Below are positions 1 to 40,149 of a stretch of 40,149 nt of DNA, in pieces (position 1 is the stretch's first letter; each line of letters opens with the position of its first letter). Source of the stretch: Methanofastidiosum sp. GTDB taxonomy: Archaea; Methanobacteriota_B; Thermococci; Methanofastidiosales; Methanofastidiosaceae. The DNA is taken from positions 1 through 40,149 of the forward strand of contig JAHKLW010000077.1 in the NCBI GenBank assembly GCA_020854815.1, given 5' to 3'. The notes beneath the pieces are model-generated. The model saw only the letters and a program-made list of their open reading frames with translations, did no database searches and had not been told where the DNA came from. The translations under genes were made by a program, and so were the position numbers.

Positions 1-2
1 CT

Positions 3-98
3 TATATTCATGACATTGCTCTTCATATGGGCGCTCTATATGCTCTTAAGCAGAGGTCTTTAGATTGGCCTTATTTTTATGGCCAATTAAATGTTTAA
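3..98 (+). CDS. C-terminal tail of an unknown protein (cut by window edge)
   Basis: An open frame enters from the left edge and stops with TAA at 96-98. It encodes 31 residues of protein-like composition (HDIALHMGALYALKQRSLDW in the middle). No start lies inside the window and I do not recognise the family. A 7-bp inverted repeat (64-70 with 81-87, 10-nt loop) overlaps its last codons and may take part in 3'-end formation. It could also be a chance open frame. Confidence 0.35.
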   Translation, partial: YIHDIALHMGALYALKQRSLDWPYFYGQLNV

Positions 99-115
99 TA
101 TAAAACACAAATGTA

Positions 116-146
116 TAATTACTTCGCATAACAGTAATTATGCGAA
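116..146. terminator. Two overlapping, mutually exclusive hairpins between converging genes
   Basis: The segment contains TTCGCATAA (123-131) with its perfect complement TTATGCGAA (138-146), loop 6 nt. It also contains TAATTACT (116-123) with AGTAATTA (133-140), loop 9 nt. The arms share bases, so only one hairpin can form at a time. The site lies between the end of the left-edge frame (98) and the end of the toxin gene (154), as expected of a two-way terminator. No long T-run follows in the toxin direction, so the terminator role is inferred from position. Confidence 0.4.
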
Positions 147-153
147 AAAGAAT

Positions 154-522
154 CTAAATGTCAATTTCAATAATTTTTGAGATAATTCCTTCTATCTCTT
201 TTGCCGTTTCTAAACTGATCATGCCAATACTTTTTAGCATTAGAGATTTGTTGATAGTAAATATTTTGAACGGCAATATCTCACTTTTCTTGACGAGGTG
301 CCCTTCTTCCAGATCAACATCGTCAATGATAATGCTATCTTCAAAATTCCTGATCTTGCTTGTGATAGGTATGGCTATAACGGTATTGTGATTTATGTTA
401 TACTTTTCATTAGAAACGATGACGCAAGGCCTCTTCTTAAATTCATTTTTATCATCAAAAGGAAACAGGCCAAGCACTATTTCTCTTTGCCTAAAGATTG
501 TCCCAGAGGTCATCTTCTTCAT
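154..522 (-). CDS. MazF/PemK-family toxin (endoribonuclease)
   Basis: The 122-residue product has the PemK/MazF layout. The N-terminal strand RQREIVLGLFPF leads into the loop, then RPCVIVSN at about 31-38 and IPITS at about 51-55. Family members form an SH3-like barrel dimer and cleave mRNA, usually inhibited by a small acidic antitoxin encoded just upstream. Here the upstream frame (491-670) is such a partner and overlaps this start by 32 nt. ATG at 522 or a second in-frame ATG at 513 could be used. The gene sits in an accessory segment beside a tRNA-Lys fragment, consistent with a mobile origin. The family call is firm; toxicity and target are not shown by sequence. Confidence 0.85.
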   Translation of the reverse strand: MKKMTSGTIFRQREIVLGLFPFDDKNEFKKRPCVIVSNEKYNINHNTVIAIPITSKIRNFEDSIIIDDVDLEEGHLVKKSEILPFKIFTINKSLMLKSIGMISLETAKEIEGIISKIIEIDI

Positions 523-670
523 TGTCCCATATTTCTTTTAATTCAGGATCCATGGCAAAGATATTGTTTGATCTTAACGCATCGATCATTATGTCCTCTA
601 GCTTATTTATCCGCACTTCTAGTTTGTGCAGCTTTTTATCAAAAATCTCCTCAACTTGCAAGTCCTTCAC
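491..670 (-). CDS. Putative antitoxin partner of the MazF/PemK toxin
   Basis: The 59-residue frame begins with GTG at 670 and ends with TAG at 491-493, inside the toxin gene. The C-terminal half is strongly acidic (DPELKEIWDNEEDDLWDN), typical of the toxin-binding tail of small antitoxins. The N-terminal half (about 10-32) is a charged, leucine-spaced helix that could dimerise. An in-frame TAG directly precedes the GTG, so the protein cannot start further upstream. A TATA-like element on the minus strand (about 694-705) lies about 30 bp upstream, which suggests a nearly leaderless mRNA. No classical MazE DNA-binding motif is evident. The assignment rests on position, size and acidity. Confidence 0.65.
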   Translation of the reverse strand: MKDLQVEEIFDKKLHKLEVRINKLEDIMIDALRSNNIFAMDPELKEIWDNEEDDLWDNL

Positions 671-693
671 CTAGCCAACAATATAATGCATTT

Positions 694-705
694 GTATATA
701 TAAAA
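694..705 (-). promoter_or_regulatory. TATA box of the toxin-antitoxin operon
   Basis: Read on the minus strand the site is TTTTATATATAC. The antitoxin GTG at 670 is about 30 bp downstream, which puts the expected archaeal start site only a few bases before the codon. There is little room for a Shine-Dalgarno site, and none is clear. Confidence 0.5.
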
Positions 706-840
706 CTTTATGGACTAATCTTAACTATTCTAGCCCGAGAATAGACACTTATTTTTCAAATTGAACATTAATTTTAAGTCTAAATATTGAAATAAAGTCA
801 TTATGAACGTTAAATTAAAAAATAAGCCCTATTTCCTTTT

Positions 841-889
841 CGGACTCTTAATCTACGGGCCAGGGGTTCAAATCCCTTACTGCCCGCCA
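841..889 (+). repeat. 3' fragment of a tRNA-Lys(CTT) gene with CCA; probable attachment-site scar
   Basis: The 49 nt contain a Lys anticodon loop (CTCTTAA) with part of its stem, a T arm with TTCAAAT loop and CCC on the 3' side, the 3' acceptor strand ending in CCCG, and an encoded CCA at 887-889. No D arm or 5' acceptor strand precedes it within 100 nt, and the anticodon stem is damaged (GGA against TCT, then mismatches). Integrases of archaeal viruses and plasmids recombine in the 3' half of tRNA genes and leave such a copy at the far end. The four complete tRNA genes in this window lack CCA, so this fragment differs from them. It lies beside a toxin-antitoxin pair. A trans-spliced tRNA 3' half is a less likely reading. 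Confidence 0.7.
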
Positions 890-950
890 ATAACTTTTCT
901 GGCGGTTAAATTTGAAATAATCATAGATTAAAAATAAAGTTATTATTAAT

Positions 951-1082
951 CTATTTTACTTGTTTTATTCTTTCGAGGTCCTTGCATACTTTATGGTAAT
1001 TAGTCTTTGCCAATACTGCAATCTCATTAGGTTTCAAAAAGTCTTCATGTCTATTTACCAATTCAATAATTTTTGTATTCAT
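951..1082 (-). CDS. 43-residue putative winged-helix-like protein
   Basis: ATG at 1082 (minus strand) is preceded by a good Shine-Dalgarno site (AAGGTGA, 4-5 nt spacer) and the frame ends with TAG at 951-953. The product starts MNTKIIELVNRHEDFLKPNE and continues IAVLAKTNYHKVCKDLERIK. This reads as helix, turn, helix, as in the HTH part of small winged-helix regulators that open conserved gene blocks in archaeal elements. It is short for a full domain and may be a remnant. The start signal makes it more than a chance ORF. Confidence 0.5.
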   Translation of the reverse strand: MNTKIIELVNRHEDFLKPNEIAVLAKTNYHKVCKDLERIKQVK

Positions 1083-1300
1083 ATATTCACCTTGACATGA
1101 CTAGATTTTATCAGAAGGCTATATCGTTTAATAAAGAGTAATAGTATTTTTAGTTTCATCAAGTTCAATCAATCCTTATTATTAATTTGAATTAATTATC
1201 ATACTCTGAATATTTTCTTTGTAATCATCAACAAACTGTTTAATTTTATAATTTAGAAAAAAGAACTGTAATCCCAATGAGTTATTCTCTCTTTCTTATT

Positions 1301-1319
1301 ACTATTGATTATCAATAGT
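1301..1319. promoter_or_regulatory. 19-bp palindrome, candidate operator
   Basis: ACTATTGAT and ATCAATAGT flank a single central T, a perfect 9-bp inverted repeat. It sits 26-44 bp upstream of the TATA box at 1345, where an archaeal activator or repressor could bind. The core TTGATTATCAA recurs at 34970-34980, upstream of another strong promoter. Confidence 0.4.
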
Positions 1320-1344
1320 GTATTATATATTGCTAACCAATAAC

Positions 1345-1354
1345 TTTATATATT
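1345..1354 (+). promoter_or_regulatory. TATA box for the structured RNA
   Basis: TTTATATATT lies about 25 nt before the 8-bp inverted repeat TTGTCAAT/ATTGACAA (1374-1393). Transcription would therefore start near 1373-1378, at the foot of the predicted RNA. A second, separate promoter at about 1560-1575 serves the permease gene, so this one appears dedicated to the RNA. Confidence 0.5.
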
Positions 1355-1373
1355 AGTATCAACATAGTTAACA

Positions 1374-1495
1374 TTGTCAATCAACATTGACAAAAACCTA
1401 TCCGTTAGTAGGGATCTTGGAGCAGATTCCTGCATATAAAACTCCAATTACGATGATGGGGGAGAAATCCCCCTGAGTATTTAGCTATTTTTGGA
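1374..1495 (+). ncRNA. Candidate structured RNA with a box C/D-type kink-turn
   Basis: Successive hairpins can be drawn. TTGTCAAT/ATTGACAA (1374-1381 with 1386-1393). ATCC with GGAT (about 1400-1415). TTGGAG/CTCCAA (1417-1422 with 1442-1447) enclosing GCAG-ATTC-CTGC (1422-1433, sharing G1422). Last is a stem GGGGGA/TCCCCC (1458-1463 with 1468-1473) closed by a GAAA loop. The base of that stem is GATG (1455-1458) facing CTGA (1473-1476), with a 3-nt bulge GAT (1452-1454). This is the G.A, A.G, U.U, G-C pattern of a box C/D kink-turn, the binding site of archaeal L7Ae. A weak outer helix AATTAC/GTATTT continues it. A T-run (1488-1492) may end it. It could be an RNP guide-like RNA, a free regulatory RNA, or a riboswitch-like leader. 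I do not recognise a known family. Confidence 0.55.
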
Positions 1496-1559
1496 TATAT
1501 ACTACGTCAAAAGACTATAAATTAGGATTACCTACACGACAATACTATCTGTAAACACC

Positions 1560-1575
1560 GAAAAGTTTATATATA
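1560..1575 (+). promoter_or_regulatory. BRE/TATA promoter of the permease gene
   Basis: A purine-rich BRE-like CGAAAAG is followed by TTTATATATAA, close to an ideal archaeal promoter. Transcription should start near 1595, giving a leader of about 104 nt. The leader can form an imperfect hairpin (1596-1611 with 1628-1645, arms TTTGAGTATATTCTTT and AAAGAGTATATATTCAA) and a small one (AAGTC 1656-1660 with GACTT 1665-1669). A long folded leader is unusual beside the short leaders of neighbouring genes. Confidence 0.6.
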
Positions 1576-1698
1576 ATCGCCTTAATATATATTTGTTTGA
1601 GTATATTCTTTTTGGCTAATATTTGCTAAAGAGTATATATTCAAGCATGTTGATTAAGTCACTTGACTTTTTCAAACAAAAAAAATGGAGGAAAAAAC

Positions 1699-3138
1699 AT
1701 GTCTGGAATTGGATATTTTGGTCCAAAAAGGCCGCCAGGATACGAAGAACAGCCTTCAATTAACCCAAGTTTTTTGAAGCTTAGGCTACCATTCTACCAC
1801 TATCCAATAGAATACCAGGATTTCATCCAAGGAGTAATTTTGACATGTGTGCCTTTAGGTATCACGGTCGCCATGGAAGGAACTATGGGTATCCCTATTG
1901 AACTTGGTGTAGTAATGGTCATGGTAAACAACTTTTTCTATCTATGGCACACAACCTTTGGTGACCCATCAGTTGCCGGTTGGATTACCCCTGGTATTCC
2001 TATCTATACCGCATACTTTGCCACATACTCCAACACCATTGTTGGTCCAACTGGAGTATATATAGAAAGAATGCAAGCATTAATAGCGATGCAGCTTATA
2101 TTAGCAATAATATTCTTGGTGCTTGGTGTAACAGGAGTAGGTAGAGAATTTGTAACACGTATTCCAAAGTCTATCACAGCAGGTATACTATTGGGTGCAG
2201 GTCTAGCATCACTTCAAACAATTTTCAGCCCAGCACAATCCTATGTAGCTAAGACACCGGTATCATTCCTAGTATCTGCAGTGGTGTCTCTGTTCTTACT
2301 GTTCTCTAAGAGAGCAGTTTCGTGGCGAAAGCAGAATAAGATATTCCAATGGCTTGCAGGATTTGGAATAGTGCCTGGATTCATTGTAGGATACATACTT
2401 GGTCTGATAACTGGAGAAATCCAAGTCGATATGGCAAAAGTAACACAGAGCATTATCATCCCAATCGATTTTGGCAGAATCTTAAACGAGGTTTCAGTCT
2501 TCGGAGTTGGATTCCCAAGTGCTACTCTGCTCGGTGCTGGTGTAGCTGTTGCTATAGTAGCATACATTATTGCTTTCGGAGATATACTTATCCTGAAATC
2601 TTTAATCAAGCAGGCTGACGAAGCAAGACCAGATGAGAAACTACTTGTTCACATAGGAAGAAACCACATCATTACCGGATGGAGAAATGTACTCATGGGT
2701 ATGTTCTTCCCATACGTCCCAATGTGCGGTCCACAGTGGACTGCTGGCCAAGCGCTTGTAGTTCAGAGATATATGCACTCAACACCAGAACAGGAATACA
2801 CCTACTGGGGTGGAGCAACAAGCCTATTCTGGGGTATGAGCATAGGCCTATTGATAAACCCAATAGTTCAGATAATGCTACCAGCAAGAACTATCGGATA
2901 CGGTCTAACCTTGTTAATTCAGGGATACCTCTGTTCTTATCTTGCCATGGAAATGGTTGAGAATAATATCCAGAGAGCTATTGCAGGTATAATGGCTGCA
3001 ATATTGGTCGTAGCTAACTACGTCACACTCTGGAAGAGTCCGTTCTTCTCTGCACCAGCAATGGGTTTAGTAGCCGGTATTATTCTCTACTTCGTACTTG
3101 AATACGAAGGTGGAATGGCAAAGACCAAGAAAAAATAA
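1699..3138 (+). CDS. UraA/SulP-fold permease (NCS2-like), strongly expressed
   Basis: The 479-residue, highly hydrophobic protein has the expected number of segments for a 7+7 inverted-repeat transporter (about 12-14). The motif GDPSVAGWITPGIP (about 88-101) resembles the substrate-site region of the UraA/NCS2 and SulP families. GAGLASLQTIF and GFPSATLLGAG are further glycine-rich breaks. The start is ATG 1699, seven bases after a strong GGAGG at 1687-1691; an upstream in-frame TTG at 1663 lacks support. A strong promoter, strong ribosome site, long leader and biased codon choice suggest high expression. NCS2 members carry nucleobases and SulP members carry anions. The substrate here is unknown and the subfamily uncertain. 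Confidence 0.7.
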   Translation: MSGIGYFGPKRPPGYEEQPSINPSFLKLRLPFYHYPIEYQDFIQGVILTCVPLGITVAMEGTMGIPIELGVVMVMVNNFFYLWHTTFGDPSVAGWITPGIPIYTAYFATYSNTIVGPTGVYIERMQALIAMQLILAIIFLVLGVTGVGREFVTRIPKSITAGILLGAGLASLQTIFSPAQSYVAKTPVSFLVSAVVSLFLLFSKRAVSWRKQNKIFQWLAGFGIVPGFIVGYILGLITGEIQVDMAKVTQSIIIPIDFGRILNEVSVFGVGFPSATLLGAGVAVAIVAYIIAFGDILILKSLIKQADEARPDEKLLVHIGRNHIITGWRNVLMGMFFPYVPMCGPQWTAGQALVVQRYMHSTPEQEYTYWGGATSLFWGMSIGLLINPIVQIMLPARTIGYGLTLLIQGYLCSYLAMEMVENNIQRAIAGIMAAILVVANYVTLWKSPFFSAPAMGLVAGIILYFVLEYEGGMAKTKKK

Positions 3139-3257
3139 ATTAATTTAATTTTCTTTTTTATTTTTATATTGTTTCTTTTTTAACTTAGACGTTTGTAGAC
3201 TCATTTCAAATGGAAACTCTTATAAACATTTTTAAAATTAGTAGGTAAGGGATACTA

Positions 3258-3476
3258 ATGGTTACAGTGAAGATTTCAAAAAGAAAAAGAGTAAGATCAA
3301 AGGATTACTTAAAGAGGGGCTTACCTTTTTTAGTAGTTGGACTTGTTATAATAGTTGGGGGATTATTAATAATAGACCGCATTTATGAAGAAAGCGGATA
3401 CATAAAATGGATTTGGTTTGTTGTATCTTTCTTAGTATTTCAATATGTCAATTTTAAATATATAGTTAGAAAGTGA
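3258..3476 (+). CDS. 72-residue membrane protein, unknown function
   Basis: A basic N-terminus (KISKRKRVRSKDYLKR) precedes two hydrophobic segments (about 22-42 and 50-66) separated by a short charged loop (DRIYEESGY). The start is preceded by GGTAAGG-like purines. The next gene begins four bases after its stop and a third follows closely, so 3258-4496 looks like one transcript. I do not recognise a family. The Lys/Arg-rich tail should face the cytoplasm. Confidence 0.6.
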   Translation: MVTVKISKRKRVRSKDYLKRGLPFLVVGLVIIVGGLLIIDRIYEESGYIKWIWFVVSFLVFQYVNFKYIVRK

Positions 3477-3480
3477 TAAT

Positions 3481-3642
3481 ATGGAATTTACTGATATTTT
3501 TAGATATGTGCTTGTGTTAATAATTGTAATATATGGTATTAATGCATATATAAATGGTCAATTGACACTTAGGTACTTAGTAATTGCATTTGTTCTTTGT
3601 GCAGTAGTATATTTCATAGTAGCAAGGCCTGATAAATACTAA
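3481..3642 (+). CDS. 53-residue two-helix membrane protein, unknown function
   Basis: ATG 3481 follows the preceding stop by four bases; the frame ends with TAA at 3640-3642. Two hydrophobic helices (about 9-23 and 32-47) flank a short polar hairpin (NAYINGQLTLRY), and the tail ends ARPDKY. The position between two genes in the same direction, with almost no spacing, supports a real gene despite its size. No family recognised. Confidence 0.55.
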   Translation: MEFTDIFRYVLVLIIVIYGINAYINGQLTLRYLVIAFVLCAVVYFIVARPDKY

Positions 3643-3656
3643 ATAGGTGATTTTAA

Positions 3657-4496
3657 GTGTTGAATAAATTTTTTAATAAAAAGATTATTGCATTTCCCGG
3701 AATAGTAAAATTAGAAGAAGGCCCTGTTCTTGATGTATTTAATAGTTTAAAAAATGAAAAAGAAAAGTTTGAAACATATATCCCTGTTAAATTAGGTTCT
3801 CATCTTTACTACAGCGGTTTATATTTCACTTCCAGATTCAAAAATCCAGAAATGTCTAAACTTGTAATTGTTGATGAAAAAGGAAATATTCTGAAAGACA
3901 AAGAGAAAGCGTATAAAATTTGTCTAGCAGTGAACCTTTTTATGAAGTCAGTTACTATTGAAAATATTAAGTATATCATGAAAGACATTGAAGCGTTAGA
4001 TGGTGTTAAAAAGCATAAGTCAAAGGCAGATTATTATGTGCCAACAGGCAAGTTATTTCTATCAAAGAAAGATGCAGAAATTTTAGAAAAATCTTTAGAG
4101 AATTTTTCTAAGCATGAAAACACGGCAAAACAGTTACTTACACATTATGTAGATGGACTGAATAGATCTAGAAATCTTGATTTTATAGATTATAAGGAAT
4201 TTATGGATTTGATAGATTCTTATATTAATGCAGGATTTGAAAGGGTTAAGGCAAAGGAGAATCTAATGAAATTTTCTGAACTCATTAAATTAGCAAAAAA
4301 AACATTGAAGGATAAAGAAGACGAATTTTTAGATACTGAGGCAGGATCTTTCCACATGCTTGATAGATTTGAAGCGTATGCCAGAAAGGATCCTGTATTA
4401 TTAGAACACATGTACAAAAATGTCAGAGAATATTTCACTAAAAGAATGGCCGAAGACGAAGCTAAAGATTTAATGACTTTGTTTAATAATATTTAA
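3657..4496 (+). CDS. 279-residue soluble protein, unknown function
   Basis: GTG 3657 lies six bases after AGGTGA (3645-3650), a convincing start. The protein is lysine- and glutamate-rich and mostly helical after about residue 90, with no membrane segment or recognisable catalytic motif. The first 70 residues look like beta strands (IIAFPGIVKLEEGPVLDVF, then KLGSHLYYSGLYF). It closes an apparent three-gene unit with two tiny membrane proteins, so it may work at the membrane with them. An AT-rich stretch with long T-runs (about 4600-4670) follows and probably ends the transcript. No function proposed. Confidence 0.7.
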   Translation: MLNKFFNKKIIAFPGIVKLEEGPVLDVFNSLKNEKEKFETYIPVKLGSHLYYSGLYFTSRFKNPEMSKLVIVDEKGNILKDKEKAYKICLAVNLFMKSVTIENIKYIMKDIEALDGVKKHKSKADYYVPTGKLFLSKKDAEILEKSLENFSKHENTAKQLLTHYVDGLNRSRNLDFIDYKEFMDLIDSYINAGFERVKAKENLMKFSELIKLAKKTLKDKEDEFLDTEAGSFHMLDRFEAYARKDPVLLEHMYKNVREYFTKRMAEDEAKDLMTLFNNI

Positions 4497-4703
4497 TTAT
4501 TCTTTTTCGTTAATATGCCTATTTTTTAGAATTTAGATTTAATATGTTAGGTTATTCTAATTATTATAGGCATATAAAATTTTTATTTTAAATATTTTAT
4601 AATTATATTTTTTTTTAGTTATTTTTAATATTATTTTTATTTTTTCTTTTAATTTTTTTATCCTCAATAAAATTTAAAAGCTGACTTTTTGTATATTTGT
4701 TCA
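4497..4703. other. AT-rich intergenic stretch
   Basis: This stretch has multiple T-tracts, densest around 4605-4665, and no frame of interest. T-rich tracts are typical archaeal terminators, so it probably ends the 3258-4496 transcript ahead of the tRNA genes. Confidence 0.5.
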
Positions 4704-4777
4704 GGGCTCGTAGCTCAGCCGGTATGAGCGCGGCATTCGCAATGCCGAGGCCGCGGGTTCAAATCCCGCCGAGTCCA
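4704..4777 (+). tRNA. tRNA-Ala (CGC)
   Basis: A full cloverleaf fits: acceptor GGGCTCG with CGAGTCC, D arm GCTC/GAGC, anticodon stem CGGCA/TGCCG with loop TTCGCAA (anticodon CGC), and T arm with TTCAAAT. The acceptor contains the G3.U70 wobble pair that marks alanine tRNAs. The discriminator is A and CCA is not encoded. No intron. Confidence 0.95.
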
Positions 4778-4819
4778 TAAATAGATAACTTTTTTAAACT
4801 TTTGAAATTATTAAAAACT

Positions 4820-4893
4820 GGGCCCATGGTCTAGTTGGTCATGACGTCACCCTCACACGGTGGAGGTCCTGGGTTCGAATCCCAGTGGGCCCA
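4820..4893 (+). tRNA. tRNA-Val (CAC)
   Basis: Acceptor GGGCCCA pairs with TGGGCCC. The anticodon loop CTCACAC gives CAC, reading GTG. The T arm CTGGG/CCCAG carries TTCGAAT. Discriminator A, no encoded CCA, no intron. It lies 42 bp after tRNA-Ala and just ahead of the mmp11 operon. Confidence 0.94.
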
Positions 4894-4933
4894 TTAAATA
4901 TTATAGTTTCAGTCATTATTTGTGGGTGAAAAC

Positions 4934-5869
4934 TTGAAATACACTAGAGAAGATTTCTTCAAGGCATTTGGCGATAAAATATGGATCTCACCATTTGAAA
5001 AGATTGTTGTTCTTGCAGACCAAGAAAATAAAATAATCGAGATATATGAAAAACATCCGCGAGGCATGGCCACAGCGTCATGGGTAACTTATCATTATCC
5101 AAAAGCTTCTTCCTTGATTACTCAGGCGAATGGAGAAGGAAGTTACAGTTTTTTTAGGGCTAAAGAAGGGAAGTGTGATTTGGATTTGAAAGCAGGAATT
5201 TCTGCAGCAGGTATTGAAGAAATCAAAATAACTCAAAATAAAATTTTAATTACTTATGCAGGCCTTGGTGGTGGTGGAGTTGGCGCCGTTCTTAATAGAG
5301 GACTTGCAGAGGGTGTAGAAGAAGTTGAGATAATAGATTATGGTGGTGGAGGAGGGCTAAGCAGAGCTAGACTCACATTCAACTTAAAGCATAAGATAGT
5401 GATAGGTGTTGATGATACAGATACGAAAGAGGAAGGGGCAACTTGGTCTTTAGCAAACGAATTAGCCTATAAAATTGAAAAAGAAGGATTAGCCGATTAT
5501 CTTAGACATACCTTAGTTCAGCTTTATCCAAAAAATCCGCATAAGACCCAAAATTGTGTTAGCACTGCACTGACTTTTGGAGTAGATCCACAAAATATTC
5601 CACTATTCAAAGAGAGAATTTTTGAATTATTTAATAAGCATACACTTTCAAAAGAAACTGGATTAGTTCTTTTGCCTGGTATAGGAATTGATAAAAAACT
5701 TCGAGATTATTCTCATAATGTTAAATTTTCCATGGTATCAATCCAAGAGGCAATTGATTTCTCCAAAAAATTAAAGAATCTAGAAGTTTTAATGGATAAT
5801 TGGGGATTGATAGGAGCGATCGCTGCTTTAGGATACTCTGAAGATCCCAATGAGGCTGTGAGGTTATGA
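4934..5869 (+). CDS. mmp11: Methanogenesis marker protein 11
   Basis: The roughly 311-residue protein has the marker-11 signature GVDDTDTKEEGATW (DDTD at about 160-163) after a glycine-rich YGGGGGLSRAR segment. The DDTD module is shared with TiaS, the agmatidine synthase that modifies tRNA-Ile2, so an ATP/phosphate-binding role is plausible. The true function is unknown; the family is found in methanogens. I prefer TTG 4934 because GGTGA (4925-4929) sits at the right distance; GTG 4922 would start inside that region without its own site. The gene overlaps aksA by 4 bp (ATGA), so the two are co-translated. Confidence 0.85.
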   Translation: MKYTREDFFKAFGDKIWISPFEKIVVLADQENKIIEIYEKHPRGMATASWVTYHYPKASSLITQANGEGSYSFFRAKEGKCDLDLKAGISAAGIEEIKITQNKILITYAGLGGGGVGAVLNRGLAEGVEEVEIIDYGGGGGLSRARLTFNLKHKIVIGVDDTDTKEEGATWSLANELAYKIEKEGLADYLRHTLVQLYPKNPHKTQNCVSTALTFGVDPQNIPLFKERIFELFNKHTLSKETGLVLLPGIGIDKKLRDYSHNVKFSMVSIQEAIDFSKKLKNLEVLMDNWGLIGAIAALGYSEDPNEAVRL

Positions 5870-7044
5870 AATCATTTGTTAGCCCTTATAATTTCGTCGA
5901 AGAGATCGAAATAAAAGAAAACCCAAAAAATATTATTGTATATGACACCACTTTAAGGGATGGAGAGCAGACCCCAGGAATTTGCTTTACACCCGATGAG
6001 AAAATAGAAATTGCTATTAAACTAGATGAGTTGGGTATTCCACAAATTGAAGCTGGATTTCCAGTTGTGTCCGATGGCGAAAGGAGGGCGATAAGGAATA
6101 TAACGAAGCAATCTTTAAATTCAGAAATACTTGCTCTGACAAGAACTTTAAAAAGTGATATAGACATTGCTTTATCCTGTGATGTTGATGGAATCATTAC
6201 TTTTATCGGGACTTCAGATCTTCATTTAAAATATAAACTAAAAATGACCCAAGAGCAAGCGCTTTCAAGAGCAGTTGAGGCAGTTGAATATGGTAAAAGT
6301 CATGGAATTTTTGTTGCATTCACTGCAGAAGATTCTACAAGAACCGATTTGGATTTTCTGATTGAACTATACAAAGCAACAACTGAGGCGGGTGCCGACA
6401 GAGTTCACATAGCAGATACCACCGGTTCAATAAGGCCCATGGGAATGAGATATCTTGTTAGTAAAATAAAAGACAATATAAACAATACTATAGGAATACA
6501 CTGTCATGATGACTTTGGACTTGCAGTTGCTAATTCTCTTGCAGCGTTTGAAGCTGGCGCTAGGGCCATATCCACAACTGTAAATGGAATAGGTGAACGG
6601 GCCGGCAATGCTTCACTAGAAGAGGTAATAATGAATCTTAGGTTCTTATATGGAATAGAGATGCCTTTCAGATATGAAGTTATATACGAACTTTCAAGAC
6701 TAGTTGAAAAATATACTACAATGCCGGTACCAAAAAATAAAGCCATCGTTGGGGATAATGTATTTTCTCATGAATCTGGGATACATGTTTCAGCAGTTAG
6801 AGCTGAGCCATTGACATATGAACCGTATATGCCTGAGTTTGTTGGGCAAAAACGAAGAATTATACTTGGAAAACATTGTGGGATGAGTTGCATTGATGCA
6901 AAACTTGAGGAATTACGTTTATCTGTGCCTCAAGATGAAAAAGAAACCCTAATTCTCAAAATTAAAGAAATGGCAGAAAGAGGCGCAAAAGTTGGCGATA
7001 AAGAATTTAAGAATATGGTCCAAGAAATTCTTTCAAAAGGTTAG
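5866..7044 (+). CDS. aksA: Homocitrate synthase family enzyme (AksA-type)
   Basis: The 392-residue protein belongs to the LeuA/AksA/CimA family. DTTLRDGEQTPG at about 27-38 binds metal and 2-oxoacid, HCHDDFGLA begins at H212, and GERAGNASLEE and the C-terminal FSHESGIH motif are present. It lacks the long leucine-feedback domain of full isopropylmalate synthases. AksA condenses acetyl-CoA with 2-oxoglutarate and then with the longer 2-oxoadipate and 2-oxopimelate, building the carbon chain of coenzyme B. The AksA assignment over LeuA or CimA rests on length, sequence style and linkage to mmp11; paralogues are hard to separate by eye. It overlaps mmp11 by 4 bp and the ThDP gene follows 3 bp later. 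Confidence 0.8.
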   Translation: MKSFVSPYNFVEEIEIKENPKNIIVYDTTLRDGEQTPGICFTPDEKIEIAIKLDELGIPQIEAGFPVVSDGERRAIRNITKQSLNSEILALTRTLKSDIDIALSCDVDGIITFIGTSDLHLKYKLKMTQEQALSRAVEAVEYGKSHGIFVAFTAEDSTRTDLDFLIELYKATTEAGADRVHIADTTGSIRPMGMRYLVSKIKDNINNTIGIHCHDDFGLAVANSLAAFEAGARAISTTVNGIGERAGNASLEEVIMNLRFLYGIEMPFRYEVIYELSRLVEKYTTMPVPKNKAIVGDNVFSHESGIHVSAVRAEPLTYEPYMPEFVGQKRRIILGKHCGMSCIDAKLEELRLSVPQDEKETLILKIKEMAERGAKVGDKEFKNMVQEILSKG

Positions 7045-7047
7045 AGG

Positions 7048-8640
7048 ATGAAAAATTCATATTCCGGAGCAGAAATAATATCCAAAGCAATCAAGGATTC
7101 AGGAGTTGATACACTTTTCTGGTATCCGGGAAGGGAAATATTGCCATTATATCACGAATTGAAAGATAATGGCATTTCTATTATTAGATCTTCACATGAG
7201 CAGTGTGCAGTTCATAGTGCTGATGGATTTTATAGGGCAAGTGGAAGAATATCGTCTACACTGACCTCAACTGGTCCGGGGTCAGTCAATGCAATGATGA
7301 GTCTCGCATGCGCCTATAAAGATGGCTCATCGTTAGTATTGATCACCGGGCAAGTTCCTACCGATAAGCTAGGAACTGATGCTTTCGAGGAAGTCGATTT
7401 GCTTTCAATGACCTCTGCCATAACAAAGAAAAATATTATGATTAAAGATGATCTATATCGAGAAATAAGAGATTCATTTAATCAGGCAATATCTGGCCGA
7501 CCAAGACCCGTTCATGTCGAAGTTTCAACAGACTTATTTGAACAACAATACATTTCTGACCTTGAATACACTGAAACTAAAACAAAAACTAAACTTGACA
7601 TCGACAAAATTAAACTTGCCATTAAGTTGATTAACGAGTCTGAAAGACCTTTGATTCTTTCTGGTTATGGTGCTATTAATTCTAATTCAGCAAATACTAT
7701 TTACTCCCTCTCTACTAAAATTGGGGCGCCAATAGTTACAACACTCCCTGGGAGGGGGATAATAGATGAAGACGATAATCGCGCATTTGGCACTCTTGGA
7801 GTGAGAGGTACAAATAATTCTAAAGTGGCTTTTGAAAAGTCAGACCTATTGATATCTTTTGGGGTCAAATTTTCCGATAGAACTTCATATAATCTATTAG
7901 ATACTTCAAAAAAAATAATAGATGTAAATCTAGAAAAAAATCAAAAAAATATAGTGTTTGACCTAGCTCTTATTGGAGATTTAAATGAAATAATTAACAA
8001 TATAACGATTGGTGTTTCTAGAAAATCTGATCTTTGGATTAATAAAAATCCCATGAGAAAATTGGATGGAATTTCATCTTCCTCTACACCTTTGAAACCG
8101 CAAGCTGCTATTTTTGAAATATTTGAAAAACTAAACAAGAACGATATTATTGTTACAGACACGGGCTCAATAACAGTATGGGCCCATTTGCTGAAAAAAG
8201 TTCACATCCCTCGGACATTTATCTGTTCACACTCATTTGGTGCAATGGGGTTTGGATTGCCCGCATCCATAGGGGCTAAATTATCAAATCCTGGAAAGAG
8301 GGTAGTATTAATAACTGGCGACGGCGGACTTTTGATGGTATTGGGGGAGCTATTAATCCTCTCAGAAAATGATATCGATGTGAAAGTATTCCTCATAGAT
8401 AACGGTGTATTGGGAACAATTAAACAATATGAAGATACAAAATTTGATGGGAAATACTCTTTTTCTCTAGGTAAGAATGATTTTGTAGCTATATCAAAAG
8501 GTCTTGGAGTCCCGGCTCTTAGAGTTGAAGACAAAGGAGAAATGAAAAAAGGAATCAGAGAAACTTTGAACTCAGAAGGCCCGATGCTTTTGGACATCGT
8601 AACGAATCCAAATGAAAAAGTTCCTTCAGGTGGAATTTAG
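7048..8640 (+). CDS. Three-domain ThDP enzyme, acetolactate-synthase-like; candidate 2-oxoacid decarboxylase
   Basis: The 530-residue protein has the pyrimidine-binding domain (about 1-170, catalytic Glu at about 51 in SHEQCA), a central domain (about 185-320), and a diphosphate-binding domain with GDGG at about 424 and the matching Asn at about 452, a canonical 27-residue spacing. Acetolactate synthases, oxalyl-CoA decarboxylases and 2-oxoacid decarboxylases share this plan. No regulatory small subunit is adjacent. It starts 3 bp after aksA, so its substrate may be a product of the AksA pathway; 2-oxosuberate decarboxylation to 7-oxoheptanoate is a known step of coenzyme B synthesis. That link is inference. 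The gene converges with the GMC oxidoreductase, overlapping it by 15 bp. Confidence 0.85.
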   Translation: MKNSYSGAEIISKAIKDSGVDTLFWYPGREILPLYHELKDNGISIIRSSHEQCAVHSADGFYRASGRISSTLTSTGPGSVNAMMSLACAYKDGSSLVLITGQVPTDKLGTDAFEEVDLLSMTSAITKKNIMIKDDLYREIRDSFNQAISGRPRPVHVEVSTDLFEQQYISDLEYTETKTKTKLDIDKIKLAIKLINESERPLILSGYGAINSNSANTIYSLSTKIGAPIVTTLPGRGIIDEDDNRAFGTLGVRGTNNSKVAFEKSDLLISFGVKFSDRTSYNLLDTSKKIIDVNLEKNQKNIVFDLALIGDLNEIINNITIGVSRKSDLWINKNPMRKLDGISSSSTPLKPQAAIFEIFEKLNKNDIIVTDTGSITVWAHLLKKVHIPRTFICSHSFGAMGFGLPASIGAKLSNPGKRVVLITGDGGLLMVLGELLILSENDIDVKVFLIDNGVLGTIKQYEDTKFDGKYSFSLGKNDFVAISKGLGVPALRVEDKGEMKKGIRETLNSEGPMLLDIVTNPNEKVPSGGI

Positions 8641-9855
8641 AATATTTTCTCCCAATTTTTTTCCTAAAGCCATTAGCGAAAGGATCGGTGGCGCGCCTGG
8701 TGATTCTGGAAGTATACTTGCATCACATACATAAAATCCCATTTTTGTCTTGAATTGATTGTCCACAGTGATTCCTATTGGTGCAGTTCCTCCGGGATGA
8801 GCTCCAATAGCTTCAGTTGAAACTATCGTATCTACTCCTGATTTCTTTAATATCCTCGAGGCAATAGCAACACCATTTGATATTTTTTGGACATCTTTGC
8901 CGGTACAGTATTTTTCGATAAAGTTCTTATTAACATACCCAAAAGAGTCATCTTTTATTTTGATCATTATTCCGATGATATTATCTCTTTTAGAATCTAT
9001 TTTCTTTTCACCAAGCATTTTTATAATTCTCTCAGAATAATAAGGAGAGATTAGAAAGTCGTTAAATGGAATGTAAGCTGCCATTTGTAACTCGTCTTTG
9101 AATGTTTTGTCACATCTTCCACCAATAGTAACAAATATATCCGCAAATAGACTCTTTGGAGTTATTATGCCTGAATTATTCAGAACTTTGGGGGTATCAA
9201 GAGCGCCTGCACTTAATATAACATTTTTTGCAGAAATATCCTCGAGATTACCTTTTTCCATACCTTGAACTTCAAAGTAATTATTACTTTTATTTATTTT
9301 CAAAGCTTCAAAATTAGTCTTTAGTTCAGCCCCATTAGAAATCGCCATTTCAATATAATAAAGGGAAGTTTTTTTTGCCTGAAATTGACATCCCATGTTG
9401 CATTTTCCACATTTTTTACATTTCTTAAAGTCAATCATTTTGGGCATTATCTTTGGTTCATAACCCAATTCTTTAGATTTTTCAATGAATAGATTAGTCC
9501 TATCACCTAACATATCTTTGGGGATGGTTGATAATCCAAAATCCTTTTCAACTTCATCAAGTTCTTTTTCGATATCTATACCGAGTTTTTCCAGTTCCTT
9601 TTCTTGCGTTCTGACACCATTACCTATGGCTAATAATGTTGTTCCTCCAACACCATTACCACTTAAGATTTCTATTTTTCCATGTTCTTCAAAATCTTTG
9701 CAAGAAGAAGCTCTGAAATAACCTTTGTGAGCTTCGTTTAAGGGAAGATAATCCCCTTTTTCAAGTATTAAGACTTTATAATCGGAGGATATCTTTTCTG
9801 CAATAGCAGCACCACTAGCACCACTTCCAATTATGATATAATCGTATTTATACAT
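8626..9855 (-). CDS. GMC-family FAD oxidoreductase with a four-cysteine cluster
   Basis: The 409-residue protein starts with the FAD-binding YDYIIIGSGASGAAIAEKIS and ends with the GMC signature GAHPGGTAPIG...CDASILPESPGAPP. Cysteines at about 146, 149, 152 and 156 (CKKCGKCNMGC) fit a ferredoxin-like CxxCxxCxxxC iron-sulfur or zinc site, seen in some anaerobic GMC relatives. It is shorter than the usual 500-plus residues of alcohol/choline oxidases. It is the third gene after argG and argH with 13-nt spacing and so probably shares their transcript. The substrate is unknown; nothing in the sequence ties it to arginine. Confidence 0.8.
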   Translation of the reverse strand: MYKYDYIIIGSGASGAAIAEKISSDYKVLILEKGDYLPLNEAHKGYFRASSCKDFEEHGKIEILSGNGVGGTTLLAIGNGVRTQEKELEKLGIDIEKELDEVEKDFGLSTIPKDMLGDRTNLFIEKSKELGYEPKIMPKMIDFKKCKKCGKCNMGCQFQAKKTSLYYIEMAISNGAELKTNFEALKINKSNNYFEVQGMEKGNLEDISAKNVILSAGALDTPKVLNNSGIITPKSLFADIFVTIGGRCDKTFKDELQMAAYIPFNDFLISPYYSERIIKMLGEKKIDSKRDNIIGIMIKIKDDSFGYVNKNFIEKYCTGKDVQKISNGVAIASRILKKSGVDTIVSTEAIGAHPGGTAPIGITVDNQFKTKMGFYVCDASILPESPGAPPILSLMALGKKLGENILNST

Positions 9856-9868
9856 GGTATCCCGTAAA

Positions 9869-11218
9869 CTAAATTTTGACCAATTGTTCTATTCTTTTCA
9901 TAAATATTTCTTTTTTAGATAAAAGTTCTTTTTCTTCTTCTTTTATCCTCTTTTCTATCTTATCAAGCCCAAGATTTCCAGTAGCGCCTGTATGCGTCTT
10001 TGATTTTATATTTTTAACCGGGTCTTTATTTTTTAATGATTCTAGATTTATCCCAACTTCTTTGTAAGCATCCCTAAATGGCGTTCCTTCCTTTACAAGT
10101 TCCAATACTCTATCCGTTGCATAGACTTCAGGAGAAAATGACTCAATTAATATTTCTTTGTTTACCTTTATTTTTGGAATGAAATATCCTAGGACGTATA
10201 GTGTCTGCTGGGTAATATCAAAACTTTCCATTAAAGGGCCTTTGGTCAATTGGAAGTCTCTATTGTATCCTGAATAAAGGGAGGTTATTATTTCTGTTAC
10301 CCTAAAGTATAGAGAGTTTACAACGTTTGCTTTAGCTCTTGTAAGTTCAAGCAAAGCAGGATTTCTTTTTTGAGGCATAAGGCTTGAGCCGCCACAAAAT
10401 TCTTCCGGTAAGTTGAAATAATTAAATTCAGGTATTGAAAATAAGATTAAATCATTAGCAAACTTTGAAAGGTCCATCATTATCTGCGATAGAGCAAATA
10501 TAATTATGGATTCTGTTTTTCCCCTGCTATTATTTGCATACAGGACGTTATTCTGCACCTTTTCAAATCCTAAAAGAGTTGCAACATATTCTCTATCAAT
10601 ATTAAGATTAACACCATAACTTGCAGCACTTCCTAGGGGGGATTGATCATTAATCTTGAAAGCACTCTTCAATAAATAAAGATCATCAAGGAGACTCTCT
10701 AAGATAGCGCTTGTCCAAAGCCCTACTGAGGAGGGCATAGCTCTTTGAGTATGTGTTCTCCCGGGCATAGGCACGAATTCATTTTGTTTTGAGAATTCTA
10801 AAAGTATTTTGCAAAGATTTAGAACACTTTCCATCATATCAAATAATCTCTCTTTTGAATATAATCTCATATCCAAGAGTATCTGATCGTTCCTACTCCT
10901 TGCAGTATGAATCTTCTTACCAACATCACCCAACTGTTCAGTTAAGAAATTTTCAATGGCAGTATGCACATCTTCATCTTCTTTATGTATACTAAATTTG
11001 CCCTGCTCATGAAGATCTAGAATTTCAATCAAATTCTTTTTAATTTTTAGAAGCTCTTCTTCAGAAAGAATTCCTATTTTTTCAAGCATTGTTGAATGAG
11101 CGATATTTCCTATGGCATCAGCTTTCACTAGCTTCATATCCCAGAGATAATCGTCTCCAACTGTAAAATCTTCAACAGCTTTGTCAAGTTCATATTTTTT
11201 TTTCCAAAGTTTTGCCAT
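9869..11218 (-). CDS. argH: Argininosuccinate lyase
   Basis: The 449-residue product splits argininosuccinate into arginine and fumarate. Visible are HTARSRNDQ (104-112), the TxxH-type GRTHTQRAMPSS (about 153-164), and the fumarase/aspartase signature GGSSLMPQKRNP (276-287) with the catalytic Ser loop. Length is normal for the family. A Shine-Dalgarno-like GGGAG precedes ATG 11218. It follows argG by 43 nt. Confidence 0.96.
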   Translation of the reverse strand: MAKLWKKKYELDKAVEDFTVGDDYLWDMKLVKADAIGNIAHSTMLEKIGILSEEELLKIKKNLIEILDLHEQGKFSIHKEDEDVHTAIENFLTEQLGDVGKKIHTARSRNDQILLDMRLYSKERLFDMMESVLNLCKILLEFSKQNEFVPMPGRTHTQRAMPSSVGLWTSAILESLLDDLYLLKSAFKINDQSPLGSAASYGVNLNIDREYVATLLGFEKVQNNVLYANNSRGKTESIIIFALSQIMMDLSKFANDLILFSIPEFNYFNLPEEFCGGSSLMPQKRNPALLELTRAKANVVNSLYFRVTEIITSLYSGYNRDFQLTKGPLMESFDITQQTLYVLGYFIPKIKVNKEILIESFSPEVYATDRVLELVKEGTPFRDAYKEVGINLESLKNKDPVKNIKSKTHTGATGNLGLDKIEKRIKEEEKELLSKKEIFMKRIEQLVKI

Positions 11219-11261
11219 TTAGTTACTCCCTTACAATCATAAAAAATAAAAATTTAAATAT

Positions 11262-12482
11262 TTATCTGGGCCTTTTGGCCAAAACTTCGTACATAAGGCC
11301 CATAACTTTCGCCGCATCCTTTGAAATTCTTTGATCCATGCCTCCAACTTTTATTGACCTTAGTTCAGGCACAAATAATGATGAAGTTGATTCTCTCTTT
11401 ATTATTTCTACATTTCCTTTAAATAATTTAACTTTGAAGTTTCCATTAATATGCTCCTGACTTTTGATTATGTAGCTGTCAAGAGAATCTTTTAAGGGAT
11501 GGAACCATCCTCCGTGATATACAAGATATCCCCATTTCTGTTCTACAGTCTTTTTAAATAATATTTCTTCCTTTGTAAGGCACATCTGTTCTAGATCTTT
11601 ATGGAGTTTTAGAATTATTGTGGCCGCAGGAGCTTCATAAATCTCCCTACTTTTGAGATTCATTATGCCTTCTTCAAAAATATCTATTTTTCCAATACCA
11701 TGCGTTCCTCCAATTTCATTTAGCTCAGTAAGGAGCTCTAATAACCCAATTTTTTTTCCGTTTAAAGATACTGGGACGCCTTTCTCAAAGGAGATTTCCA
11801 AAAAAGTAGGATTATCTGGGGTGTTTTCAAGAGATCTAGTCCACATCCATAAATTGTCTGGAAGTTCTTGATCAAGGTCAATTGCTCCACTTGCAATAGA
11901 CCTGCACCAGAGAGTTTTGTCATCTCCTCCAGTTATCTTTTCAGTTACATAGATTCCCCACAACTCACAAAGTTTTTCCTCTTCTTTTCTCGTAAGATTA
12001 AAATCTCTGACGGGTACCAATACATTCAATTCTGGCGCAAAAAATTTGAATACATTGTGCATCCTGTACTGATCATTTCCTTTGCCGCTTGAACCCTCCA
12101 TTAATGCATCGCAACCCAATTCTTTACCTTTTTGGGCCACTATGTTTGCAATAAGTTGTCTCGTCATCGAAGTACTTACTGGATAACCCATATAATCTGA
12201 GTTTGCCATTATTGCCATAGGGATCCATTTTTTTACAAATTCTTCTTTCGCGTCTATGACAATTGGCGTTATCTCTAGAATATTTGCCTTTTCAAAAGCA
12301 ATATCAATTTCTTCTTTTCCTTGCCCAACATCAATCATTATGGGTAAAATCTCTTTAGCATTATAAACTCGTTTCAGGAGCTCTATACAGAGACAAGAAT
12401 CAACTCCTCCAGAATAGGCAACTGCAACTTTTTTAACAGAAGGTATATCAACCCCTTCAAATTTTGTTAGTATTTCGTCCAT
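11262..12482 (-). CDS. argG: Argininosuccinate synthase
   Basis: The roughly 406-residue enzyme joins citrulline and aspartate using ATP. The N-terminal AVAYSGGVDSCLC is the PP-loop that binds ATP; EGSSGKGNDQYR and ITGGDDKTLWCRS lie in the substrate-binding part. I place the start at ATG 12482, where the coding sequence begins MDEILTKFEG and a purine-rich AGGGAAGG lies 9-14 nt upstream. An in-frame ATG at 12506 would put that ribosome site inside the gene. A TATA-like TTTATAA lies further upstream (about 12515-12525, minus strand). It heads an argG-argH-GMC transcript. Confidence 0.96.
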   Translation of the reverse strand: MDEILTKFEGVDIPSVKKVAVAYSGGVDSCLCIELLKRVYNAKEILPIMIDVGQGKEEIDIAFEKANILEITPIVIDAKEEFVKKWIPMAIMANSDYMGYPVSTSMTRQLIANIVAQKGKELGCDALMEGSSGKGNDQYRMHNVFKFFAPELNVLVPVRDFNLTRKEEEKLCELWGIYVTEKITGGDDKTLWCRSIASGAIDLDQELPDNLWMWTRSLENTPDNPTFLEISFEKGVPVSLNGKKIGLLELLTELNEIGGTHGIGKIDIFEEGIMNLKSREIYEAPAATIILKLHKDLEQMCLTKEEILFKKTVEQKWGYLVYHGGWFHPLKDSLDSYIIKSQEHINGNFKVKLFKGNVEIIKRESTSSLFVPELRSIKVGGMDQRISKDAAKVMGLMYEVLAKRPR

Positions 12483-12690
12483 AATTAAAACCTTCCCTCG
12501 AATCATTGAGCCAGTTATAAAGATTATGACTTATTTGTATCAAAAATAGACTATTAAGTACAATTTCAATTGCTATGAGGATTCTATTTATTAGATAATA
12601 TTTTACCACTATATTATTTTTCCAATACCAAAAACAATATAAAATGTAGTACTAAATGAACATAATAATCACTATTTATGGAAGAATAAG

Positions 12691-13809
12691 ATGGTCTATC
12701 TAATAAAAAAGAATATTAATGGAGAAATATATTACTACCTTAATCATTCGGTTAGAATGGGTAGCAGAGTAAAGACAGTTTCACATTATCTGGGGAAAGG
12801 TCCATTTTCTCAGTCTGAAATTGAATTCTTAGTTAAACAAAAGTCTCAGATGATTCTCCTAGAAGCAGAATTCCTGAAGATTTTTTCAAAAAGATCAGGG
12901 CATATAGATCATATCCTCCCAACTTCTTTCATAAATATACTAGAGAGACTAAAAGAGATAAATAGAATAATGGCCCCATTTAACAAAAGCTATTTTGAAA
13001 AATTTGAAGATAATCTTAGACTTAGATATGTTCATGGATCAACAGCAATAGAAGGCAACACGTTATCATTGAGAGACGCGCAACTTATTCTTGAAGAAGA
13101 TACTCCAGCAGGTAATACTCTAAGAGAGATGCATGAGATATTAAACTATAAAGGCCTTTTTAAATTCCTTAGAGACTACACTGGCGATATAAATTTGAAA
13201 CTCATTCTAAAAATTCATGAAATGCTTATGAAAAATATAGATGATGAAAATGCAGGTACACTTAGAAACATTGATATATCTATATCTGGATCTGATTACG
13301 ATCCTACGCCCTTTCCAGTTTTAGAAGATGAACTTAACAGTCTCATAAATTGGTATAATGAAAAAAGATTAACAATGTTTACAGTTGAATTGGCTTGTCA
13401 CTTTCACCAAAAATTTGTTGAGATTCACCCATTTATTGATGGTAATGGCAGAGTTTCGAGAGAATTATTAAATTTTATTCTTTTACAAAATAAATACCCG
13501 AGAATTGTTATCCCATTTGAAAGGAGGGGGGTGTATCTTAGGTGCATAGATATTGGAAATTCAGGAGAACTAACCCCATTTATTATTTTTGTATCTGGGC
13601 TTCTGATCGAGGACTCGTTTAAACCCGTGGTCACATTCTTTAATCAATTAAAGGAAAAAATAAAGGAAGAAAAGTATTCAAGTGATATCTCAAATCAATT
13701 AGATAATACCATGAATGATTATACAGAAATCTTGAAAACAATTAGAGACATGGAAGGCAAAATAGAAAATTTGAACTTAACGGAGCTAAGAAAAGGCAAA
13801 TGGAAATAA
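12691..13809 (+). CDS. Fic-domain protein (AMP-transferase type), self-inhibited
   Basis: The 372-residue protein carries the Fic motif HPFIDGNGRVSREL (His at about 246), complete for NMP transfer. An N-terminal inhibitory motif S-x3-E-G (STAIEGN, about 117-123) blocks the nucleotide pocket in class II Fic proteins. The first 60 residues (YLIKKNINGEIYYYLNHSVR) are a small strand-rich domain common in archaeal and bacterial Fic proteins. The C-terminal 60 residues look helical and coiled. There is no adjacent antitoxin, in keeping with built-in inhibition. Target unknown. It starts with ATG 12691 after GGAAGAA. Confidence 0.9.
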   Translation: MVYLIKKNINGEIYYYLNHSVRMGSRVKTVSHYLGKGPFSQSEIEFLVKQKSQMILLEAEFLKIFSKRSGHIDHILPTSFINILERLKEINRIMAPFNKSYFEKFEDNLRLRYVHGSTAIEGNTLSLRDAQLILEEDTPAGNTLREMHEILNYKGLFKFLRDYTGDINLKLILKIHEMLMKNIDDENAGTLRNIDISISGSDYDPTPFPVLEDELNSLINWYNEKRLTMFTVELACHFHQKFVEIHPFIDGNGRVSRELLNFILLQNKYPRIVIPFERRGVYLRCIDIGNSGELTPFIIFVSGLLIEDSFKPVVTFFNQLKEKIKEEKYSSDISNQLDNTMNDYTEILKTIRDMEGKIENLNLTELRKGKWK

Positions 13810-13856
13810 TCTTGGAATTAATATTTTTAGAACATAATATTTAAATAGGCCAGATA

Positions 13857-15338
13857 ATGAGTATTTTCATGAAAAAAATTACTTTATTCCTAATATTAAT
13901 ATTATGCAATGTATCAATAATGAATGTTTTTGCAGATGAACTTTCTTGGAATTTTGAGACGGGAGATGATGTAGCTTCTGTTGCGGCAACTTCTGACGGA
14001 GCGTATATAGCAGTTGGCTCATATGACAATCATGCGTATCTTTTCAATAAAAGTGGTACACAATTATGGAAATTCCAAACAGGTAGCAATGTAGAATCTG
14101 TGGCCATATCTTCAAATGGCCAATACATAGTTGCAGGGTCTTGGGATAAAAGAGTATATTTGTTTAACAAATCTGGGCAGAAGATTTGGGATAAAGTTAC
14201 CTCTGGTCAAGTTAACAAAGTTAATATAGCTCCTGATGGATCATATATCACTGCAATTACAAAGGATTATAGCGTTTATATATACGATAAAGCCGGGGTT
14301 CAGATTACCAACTACAATTCAAGAAATAGACTGGCCTCATCTTCAGTTACCCCTGATGGTTCTTACATGGCCGTTGGAACAAATGATAGCAATATTTTCT
14401 TGCTTTCAAGATCAGGTGAACGTTTATGGGAGTACAAGACCGGGGCTAATGTTCAATCAATTTCTTTAACTCCTGAAGCTACTTCTATAGTTGCCGGTGC
14501 ATTTGATAATAAAGTTTATCTTTTTGATAAGAAAGGTTCTCTAATTTGGTCTAAACCAACCAGTGCTGCAACACATTTAGTTTCTATCAATAAATATGGT
14601 TCAAGGGTATTTGCTGCCGATCTTAGTGACAATATCTACTTATTTGACTCTTCGGGAAAACAACTCTTCAAAAGAACGATGAAAGATAAAGCCAATGCTG
14701 TTTCTATGTTACCAACTGGAGATTATATTGCGGTAAGTTCTCTTGATAGAGTTATAAGTTTATTAAATAGTTCTGGAACTTTATTGTGGACTACAGGGAA
14801 TGAAAGCACCATAAATTCATTATTCCTGACTACAGATGGAAAATTAATCGCTGGATCAAAAGATAACAAAATTTACCTCTATGATCTAAGTGTATATATA
14901 AAACCAGGAACATCATAATCTCCAAAAGAATCTACATCTATTGAGGTTCCACAAACACCTGTTTCTGAGACTAAACCACCAGTAACAACTGATGATAAAC
15001 CACCTCCTGTGACTGTGCCAGAAACAACTACAACAACTTCTGGTAGTTTTCCATATATTTTTATCGTGCCTTTAGCAATAGTAATAGTCGGGATAGCGGC
15101 TTTAGTATTCATGAAGAAAGGAAAAACATCAACTAAAATTCCTGAAATACCAAAAGAAATTCAAATAAAGGATGAAGTCAAATGTCCTTCTTGTGGGTCC
15201 CCTGTTGAAGAAGGAGCTAAATTCTGTGGAAGCTGTGGAAATGATATTCATGAAAAGATAGAATTAAAATGCCCACATTGCGGAGCGTCAGTCGGAAAAG
15301 ACAGTAGTTTTTGTCCAGAGTGTGGTCAAAAAATTTAA
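13857..15338 (+). pseudogene. Membrane beta-propeller/zinc-ribbon protein interrupted by one in-frame TAA
   Basis: The first frame (13857 or ATG 13869 to TAA 14916-14918) has a signal peptide (KKITLFLILILCNVSIMNVF) and seven or eight PQQ/WD40-like repeats of the type YIAVGSYDN-AYLFNKSG. After the stop the same frame continues without a gap: a Pro/Thr-rich linker, a membrane helix (about 15048-15108), and two double-cysteine zinc ribbons (CPSCG...CGSCG and CPHCG...CPECG) to TAA 15336-15338. The full product would be an outside sensor-like propeller tethered to cytoplasmic zinc ribbons, about 493 residues. Without readthrough the propeller would be secreted; the C-terminal part could start from GTG 15009 but no ribosome site is evident. 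Mutation, sequence error or readthrough are all possible. Confidence 0.75.
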
Positions 15339-15354
15339 AATTTTAAATAATTTA

Positions 15355-16266
15355 TTATTTACATTTCAAAGCTTTAATGACTTCTTCAGCAATCATAATC
15401 CCCGCCCTTTTCTGGGCTTCGTGAGTCGATGCCCCTATATGCTGAGTCAAAACTACATTATCATACTCTAGTAGCTTGCTATCCATTGGAGGCTCTTCCT
15501 CAAACACATCAAGACCTGCACCTAGAATTTTTCCTGAAGACAATGCTTTACAAAGTGCATCCTCATCAATTATTCCCCCTCTGGAGGTATTGATTATGAT
15601 TGTATTATCTTTCATTTTTTGAAATTCTTTGTCTGAAATCATATGCCTTGTAGAGTCAATCAAAGGTACATGTAGGGTAATAACGTCACTGCTTTCGATT
15701 AGTTTTTCAAGAGTAACAGGTTCAGCTCCACCACTTGTTATCTGTTCGCTAGTTAAATAGGGATCATAGGCAATTAAACTCATACCGCAAGCCTTTGCCA
15801 TTCTACCGATATTTCTCCCGATTCTCCCAAACCCAACAATTCCTAAAATTTTACCATTGAGTTCATGTCCCATAAGAGATTTTTTTTCCCATCTCTTTTC
15901 TCTTGTTAACCTGTCTGCCCTCGCAATATTTCTAGAAACAGATAGCATCAGTCCAAAAGCAAGTTCAGCTACAGAATCAGAACTTGCTTGAGGGGAGTTT
16001 ACAACTTTTACTCCAAGGTTTTGGCAGCAGTTGACATCTACATTATCGAGTCCTACACCGGCTCTTGCTACAACCTTTAGATTTTTACCTTTTTTAATTA
16101 TGTCTTCAGTTATATTAGGTTTACTTCTAATTATTACTCCATCATAGTTCTCTATAATAGACAAAATTTCTTCTTTAGAAATACCTTTTTTTACATCGAC
16201 TTCAAACTCTTTTTTAAGTTTGGATATACCTTCTTCTGCAATATCTGATGCAACAAGAATCTTCAT
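15355..16266 (-). CDS. serA: D-3-phosphoglycerate dehydrogenase, short form
   Basis: The roughly 303-residue 2-hydroxyacid dehydrogenase has the NAD-binding GIVGFGRIGRNIGRMAKACG, the TSRGGIIDEDAL substrate region with catalytic Arg, and the catalytic His in QHIGAST. It lacks the C-terminal ACT regulatory domain of long SerA proteins, so serine feedback is not expected. The first step of serine synthesis from 3-phosphoglycerate is the likely role; another 2-hydroxyacid substrate cannot be excluded. ATG 16266 is preferred; GTG 16275 lies in the AGTGAT ribosome-site region. It is divergent from the Trm112-like gene over about 60 bp. Confidence 0.85.
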   Translation of the reverse strand: MKILVASDIAEEGISKLKKEFEVDVKKGISKEEILSIIENYDGVIIRSKPNITEDIIKKGKNLKVVARAGVGLDNVDVNCCQNLGVKVVNSPQASSDSVAELAFGLMLSVSRNIARADRLTREKRWEKKSLMGHELNGKILGIVGFGRIGRNIGRMAKACGMSLIAYDPYLTSEQITSGGAEPVTLEKLIESSDVITLHVPLIDSTRHMISDKEFQKMKDNTIIINTSRGGIIDEDALCKALSSGKILGAGLDVFEEEPPMDSKLLEYDNVVLTQHIGASTHEAQKRAGIMIAEEVIKALKCK

Positions 16267-16326
16267 ATTAATCACTAAAAAAGGTCTATAAAAATACTTA
16301 AATATCTTTGTATGAACTTAATCAAT

Positions 16327-16485
16327 ATGATTGATAAAAAGCTCCTAGATATATTGGCATGCCCAGTATGCAAAGGCGATATATTTGAAGATAAAGAAGA
16401 GCTCGTTTGTGCTAAATGCAAAAGGAGATATCCGGTTAGAGAGGGTATTCCAATAATGCTTGAAGAAGAAGCAAGAATCGAGTGA
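16327..16485 (+). CDS. Trm112-family zinc-ribbon protein
   Basis: The 52-residue product begins MIDKKLLDILACPVCKGDIF and has a second pair of cysteines (CAKCKRRYPVREGIPIML), the classic Trm112/YcaR pattern. Archaeal Trm112 proteins bind and activate tRNA, rRNA and protein methyltransferases. Its stop is 5 bp before the MFS gene, and an alternate TTG frame of that gene would overlap it. A TATA-like TTAAATATC lies just upstream, shared with divergent serA. Confidence 0.85.
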   Translation: MIDKKLLDILACPVCKGDIFEDKEELVCAKCKRRYPVREGIPIMLEEEARIE

Positions 16486-16489
16486 ATTA

Positions 16490-17641
16490 ATGAATAACAG
16501 AGAAAAAATAATAATTTATTCTTTAATAGGATTCTGCATAAATATTTCATATATCAGCGGTAATCTATTTATTTCAAATTTATCTGAAGTATTAGGTTCA
16601 TCAAAATCTTTCATTGGATTAATCAATGCCATTTTACCTTTCTTTTCAATATTGACCGCACCAATATTTGCTAGAAAAGCTGCAAAACTCAGAAGAAAAC
16701 TTCCGATAATTAAGACAGGACTTATAATTGGGTCATTTTTCTCAATATTACTCTTTTTTTCTTATGATAAAATTTTGATTTTTATTTTTAGAATGGGAAT
16801 GGGGGTATCTTTTGGTGCTACAATGGGATTGACTAACTCTCTTGCTACAGAAATAGATACTGAAAAAAGAGGAAAATATTTTGGGATTTATACTGCCGCA
16901 TGTTCATTTGGTTGGGCAGTTGGCTCTCTTCTTGTTGGTATGGTAATATCACAAAAATATAACAATGCGTTTTTGATACCTATTCTATTTCTAACAATTG
17001 GTTTTGTTGCTACACTTTTTGCTAAAGAGAAATACACTGCTTCTGACTATTTTGGGATAGATTTCCAGACATTCAAAAAATTTCTTCCTTTTTATAGAAC
17101 TTTATTTTTAAGACATTCAGTAGCTACTGCATTATGGGCATTTTTACCACTTTACCTTGAATTTACATTAGGTTTTGATCGATTAATAATAGCCTCAATT
17201 TTTTTCATTAATAATTCCTTACAAGTTTTAACTATGCCTTTAGTGGGACATTTGTCTGATAAAATCAAAAAAACTTATCTCGTTTTTACGGGATTAATTG
17301 GTTCCTTTACATTCATATTTATTTTTACATTAATTAAAACTCCAATTGAATTTATGTTACTCCAGATATTAGTCGCATCTTCTTGGGCATTAATCTACTT
17401 AGGCACTTCTTCTCTTGTCACGTCCTATTCGACTTGGAATGAAAGAGGCGAGGCCATATCGGGACTTTCTATGACTTTAAATCTATCGAGCATAGTCGGA
17501 CCTTTATTTGGGGGAATAATTTATGGCTTATCAGATTTTGTTACAATGTTATACGTTATGTTACCTCTATGCTTTATTGCAATTATATCATCTATTTTTT
17601 TAAAAGATAAAGAGCATATTCCCCACAATATTTATAAATAA
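16490..17641 (+). CDS. MFS transporter
   Basis: The 383-residue protein has twelve likely membrane segments in two halves, with the MFS loop-2 style motif FARKAAKLRRKLPIIKTG after segment 2 and GHLSDKIKKTYLVFTG in the matching second-half loop. Drug/sugar exporters of this size are typical. It starts at ATG 16490, 4 bp after the Trm112 stop; the longer TTG frame from 16460 overlaps that gene and is unlikely. Substrate unknown. It is followed by a three-gene envelope-like module in the same direction. Confidence 0.85.
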   Translation: MNNREKIIIYSLIGFCINISYISGNLFISNLSEVLGSSKSFIGLINAILPFFSILTAPIFARKAAKLRRKLPIIKTGLIIGSFFSILLFFSYDKILIFIFRMGMGVSFGATMGLTNSLATEIDTEKRGKYFGIYTAACSFGWAVGSLLVGMVISQKYNNAFLIPILFLTIGFVATLFAKEKYTASDYFGIDFQTFKKFLPFYRTLFLRHSVATALWAFLPLYLEFTLGFDRLIIASIFFINNSLQVLTMPLVGHLSDKIKKTYLVFTGLIGSFTFIFIFTLIKTPIEFMLLQILVASSWALIYLGTSSLVTSYSTWNERGEAISGLSMTLNLSSIVGPLFGGIIYGLSDFVTMLYVMLPLCFIAIISSIFLKDKEHIPHNIYK

Positions 17642-17659
17642 ATTTTTAATTTAATTTAT

Positions 17660-18280
17660 ATGGCAAAAAAGAAACCTAGTAAAGAGAGAAAAGTTTCAAG
17701 TAAAAAAGGCCCAGTAGTGTCCAAAAAAACATTAAGCGTTGTTTTTTTATTGGCAGTCATTGGAGTTTCGATGGCCTCTCTTTATTATGTCAATTATTTA
17801 GGAAATCATGCATTCGACGCAAAAGGAACACCAACTACTATTCTTTACAATACGGATGATGGCCAATCAATCAAAGTAGTTTCTTATGTTGAGGGAGATC
17901 CTCTAATTGTTATGCGAAGAATGTTTACCGAAGATGAAGTTAAAACTGTTTATTTGCTCTTTACTGCAATGCCTGGCTCAGCACCTGAAAATTCTTTCCT
18001 TGTCAGAGGTGTTGCTTCGATAAGTGAAGGTATAGGTAGGACTAAAGGAGCAATAATTCTTGCCAGAGAAATTACTCCATGGCACAAATATATGATGGGC
18101 ATCAAACTTATAGGTTCAAAAACAAAGCCACTAATTTATATGAAGACCCCTAACATAGGGGGAGTTGAAAATAAAATTGTTATATTAAATGAAGGCGTTG
18201 TTATTATTGAGAACAGTACTTTTCAAGATACTATGTTACTCTCAGACTTTCTTAGAACAGTAATCCTCGGCGTCTATTAG
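17660..18280 (+). CDS. Membrane-anchored protein of unknown function
   Basis: The 206-residue product has a very basic cytoplasmic N-terminus (about 1-23), one membrane helix (about 25-46), and an external domain of strands and helices with no cysteine. The layout (lysine-rich tail, single anchor, compact ectodomain) matches accessory proteins of envelope polysaccharide systems. It is followed 8 bp later by a second single-anchor protein and then a polytopic polymerase-like protein, so I treat 17660-20604 as one module. Family not recognised. Confidence 0.65.
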   Translation: MAKKKPSKERKVSSKKGPVVSKKTLSVVFLLAVIGVSMASLYYVNYLGNHAFDAKGTPTTILYNTDDGQSIKVVSYVEGDPLIVMRRMFTEDEVKTVYLLFTAMPGSAPENSFLVRGVASISEGIGRTKGAIILAREITPWHKYMMGIKLIGSKTKPLIYMKTPNIGGVENKIVILNEGVVIIENSTFQDTMLLSDFLRTVILGVY

Positions 18281-18288
18281 GAGTTTAA

Positions 18289-19098
18289 ATGAGAAGATTC
18301 AATCTTTTTGACTTGGCAATAATTGTATTGGTGGTAGCTTCTTTAATCTCATTCTCCACCAAATATTTTGAAAAAGAACCAGTAGATGAATATTCTTATA
18401 CAGGATCACAGATATATAATGCTGTTCGTTTTTTTGATTTATCCGATGGAAAGGGTTTTAGATATCTTGTAAAGGTTGACGGTTCTTATATAACTGATTA
18501 TTCTCCTTTCAGTGGGGAAGGAATTGTTGTTGGCACATCACAAGGCACTTTTTTATTGAAATTAAAAGACGGAAGGATTTTGAATATAGGGGGGCGTACT
18601 TCATTCAAGGAAGATGTAGCGGCACATAATATAAAAGTTACAATGTTAAATGGTTCTACCGTAAGCTATATACAAAAAGGTTTTTTCACCAATGATATAA
18701 TCGAAGCAAAGACTATAATTGATAACACTTCCAATTTTTTAGATAAGTATAATATTATAGATACAACTATTTCAGGGGATATAGTCATCGATGGTAAATT
18801 CCCCAACAATATTACTTTTGAGAGAGAATTATCTGATAAAATAGCAATAGAGATTTTTCACTTGAGAGATGTAAATGTAAAATCATCTGAAAATGGAATC
18901 ATCTTGAATGTAACAGGCATTGGAACAAATGATTTTGAAAAATTACAATCTGTTCTTTCTCCTTATGGGCCAACAAAATATTATTTCCCTGATTTTAGAA
19001 CATTCGTGCTTACAGACAATATCCCAAAAGTTGAAATATCCTCTATCCAGAATAACAAGATAGAAGGGATAATTGGAGATATTCATGTGAGGATTTAG
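18289..19098 (+). CDS. Single-anchor ectodomain protein, DUF4330-like N-terminus
   Basis: An N-terminal membrane helix (RFNLFDLAIIVLVVASLISF) is followed by a roughly 240-residue external domain rich in strands and Asn/Gly/Asp. The anchor and first strand resemble DUF4330-type proteins, but this is a visual impression. A GAG-rich site overlaps the upstream stop. Its TAG is followed at once by the ATG of the next gene in the same frame, so the two are coupled. It may pair with the polymerase-like membrane protein downstream. Function unknown. Confidence 0.6.
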   Translation: MRRFNLFDLAIIVLVVASLISFSTKYFEKEPVDEYSYTGSQIYNAVRFFDLSDGKGFRYLVKVDGSYITDYSPFSGEGIVVGTSQGTFLLKLKDGRILNIGGRTSFKEDVAAHNIKVTMLNGSTVSYIQKGFFTNDIIEAKTIIDNTSNFLDKYNIIDTTISGDIVIDGKFPNNITFERELSDKIAIEIFHLRDVNVKSSENGIILNVTGIGTNDFEKLQSVLSPYGPTKYYFPDFRTFVLTDNIPKVEISSIQNNKIEGIIGDIHVRI

Positions 19099-20604
19099 AT
19101 GAAGTACTTAAACAGTATCTTTCCCTTCTTAGAAAAAGAGTTTTCAAATAGTATTATTACTAAGTCTTCTGTGAAATTTTTTAGAATTATTGAGAAATTT
19201 CCTGCATTTCCTTTTGAGATAAGTAAATTTGATGATTATCTTAAAAATTCTAAATTCTTGAGATTTTCCCCTTTACTCGTAATAATTTCGATACTACTCT
19301 TTTTTAGTTTATCAGACCATCCCCTTTCTCCGATTGGAACACTTGTCTTGATATTAGGGACAACTTCATTTTTTATTGGGACATTAATTAATATACCAAA
19401 GATAAGAAAAATCAATAAAAAATTTTTTATACCTCTATTAATTATTTTCTCGATACTATTCTTACTTAGCATGATTAAAATTGAATCTTTTGGGTTTTAT
19501 GTAAAACTTAGCCTGATACCTCTCTTCCTTATAGGAATGACTGAAAGAGAAAACAAGGATTTTTTTCTTTCACTTTTGATGATAAGTTTAGTCATATTGC
19601 TAAAAGGATTCTGGGCATTATCTTTCCCTTTTATATTTTCTAGTTTAGTATATCTGTTCTTAACCTATAAAGGCAACTTAATAAAATACTTAGAAAATAG
19701 TTCTTATATTCTAATATTTATTCTTCTATCTTTAGGACTTATTTTTTATGCATTTGACTTGATCATAGCTGGCGGAATACCATTATTTGATGTTCAAGCA
19801 AGAAACTCCTTGGACCCTTTTTTTACAACGATGTCCCATCTTTTTCCAATGGGTTCAATATTATTGATTTCTTATGTTGGATTGACAAATAAATATTCTT
19901 ATAAAAAGGCAAGATCTATTTCTATTTTTTTTACATTACTTTCTCTTTTTTTAATGGCATTACTAGGGTATAGGACTCAAGTAATTTTCGTTATATTAGG
20001 CGCATTAATCTGTGGTTCAATGGTTGGGATATGGAAAAAATCTGAACTAATCCTAATTGGCATAGCGTCCTTGATTTCATTATTGGCTTTAACGATGGTA
20101 CGCGACATAATATTGGGTGTTAATCTTTCTCTTTTAGGATCCTTAAGAACCAGAATAAGTCTTACCACTGATGTTATGGATATACTGGCTAATATGGGAG
20201 GATTATTTGGATTAACAAATGGAGCCATTCATATCGCGACTCACCCATATCTTGCTAGATTAATGCCTGGCTTGGCGTATTCACCCCGAAGAATGATAGC
20301 AGTTCTTGTTGGTGAAAGATCTGTTTCTGTGACATCTAGCATATTTGGACCCTTAGTCATTGATTTTGGCCTAATTGGAGTGATAGTTGGAATGGGATTT
20401 TTGGGATTTTTCTTATCAAATCTTTATAAAATTGCTGACAATACAAAAGGAGAAAGAAAAATTATATTAGTTGGATTATACAGCATGGTGCTGAGTTATA
20501 CCATTATTGGCATCGAAACAGGCATAGTCGACCTGGAAGTTATACTACTATTCATGATTTCATTATCTTATCTTCTTTTTATAATTAATAGAAAAATTAT
20601 TTAA
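19099..20604 (+). CDS. Polytopic membrane protein, oligosaccharide-repeat polymerase-like
   Basis: The 501-residue protein has about 12 membrane segments. A large loop and following helices near the C-terminus contain RTRISLTTDVMD, HPYLARLMPGLAYSPRRM and SVTSSIFGPLVIDFGLIG. This arrangement resembles archaeal oligosaccharide repeat unit polymerases (Wzy/O-antigen polymerase-like), which join lipid-linked glycan units outside the membrane. Conserved Arg and His in the loop fit such a role. No glycosyltransferases lie nearby, so the glycan and other enzymes must be elsewhere. Subfamily is inferred from topology and style. Confidence 0.65.
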   Translation: MKYLNSIFPFLEKEFSNSIITKSSVKFFRIIEKFPAFPFEISKFDDYLKNSKFLRFSPLLVIISILLFFSLSDHPLSPIGTLVLILGTTSFFIGTLINIPKIRKINKKFFIPLLIIFSILFLLSMIKIESFGFYVKLSLIPLFLIGMTERENKDFFLSLLMISLVILLKGFWALSFPFIFSSLVYLFLTYKGNLIKYLENSSYILIFILLSLGLIFYAFDLIIAGGIPLFDVQARNSLDPFFTTMSHLFPMGSILLISYVGLTNKYSYKKARSISIFFTLLSLFLMALLGYRTQVIFVILGALICGSMVGIWKKSELILIGIASLISLLALTMVRDIILGVNLSLLGSLRTRISLTTDVMDILANMGGLFGLTNGAIHIATHPYLARLMPGLAYSPRRMIAVLVGERSVSVTSSIFGPLVIDFGLIGVIVGMGFLGFFLSNLYKIADNTKGERKIILVGLYSMVLSYTIIGIETGIVDLEVILLFMISLSYLLFIINRKII

Positions 20605-20661
20605 TAAAAAATTTCCGAAAGATTTAAATATTTTAAAGAAATTATAAAAATAGTGATAATA

Positions 20662-21132
20662 ATGAAAATGAACAAAAAAGGAATTAAAATTCTAAGATCT
20701 CTTCTTGCAATCAAAGGATTCCCCCAGAAGAACAAGATTGCTGAAGAAACGGGGCTTTCAATACAGACAGTAACACCTTTCATTAACAAAATGATAGACG
20801 ACGGCGTCGTAAAAGGATTTACGGCCATAATAGAACCCGACAAATTAGGATACCATCAAGTTCATTTTCTCTTGAATATACAAAAAGGTACAAATGAAGA
20901 GGCTATTAATTTCTTGAAGAATATGGACAGAGTTCTATATGTAACTTCTGGATTTGGAAATTCAGACTGCCAGTTAGTTGTAGCAATACCTGCTGACAGA
21001 ACCGATCTAATCCCAACTTACATGGAGTCTATGCGACAATCTGGGATATTCAAGAGTGAAATGAGTATTCACGTAGTTACAAAGAGCCATTTTCCGTTAC
21101 CGGATTTTCTTAGAAATGAAGACCTAGAATAA
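20662..21132 (+). CDS. Lrp/AsnC-family regulator
   Basis: The roughly 156-residue protein has an N-terminal helix-turn-helix (about 12-55: NKIAEETGLSIQTVTPFINK) followed by a RAM ligand-binding domain (about 65-145). Some Lrp proteins sense amino acids or other metabolites. ATG 20662 is chosen over GTG 20653. A TATA-like TTTAAATATTTTAAAG lies just upstream. Its stop overlaps the start of the following membrane protein by 1 bp (TAATG), so the regulator is translated with the proteins it may control. Confidence 0.88.
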   Translation: MKMNKKGIKILRSLLAIKGFPQKNKIAEETGLSIQTVTPFINKMIDDGVVKGFTAIIEPDKLGYHQVHFLLNIQKGTNEEAINFLKNMDRVLYVTSGFGNSDCQLVVAIPADRTDLIPTYMESMRQSGIFKSEMSIHVVTKSHFPLPDFLRNEDLE

Positions 21133-22841
21133 TGGTGCAAAAAATGCAAAAAAGTTTGGTTTTAATTTTAACATTTATTTTTATTTTTAGTACCTTCAGT
21201 CAAATATCTTCTGAAGATTTAATTAAATGGCGCCACCACACCAATGAAGAAGTTAAGGGCGCTGCTTTAGGCGATGTCGATGGAGATGGAAGGTTTGATG
21301 TCGTAGTGGCAACTGGTGAGTATATCTATGTTCTTGATGTATTTGGCCAAGAAATCTGGAAAAGAAAGACTATTAATTTTGTGAATAGTATATCTGCGGG
21401 AGATCTTGATGGAGATGGAAGAAGTGACATAGCCGTTGGCCTCATTAATAATGGTATAGAAATTTTTAATTCAGACGGAGAAAAACTTTGGGAATATTGG
21501 ATGCGCACACCCATCCAAAAAATAATTATTAAAGATATTGATTCTGACGGATATGGTGAAATAATTGCTGTATCTCATAATAAAACATTTATGGACAACG
21601 CTTGGGTAATAATTAATCATGATGGTTGTGTCAGGTTCCAAAGTAAAGATTTATTTTTCCCAGATTTCGAATTAAAAGGCTATTATGGTGGAATTTCGAA
21701 AAAATGGGAAGCTGACAACGAACTTAGATTGCTTATAGCTGAGGATATAAATGGAGATGGATATGCCGAATTTATTGCATCTACAAGATTAAATGATATT
21801 ATAGTTTTCGATTATAATAGAAATCCTCTATGGGGATACCATTTTGACTATGCGATAACTTCTTTGTCTCTTGGTGATCTGGAGCGAGATGGATTTAAAG
21901 AGATATTATTAGGCGTAAATAAAAAACTCATTATCTTAACAAAAGATGGATTTAATTTGAAAGAGTATTCCTTTGATGGTAATGTCAGAGCGGCAACTGC
22001 ATTTAAGGACGAGTTAAACACTTCATTTGTTATAGTGGGTAAGGATAATGTTCTTTATGCGTACGATTGGGATAAAGAAATATTCAATCATAGTTTTGAT
22101 GGCAATATTAACTTAATACATTATGATAATCTTGATTATAAAAATGAAGTAGAAATAATAGTAGGAACAAATGACGGCGTGTATATACTTAGTACTAAAG
22201 GGAATAGACTTTTTACATATAGGACTTACGCTACAGTAAATGACGTGTTCACCATTAATCTAAACTACCAAGGTGAGAAGGAACTAGTTATCGCCTCCAC
22301 AGATATAGATGCAATTACCTATCAAGAATTAAAAGATATTCAGAGTCCAGTTTCTCAAGCAAATCAACAAGAAAGAGAAGAAACGATAAGAAGAGCAAAT
22401 GCTATTTTTGCTACCGGAAAAGCACTATATGATGTTAGAGAATATCAGGCAGCTATTGATAGATTCAGAGAAGCAAGAACCATATATCAATCTGTATCAT
22501 ATACTGAAGGAATTAATAATTCTGGGACTTTTATTTCAAATTCTACGTTATACCTCCAAGCCAAATCATTAGAGGATCAAGCTCTTTCTTTAAAAGATGA
22601 AAAAAAATATGAAGAATCCAAATCTACCTACCAGACTGCAAAAGATCTTTATTCAGCAATGAACGACACAGTTAAAATTCAGGAAATGGACCAAAAAATA
22701 AATGAAATCGATGACTTGATTAGATCTGAATCTTTATCTAGACTTGTGATCTATATTGTTATAATTGGGGCCATATTGTCAATAATAGGGGTTATATTTT
22801 TCTTCCTCAGAAAAAGAAAAAAATCTAAACAAGGTGCTTAA
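21132..22841 (+). CDS. Secreted FG-GAP propeller protein with TPR stalk and C-terminal anchor
   Basis: The 569-residue protein has a signal peptide (about 4-27) and at least five calcium-type repeats with D-x-D-G-D-G or a close variant (GDVDGDGRFDVVVATG, GDLDGDGRSDIAVG, KDIDSDGYGEIIAV, EDINGDGYAEFIA, GDLERDGFKEILLG), as in FG-GAP/VCBS propellers. A helical TPR-like region (about 415-530) and a C-terminal membrane helix with a basic cytoplasmic tail follow. The propeller should lie outside and the tail inside. The next gene begins in the same frame directly after its TAA and encodes soluble TPR repeats, suggesting an interacting partner. Role (sensor, scaffold or adhesion) unknown. Confidence 0.75.
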   Translation: MVQKMQKSLVLILTFIFIFSTFSQISSEDLIKWRHHTNEEVKGAALGDVDGDGRFDVVVATGEYIYVLDVFGQEIWKRKTINFVNSISAGDLDGDGRSDIAVGLINNGIEIFNSDGEKLWEYWMRTPIQKIIIKDIDSDGYGEIIAVSHNKTFMDNAWVIINHDGCVRFQSKDLFFPDFELKGYYGGISKKWEADNELRLLIAEDINGDGYAEFIASTRLNDIIVFDYNRNPLWGYHFDYAITSLSLGDLERDGFKEILLGVNKKLIILTKDGFNLKEYSFDGNVRAATAFKDELNTSFVIVGKDNVLYAYDWDKEIFNHSFDGNINLIHYDNLDYKNEVEIIVGTNDGVYILSTKGNRLFTYRTYATVNDVFTINLNYQGEKELVIASTDIDAITYQELKDIQSPVSQANQQEREETIRRANAIFATGKALYDVREYQAAIDRFREARTIYQSVSYTEGINNSGTFISNSTLYLQAKSLEDQALSLKDEKKYEESKSTYQTAKDLYSAMNDTVKIQEMDQKINEIDDLIRSESLSRLVIYIVIIGAILSIIGVIFFFLRKRKKSKQGA

Positions 22842-23195
22842 TTGTTAAGAGACGAAACTAAAAAAAGGGTAGAAAAGCTGGAGAGTATTGCCATTAATTT
22901 TGAGAACGAGGGTTATTATCAAGACGCCGCAGACAGTTATGTCGAGGCTGCAAATTTCCTTGTTGAAGAAAAAGATTTCTTCTGGGGGGCTGAGAACTTT
23001 AAAAAAGCAGCCGAGCTTTATTGGGATTCTGGAGACATTGAACGTGCTGAAACTCTTTTTAACACTGCCATAAATTATTACCTTTTAGATGCAGAATATT
23101 ATCTAAAACGTGATGGATACTTTTGGGCTGTGAGAGATTATAAAATAGCAGTAGAATGCTACGAGAAATGGCTTTCAATGGCTGGAAGAATTTAG
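22842..23195 (+). CDS. Small TPR-repeat protein, cytoplasmic
   Basis: The 117-residue product consists of three to four TPR-like helical hairpins (YYQDAADSYVEAANFLVEE, FWGAENFKKAAELYWDSG, RAETLFNTAINYYLLDAEYY, FWAVRDYKIAVECYEKW). TTG 22842 directly follows the upstream TAA in the same frame and is preceded by AAGGTG at 5-6 nt, so independent initiation is plausible. It may also be a readthrough extension of the upstream membrane protein. It ends just before the tRNA genes on the other strand. Confidence 0.7.
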   Translation: MLRDETKKRVEKLESIAINFENEGYYQDAADSYVEAANFLVEEKDFFWGAENFKKAAELYWDSGDIERAETLFNTAINYYLLDAEYYLKRDGYFWAVRDYKIAVECYEKWLSMAGRI

Positions 23196-23203
23196 AAGTG
23201 TTG

Positions 23204-23277
<74 letters not shown>

Positions 23278-23282
23278 AGGAG

Positions 23283-23355
23283 CGCCGCCAGCAGGACTCG
23301 AACCTGCGACCATTCGGTTAACAGCCGAGCGCTCTACCTACTGAGCTATGGCGGC
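23283..23355 (-). tRNA. tRNA-Asn (GTT)
   Basis: Acceptor GCCGCCA pairs with TGGCGGC. The anticodon stem is CGGCT...AACCG with anticodon GTT. The T arm GCAGG/CCTGC carries TTCGAGT. Discriminator G, no CCA, no intron. It lies 5 bp from the CAT tRNA, so the two are co-transcribed. Confidence 0.95.
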
Positions 23356-23421
23356 ATGAAGATTCCGAGTTAAGAATCATATATAAAACTTTCTATCATT
23401 AAAAAATATCTATAATTCTTT

Positions 23422-24339
23422 CTAAATTATTTTTAGTAAATATAAAAGTGGGACTATTGTAAACCATAATATATATGACATCGAAACTTGAAGTAATTTA
23501 TCAACTCTTTTTTCAATTACGTTTTCTGTCAATTGATTCAATAATAAGTATGATAATAATAATCCGTGAATTGTAGTAATAAGAAATAATAAACTTGCAA
23601 TTCCTAGAACTCCAGAATATATGATAATAATACTAGAAATGATAGATAGTGAAATTGATAAAAATGAGATTAAAGATGCTTTTCTTTGCCCTAAAATCAC
23701 TGTAAGTGTTGCTTTTCCCATTATTTTATCTGATTCATAATCTGGAAAACCTGCAAGAATTATGGCCCCAAAAACAGCAAAGAATAGTGGCATTGATAAT
23801 AGCCAAGGGATAATTATATCTAATCTTGGAGATTGTAATAAAAATCCGGCCAGTAATATGTAAAAGCTATGTGTTATTGCTACGTCAATTTCCCCTAAAC
23901 CCCTATATTATAGTTTTAATGGGGGAACAGTATATGCCAAACCCAGAATAACTCCAAGTGATAGTATCAAAAATGCATAGACATTATATGCAAATGTTAA
24001 AAAAATACTAAAAATAAAAGCAACGGCCAGGGCAATTAATATGGCGTTAATTGCTTGCTTGAATGTAATCATTCCTTCCACAATCATTCTAGATCCGCCG
24101 GTGAATTTGCTATAGTTTTTGTTAATCTTGTCTGTTTCATAGTCATAATATTCGTTTGAAACTACCGTTGCACATTCTATCAAAAATAATGTCATGTACC
24201 CTACAGCATAAATAGTAATATCAAAATTGTCTAAAATTCTAAAAGAACATAACGCTCCTACAGTATAAGCAAGCCAAGTCATAGGATAAAATTGAAACCT
24301 AGTTATCTTAATCCACGAAATAATATTAAATCTGTTCAT
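23422..24339 (-). pseudogene. UbiA-family prenyltransferase interrupted by one in-frame TAA
   Basis: Two frames form one gene. 24339-23908 encodes 143 residues with the first aspartate motif NEYYDYETDK and ends YTVPPLKL. After TAA (23910-23908) the same frame continues YRGLGEIDVAITHSFYILL and runs through the second motif FPDYESDK to 23422. The stop replaces the Ser that normally follows PPLKL in MenA/UbiA proteins (as in the right-edge gene, PPIRLSYRGL). One base change (TCA to TAA) explains it. The full length (about 304 residues) is normal. The family transfers prenyl chains to aromatic or glycerol acceptors; MenA-like style, substrate unknown. Confidence 0.85.
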
Positions 24340-24420
24340 TTATTATCTGGCCCTATAGATATTTAGAATATTTTTAAATATTTCTGTTTATCTAAGGGTA
24401 TATAATTTAGCTTCACCGAA

Positions 24421-24436
24421 AATTTTTTATATATGC
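24421..24436 (+). promoter_or_regulatory. BRE/TATA promoter of the LuxE-LuxC operon
   Basis: CCGAAAAT precedes TTTTTTATATATGC, a good archaeal promoter about 55 bp before the LuxE-like ATG at 24488. The region is shared with the divergent UbiA gene starting at 24339. Confidence 0.55.
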
Positions 24437-24487
24437 ACAATTCAGATTAAACAATTCTTCAGAAGTATTAAGTCAGCTGGTGATTTT

Positions 24488-25774
24488 ATGTTTGATACGG
24501 AATTAATTGAAAAACTTGTTTCTTCCGAGAACTATTTTAAAAAAAAGGAAGATGTAGAAAAATTAAGGCATAAAGCAATTAAAATGTCACACAAATATCA
24601 TTTTGAAAACAATAAATTCTATCATGATTATTGTAAATTGAAAGGAGTTACTGGAGATATCAAATCTGAAGACTTCCATAAAATAGTAATCCCCGACGGG
24701 GTATTCAAGTCGTATCAGATGGAATCGCCTGAGAAGAGCCCCCAAGAATTTAAAAAATGGGTCGATAGAATTTCTTCAGTTCCACTCGACTTTACCCCAA
24801 AAGGCATGGGCTCCCTTGAAAGTTTTCTTCAAGAGTTTTATTCAAATGGGATGCTATTGGGATTTAGCAGCGGTACTTCAGGAAAACTTACATTTCTTCC
24901 GCGAGATTCTTTTACCCAAGCAATGCTAATTAGGTCCTATACCGAAGCAATTGACGCAACTCTTAAACTTGACAAAGGCAAGGAGAACTTTATATTGGGG
25001 ATACCTAGAAAGACATTTTTACAAGTAGGCTTCAATGGAAAAGTAGTAGCAAATTCAATATCACCTGGCAACGTATTCCATGCATTTGAAGAATTAAAAG
25101 CCGACATAATAAGATTGAGGATGAGAGGGCCAAGATCTTCAAAAGAAAAAGTCATGAATTATTTTATCAAGAAGATGCTCCCTCGAATTGAGAAAAAAGC
25201 CATAACAAGCATAGTAGATCAGTTAGAGAAAAATCAAGGAAAAAGAATTGTTTTCATGGGCCCACCTTTTTTGATAATTGACACTGCTAACTATGTGCTA
25301 GAAAATGGAATTAATGCTAAAATCGGAAAAGATAGCTTTTTGGCTTCAACAGGAGGATTTAAAGGTAGGGCCATTATCAGTAGAGATAAAATGAATGATT
25401 TGATTGAAGAGGCATTTGGATTAGATTCAAAGAGATACATCGATCTTTATGGTATGACTGAGTCAAACTCAATAATGATTGATTGTATGGAGGGCAACAA
25501 TAAACACGTTCCTCCTTGGATGGAAGTTATACTATTCGATGAGCATATGGAACCAATACCCCAAGAAGGAAAAGTAACTGGAAATTATGCATTTCTTGAG
25601 CCTTCCTCAAAATCATTCCCAGGATTTATTACTACTGGTGACAAATTGAGAGTTGACTACGATGGATGCCCATCTTGCAATAAAACTACTCCAATTCTTT
25701 TAAGCATCGAAAGATTACCAAGAATTGAGAGCAGAGGCTGTTCTGGCGTACTTGCAAAAACGGTGGCTGGATAA
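24488..25774 (+). CDS. LuxE-like acyl-protein synthetase (adenylate-forming)
   Basis: The 428-residue protein belongs to the LuxE branch of the ANL superfamily. The Ser/Thr/Gly-rich phosphate loop GFSSGTSGKLTFLPR is followed by YIDLYGMTESNSIMIDC (the A5-like YGxTE motif) and TTGDKLRVDYDG. A C-terminal cysteine pair (CPSC) is present. LuxE activates a fatty acid with ATP and passes the acyl group to a Cys. It is followed, in the same frame and without a gap (TAA ATG), by a LuxC-like reductase, so the pair should turn an acid into an aldehyde. Acid unknown. Confidence 0.85.
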   Translation: MFDTELIEKLVSSENYFKKKEDVEKLRHKAIKMSHKYHFENNKFYHDYCKLKGVTGDIKSEDFHKIVIPDGVFKSYQMESPEKSPQEFKKWVDRISSVPLDFTPKGMGSLESFLQEFYSNGMLLGFSSGTSGKLTFLPRDSFTQAMLIRSYTEAIDATLKLDKGKENFILGIPRKTFLQVGFNGKVVANSISPGNVFHAFEELKADIIRLRMRGPRSSKEKVMNYFIKKMLPRIEKKAITSIVDQLEKNQGKRIVFMGPPFLIIDTANYVLENGINAKIGKDSFLASTGGFKGRAIISRDKMNDLIEEAFGLDSKRYIDLYGMTESNSIMIDCMEGNNKHVPPWMEVILFDEHMEPIPQEGKVTGNYAFLEPSSKSFPGFITTGDKLRVDYDGCPSCNKTTPILLSIERLPRIESRGCSGVLAKTVAG

Positions 25775-27340
25775 ATGACAAAATTAAAAGGGTATTATCT
25801 TCCTAAATCCCTAAAGTCAATAGAAAAAGAAATTGAATTTAGTGAGAAGGAAGTTAAGGAATATACTTTGCTATTGCCAATTATTAATCAAGAAAATATA
25901 AAAGAAATAGTAAACGGCCTGAAAGAAAACAGGAAAAAGTATCTTGTAGATATGCCCTTCCCAGAGATAGCTAAGGTGTATGGTGAAGTATCGCGAACTT
26001 GGGCGGATAATAAATATGAAAAAAAGAAGATTGCTCTTGAATTACTGCCCGTATTAACAAATCTTTCTCCAGAACTAATAGAATTTTATCAATTCAGATC
26101 AATATACAAAATCGATGAGAAGACTATAAATTTTTTATCCAACTTAAATTTACCACCAGAGGTGTTTAAGACTTTTACTCCGATTGATGGGGCAAACACT
26201 TTTGTAAGAGCATATGCTGGATTTAGAGACAAAATTGCTCTAAAAAAAATATCTCAGTATGATAAAGAACTTGAACTAGTGACTTACATAACACCATCGA
26301 ATGTTCCCGGTTTTATTGAAAGTCTTGGTATATTTATAGCGAGCATAGTAAAGGCTGCAGGTCTAATTAAAACACCTTCTGTTCAACCTCTTTTTGCACC
26401 TTTATACGCTGAATCTGTCGCAGAAATGAGCAAAGATATAGGTGAAACAATTGCAGTTGTACCATGGGCTGGCGGTGACCAATCAATTGAGGATATAATA
26501 TTCAGAAACTCAAACGTAGTTAGTGTAGTTTCAAGCACTCAAACGGCAATGTCAGTCAAAAATAGAGTCGACGAATTAAATAGAAATGGTAACTCTATCA
26601 AGGGGTGTTACCATGGTGGAAAATTTGGAATTGAACTAATTGGAAGAGAGATGGCAAATAGGGACGTTGCTGGGCTTGCTGCAATCGACGGAATAGGTTA
26701 TGAGGGGTATATGTGCGGCTCCCCCGCTTTTGGATTTTTTGTTGAAGAAGGAGGCGATCTTAGTCCAATTGAATTTGCAGAAGCATTAGCCAGTGAAATG
26801 GAAAAAATATCAAGGTCAATACCGCAGACTAATTTTTTCAGAAAGTTGAGGGAAGTTAAAATTGGAGAAATAATCTCAAGGCCAGAATTTGATGGTGGTC
26901 AGAGGACTATTTCTTCTTCTGAACACAACTTTGTAGTAATATATGAATCAAACTTTAATCTAAATCCTATAGGACAAAACAGATTAATACGAGTATTTGG
27001 TGTAAAAAGTCTTGAAGAAGTTATTGATAAAATAAAACCATGGAAGGAGTATTTGCAGACTGCTGGTGTGGCAATAGGAAATGATAGAATCCAAAAGATA
27101 TCTGAGTTAATGGGAAAGACTGGATTTTCAAATATCCGAGTTGCTGGAACAGTGGCTTTGCCACGACTGGGAGAAGCTTGGGATGGCAATTATCCCGTGT
27201 ATGAATTTTTCATTCCCGATAAGGTCCACTGGACTTCCATAAATGCAATAGATTTTGAAAATGAGATAAAAGAGCTCACTAAAATTAAAAATCAAGTCAT
27301 AAAAGATGGAGTTTTTAATCATTCTCTTGGAATTCGCTGA
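25775..27340 (+). CDS. LuxC-like acyl-CoA/acyl-protein reductase
   Basis: The 521-residue protein matches the LuxC (PF05893-type) family. It has a Rossmann region TYITPSNVPGFIESLG (about 170-185) and the Cys-Gly-Ser-Pro site (C314, MCGSPAFGF), matching the catalytic Cys of LuxC, which is followed by SP. LuxC reduces an acyl enzyme from LuxE to a fatty aldehyde with NADPH. No LuxA, LuxB or LuxD lies nearby, so this is not a light-emission cluster. The C-terminal TVALPRLGEAWDG is conserved in the family. Likely physiological role: aldehyde formation for a lipid or cofactor (inference). Confidence 0.88.
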   Translation: MTKLKGYYLPKSLKSIEKEIEFSEKEVKEYTLLLPIINQENIKEIVNGLKENRKKYLVDMPFPEIAKVYGEVSRTWADNKYEKKKIALELLPVLTNLSPELIEFYQFRSIYKIDEKTINFLSNLNLPPEVFKTFTPIDGANTFVRAYAGFRDKIALKKISQYDKELELVTYITPSNVPGFIESLGIFIASIVKAAGLIKTPSVQPLFAPLYAESVAEMSKDIGETIAVVPWAGGDQSIEDIIFRNSNVVSVVSSTQTAMSVKNRVDELNRNGNSIKGCYHGGKFGIELIGREMANRDVAGLAAIDGIGYEGYMCGSPAFGFFVEEGGDLSPIEFAEALASEMEKISRSIPQTNFFRKLREVKIGEIISRPEFDGGQRTISSSEHNFVVIYESNFNLNPIGQNRLIRVFGVKSLEEVIDKIKPWKEYLQTAGVAIGNDRIQKISELMGKTGFSNIRVAGTVALPRLGEAWDGNYPVYEFFIPDKVHWTSINAIDFENEIKELTKIKNQVIKDGVFNHSLGIR

Positions 27341-27439
27341 AAAGATTATTTGCATTAATTATTCTTATTTTTTAATTTTATTAGAATATAAAAAGAAATA
27401 TTTAAATACTTTGTATGTTAATATGTTATAGGTGCTTTA

Positions 27440-27673
27440 ATGGTATATGCATATGTTTTAATAACAGTTTCAATTGGGAAGATAAAAGAAGTAATTGAAT
27501 CTGTAAAGAAGATTGAAGGAGTAATAGAAGCCGATGTTATAACTGGCCCATACGACGCCATTGCAAAAATAAAAGCAAATGATCTAGGCGAACTTACAAA
27601 AACAGTAATTCAACAGATTCATTACATTGAAGGTGTAATTGATACAACAACCGCGATAGTAATCTCTGTTTAA
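27440..27673 (+). CDS. Stand-alone RAM (Lrp ligand-binding) domain
   Basis: The 77-residue product is a complete RAM domain (beta-alpha-beta-beta-alpha-beta: VYAYVLITVSIGK, EADVITGPYDAIAKI, TTTAIVISV) with no helix-turn-helix. Such proteins form ligand-binding rings or may modulate full-length Lrp regulators like the one at 20662. ATG 27440 is preceded by an AGGTG site at 5-6 nt and a TATA-like TTTAAATACTTTG. It is monocistronic or coupled with 27701. Confidence 0.88.
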   Translation: MVYAYVLITVSIGKIKEVIESVKKIEGVIEADVITGPYDAIAKIKANDLGELTKTVIQQIHYIEGVIDTTTAIVISV

Positions 27674-27700
27674 TATAATTATTTATTTTTTGGTGGTCCA

Positions 27701-28414
27701 TTGAATAAAAGCACGGCTATATGTGATGTGTCTCTTTTTGTTTCAAAAAGTAAATATTCTCAAGCTGAATCATTGATGAAGTCTTTACATATTGAAGAAG
27801 TGATAATGCCTGAAGAACTAGTAGACATTCTTATGAAAGTCCATAGAGGGGAAGAACTCTTAGGTGAACAGGTAAGAGTTTTATCTTATTGGGCAAAGGG
27901 CCCAGTTCCTAAGGATGAAGAGATAAGAACATTTTATGAAACTCTTATAGAAAAGGGAATTAAAATTAGAACAATAAAAGAATATGTCCTGAAAAAAGAA
28001 GTTGAGTTGGGATATACAAAACTAAGAGAGGGCATGGAAAAAGACGAGATGGAAGTCTATAATAAAAGCTGGAGAAATCTATATAACAAATTTTCTGAAA
28101 CTATGCCTGATCAAACTGCAATTATATGTTCAAAAATTCTATCTTTATCTCTTGTATTCAATGAGAAAATTGTCGCAGTTAATCGAAAACTATTGAGATT
28201 CTTGTATGACTCTGGGCTTGAAGTATCAAAAGTAACCTCTAAGATTGAAATTGATAAGAATCTAGTTGAGCATAATATTATTTTTCTTAATGTTTACGGC
28301 TCAAAAACCTTTGAACCGCTGTTTTATGAAATAAAAAATTCGATAAAAGAAAGCACAGAGATACAGGTTGAACTAGAAAAAGATGTCGGTTCAATAGTGA
28401 TGTTTAATCTATAA
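27701..28414 (+). CDS. Unknown protein, possibly PIN-like
   Basis: The 237-residue protein starts at TTG 27701, 4 nt after GGTGG. The N-terminal strand with an aspartate (TAICDVSLFVS), a Glu-containing helix (MPEELVDILMKV), and a later DQTAIICSKILSL helix followed by NEKIVAVNRKLLRFLYDSG resemble the order of acidic residues in PIN nucleases, but the spacing is loose. No membrane segment or cofactor motif. It follows the RAM-domain gene by 27 nt. I give no firm function. Confidence 0.6.
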   Translation: MNKSTAICDVSLFVSKSKYSQAESLMKSLHIEEVIMPEELVDILMKVHRGEELLGEQVRVLSYWAKGPVPKDEEIRTFYETLIEKGIKIRTIKEYVLKKEVELGYTKLREGMEKDEMEVYNKSWRNLYNKFSETMPDQTAIICSKILSLSLVFNEKIVAVNRKLLRFLYDSGLEVSKVTSKIEIDKNLVEHNIIFLNVYGSKTFEPLFYEIKNSIKESTEIQVELEKDVGSIVMFNL

Positions 28415-28473
28415 ATACTAATAAATATATTTTTTTCCTTATCTATTAAAGCTCATTAATTCTATTTTATATA

Positions 28474-28500
28474 TTTTTTAGATAGAAAGCTTTTTATATC
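28474..28500 (+). promoter_or_regulatory. Thermosome promoter with TTTTTTAGATAGAAA element
   Basis: TTTTTTAGATAGAAA (28474-28488) directly precedes TTTTTATATC, the TATA box. The same 15 bases occur at the same place ahead of the Lon-like protease (36202-36216). The GAAA end is the usual BRE; the T-tract plus AGATA is additional. A GAGGTG ribosome site is at 28537-28542. Confidence 0.6.
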
Positions 28501-28548
28501 ACTTCAAATACATCAAAAACTAGCAATATTTTTAATGAGGTGTAAATC

Positions 28549-30219
28549 ATGGCAGAAATTAGACAACCAATGAGTGTCCAACCTGAAGGCGCTCAGAGAT
28601 TTATGGGCAGAGATGCTCAAAGAATGAATATTCTTGCTGGAAGAATAGTAGCAGAAACAGTAAAGACGACACTTGGTCCAAGAGGTATGGATAAAATGCT
28701 CGTTGACTCACTTGGAGATGTAGTTATCACAAACGATGGTGCTACAATCCTTAGCGAGATGGACATTGCTCATCCAGCAGCAAAAATGATTGTGGAAGTA
28801 GCAAAGACACAAGACGAGGAAGTTGGAGACGGTACAACAACAGCTGTTGTTATTGCCGGAGAACTTTTAAAAAAGGCCGAAGATCTTCTTGATCAAGATG
28901 TACACGCAACAGTTGTTGCATCTGGTTATAAACTTGCATCTGAAAAAGCTGAAGAAATATTGAAAGATATTGGCGATAAGATTACAATAAATGACGAAGA
29001 GATTCTTCTTGAAATCGCAAAGACTGCAATGACTGGAAAGGGCGCAGAAAAATCAAAGGATACATTAGCACCTTTGGCACTTAAAGCAGTTAAGCAAGTG
29101 GCCGTAAAAGAAAACGGAAACTATACAGTTGAAACTGAAGACATTAAGGTAGAGAAGAAAGAAGGTGGAAGTGTAGAAGATTCAAAACTCATCCAGGGAT
29201 TAATAATTGACAAGGAAAGAGTTCACGACGGCATGCCAAAGAAACTAAAGGATGCAAAGATAGCTTTACTTGACTGTGCACTTGAAGTAAAAGAAACAGA
29301 GACCGATGCAGAAATTAGAATTACTTCTCCAGATCAACTTCAAGCATTCTTAGATCAAGAAGAAGCAATGCTAAAGAAGATGGTAGATCAGATTAAGGCA
29401 TCTGGCGCGACAGTCGTATTCTGCCAGAAGGGCATTGATGATTTAGCTCAACACTACCTTGCAAAGAGTGGGGTATATGCTGCAAGAAGAGTCAAAAAGA
29501 GTGACATGAAGAAACTAGCTAAAGCAACAGGCGCAAGAGTTGTAAACAAGATATCTGACCTTGAAGCAAAAGATCTTGGTAATGCAGGCTCTGTCGAAGA
29601 GAAAAAGATTGGCGGAGACGAAATGACATTTGTCGAAGGATGCAAGGATCCAAAATCAGTAAGCTTATTGTTAAGGGGTGGAACAGAGCACTTTTTAGAG
29701 GAAGTAGAAAGAGCTCTTGAAGATGCTATAGGTGTCATATCCACAGCAATAGAAGATGGAACTATTTGTGCTGGTGGCGGAGCTGCAGAGATGGAACTAT
29801 CAAAGAGACTCACCGAATATGCTGAAAAGATTAGCGGCAGAGAACAACTAGCAGTTAAGGCATTTGCTCAGGCAATGGAAGTAATTCCAAGAACTTTAGC
29901 TGAAAATGCAGGTATGGACCCAATTGATACCCTCGTTGCACTAAAAGCATCACATGAGACAAAAGACCACAAGAGATATGGAATTGATGTTTTTGACGGT
30001 AAAGTTAAAGACATGATGAAGGCCGGAGTTGTCGAGCCACTTAGGATAAAGGAACAGGCAGTAAAGAGTGCTTCTGAATCAGCCATAATGATATTAAGAA
30101 TTGATGACGTAATCGCTGCAAGTGGAATAGGTAAGAGAAGAGGAATGGGCGGCGGCGATGACGACATGGATATGGGTGGCATGGGCGGAATGCCCGGCGG
30201 CATGCCTGGAATGATGTAA
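28549..30219 (+). CDS. thsA: Thermosome subunit (group II chaperonin)
   Basis: The 556-residue subunit forms an ATP-driven double-ring folding chamber. Visible are [13 protein letters not shown], the ATP-binding NDGATIL and GDGTTTAVV motifs, [10 protein letters not shown], and the glycine/methionine-rich tail ([14 protein letters not shown]) that projects into the cavity. Length is normal. A strong promoter, ribosome site and biased codon choice fit an abundant protein. The symbol is generic, as paralogues may exist elsewhere. A T-rich tract (30224-30262) probably ends the transcript. Confidence 0.98.
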
Positions 30220-30306
30220 TATACAAATATTTTTTTCTTTTATTTAATATTTTTATTAAATTTTTCTTAGAGATACTCTTATTAATTTATTAATAGTCTT
30301 TTTTGC

Positions 30307-30984
30307 ATGGACTCTCAATTAATAATGGAAAAATTATATTCACTTTCTGATCCCAAATCATTAGAGGGAATGGCAAGGTACGGAATAAATACAAGTGAGG
30401 CTTTAGGAGTTTCAATTCCTAAACTAAGATCGTTGGCAAAAGAAATAGGAAAAAATCACAAAATAGCTTTGGAATTATGGAACTCAAATTTTCACGAAAC
30501 TAAAATTCTAGCTAGCATGATAGAAGACCCAAAAACAGTTACATCTGAACAAATGGAAAATTGGGTTAGAGATTTTGATTCTTGGGACGTATGTGACCAA
30601 ACTTGCAATAATCTTTTTGGGAAAAGTATATTAGCTTTCGGTAAATCTTTTGAATGGTGTAACCAGGATGAAGAATTTGTTAAAAGGGCTGGGTATGTCC
30701 TAATTGCAGTTTTAGCAGTTCACGATAAAACTAGAGCAGATGAAGATTTCTTCAAATTTTTTCCTATTATTTAGGGAGGTTCAACAGATGGTAGAATATA
30801 TGTAAAAAAAGCCGTAAACTGGGCTTTAAGACAAATCGGTAAGAGAAATAGTATTTTAAATAAAAAAGCAATCGAATGTGCAACGAATATAAATAAAATA
30901 AATTCTAAATCTGCAAAGTGGATAGCTACCGATGCGTTAAGAGAATTACAAAGTTCTAAAATTTTAGCTCGAATCAAAGAATGA
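30307..30984 (+). pseudogene. DNA alkylation repair (AlkD-like) protein interrupted by one in-frame TAG
   Basis: The first frame (30307-30774) is the N-terminal 155 residues of an AlkD-like HEAT-repeat glycosylase, with the typical DFDSWDVCDQTC and KRAGYVLIAVLAVHDK. After TAG 30772-30774 the same frame reads GGSTDGRIYVKKAVNWALRQ to IGKRN and on to TGA 30982-30984. That second half is the conserved C-terminal part of AlkD. Total length (224 coded residues) equals the family norm, so a single base change made the stop; relatives tend to have Glu or another charged residue there. TAG also ends several intact neighbours, so pyrrolysine use is unlikely. Confidence 0.85.
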
Positions 30985-31048
30985 GAAATCCATAACTAAT
31001 TTAAATAGTTTTGACTATTTTAATTTAATACAATTTTGAGGTGTAAAA

Positions 31049-31405
31049 ATGTTAGACTTAGAAGGGCTTAGTACCGAAGCAAAGATTGGTAAAATATTGA
31101 TTTTAGTATCTCTGATATTAGGTATAGTTGGTGTCTTTGGGATGCTTGTTGGATTTAGCTTTGGAGCATTATTTCCTATAAGGTACATGAGAGGGTTCCC
31201 TTTTTTAGCCGGATTCTTCCTTGTCTTTGCGGTAGTAATTAAAATTTTAGGATTAGTAATTGGATTCATGGCACTATCTTCAGCAAATCTCAAAAATTTC
31301 AATAAAGCCGGAATGTACGCTATAATATCTAGTTTATTACCTCCTCTTGATATAATAATGCTAATAGGTGGTATTTTATGCCTTATCAGCAAAGAAGCAA
31401 AATAA
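31049..31405 (+). CDS. Small membrane protein, unknown function
   Basis: The 118-residue product has three to four hydrophobic segments (about 12-38, 47-76, 88-112) separated by short loops. GAGGTG precedes ATG 31049 at 6 nt. No charged motif or family recognised. It sits between the broken AlkD gene and the PAP2-like gene, all in the same direction. Confidence 0.65.
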   Translation: MLDLEGLSTEAKIGKILILVSLILGIVGVFGMLVGFSFGALFPIRYMRGFPFLAGFFLVFAVVIKILGLVIGFMALSSANLKNFNKAGMYAIISSLLPPLDIIMLIGGILCLISKEAK

Positions 31406-31456
31406 TTTATTTTTTTATTTCAAAAACTATTTAAACATTAAAAAAAGAAGTATATC

Positions 31457-31918
31457 GTGAGTCTAATATCTAATATATTTGATTTTTTTTATAATCCTAT
31501 TATTTTTCCAACTCTTATAGCTTACCTAGCTTCTGTTTTTGGAAAAATAATTCATGAATATATAACAAAGAAACATTTGGCTATCCAAGTTGCCATAAAA
31601 GATGGAGGAATGCCAAGCTCCCACACGGCCGTAGTAGTTGGTCTATCAACAGCCATTTTTTTATACGAAGGAATGTCTACCGTATTTTGGGTTTCTCTTG
31701 TATTTGCATTTGTTGTAATGAAGGACGCAACAGGTATCAGATGGGAAACAGGACAACAAGCGAAGGTAATAAATCAGATATTAAAAAAACTTCGTATGGG
31801 AAAAGTAGTTGATGAAGAGTTAAAGGAATTGCTAGGGCATACTGAGGCCCAAGTATTAGGGGGATTTATTTTTGGGATTATATTCTCTTATTTGGGGCAT
31901 ATTGTCTTTTTTGGGTAA
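31457..31918 (+). CDS. Divergent PAP2-family membrane protein (DUF212)
   Basis: The 153-residue protein has the signatures GGMPSSHTAVVVGLS and DATGIRWETGQQAKVIN plus GHTEAQVLGGFIFG, which define the divergent PAP2 (DUF212) family. The PSSH and GHT motifs correspond to the phosphatase site of PAP2 enzymes. The start is GTG 31457. It probably acts on a membrane lipid phosphate, but no substrate is established for the family. Confidence 0.88.
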   Translation: MSLISNIFDFFYNPIIFPTLIAYLASVFGKIIHEYITKKHLAIQVAIKDGGMPSSHTAVVVGLSTAIFLYEGMSTVFWVSLVFAFVVMKDATGIRWETGQQAKVINQILKKLRMGKVVDEELKELLGHTEAQVLGGFIFGIIFSYLGHIVFFG

Positions 31919-32027
31919 TTTATTAGATTTAGAATAGTGTTAAATCAATATGAATATTTTAAAACTGATCTAAATTAGTTTTAAGTTAAAACCTTTATTT
32001 TATCGTTTTTTTCTATGAATAAAAAAT

Positions 32028-32046
32028 AACTTCTAACAAAGAAGTT
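32028..32046. promoter_or_regulatory. 6-bp inverted repeat upstream of uvrA
   Basis: AACTTC (32028-32033) and GAAGTT (32041-32046) face each other across 7 nt, about 28-46 bp before the uvrA ATG. Near the presumed promoter and start site, it could be an operator of a damage response; it could also be chance in AT-rich DNA. Confidence 0.3.
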
Positions 32047-32073
32047 TTTAAGTAAAAGGCTTCTTCAATTTCC

Positions 32074-34911
32074 ATGGGTACTGACTTCATCACTGTAAAA
32101 GGTGCTTCAGAACACAACCTTAAAAATATCGATGTTCAATTTCCTAGAGACAAACTTATCGTAGTTACAGGAGTTTCAGGATCCGGTAAGTCTTCTCTAG
32201 CTTTTGATACAATTTATGCAGAAGGTCAACGACGTTATGTTGAATCACTTTCTGCATATGCAAGACAATTTTTAGGTTTAATGGAGAAACCTGATGTTGA
32301 GTATATTGAAGGACTATCTCCGGCTATTTCAATTGAACAAAAAACAACTTCAAAAAATCCTAGATCAACAGTTGGTACCGTTACAGAAATCTATGATTAT
32401 TTGAGACTTCTTTATGCAAGAATAGGAATTCCTTATTGTTCAAATTGCGGTAAACAAATAAAACAACAAACTGTAACAGAAATTACTGATCAGATATTAT
32501 CCCATCCCGAAGGTACAAAAGTAACTATTCTAGCCCCAATAGTACGTGGGAGAAAAGGGGAATATTCAACATTACTTAAAGAAATAAATCAAGAAGGTTT
32601 TGTAAGGGCAGAAGTAGATGGAGAAATAAAAGAGTTAAATGTAGAGATAAGGCTTGAGAGGTACAAAAAACATGATGTCAATATCATAATTGATAGACTT
32701 GTTCTAAAAGATGGAATTTCCCCAAGAATTTACGAAGATATAGAGTTGGCACTTAAAAAAGGCGAAGGAATAGTATTCGTGGATATTAATGATAATAGAA
32801 AAACATTTTCTGAACACTTTGCATGCACCGATTGTGGCATAAGTTTAGAGGAAATAACCCCAAGAATGTTCTCATTTAACAGTCCTTATGGGGCATGCCC
32901 TTCTTGTCACGGACTTGGATTTAAACAAGAGTTTGATCCTGATCTTATTATACCAAACAAAGAGTTATCTCTTGTTGAAGGTGCAGTAGAGATATGGAAC
33001 ACCAAATTAGAAGGATTTAGAAGGCAAACTTTGGAGGCTCTTTCTAAAAAATTTAATTTCAGACTTGATGTGCCTGTTAAAAATTTGTCACAAAAGCATC
33101 TTGACATCCTATTGTATGGTACAACTGACAAAGTAAGATACAATTACCGCTCTCGAAATACGCCATCTTATTGGACTTACGAGAGAACATATGAAGGAAT
33201 AATACCTTGGCTTGACCGAGTATATAGAGAAACTGATTCTGAGTATCGAAAGGAACAATTTGAGAAATACATCCGACTAAAACCATGTGAAGTTTGTAAA
33301 GGTAAAAGATTGAAACCAGAAGCTTTATCTGTTAAGATCCAAGAAAGTTCGATAATTGATATCACTGAACTCCAAATTAGCAATTGTTATAAGTTTTTCA
33401 TTGATCTTGAGCAAAATCTCACTGAAAAAGAGAAAATTATTTCAAAACAGATATTAAAAGAAATAAAGGCTAGATTAGGATTTCTTCTGAGTGTCGGACT
33501 TGACTACTTGACTCTTGGTAGAAGAGCTGGGACTCTTTCGGGAGGGGAATCCCAAAGAATTCGGCTTGCAACTCAAATAGGATCCCAGCTTGTGGGCGTT
33601 CTTTATATATTAGATGAGCCGAGTATAGGGCTTCATCAAAGAGATAATGCTAAATTAATTGTCATGCTGAAAAGATTAAGAGATATAGGAAACACTGTAA
33701 TTGTCATTGAACATGATGAAGAGATGATGCTCTCTTCGGACTATCTCGTAGATATAGGCCCAGGGGCAGGTGTCCATGGGGGGGAAGTAGTTGCAGTTGG
33801 ATCTCCTGAAGAAGTCATGCATAACCCTGATTCACTTACTGGAAAATACCTATCACGAAAACTTAAAATTGATATTCCTAAAGTTCGGAAACAAAGCAAT
33901 ACCTTTATCATAATTAAAGGAGCGAAACAATTTAATCTAAAAAATATAGACGTAAAAATCCCCCTAGGATTATTTGTGTGTGTTACTGGTGTTTCTGGTA
34001 GTGGGAAAAGTACTTTGATTAATGAAATACTATACAAAGATTTAGCAAAAAAATTCTATAGAGCTGTAGATATCCCCGGGGAGCATGATGAAATTCTTGG
34101 AATTGAAAATATTGATAAAGTAATTATCATCGACCAAAGTCCAATTGGAAGAAGCCCAAGATCAAACCCCGCAACATATACAGGTTTATTTACTCCAATA
34201 AGAGAGCTTTTCTCTGAACTTCCCGAATCAAAAACTAGGGGATTTAAGAAAGGCAGATTTTCTTTTAATGTTAAAGGAGGCAGATGTGAAAATTGTAGGG
34301 GCGACGGACTAATAAAAATTGAAATGCATTTCTTACCTGACATTTATGTTAAATGTGAAGAATGTAAAGGTGAAAGGTACAACCGGGAAACTTTAACTGT
34401 CAAATACAAGGGAAAATCAATCTCTGAAGTTCTTGATATGACCGTCGAAGAAGCGTTGCACTTTTTTGAAAACATACCAATCATAAGAAATAAACTCCAG
34501 ACTCTTTATGATGTAGGCCTAACCTATATTAAAGTTGGGCAGCCTGCAACTACCCTTTCAGGAGGGGAAGCGCAAAGAGTCAAATTATCAAAGGAGTTGT
34601 CTAAAAAAGCTACGGGAAAAACTCTGTATATCTTGGATGAGCCCACAACTGGACTTCATTTCCACGATGTTAAAAAACTACTTGATGTTCTTTTGCGACT
34701 AAGAGAAAATGGTAATACAGTTCTTGTGATTGAACATAATATGGATGTAATTAAGACCGCCGACTATATAATTGATCTTGGTCCTGAGGGAGGTCAGAGG
34801 GGGGGAGAAATAATTGTTGAGGGTACGCCCGAAGAAATAATAAAATCTCCAAAGAGCCATACTGGAAGATTCCTAGAAGAAGTATTAAAGCGAGATGGAG
34901 CTTTAATATAA
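32074..34911 (+). CDS. uvrA: Excinuclease ABC subunit A
   Basis: The 945-residue protein finds DNA damage with UvrB. It has two ABC modules: Walker [10 protein letters not shown] (about 33-41) and a second [13 protein letters not shown], signatures [12 protein letters not shown] and [12 protein letters not shown], and Walker B LYILDEPS and LYILDEPT. Zinc sites include CSNCGK/CTDCG/CPSC in the first half and [18 protein letters not shown] in the second. Length is typical. UvrABC is bacterial in origin and found in some mesophilic archaea including methanogens. uvrB and uvrC are not in the window. No ribosome site is evident, so the mRNA may be nearly leaderless. Confidence 0.98.
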
Positions 34912-34968
34912 TTTTTTATTTTATTAATTCTTATTATTTTCCTTAATTTTAACATTGCATCATTAATC

Positions 34969-35045
34969 ATTGATTATCAAATTTTTGTAACTATTGTTTA
35001 TCGATATTGTTAATAATTTTTATCAATAACGAAAGCTTTATATAG
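34969..35045 (+). promoter_or_regulatory. Promoter region with palindrome shared with 1301-1319
   Basis: ATTGATTATCAA (34969-34980) repeats the core of the palindrome at 1301-1319. About 50 bp downstream, CGAAAGCTTTATATAG is a good BRE/TATA ahead of the secreted protein gene (ATG 35085). Confidence 0.45.
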
Positions 35046-35084
35046 TTTTAATGACACGATTCATATGCACTAGAGGTGATAGAT

Positions 35085-35492
35085 ATGAAAAAAATAATTG
35101 CTATATTGGTGATGGGACTTTTAATGGCCTCAATCACCCCTATACTGGGAGAAACTTGTCCGACGGATGAACAAAACAATAAGACAACTTGCCCAAGTAA
35201 AACGACATCAGCATTATCTAAAATTGTGGCTAAGAGTTTTCTTAACAACATTAGAGATGGTACAATGGATTTTAACGGTAATAAATTAGTACATTCAATA
35301 TTAACGCCAGTTGGAGATGTAAAATTGACCTCTCCACTTCTACAGCAGAATTTTGGAAGCTATGAATTTACTAATGAAAGAAGCACCCCAGGTTGGCACT
35401 CATATGATGTTAAGTCATTAACAAAAACTCAAAAGCAGTATGATCCGATGGTACCAAAAATCTATACCACAAACACTTCGGATGAGGAATAA
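35085..35492 (+). CDS. Small secreted protein, unknown function
   Basis: The roughly 135-residue product has a signal peptide (KKIIAILVMGLLMASITPIL, cleavage near GET) and a mature domain of about 110 residues. The mature N-terminus has two cysteines (TCPTDEQNNKTTCP). ATG 35085 is 6 nt after GAGGTGA; GTG 35076 in frame overlaps that site and is rejected. A strong promoter suggests good expression. No family recognised. The acidic tail (TNTSDEE) is short. Confidence 0.65.
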   Translation: MKKIIAILVMGLLMASITPILGETCPTDEQNNKTTCPSKTTSALSKIVAKSFLNNIRDGTMDFNGNKLVHSILTPVGDVKLTSPLLQQNFGSYEFTNERSTPGWHSYDVKSLTKTQKQYDPMVPKIYTTNTSDEE

Positions 35493-35530
35493 AAGAAATT
35501 ATTCTTCATTTATTTTTGAATTTTCTTTAA

Positions 35531-36037
35531 TTACCATTTATTACAATGGATTCTATTTTCCTCAAATCTGTTTATTTGTGGCTTTCCTTCGTTAGGATAT
35601 CCAATTGAAATAAGAGATACAGGTAATATATTTTCAGGCAAGTTAAGTATTTCTCTGATGCCTTTCATTCTTTCTTCATCAGGATATATCCCAAGCCAAC
35701 ATGCACCAAGCCCCATCGAATGTGCGGCTAACAGGATATTTTCAGTCGCTGCAGAGCAATCAATAGTAATAAATATGTCCCGTGTAATATTCAAGTCACC
35801 AGCAACTAGAATTGCCATCGGGGCTTCATAAAGCATCTTCGAGTTTGGATGAAAAGAAGGGATCTTATCCAATACCTCTCTTTTATCTATTATTACAAAA
35901 TGCCACGGCCTCTCATTTTTTCTTGAAGGTGCATTCATAGCAGCTTCTAAGATTCTTTTTATGTGGTCTTCAGGTACCCCATTTTGTCTGTATTTTCTAA
36001 TACTTCTTCGTGACATAATAATATCTAAAAAATCCAT
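35531..36037 (-). CDS. Nitroreductase-family FMN protein
   Basis: The 168-residue protein begins MDFLDIIMSRRSIRKYRQNG, the classic nitroreductase start in which the Arg residues bind FMN. APSRKNERPWHF and LLAAHSMGLGACWLGIYPDEE match the family's central and C-terminal FMN contacts. The compact length fits small anaerobic FMN oxidoreductases. Electron acceptor unknown. The gene diverges from the Lon-like protease across 230 bp. Confidence 0.88.
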   Translation of the reverse strand: MDFLDIIMSRRSIRKYRQNGVPEDHIKRILEAAMNAPSRKNERPWHFVIIDKREVLDKIPSFHPNSKMLYEAPMAILVAGDLNITRDIFITIDCSAATENILLAAHSMGLGACWLGIYPDEERMKGIREILNLPENILPVSLISIGYPNEGKPQINRFEENRIHCNKW

Positions 36038-36201
36038 ATTATCTCACAACTATTATTACAATTATTAGTATAAAAATTATGTGGTTATGATATAATTAAA
36101 TCAACGCCCTTAAATCAACACAATAAAAATCTTATTTCCCTCTTTTCTTATAAAATTGAAATAAAACATTTAATAAAAAAGGATTATTTAACAAAAATCT
36201 T

Positions 36202-36227
36202 TTTTTTAGATAGAAAACCTTTTTAGA
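36202..36227 (+). promoter_or_regulatory. Lon-like protease promoter with TTTTTTAGATAGAAA element
   Basis: TTTTTTAGATAGAAA (36202-36216), then ACC and TTTTTAGAA, mirrors the thermosome promoter element-for-element. The expected start site is near 36249, 19 nt before ATG 36268. Confidence 0.55.
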
Positions 36228-36267
36228 ACTAAAAATAATAGTATATAATAAATATTGAAGTGATTTT

Positions 36268-38658
36268 ATGACAAAAGAACTATCTTCAGATATGATAAGA
36301 AGGACATTTGATAAGAATAAATTAAAATGTAAGAGCAGTCAGGAAGTATCGCCTCTAGAAGATATTGTAGGTCAAGAAAGAGCATTAAAAGCACTGAAAT
36401 TTGGACTAGAGATAAAAGAGAAAGGATTTAATATTTTTGTTGCAGGTTTTCCCGGAACTGGAAAAATGACGGCAGTGAAAAGTTTTTTAGATAAAATTGC
36501 CGAAGATCAAACTGTACCTTTTGACTGGTGTTATGTTAATAATTTTCAAGAATCATATGAGCCCAAAGCCATTAAACTAAAAGCAGGTCAAGGAAAAGTT
36601 TTTCACAAAGATATGTTAAATTTCCTAAACGAAGCTAAAATTAATCTTCCGAAAGCATTTGAAAGTGAAGACTTTGCTTTAAAGAGAGAGGCAACTATTC
36701 AGAAAATTGAAGCTGAACGAAATAAAATCTTTTCTGAACTAAATAAAAAAGCAGAGAAAGAAGGATTAATTGTTCAAAGTACTCCAATGGGATTCGTTTT
36801 TGTTCCTATTGTCAGTGGAAGGCCAATGACTGAAGAAGAATTTATAGCTTTAAATCCCGAAATGAAAGAGGATATACAAAGGAAAAGAGATAAATTAAAC
36901 TCAGAGTTAAGATTAGTGTTTAGACAGCTAAAAGAATTAGACACAAAAACATTTGAAGAAATAAAGGAATTAAATAAAGAAGTTGCTCTTTTTACAATGG
37001 GCCATTTGGTAGACGATTTGAATAAAAAATATTCTGAGTATCCCGATATTATAAACTATTTAAAAGAAGTGCAGGAAGACATATTAGAAAATTTAGCCTT
37101 ATTCTATAAACCAAATGTTCCTCAAGCTCCAGTTCAAGCTCCATGGGCAGAGGAATTGCCATTTAGGAAATATATGGTCAATCTATTCACAGATAACTCT
37201 ACACTGGCAGGGAGGCCAGTTGTAGTGGAGCTGAATCCAACATACCATAATCTCTTTGGGAGGATAGAGAAAGAAGCACAGTTTGGGATGCTTACTACTG
37301 ATTTTACCATGATACGAAGTGGCTCTATCCACAAGGCAAATGGGGGATACCTTGTAATACCTGCTGAAGAGTTAGTGAAAAATCTTTTCTCTTATGATGG
37401 ATTAAAAAGAGCCTTAAGTAGCGAGGAAGCGATAGTTGAAGAGGCGGGAGAGCGACTTGGATTTATTACAACAAAAGGTTTGAGACCTGCACCTATACCA
37501 TTAAACACAAAAGTTATTATTATTGGAAATCCAATGATATACCAGACTCTTTTCTCCCTTGATCCAGAATTTAAAGAGTTATTCAAGGTCAAGGCAGAAT
37601 TTGATATTAACATGGATTTCAACAATGACAATGTAAAAAACTATGTTTCATTTATATGCTCTCTTTGCTCCAAAGAAAATCTACAGCACCTTGATTCTTC
37701 TGCAATAGGTAAAGTCATTGAGTTTGGCTCAAGATTGGCCGATGATCAAGAGAAATTATCTACAAGATTTGCAGATATAGCAGATATTATACGTGAAGCA
37801 AACTTCTATGCTAGACAAGACAAGAATAACGTAATAAAAGATATTCATATAATAAAAGCCGTTGAGGAAAAAAATTATCGTTCTAATCTTATCCAAGAAA
37901 GATTAAATGAAATGGTAACACGAGGCTTTTATCTTATTGATACTGAAGGAGAAGCAGTTGGTCAAATAAACGGTCTTGCAGTATTAAGTTTAGGTGATTA
38001 TGCCTTTGGTAGACCCTCTAGAGTTACTGCTACCGTAAATATCGGTAGGGGAGGTATTATAGATATTGAACGAGAAGCCAAAATGGGGGGAAATATTCAC
38101 TCTAAAGGTGTAATGATCTTAGGTGGTTATTTAGCAGAAAACTTTGCGCAAGATAAACCATTAAATCTAACTGCTCGGCTAGTATTTGAACAAAATTATG
38201 AGGGTGTCGATGGAGATAGCGCATCAAGCACAGAACTTTATGCAATATTATCCGCTCTCTCGGAAGTTCCAATAAAACAATACTTTGCTGTTACAGGGTC
38301 TGTTAATCAGAAAGGAGAAGTGCAGGCAATTGGTGGCGTTAACTATAAAATTGAAGGATTCTATGAAATTTGCAAGGCCAAAGGACTTAATGGAAAGCAA
38401 AGTGTATTAATACCAAGAAGTAATGTTCAAAATCTAATGCTTAAAGAAGAGGTCGTCGAAGCAGTAAAAGAAGGAAAATTCCATATATTTTCTGTGGATA
38501 ATATCAAGGAAGGAATTGAAATACTGACAGGAATCAAAGCTGGAGAAAAAGGGTCAGATGGTAAGTATCCAGAAGATACAATATATGGGATGGTCGATAA
38601 ACGTCTCAAAAGTATGGCTGAAGAAATGGAAAAGTCTTCAGAAGAAAAAGAAAAATAA
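36268..38658 (+). CDS. Lon-like AAA+ protease, LonC/YcbZ type
   Basis: The 796-residue protein has an N-terminal AAA module with Walker A GFPGTGK (about 60-66), a long helical insertion (about 120-290, containing VQSTPMGFVFVPIVSGRPM), and a C-terminal Lon protease domain. Its catalytic dyad is Ser at about 651 (GDSASSTEL) and Lys at about 694 (GGVNYKIEGFYE). This order matches the YcbZ/AAA_32 Lon relatives, not archaeal membrane-bound LonB. It probably degrades damaged or misfolded protein. A shared promoter element with the thermosome supports a stress role. The superoxide-reductase genes follow on the same strand. Confidence 0.9.
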   Translation: MTKELSSDMIRRTFDKNKLKCKSSQEVSPLEDIVGQERALKALKFGLEIKEKGFNIFVAGFPGTGKMTAVKSFLDKIAEDQTVPFDWCYVNNFQESYEPKAIKLKAGQGKVFHKDMLNFLNEAKINLPKAFESEDFALKREATIQKIEAERNKIFSELNKKAEKEGLIVQSTPMGFVFVPIVSGRPMTEEEFIALNPEMKEDIQRKRDKLNSELRLVFRQLKELDTKTFEEIKELNKEVALFTMGHLVDDLNKKYSEYPDIINYLKEVQEDILENLALFYKPNVPQAPVQAPWAEELPFRKYMVNLFTDNSTLAGRPVVVELNPTYHNLFGRIEKEAQFGMLTTDFTMIRSGSIHKANGGYLVIPAEELVKNLFSYDGLKRALSSEEAIVEEAGERLGFITTKGLRPAPIPLNTKVIIIGNPMIYQTLFSLDPEFKELFKVKAEFDINMDFNNDNVKNYVSFICSLCSKENLQHLDSSAIGKVIEFGSRLADDQEKLSTRFADIADIIREANFYARQDKNNVIKDIHIIKAVEEKNYRSNLIQERLNEMVTRGFYLIDTEGEAVGQINGLAVLSLGDYAFGRPSRVTATVNIGRGGIIDIEREAKMGGNIHSKGVMILGGYLAENFAQDKPLNLTARLVFEQNYEGVDGDSASSTELYAILSALSEVPIKQYFAVTGSVNQKGEVQAIGGVNYKIEGFYEICKAKGLNGKQSVLIPRSNVQNLMLKEEVVEAVKEGKFHIFSVDNIKEGIEILTGIKAGEKGSDGKYPEDTIYGMVDKRLKSMAEEMEKSSEEKEK

Positions 38659-38682
38659 GTATTTTAGATAGGAGGTCAAATA

Positions 38683-38808
38683 ATGGTGAATGTAAAAGAA
38701 GTGGGGGAAATCTACAAATGTGAAATTTGTGGAAATGTTGTTGAGGTATTGGAAGCCGGCGGAGGAGAATTAATCTGCTGCGGGGAGCCAATGATTTTAC
38801 AAGAGTAG
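38683..38808 (+). CDS. Desulforedoxin-like rubredoxin-type protein
   Basis: The 41-residue product has the desulforedoxin pattern: CEIC (13, 16) and the adjacent pair CC (32, 33), which hold one iron in an FeS4 centre. The perfect AGGAGGT at 38670-38676 and ATG 38683 show it is real. The domain equals the N-terminal half of desulfoferrodoxin. It is 9 bp from the superoxide reductase gene and likely donates electrons to it. Confidence 0.93.
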
Positions 38809-38817
38809 GCGATATAG

Positions 38818-39213
38818 ATGGTCAAGATTGGTGAAAAAATCCAGGAAGCTGATTGGAAAAAAGAAAAGCATGTACCAGTTATAGACTGCCCAGATTCTGT
38901 AAAAGCAAATGAAACATTTGAAGTCAAAGTTGCTATTGGAAAAGGTATAGCTCACCCAAATACAACTGAGCACCATATCAGATGGATAATGCTTTACTAC
39001 CAGCCCGAAGGTGAAAAATCTTTATATCAAGTCGGAAACTACGAGTTTACTGCACATGGAGAGAGTACACAGGGGCCAAATACAGGTCCAGTCTACACAA
39101 ACCATGAAGTAAAATCATCTTTAAAAATTGCAAAATCTGGAACACTATTTGCAGTTTCACTATGTAATATTCACGGACTATGGGAATTCTCAAAGGAAGT
39201 TAAGGTTAATTAA
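38818..39213 (+). CDS. Superoxide reductase (neelaredoxin type)
   Basis: The 131-residue protein reduces superoxide to hydrogen peroxide at a non-haem iron with four His and one Cys. The likely ligands are H18 (EKHVP, with E16 as the sixth ligand), H46 and H52 (AHPNTTEHH), C116 and H119 (LCNIHGLW). The desulforedoxin domain is on the separate gene upstream, so this is a split version of desulfoferrodoxin. A typical oxygen defence in anaerobes; transcription possibly continues from the protease. Confidence 0.95.
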   Translation: MVKIGEKIQEADWKKEKHVPVIDCPDSVKANETFEVKVAIGKGIAHPNTTEHHIRWIMLYYQPEGEKSLYQVGNYEFTAHGESTQGPNTGPVYTNHEVKSSLKIAKSGTLFAVSLCNIHGLWEFSKEVKVN

Positions 39214-39424
39214 TTTTATTTTTTTACATCAATCTTTTTATAATAACTAATACTTAAAAAATTGCTAAATAGTAAGTACTTATCTAAAAAGGATAAGGAA
39301 TATCTACTTGATTAAGTACTTGTTATAATACTTAGAAAGTAAATATTCGTTAAGATTGCAAAAAGTATCAATGCATTTAAGTTGTTGAAAGCTATTTTTA
39401 CAGATTTTACCTTTGTGCCTTTGT
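39214..39424. other. Convergent intergenic region with repeated AAGTACTT
   Basis: Between the converging reductase and UbiA genes lie two copies of the palindrome AAGTACTT (39274-39281 and 39314-39321), 40 bp apart, each near a copy of TAATACTTA. No protein frame is visible. T-rich sequence after 39213 probably ends the reductase transcript. Confidence 0.4.
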
Positions 39425-40149
39425 TTAATCCCCATGAGCTAAAAGAAGGGGTATTAAGGAGAGAACAGATACTAAAAGAAAATTGATATTTAAGTTAAAC
39501 AGATCAATTATTTGAAATATCACATAAATAATAGACGCAAATAAAGCTACCATAAATATTAACTTAAGACTTAAATTTCTTCCATTTTTTGTCACAAAGC
39601 TTTTCTTTCCACTTAATGAATCTACTTCCATATCTGGTATTTCTACACTCAAAATAAAATAAATTCCATACAGTAAAAGTGGTATTGTAAAAAATATAAA
39701 ATTCATATCTATAAAGCCTTTCATTACGTAGTAACCCATCCCAGGGACTATAAAACCTATTGCAAGCATTGTGGATATTTCTCTTAGACCTCTATATGAC
39801 AATCTAATAGGGGGTGCAGTATAAAACCATCCGAGAAGATTCCCGAAGATAACAAAACCTAAGAAAAATAATGCATAGTCATAGTATGCGGTAAAGATAC
39901 TCCCAACAATAATTGAAATAAAGATTAGAGACAATGCTATCCATTTTGAAGCTTCTCTTAAAGATGGATCGAGTTGTAGTATTCCACTCCCGCCAATTAC
40001 ATTGGTTCTTTCACCTAATTTATCCGCTTCAAAATCGAAATAGTCGTTACTATAAGAAACGGATAAATGGCCTAGAAAACGAATCAAGTAGCCAATACAT
40101 AATTTTCCAATGTTTAAGTCTGCACCTGTTAATATAGCAAAACAGGCCC
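39425..40149 (-). CDS. UbiA-family prenyltransferase, cut by right edge
   Basis: The frame is open from the right edge (no start in the window) to the stop at 39425. It contains the first aspartate motif NDYFDFEADKLGERTN, PPIRLSYRGLREI, and the second motif EIPDMEVDSLSGKKS of MenA-like UbiA enzymes, with about 7 of the usual 9 membrane segments. A TTG at 40087 is in frame but the reading continues upstream through ACFAILTGADLNIGKLCIGY, so the real start lies outside. It shares the family with the broken gene at 23422-24339. Substrate unknown. Confidence 0.85.
   Translation of the reverse strand, partial: ACFAILTGADLNIGKLCIGYLIRFLGHLSVSYSNDYFDFEADKLGERTNVIGGSGILQLDPSLREASKWIALSLIFISIIVGSIFTAYYDYALFFLGFVIFGNLLGWFYTAPPIRLSYRGLREISTMLAIGFIVPGMGYYVMKGFIDMNFIFFTIPLLLYGIYFILSVEIPDMEVDSLSGKKSFVTKNGRNLSLKLIFMVALFASIIYVIFQIIDLFNLNINFLLVSVLSLIPLLLAHGD

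Follow-up and report, generated by a model that had tools for sequence, protein, structure and literature searches.

Organization of the locus

The stretch of DNA analysed here, referred to as the window, spans 40,149 nt of a Methanofastidiosum sp. contig and carries, near its beginning, the conserved core of a predicted small RNA followed on the same strand by a gene for a purine-type permease; the features of this region are collected in Table 1. In archaea, the TATA element lies approximately 25 nt ahead of the transcription start, and a TATA-like element is found at this distance from the predicted start of the RNA, with its core, TTATATAT, retained in all eight homologues described below. 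The T-run behind the core is presumed to be an archaeal terminator. It was not listed by a bacterial-type terminator scan; T-rich stretches also follow the conserved core elsewhere, where the contig continues, with neither their spacing nor their sequence conserved. The permease ATG is located about 220 nt downstream of the RNA, and a promoter of its own intervenes, which is conserved in the homologues that have the permease beside the RNA and absent from the RNA locus of genome G003 (PWMA01000038.1). An earlier interpretation, hereafter the sequence-only reading, had proposed a TATA box at 1345-1354 at the right distance, a T-run after the RNA and a separate permease promoter at about 1560, and all three are present.

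Upstream of the RNA promoter, the homologous loci share a perfect palindrome that could be a regulator site. This palindrome, ATTGATTATCAAT, resembles elements upstream of a gene for a signal-peptide-like protein (G001:C13, G002:C16 and G008:C10; loci L148, L158 and L155), and a regulator shared by this gene and the RNA promoter is possible. Further upstream, a tRNA-Lys(CTT) gene is represented at 840-905 by its 3′ portion and some 17 additional nt. Contig C76 has an intact tRNA-Lys that matches it at 98%, and C37 a second fragment that does so at 95%; the stretch resembles an attachment site for an integrating element with tRNA-Lys as its target. This fragment separates the RNA from a MazF/PemK-type toxin gene (154-522, minus strand; Pfam PF02452). 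A small frame at 948-1082 on the minus strand, divergent from the RNA, seems by eye to encode a winged-helix DNA-binding protein, and a similar frame occupies the same place in G004.

Table 1. Features of the RNA locus, in window coordinates
Feature	Position	Strand	Basis or remark
Palindrome CTATTGATTATCAATAG, possible regulator site	1302-1318	.	Perfect; conserved in homologous loci, upstream of the RNA promoter
TATA-like promoter element of the RNA, TTTATATATT	1345-1354	+	Sequence; about 25 nt ahead of 1374
Small RNA, conserved core	1374-1480 (~107 nt)	+	Predicted start ~1374, end ~1480-1492
P1, 8-bp 5′-terminal hairpin, TTGTCAAT/ATTGACAA	1374-1393	+	Sequence and eight-genome alignment
P2, long hairpin, GUAGGGAUCU/AGAUUCCUGC, loop UGGAGC	1408-1433	+	Minimum free energy (MFE) and centroid folds in the window
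Near-invariant segment AUAUAAAACUCCAAU	1434-1448	+	Predicted mostly unpaired; candidate antisense or interaction region
Kink-turn hairpin	1449-1479	+	Window sequence, read base by base
Kink-turn C-stem	UAC 1449-1451 / GUA 1477-1479	+	3 bp; sequence
Kink-turn bulge	GAU 1452-1454	+	Sequence
Kink-turn tandem pairs	G.A 1455.1476, A.G 1456.1475	+	Sequence
Kink-turn 3b.3n	U1457.U1474	+	Sequence
Kink-turn NC stem	1458-1463/1468-1473	+	6 bp; sequence
Kink-turn loop	GAAA 1464-1467	+	Sequence
T-run, presumed archaeal terminator	1488-1492	+	Sequence
Permease promoter, separate, CCGAAAAGTTTATATATAAT	~1558-1577	+	Sequence; between the RNA and the permease start codon
Purine-type permease, outside the RNA unit	1699-3138	+	PDB 7tak 'PurT', E 5e-68

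Fold of the RNA and anatomy of the kink-turn

The RNA folds better than its shuffled versions (z -3.5), the corresponding values being -1.9 for the minus strand and +0.3 for the following 107 nt. Both P1 and the kink-turn stem have high predicted pairing probabilities in all homologues, and the P1 stem shows no base substitution in the eight sequences, with variation found in its loop. Between them, the P2 pairing (1408-1417 with 1424-1433) reaches probabilities of 0.82-1.00 in six of the eight homologues; in the same six, two short stems that could form in its place, CCTA/TAGG and TTGGAG/CTCCAA, have probabilities of 0.00-0.05. The two folds compete in G004 and, to a lesser extent, in G003. 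Four of the nine P2 pairs vary on one side with the pairing kept (GU/AU, UG/CG, UA/UG and CG/UG), and one pair is broken in G006. The sequence-only reading had placed three further hairpins ahead of the kink-turn, among which the 8-bp hairpin at 1374-1393 stands and the two middle stems give way to the single P2. A pseudoknot between UUGGAG at the P2 loop and CUCCAA is possible but lacks support from covariation; the match is perfect in most homologues and imperfect in G006 and G007. The segment that follows P2 has one substitution, in a single genome (G005), across the eight.

Reading the kink-turn hairpin base by base, we located GATG (1455-1458) facing CTGA (1473-1476), the GAT bulge, the 6-bp stem and the GAAA loop exactly where they had been proposed. 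A three-nucleotide bulge is followed by tandem G.A and A.G pairs between the C helix and the NC helix, as in a standard kink-turn, and the -1b:-1n pair is C:G. Shuffling a 40-kb window gives an expectation of approximately 0.7 kink-turn-like hairpins of the same size, with both strands counted; thus, the motif by itself is not significant, and its significance comes from conservation. In the eight homologues, the GAU bulge, the G.A and A.G pairs, the C-stem and the NC stem are invariant, and the only variable sites are 3b, 3n, the first base of the tetraloop (which is UAAA in G003) and the base directly after the C-stem. Five genomes have U.U at 3b.3n, two have A.C and one has A-U. The kink-turn varies only at sites where the motif allows it. 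The 3-bp C-stem has a low nearest-neighbour pairing probability (0.16-0.38) despite its conservation, and an ACUC/GAGU pairing competes with it in the MFE structure of most homologues.

All kink-turns tested fold with L7Ae; poor folding with ions only is expected of a kink-turn without 3b=C or 3n=G, and a C:G pair at -1b:-1n favours folding with ions (PMC6298567). Given the U.U, A.C or A-U pairs at 3b.3n and the C-stem of only 3 bp, L7Ae-assisted folding is likely, and these rules suggest that the kink-turn needs L7Ae to fold; this dependence is not certain, since the C:G pair at -1b:-1n favours ion-induced folding. An L7Ae-family gene is present in all ten genomes of the genus. The natural 3b.3n variants, occurring in otherwise near-identical kink-turns, offer material on the tolerance of L7Ae-dependent folding.

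Distribution of the RNA and its relation to the permease

When 60 relatives were searched at the DNA level, seven genomes, all from the same genus, gave strong homologues with identities of 81-96%, and most of these matches stop just past the kink-turn. A covariance model built from the eight homologues, window included, was run on 21 genomes of the order and 115 of the phylum; it matched in eight of the ten genomes of the genus, with E values of 1e-18 to 1e-22, and found no RNA in the other 105 phylum genomes. Phages, plasmids and viral contigs gave no match. Exact matches to GGGGGAGAAATCCCCC in Thermococcus were discarded as a coincidence, as they correspond to a 23S rRNA hairpin. At gathering and permissive thresholds, Rfam 15 returned only chance-level matches at the RNA and none at its homologues, in agreement with the earlier view that it fits no known family.

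The core has a mean column identity of 94% in the eight aligned genomes. The average match to the window is 0.91-0.99 within the RNA, and immediately past 1480 it drops to 0.37 from 0.97-0.99. P1, the C-stem and the NC stem together hold 32 gap-free paired columns, and none of the 21 variable columns is one of them (hypergeometric p ~1e-4). No pair shows a double change in the eight homologues, which are too similar for true covariation, so covariation is not decisive here. The earlier claim that the RNA is promoted independently and has a genuine kink-turn is supported.

The position of the RNA raises the question of whether it opens a cis-acting leader or riboswitch of approximately 325 nt for the purine permease, in which the kink-turn would fold an aptamer sensing a purine or L7Ae. 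Riboswitches commonly hold kink-turns (PMC5061560), and seven of the eight homologues lie upstream of the permease on the same strand or have a contig edge there. The RNA and the permease occur together in all eight RNA-bearing genomes, and the two genomes of the genus that lack the RNA also lack the permease; a trans link between them is possible, and shared ancestry of one locus explains the co-occurrence equally well. Nevertheless, the order of genes in the window (RNA, permease, VTVKISK) is not kept in G003. There, the gene next after the RNA is the small VTVKISK gene, which carries a promoter-like element of its own, CTCTTATATATC; the permease comes later and is not preceded by the RNA. 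This layout, in which each of the two occurs without the other beside it, contradicts the switch that the sequence-only reading had allowed. Moreover, the second permease of G004 has no RNA upstream. INDEPENDENCE from the permease, as seen in the separate promoter, the G003 layout and the second copies without RNA, argues against a permease leader or riboswitch; with the sharp drop in conservation at 1480 and the absence of an Rfam riboswitch match also against it, we consider this explanation unlikely.

Two copies of purine-type permeases were observed on one contig in three cases (G004:C33, G005:C126 and G015:C14), and several assemblies break within the permease gene. Permeases of other families in the order give full-length matches with 46-49% identity, and no RNA match was obtained in the genomes that carry them.

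Proposed function and comparison with known RNAs

Taken as a whole, the region from 1374 to approximately 1490 probably is a stand-alone, genus-specific gene for a small noncoding RNA that would be bound by L7Ae and may act in trans via its near-invariant unpaired segment. The independence of the RNA is suggested by the comparison of the homologous sequences; its binding by L7Ae would follow from what is known of the motif, and its action in trans we infer. According to this proposal, RNA polymerase would start near 1374 and stop in the T-run, L7Ae would bind and fold the kink-turn to give a stable RNP, and the exposed AUAUAAAACUCCAAU segment could then pair with one or more target RNAs, possibly mRNAs, the adjacent purine permease being a neighbour and not a cis target. 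The 'small regulatory RNA' and 'RNP RNA' possibilities mentioned in the sequence-only reading are mutually compatible.

Regarding the putative targets, the sites complementary to AAAACUCCAAUUA in the genus are mostly within coding frames or away from gene starts, and the permease start site ranks only 7th among 37 window frames by duplex energy. At the adenylate kinase gene, 12 of the 13 bases of UAAUUGGUGUUUU, just before the AUG, can pair with the near-invariant segment in G000, G001, G002 and G007. The match also occurs in G009, a genome in which no RNA was detected. In G003 and G004, the same 13-mer sits away from the adenylate kinase gene, at which no such match was obtained; in addition, the match covers a Shine-Dalgarno-like GGUG that would be conserved in any case. 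This start site may be regarded as a weak lead. A more specific scheme, in which an L7Ae-dependent trans-acting RNA couples RNP or ribosome status to purine supply and represses purine genes such as adenylate kinase by blocking the ribosome binding site after L7Ae has folded the kink-turn, is distinctly unlikely.

The features that point to L7Ae are also those of the archaeal guide RNAs, in which L7Ae is a shared core protein, and a divergent box H/ACA or box C/D sRNA could direct pseudouridylation or 2′-O-methylation with L7Ae and either Cbf5 or Nop5/fibrillarin. Like these RNAs, the window RNA has an L7Ae-type kink-turn with C- and D-box-like strands: its AUGAUGG is close to the box C consensus RUGAUGA (PMC5539422), and a box D CUGA is present. 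However, these boxes are 12 nt apart in one hairpin closed by GAAA, which leaves no guide between them, and only this C-like/D-like pair is found, with no second (C′/D′) pair to flank guides. A pseudouridylation pocket with conserved guides is likewise missing, the C-stem being just 3 bp, and no conserved ACA or ANA box follows, as the sequence 3′ of the C-stem is unconserved beyond GUAU/C. Neither did any segment show complementarity to 23S rRNA clearly above that of shuffles in a search that covered the complete 23S genes and flanks of two loci. With no Rfam match either, a modification guide is improbable. The 5′ stem-loop of the eukaryotic U4 snRNA is another capped box C/D-type kink-turn hairpin bound by an L7Ae-family protein; the similarity is with an RNA of another domain of life and does not imply homology.

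The conservation could also reflect mainly control at the DNA level, through operators like the 1302-1318 palindrome and the 1374-1393 dyad, instead of a functional RNA. Both show little or no variation, and conservation in the upstream block equals that in parts of the RNA. Yet the near-identity runs 87 nt past the dyad with a pattern of variation specific to a kink-turn, and the dyad has no visible regulon: the P1 palindrome has no second exact copy in the genus and its near-matches are little above the control, which gives no indication that it serves as an operator across the genome. We therefore regard this alternative as very unlikely. Still less credible is a gene for a small peptide or another coding feature; an open frame of seven codons (ATGATGGGGGAGAAATCCCCCTGA) does run over the hairpin in the window, but G003 and G004 have CGA in place of its TGA stop, its second codon changes, and no Shine-Dalgarno sequence precedes it.

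As a stand-alone small RNA, it belongs to a broad type that is already known, that of the archaeal sRNAs with L7Ae-type kink-turns, but represents an undescribed family. L7Ae-bound sRNAs of unknown function with kink-turns have been reported in P. abyssi (PMC3124441), and L7Ae-bound sRNAs of unknown function also in S. acidocaldarius (PMC5539422). The P. abyssi RNAs sRkB, sRkC and sRk52 are likewise archaeal intergenic noncoding RNAs with a kink-turn or K-loop and bind L7Ae in vitro; unlike the single-copy, genus-restricted window RNA, they are described as repetitive or derived from leaders and as limited to Pyrococcus or Thermococcales, and sRkB has two kink-turns, compared with one here, and extends over the start of the following gene (PMC3124441). 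There is no evidence of homology between them and the window RNA. The new family, which comes from an uncultured, methanogen-related lineage, joins the small number of archaeal kink-turn sRNAs; its anatomy is clear, and it overturns no known scheme.

The GAU bulge followed by G.A and A.G, with box C/D-like strands, is shared with the L7Ae-bound sRNAs and mRNA kink-turns of S. acidocaldarius (PMC5539422) and with the l7ae leader (PMC6298567). In the l7ae leaders, the kink-turn lies at the Shine-Dalgarno sequence of the mRNA it controls, whereas no gene start is close to that of the window RNA. We also observed that CTGATGAAAAAC...GTTTTGAGGAATGAGG is conserved directly ahead of the start codon in the L7Ae leader (loci L102 and L095-L097); this element may be of the known l7ae autoregulatory kink-turn type.
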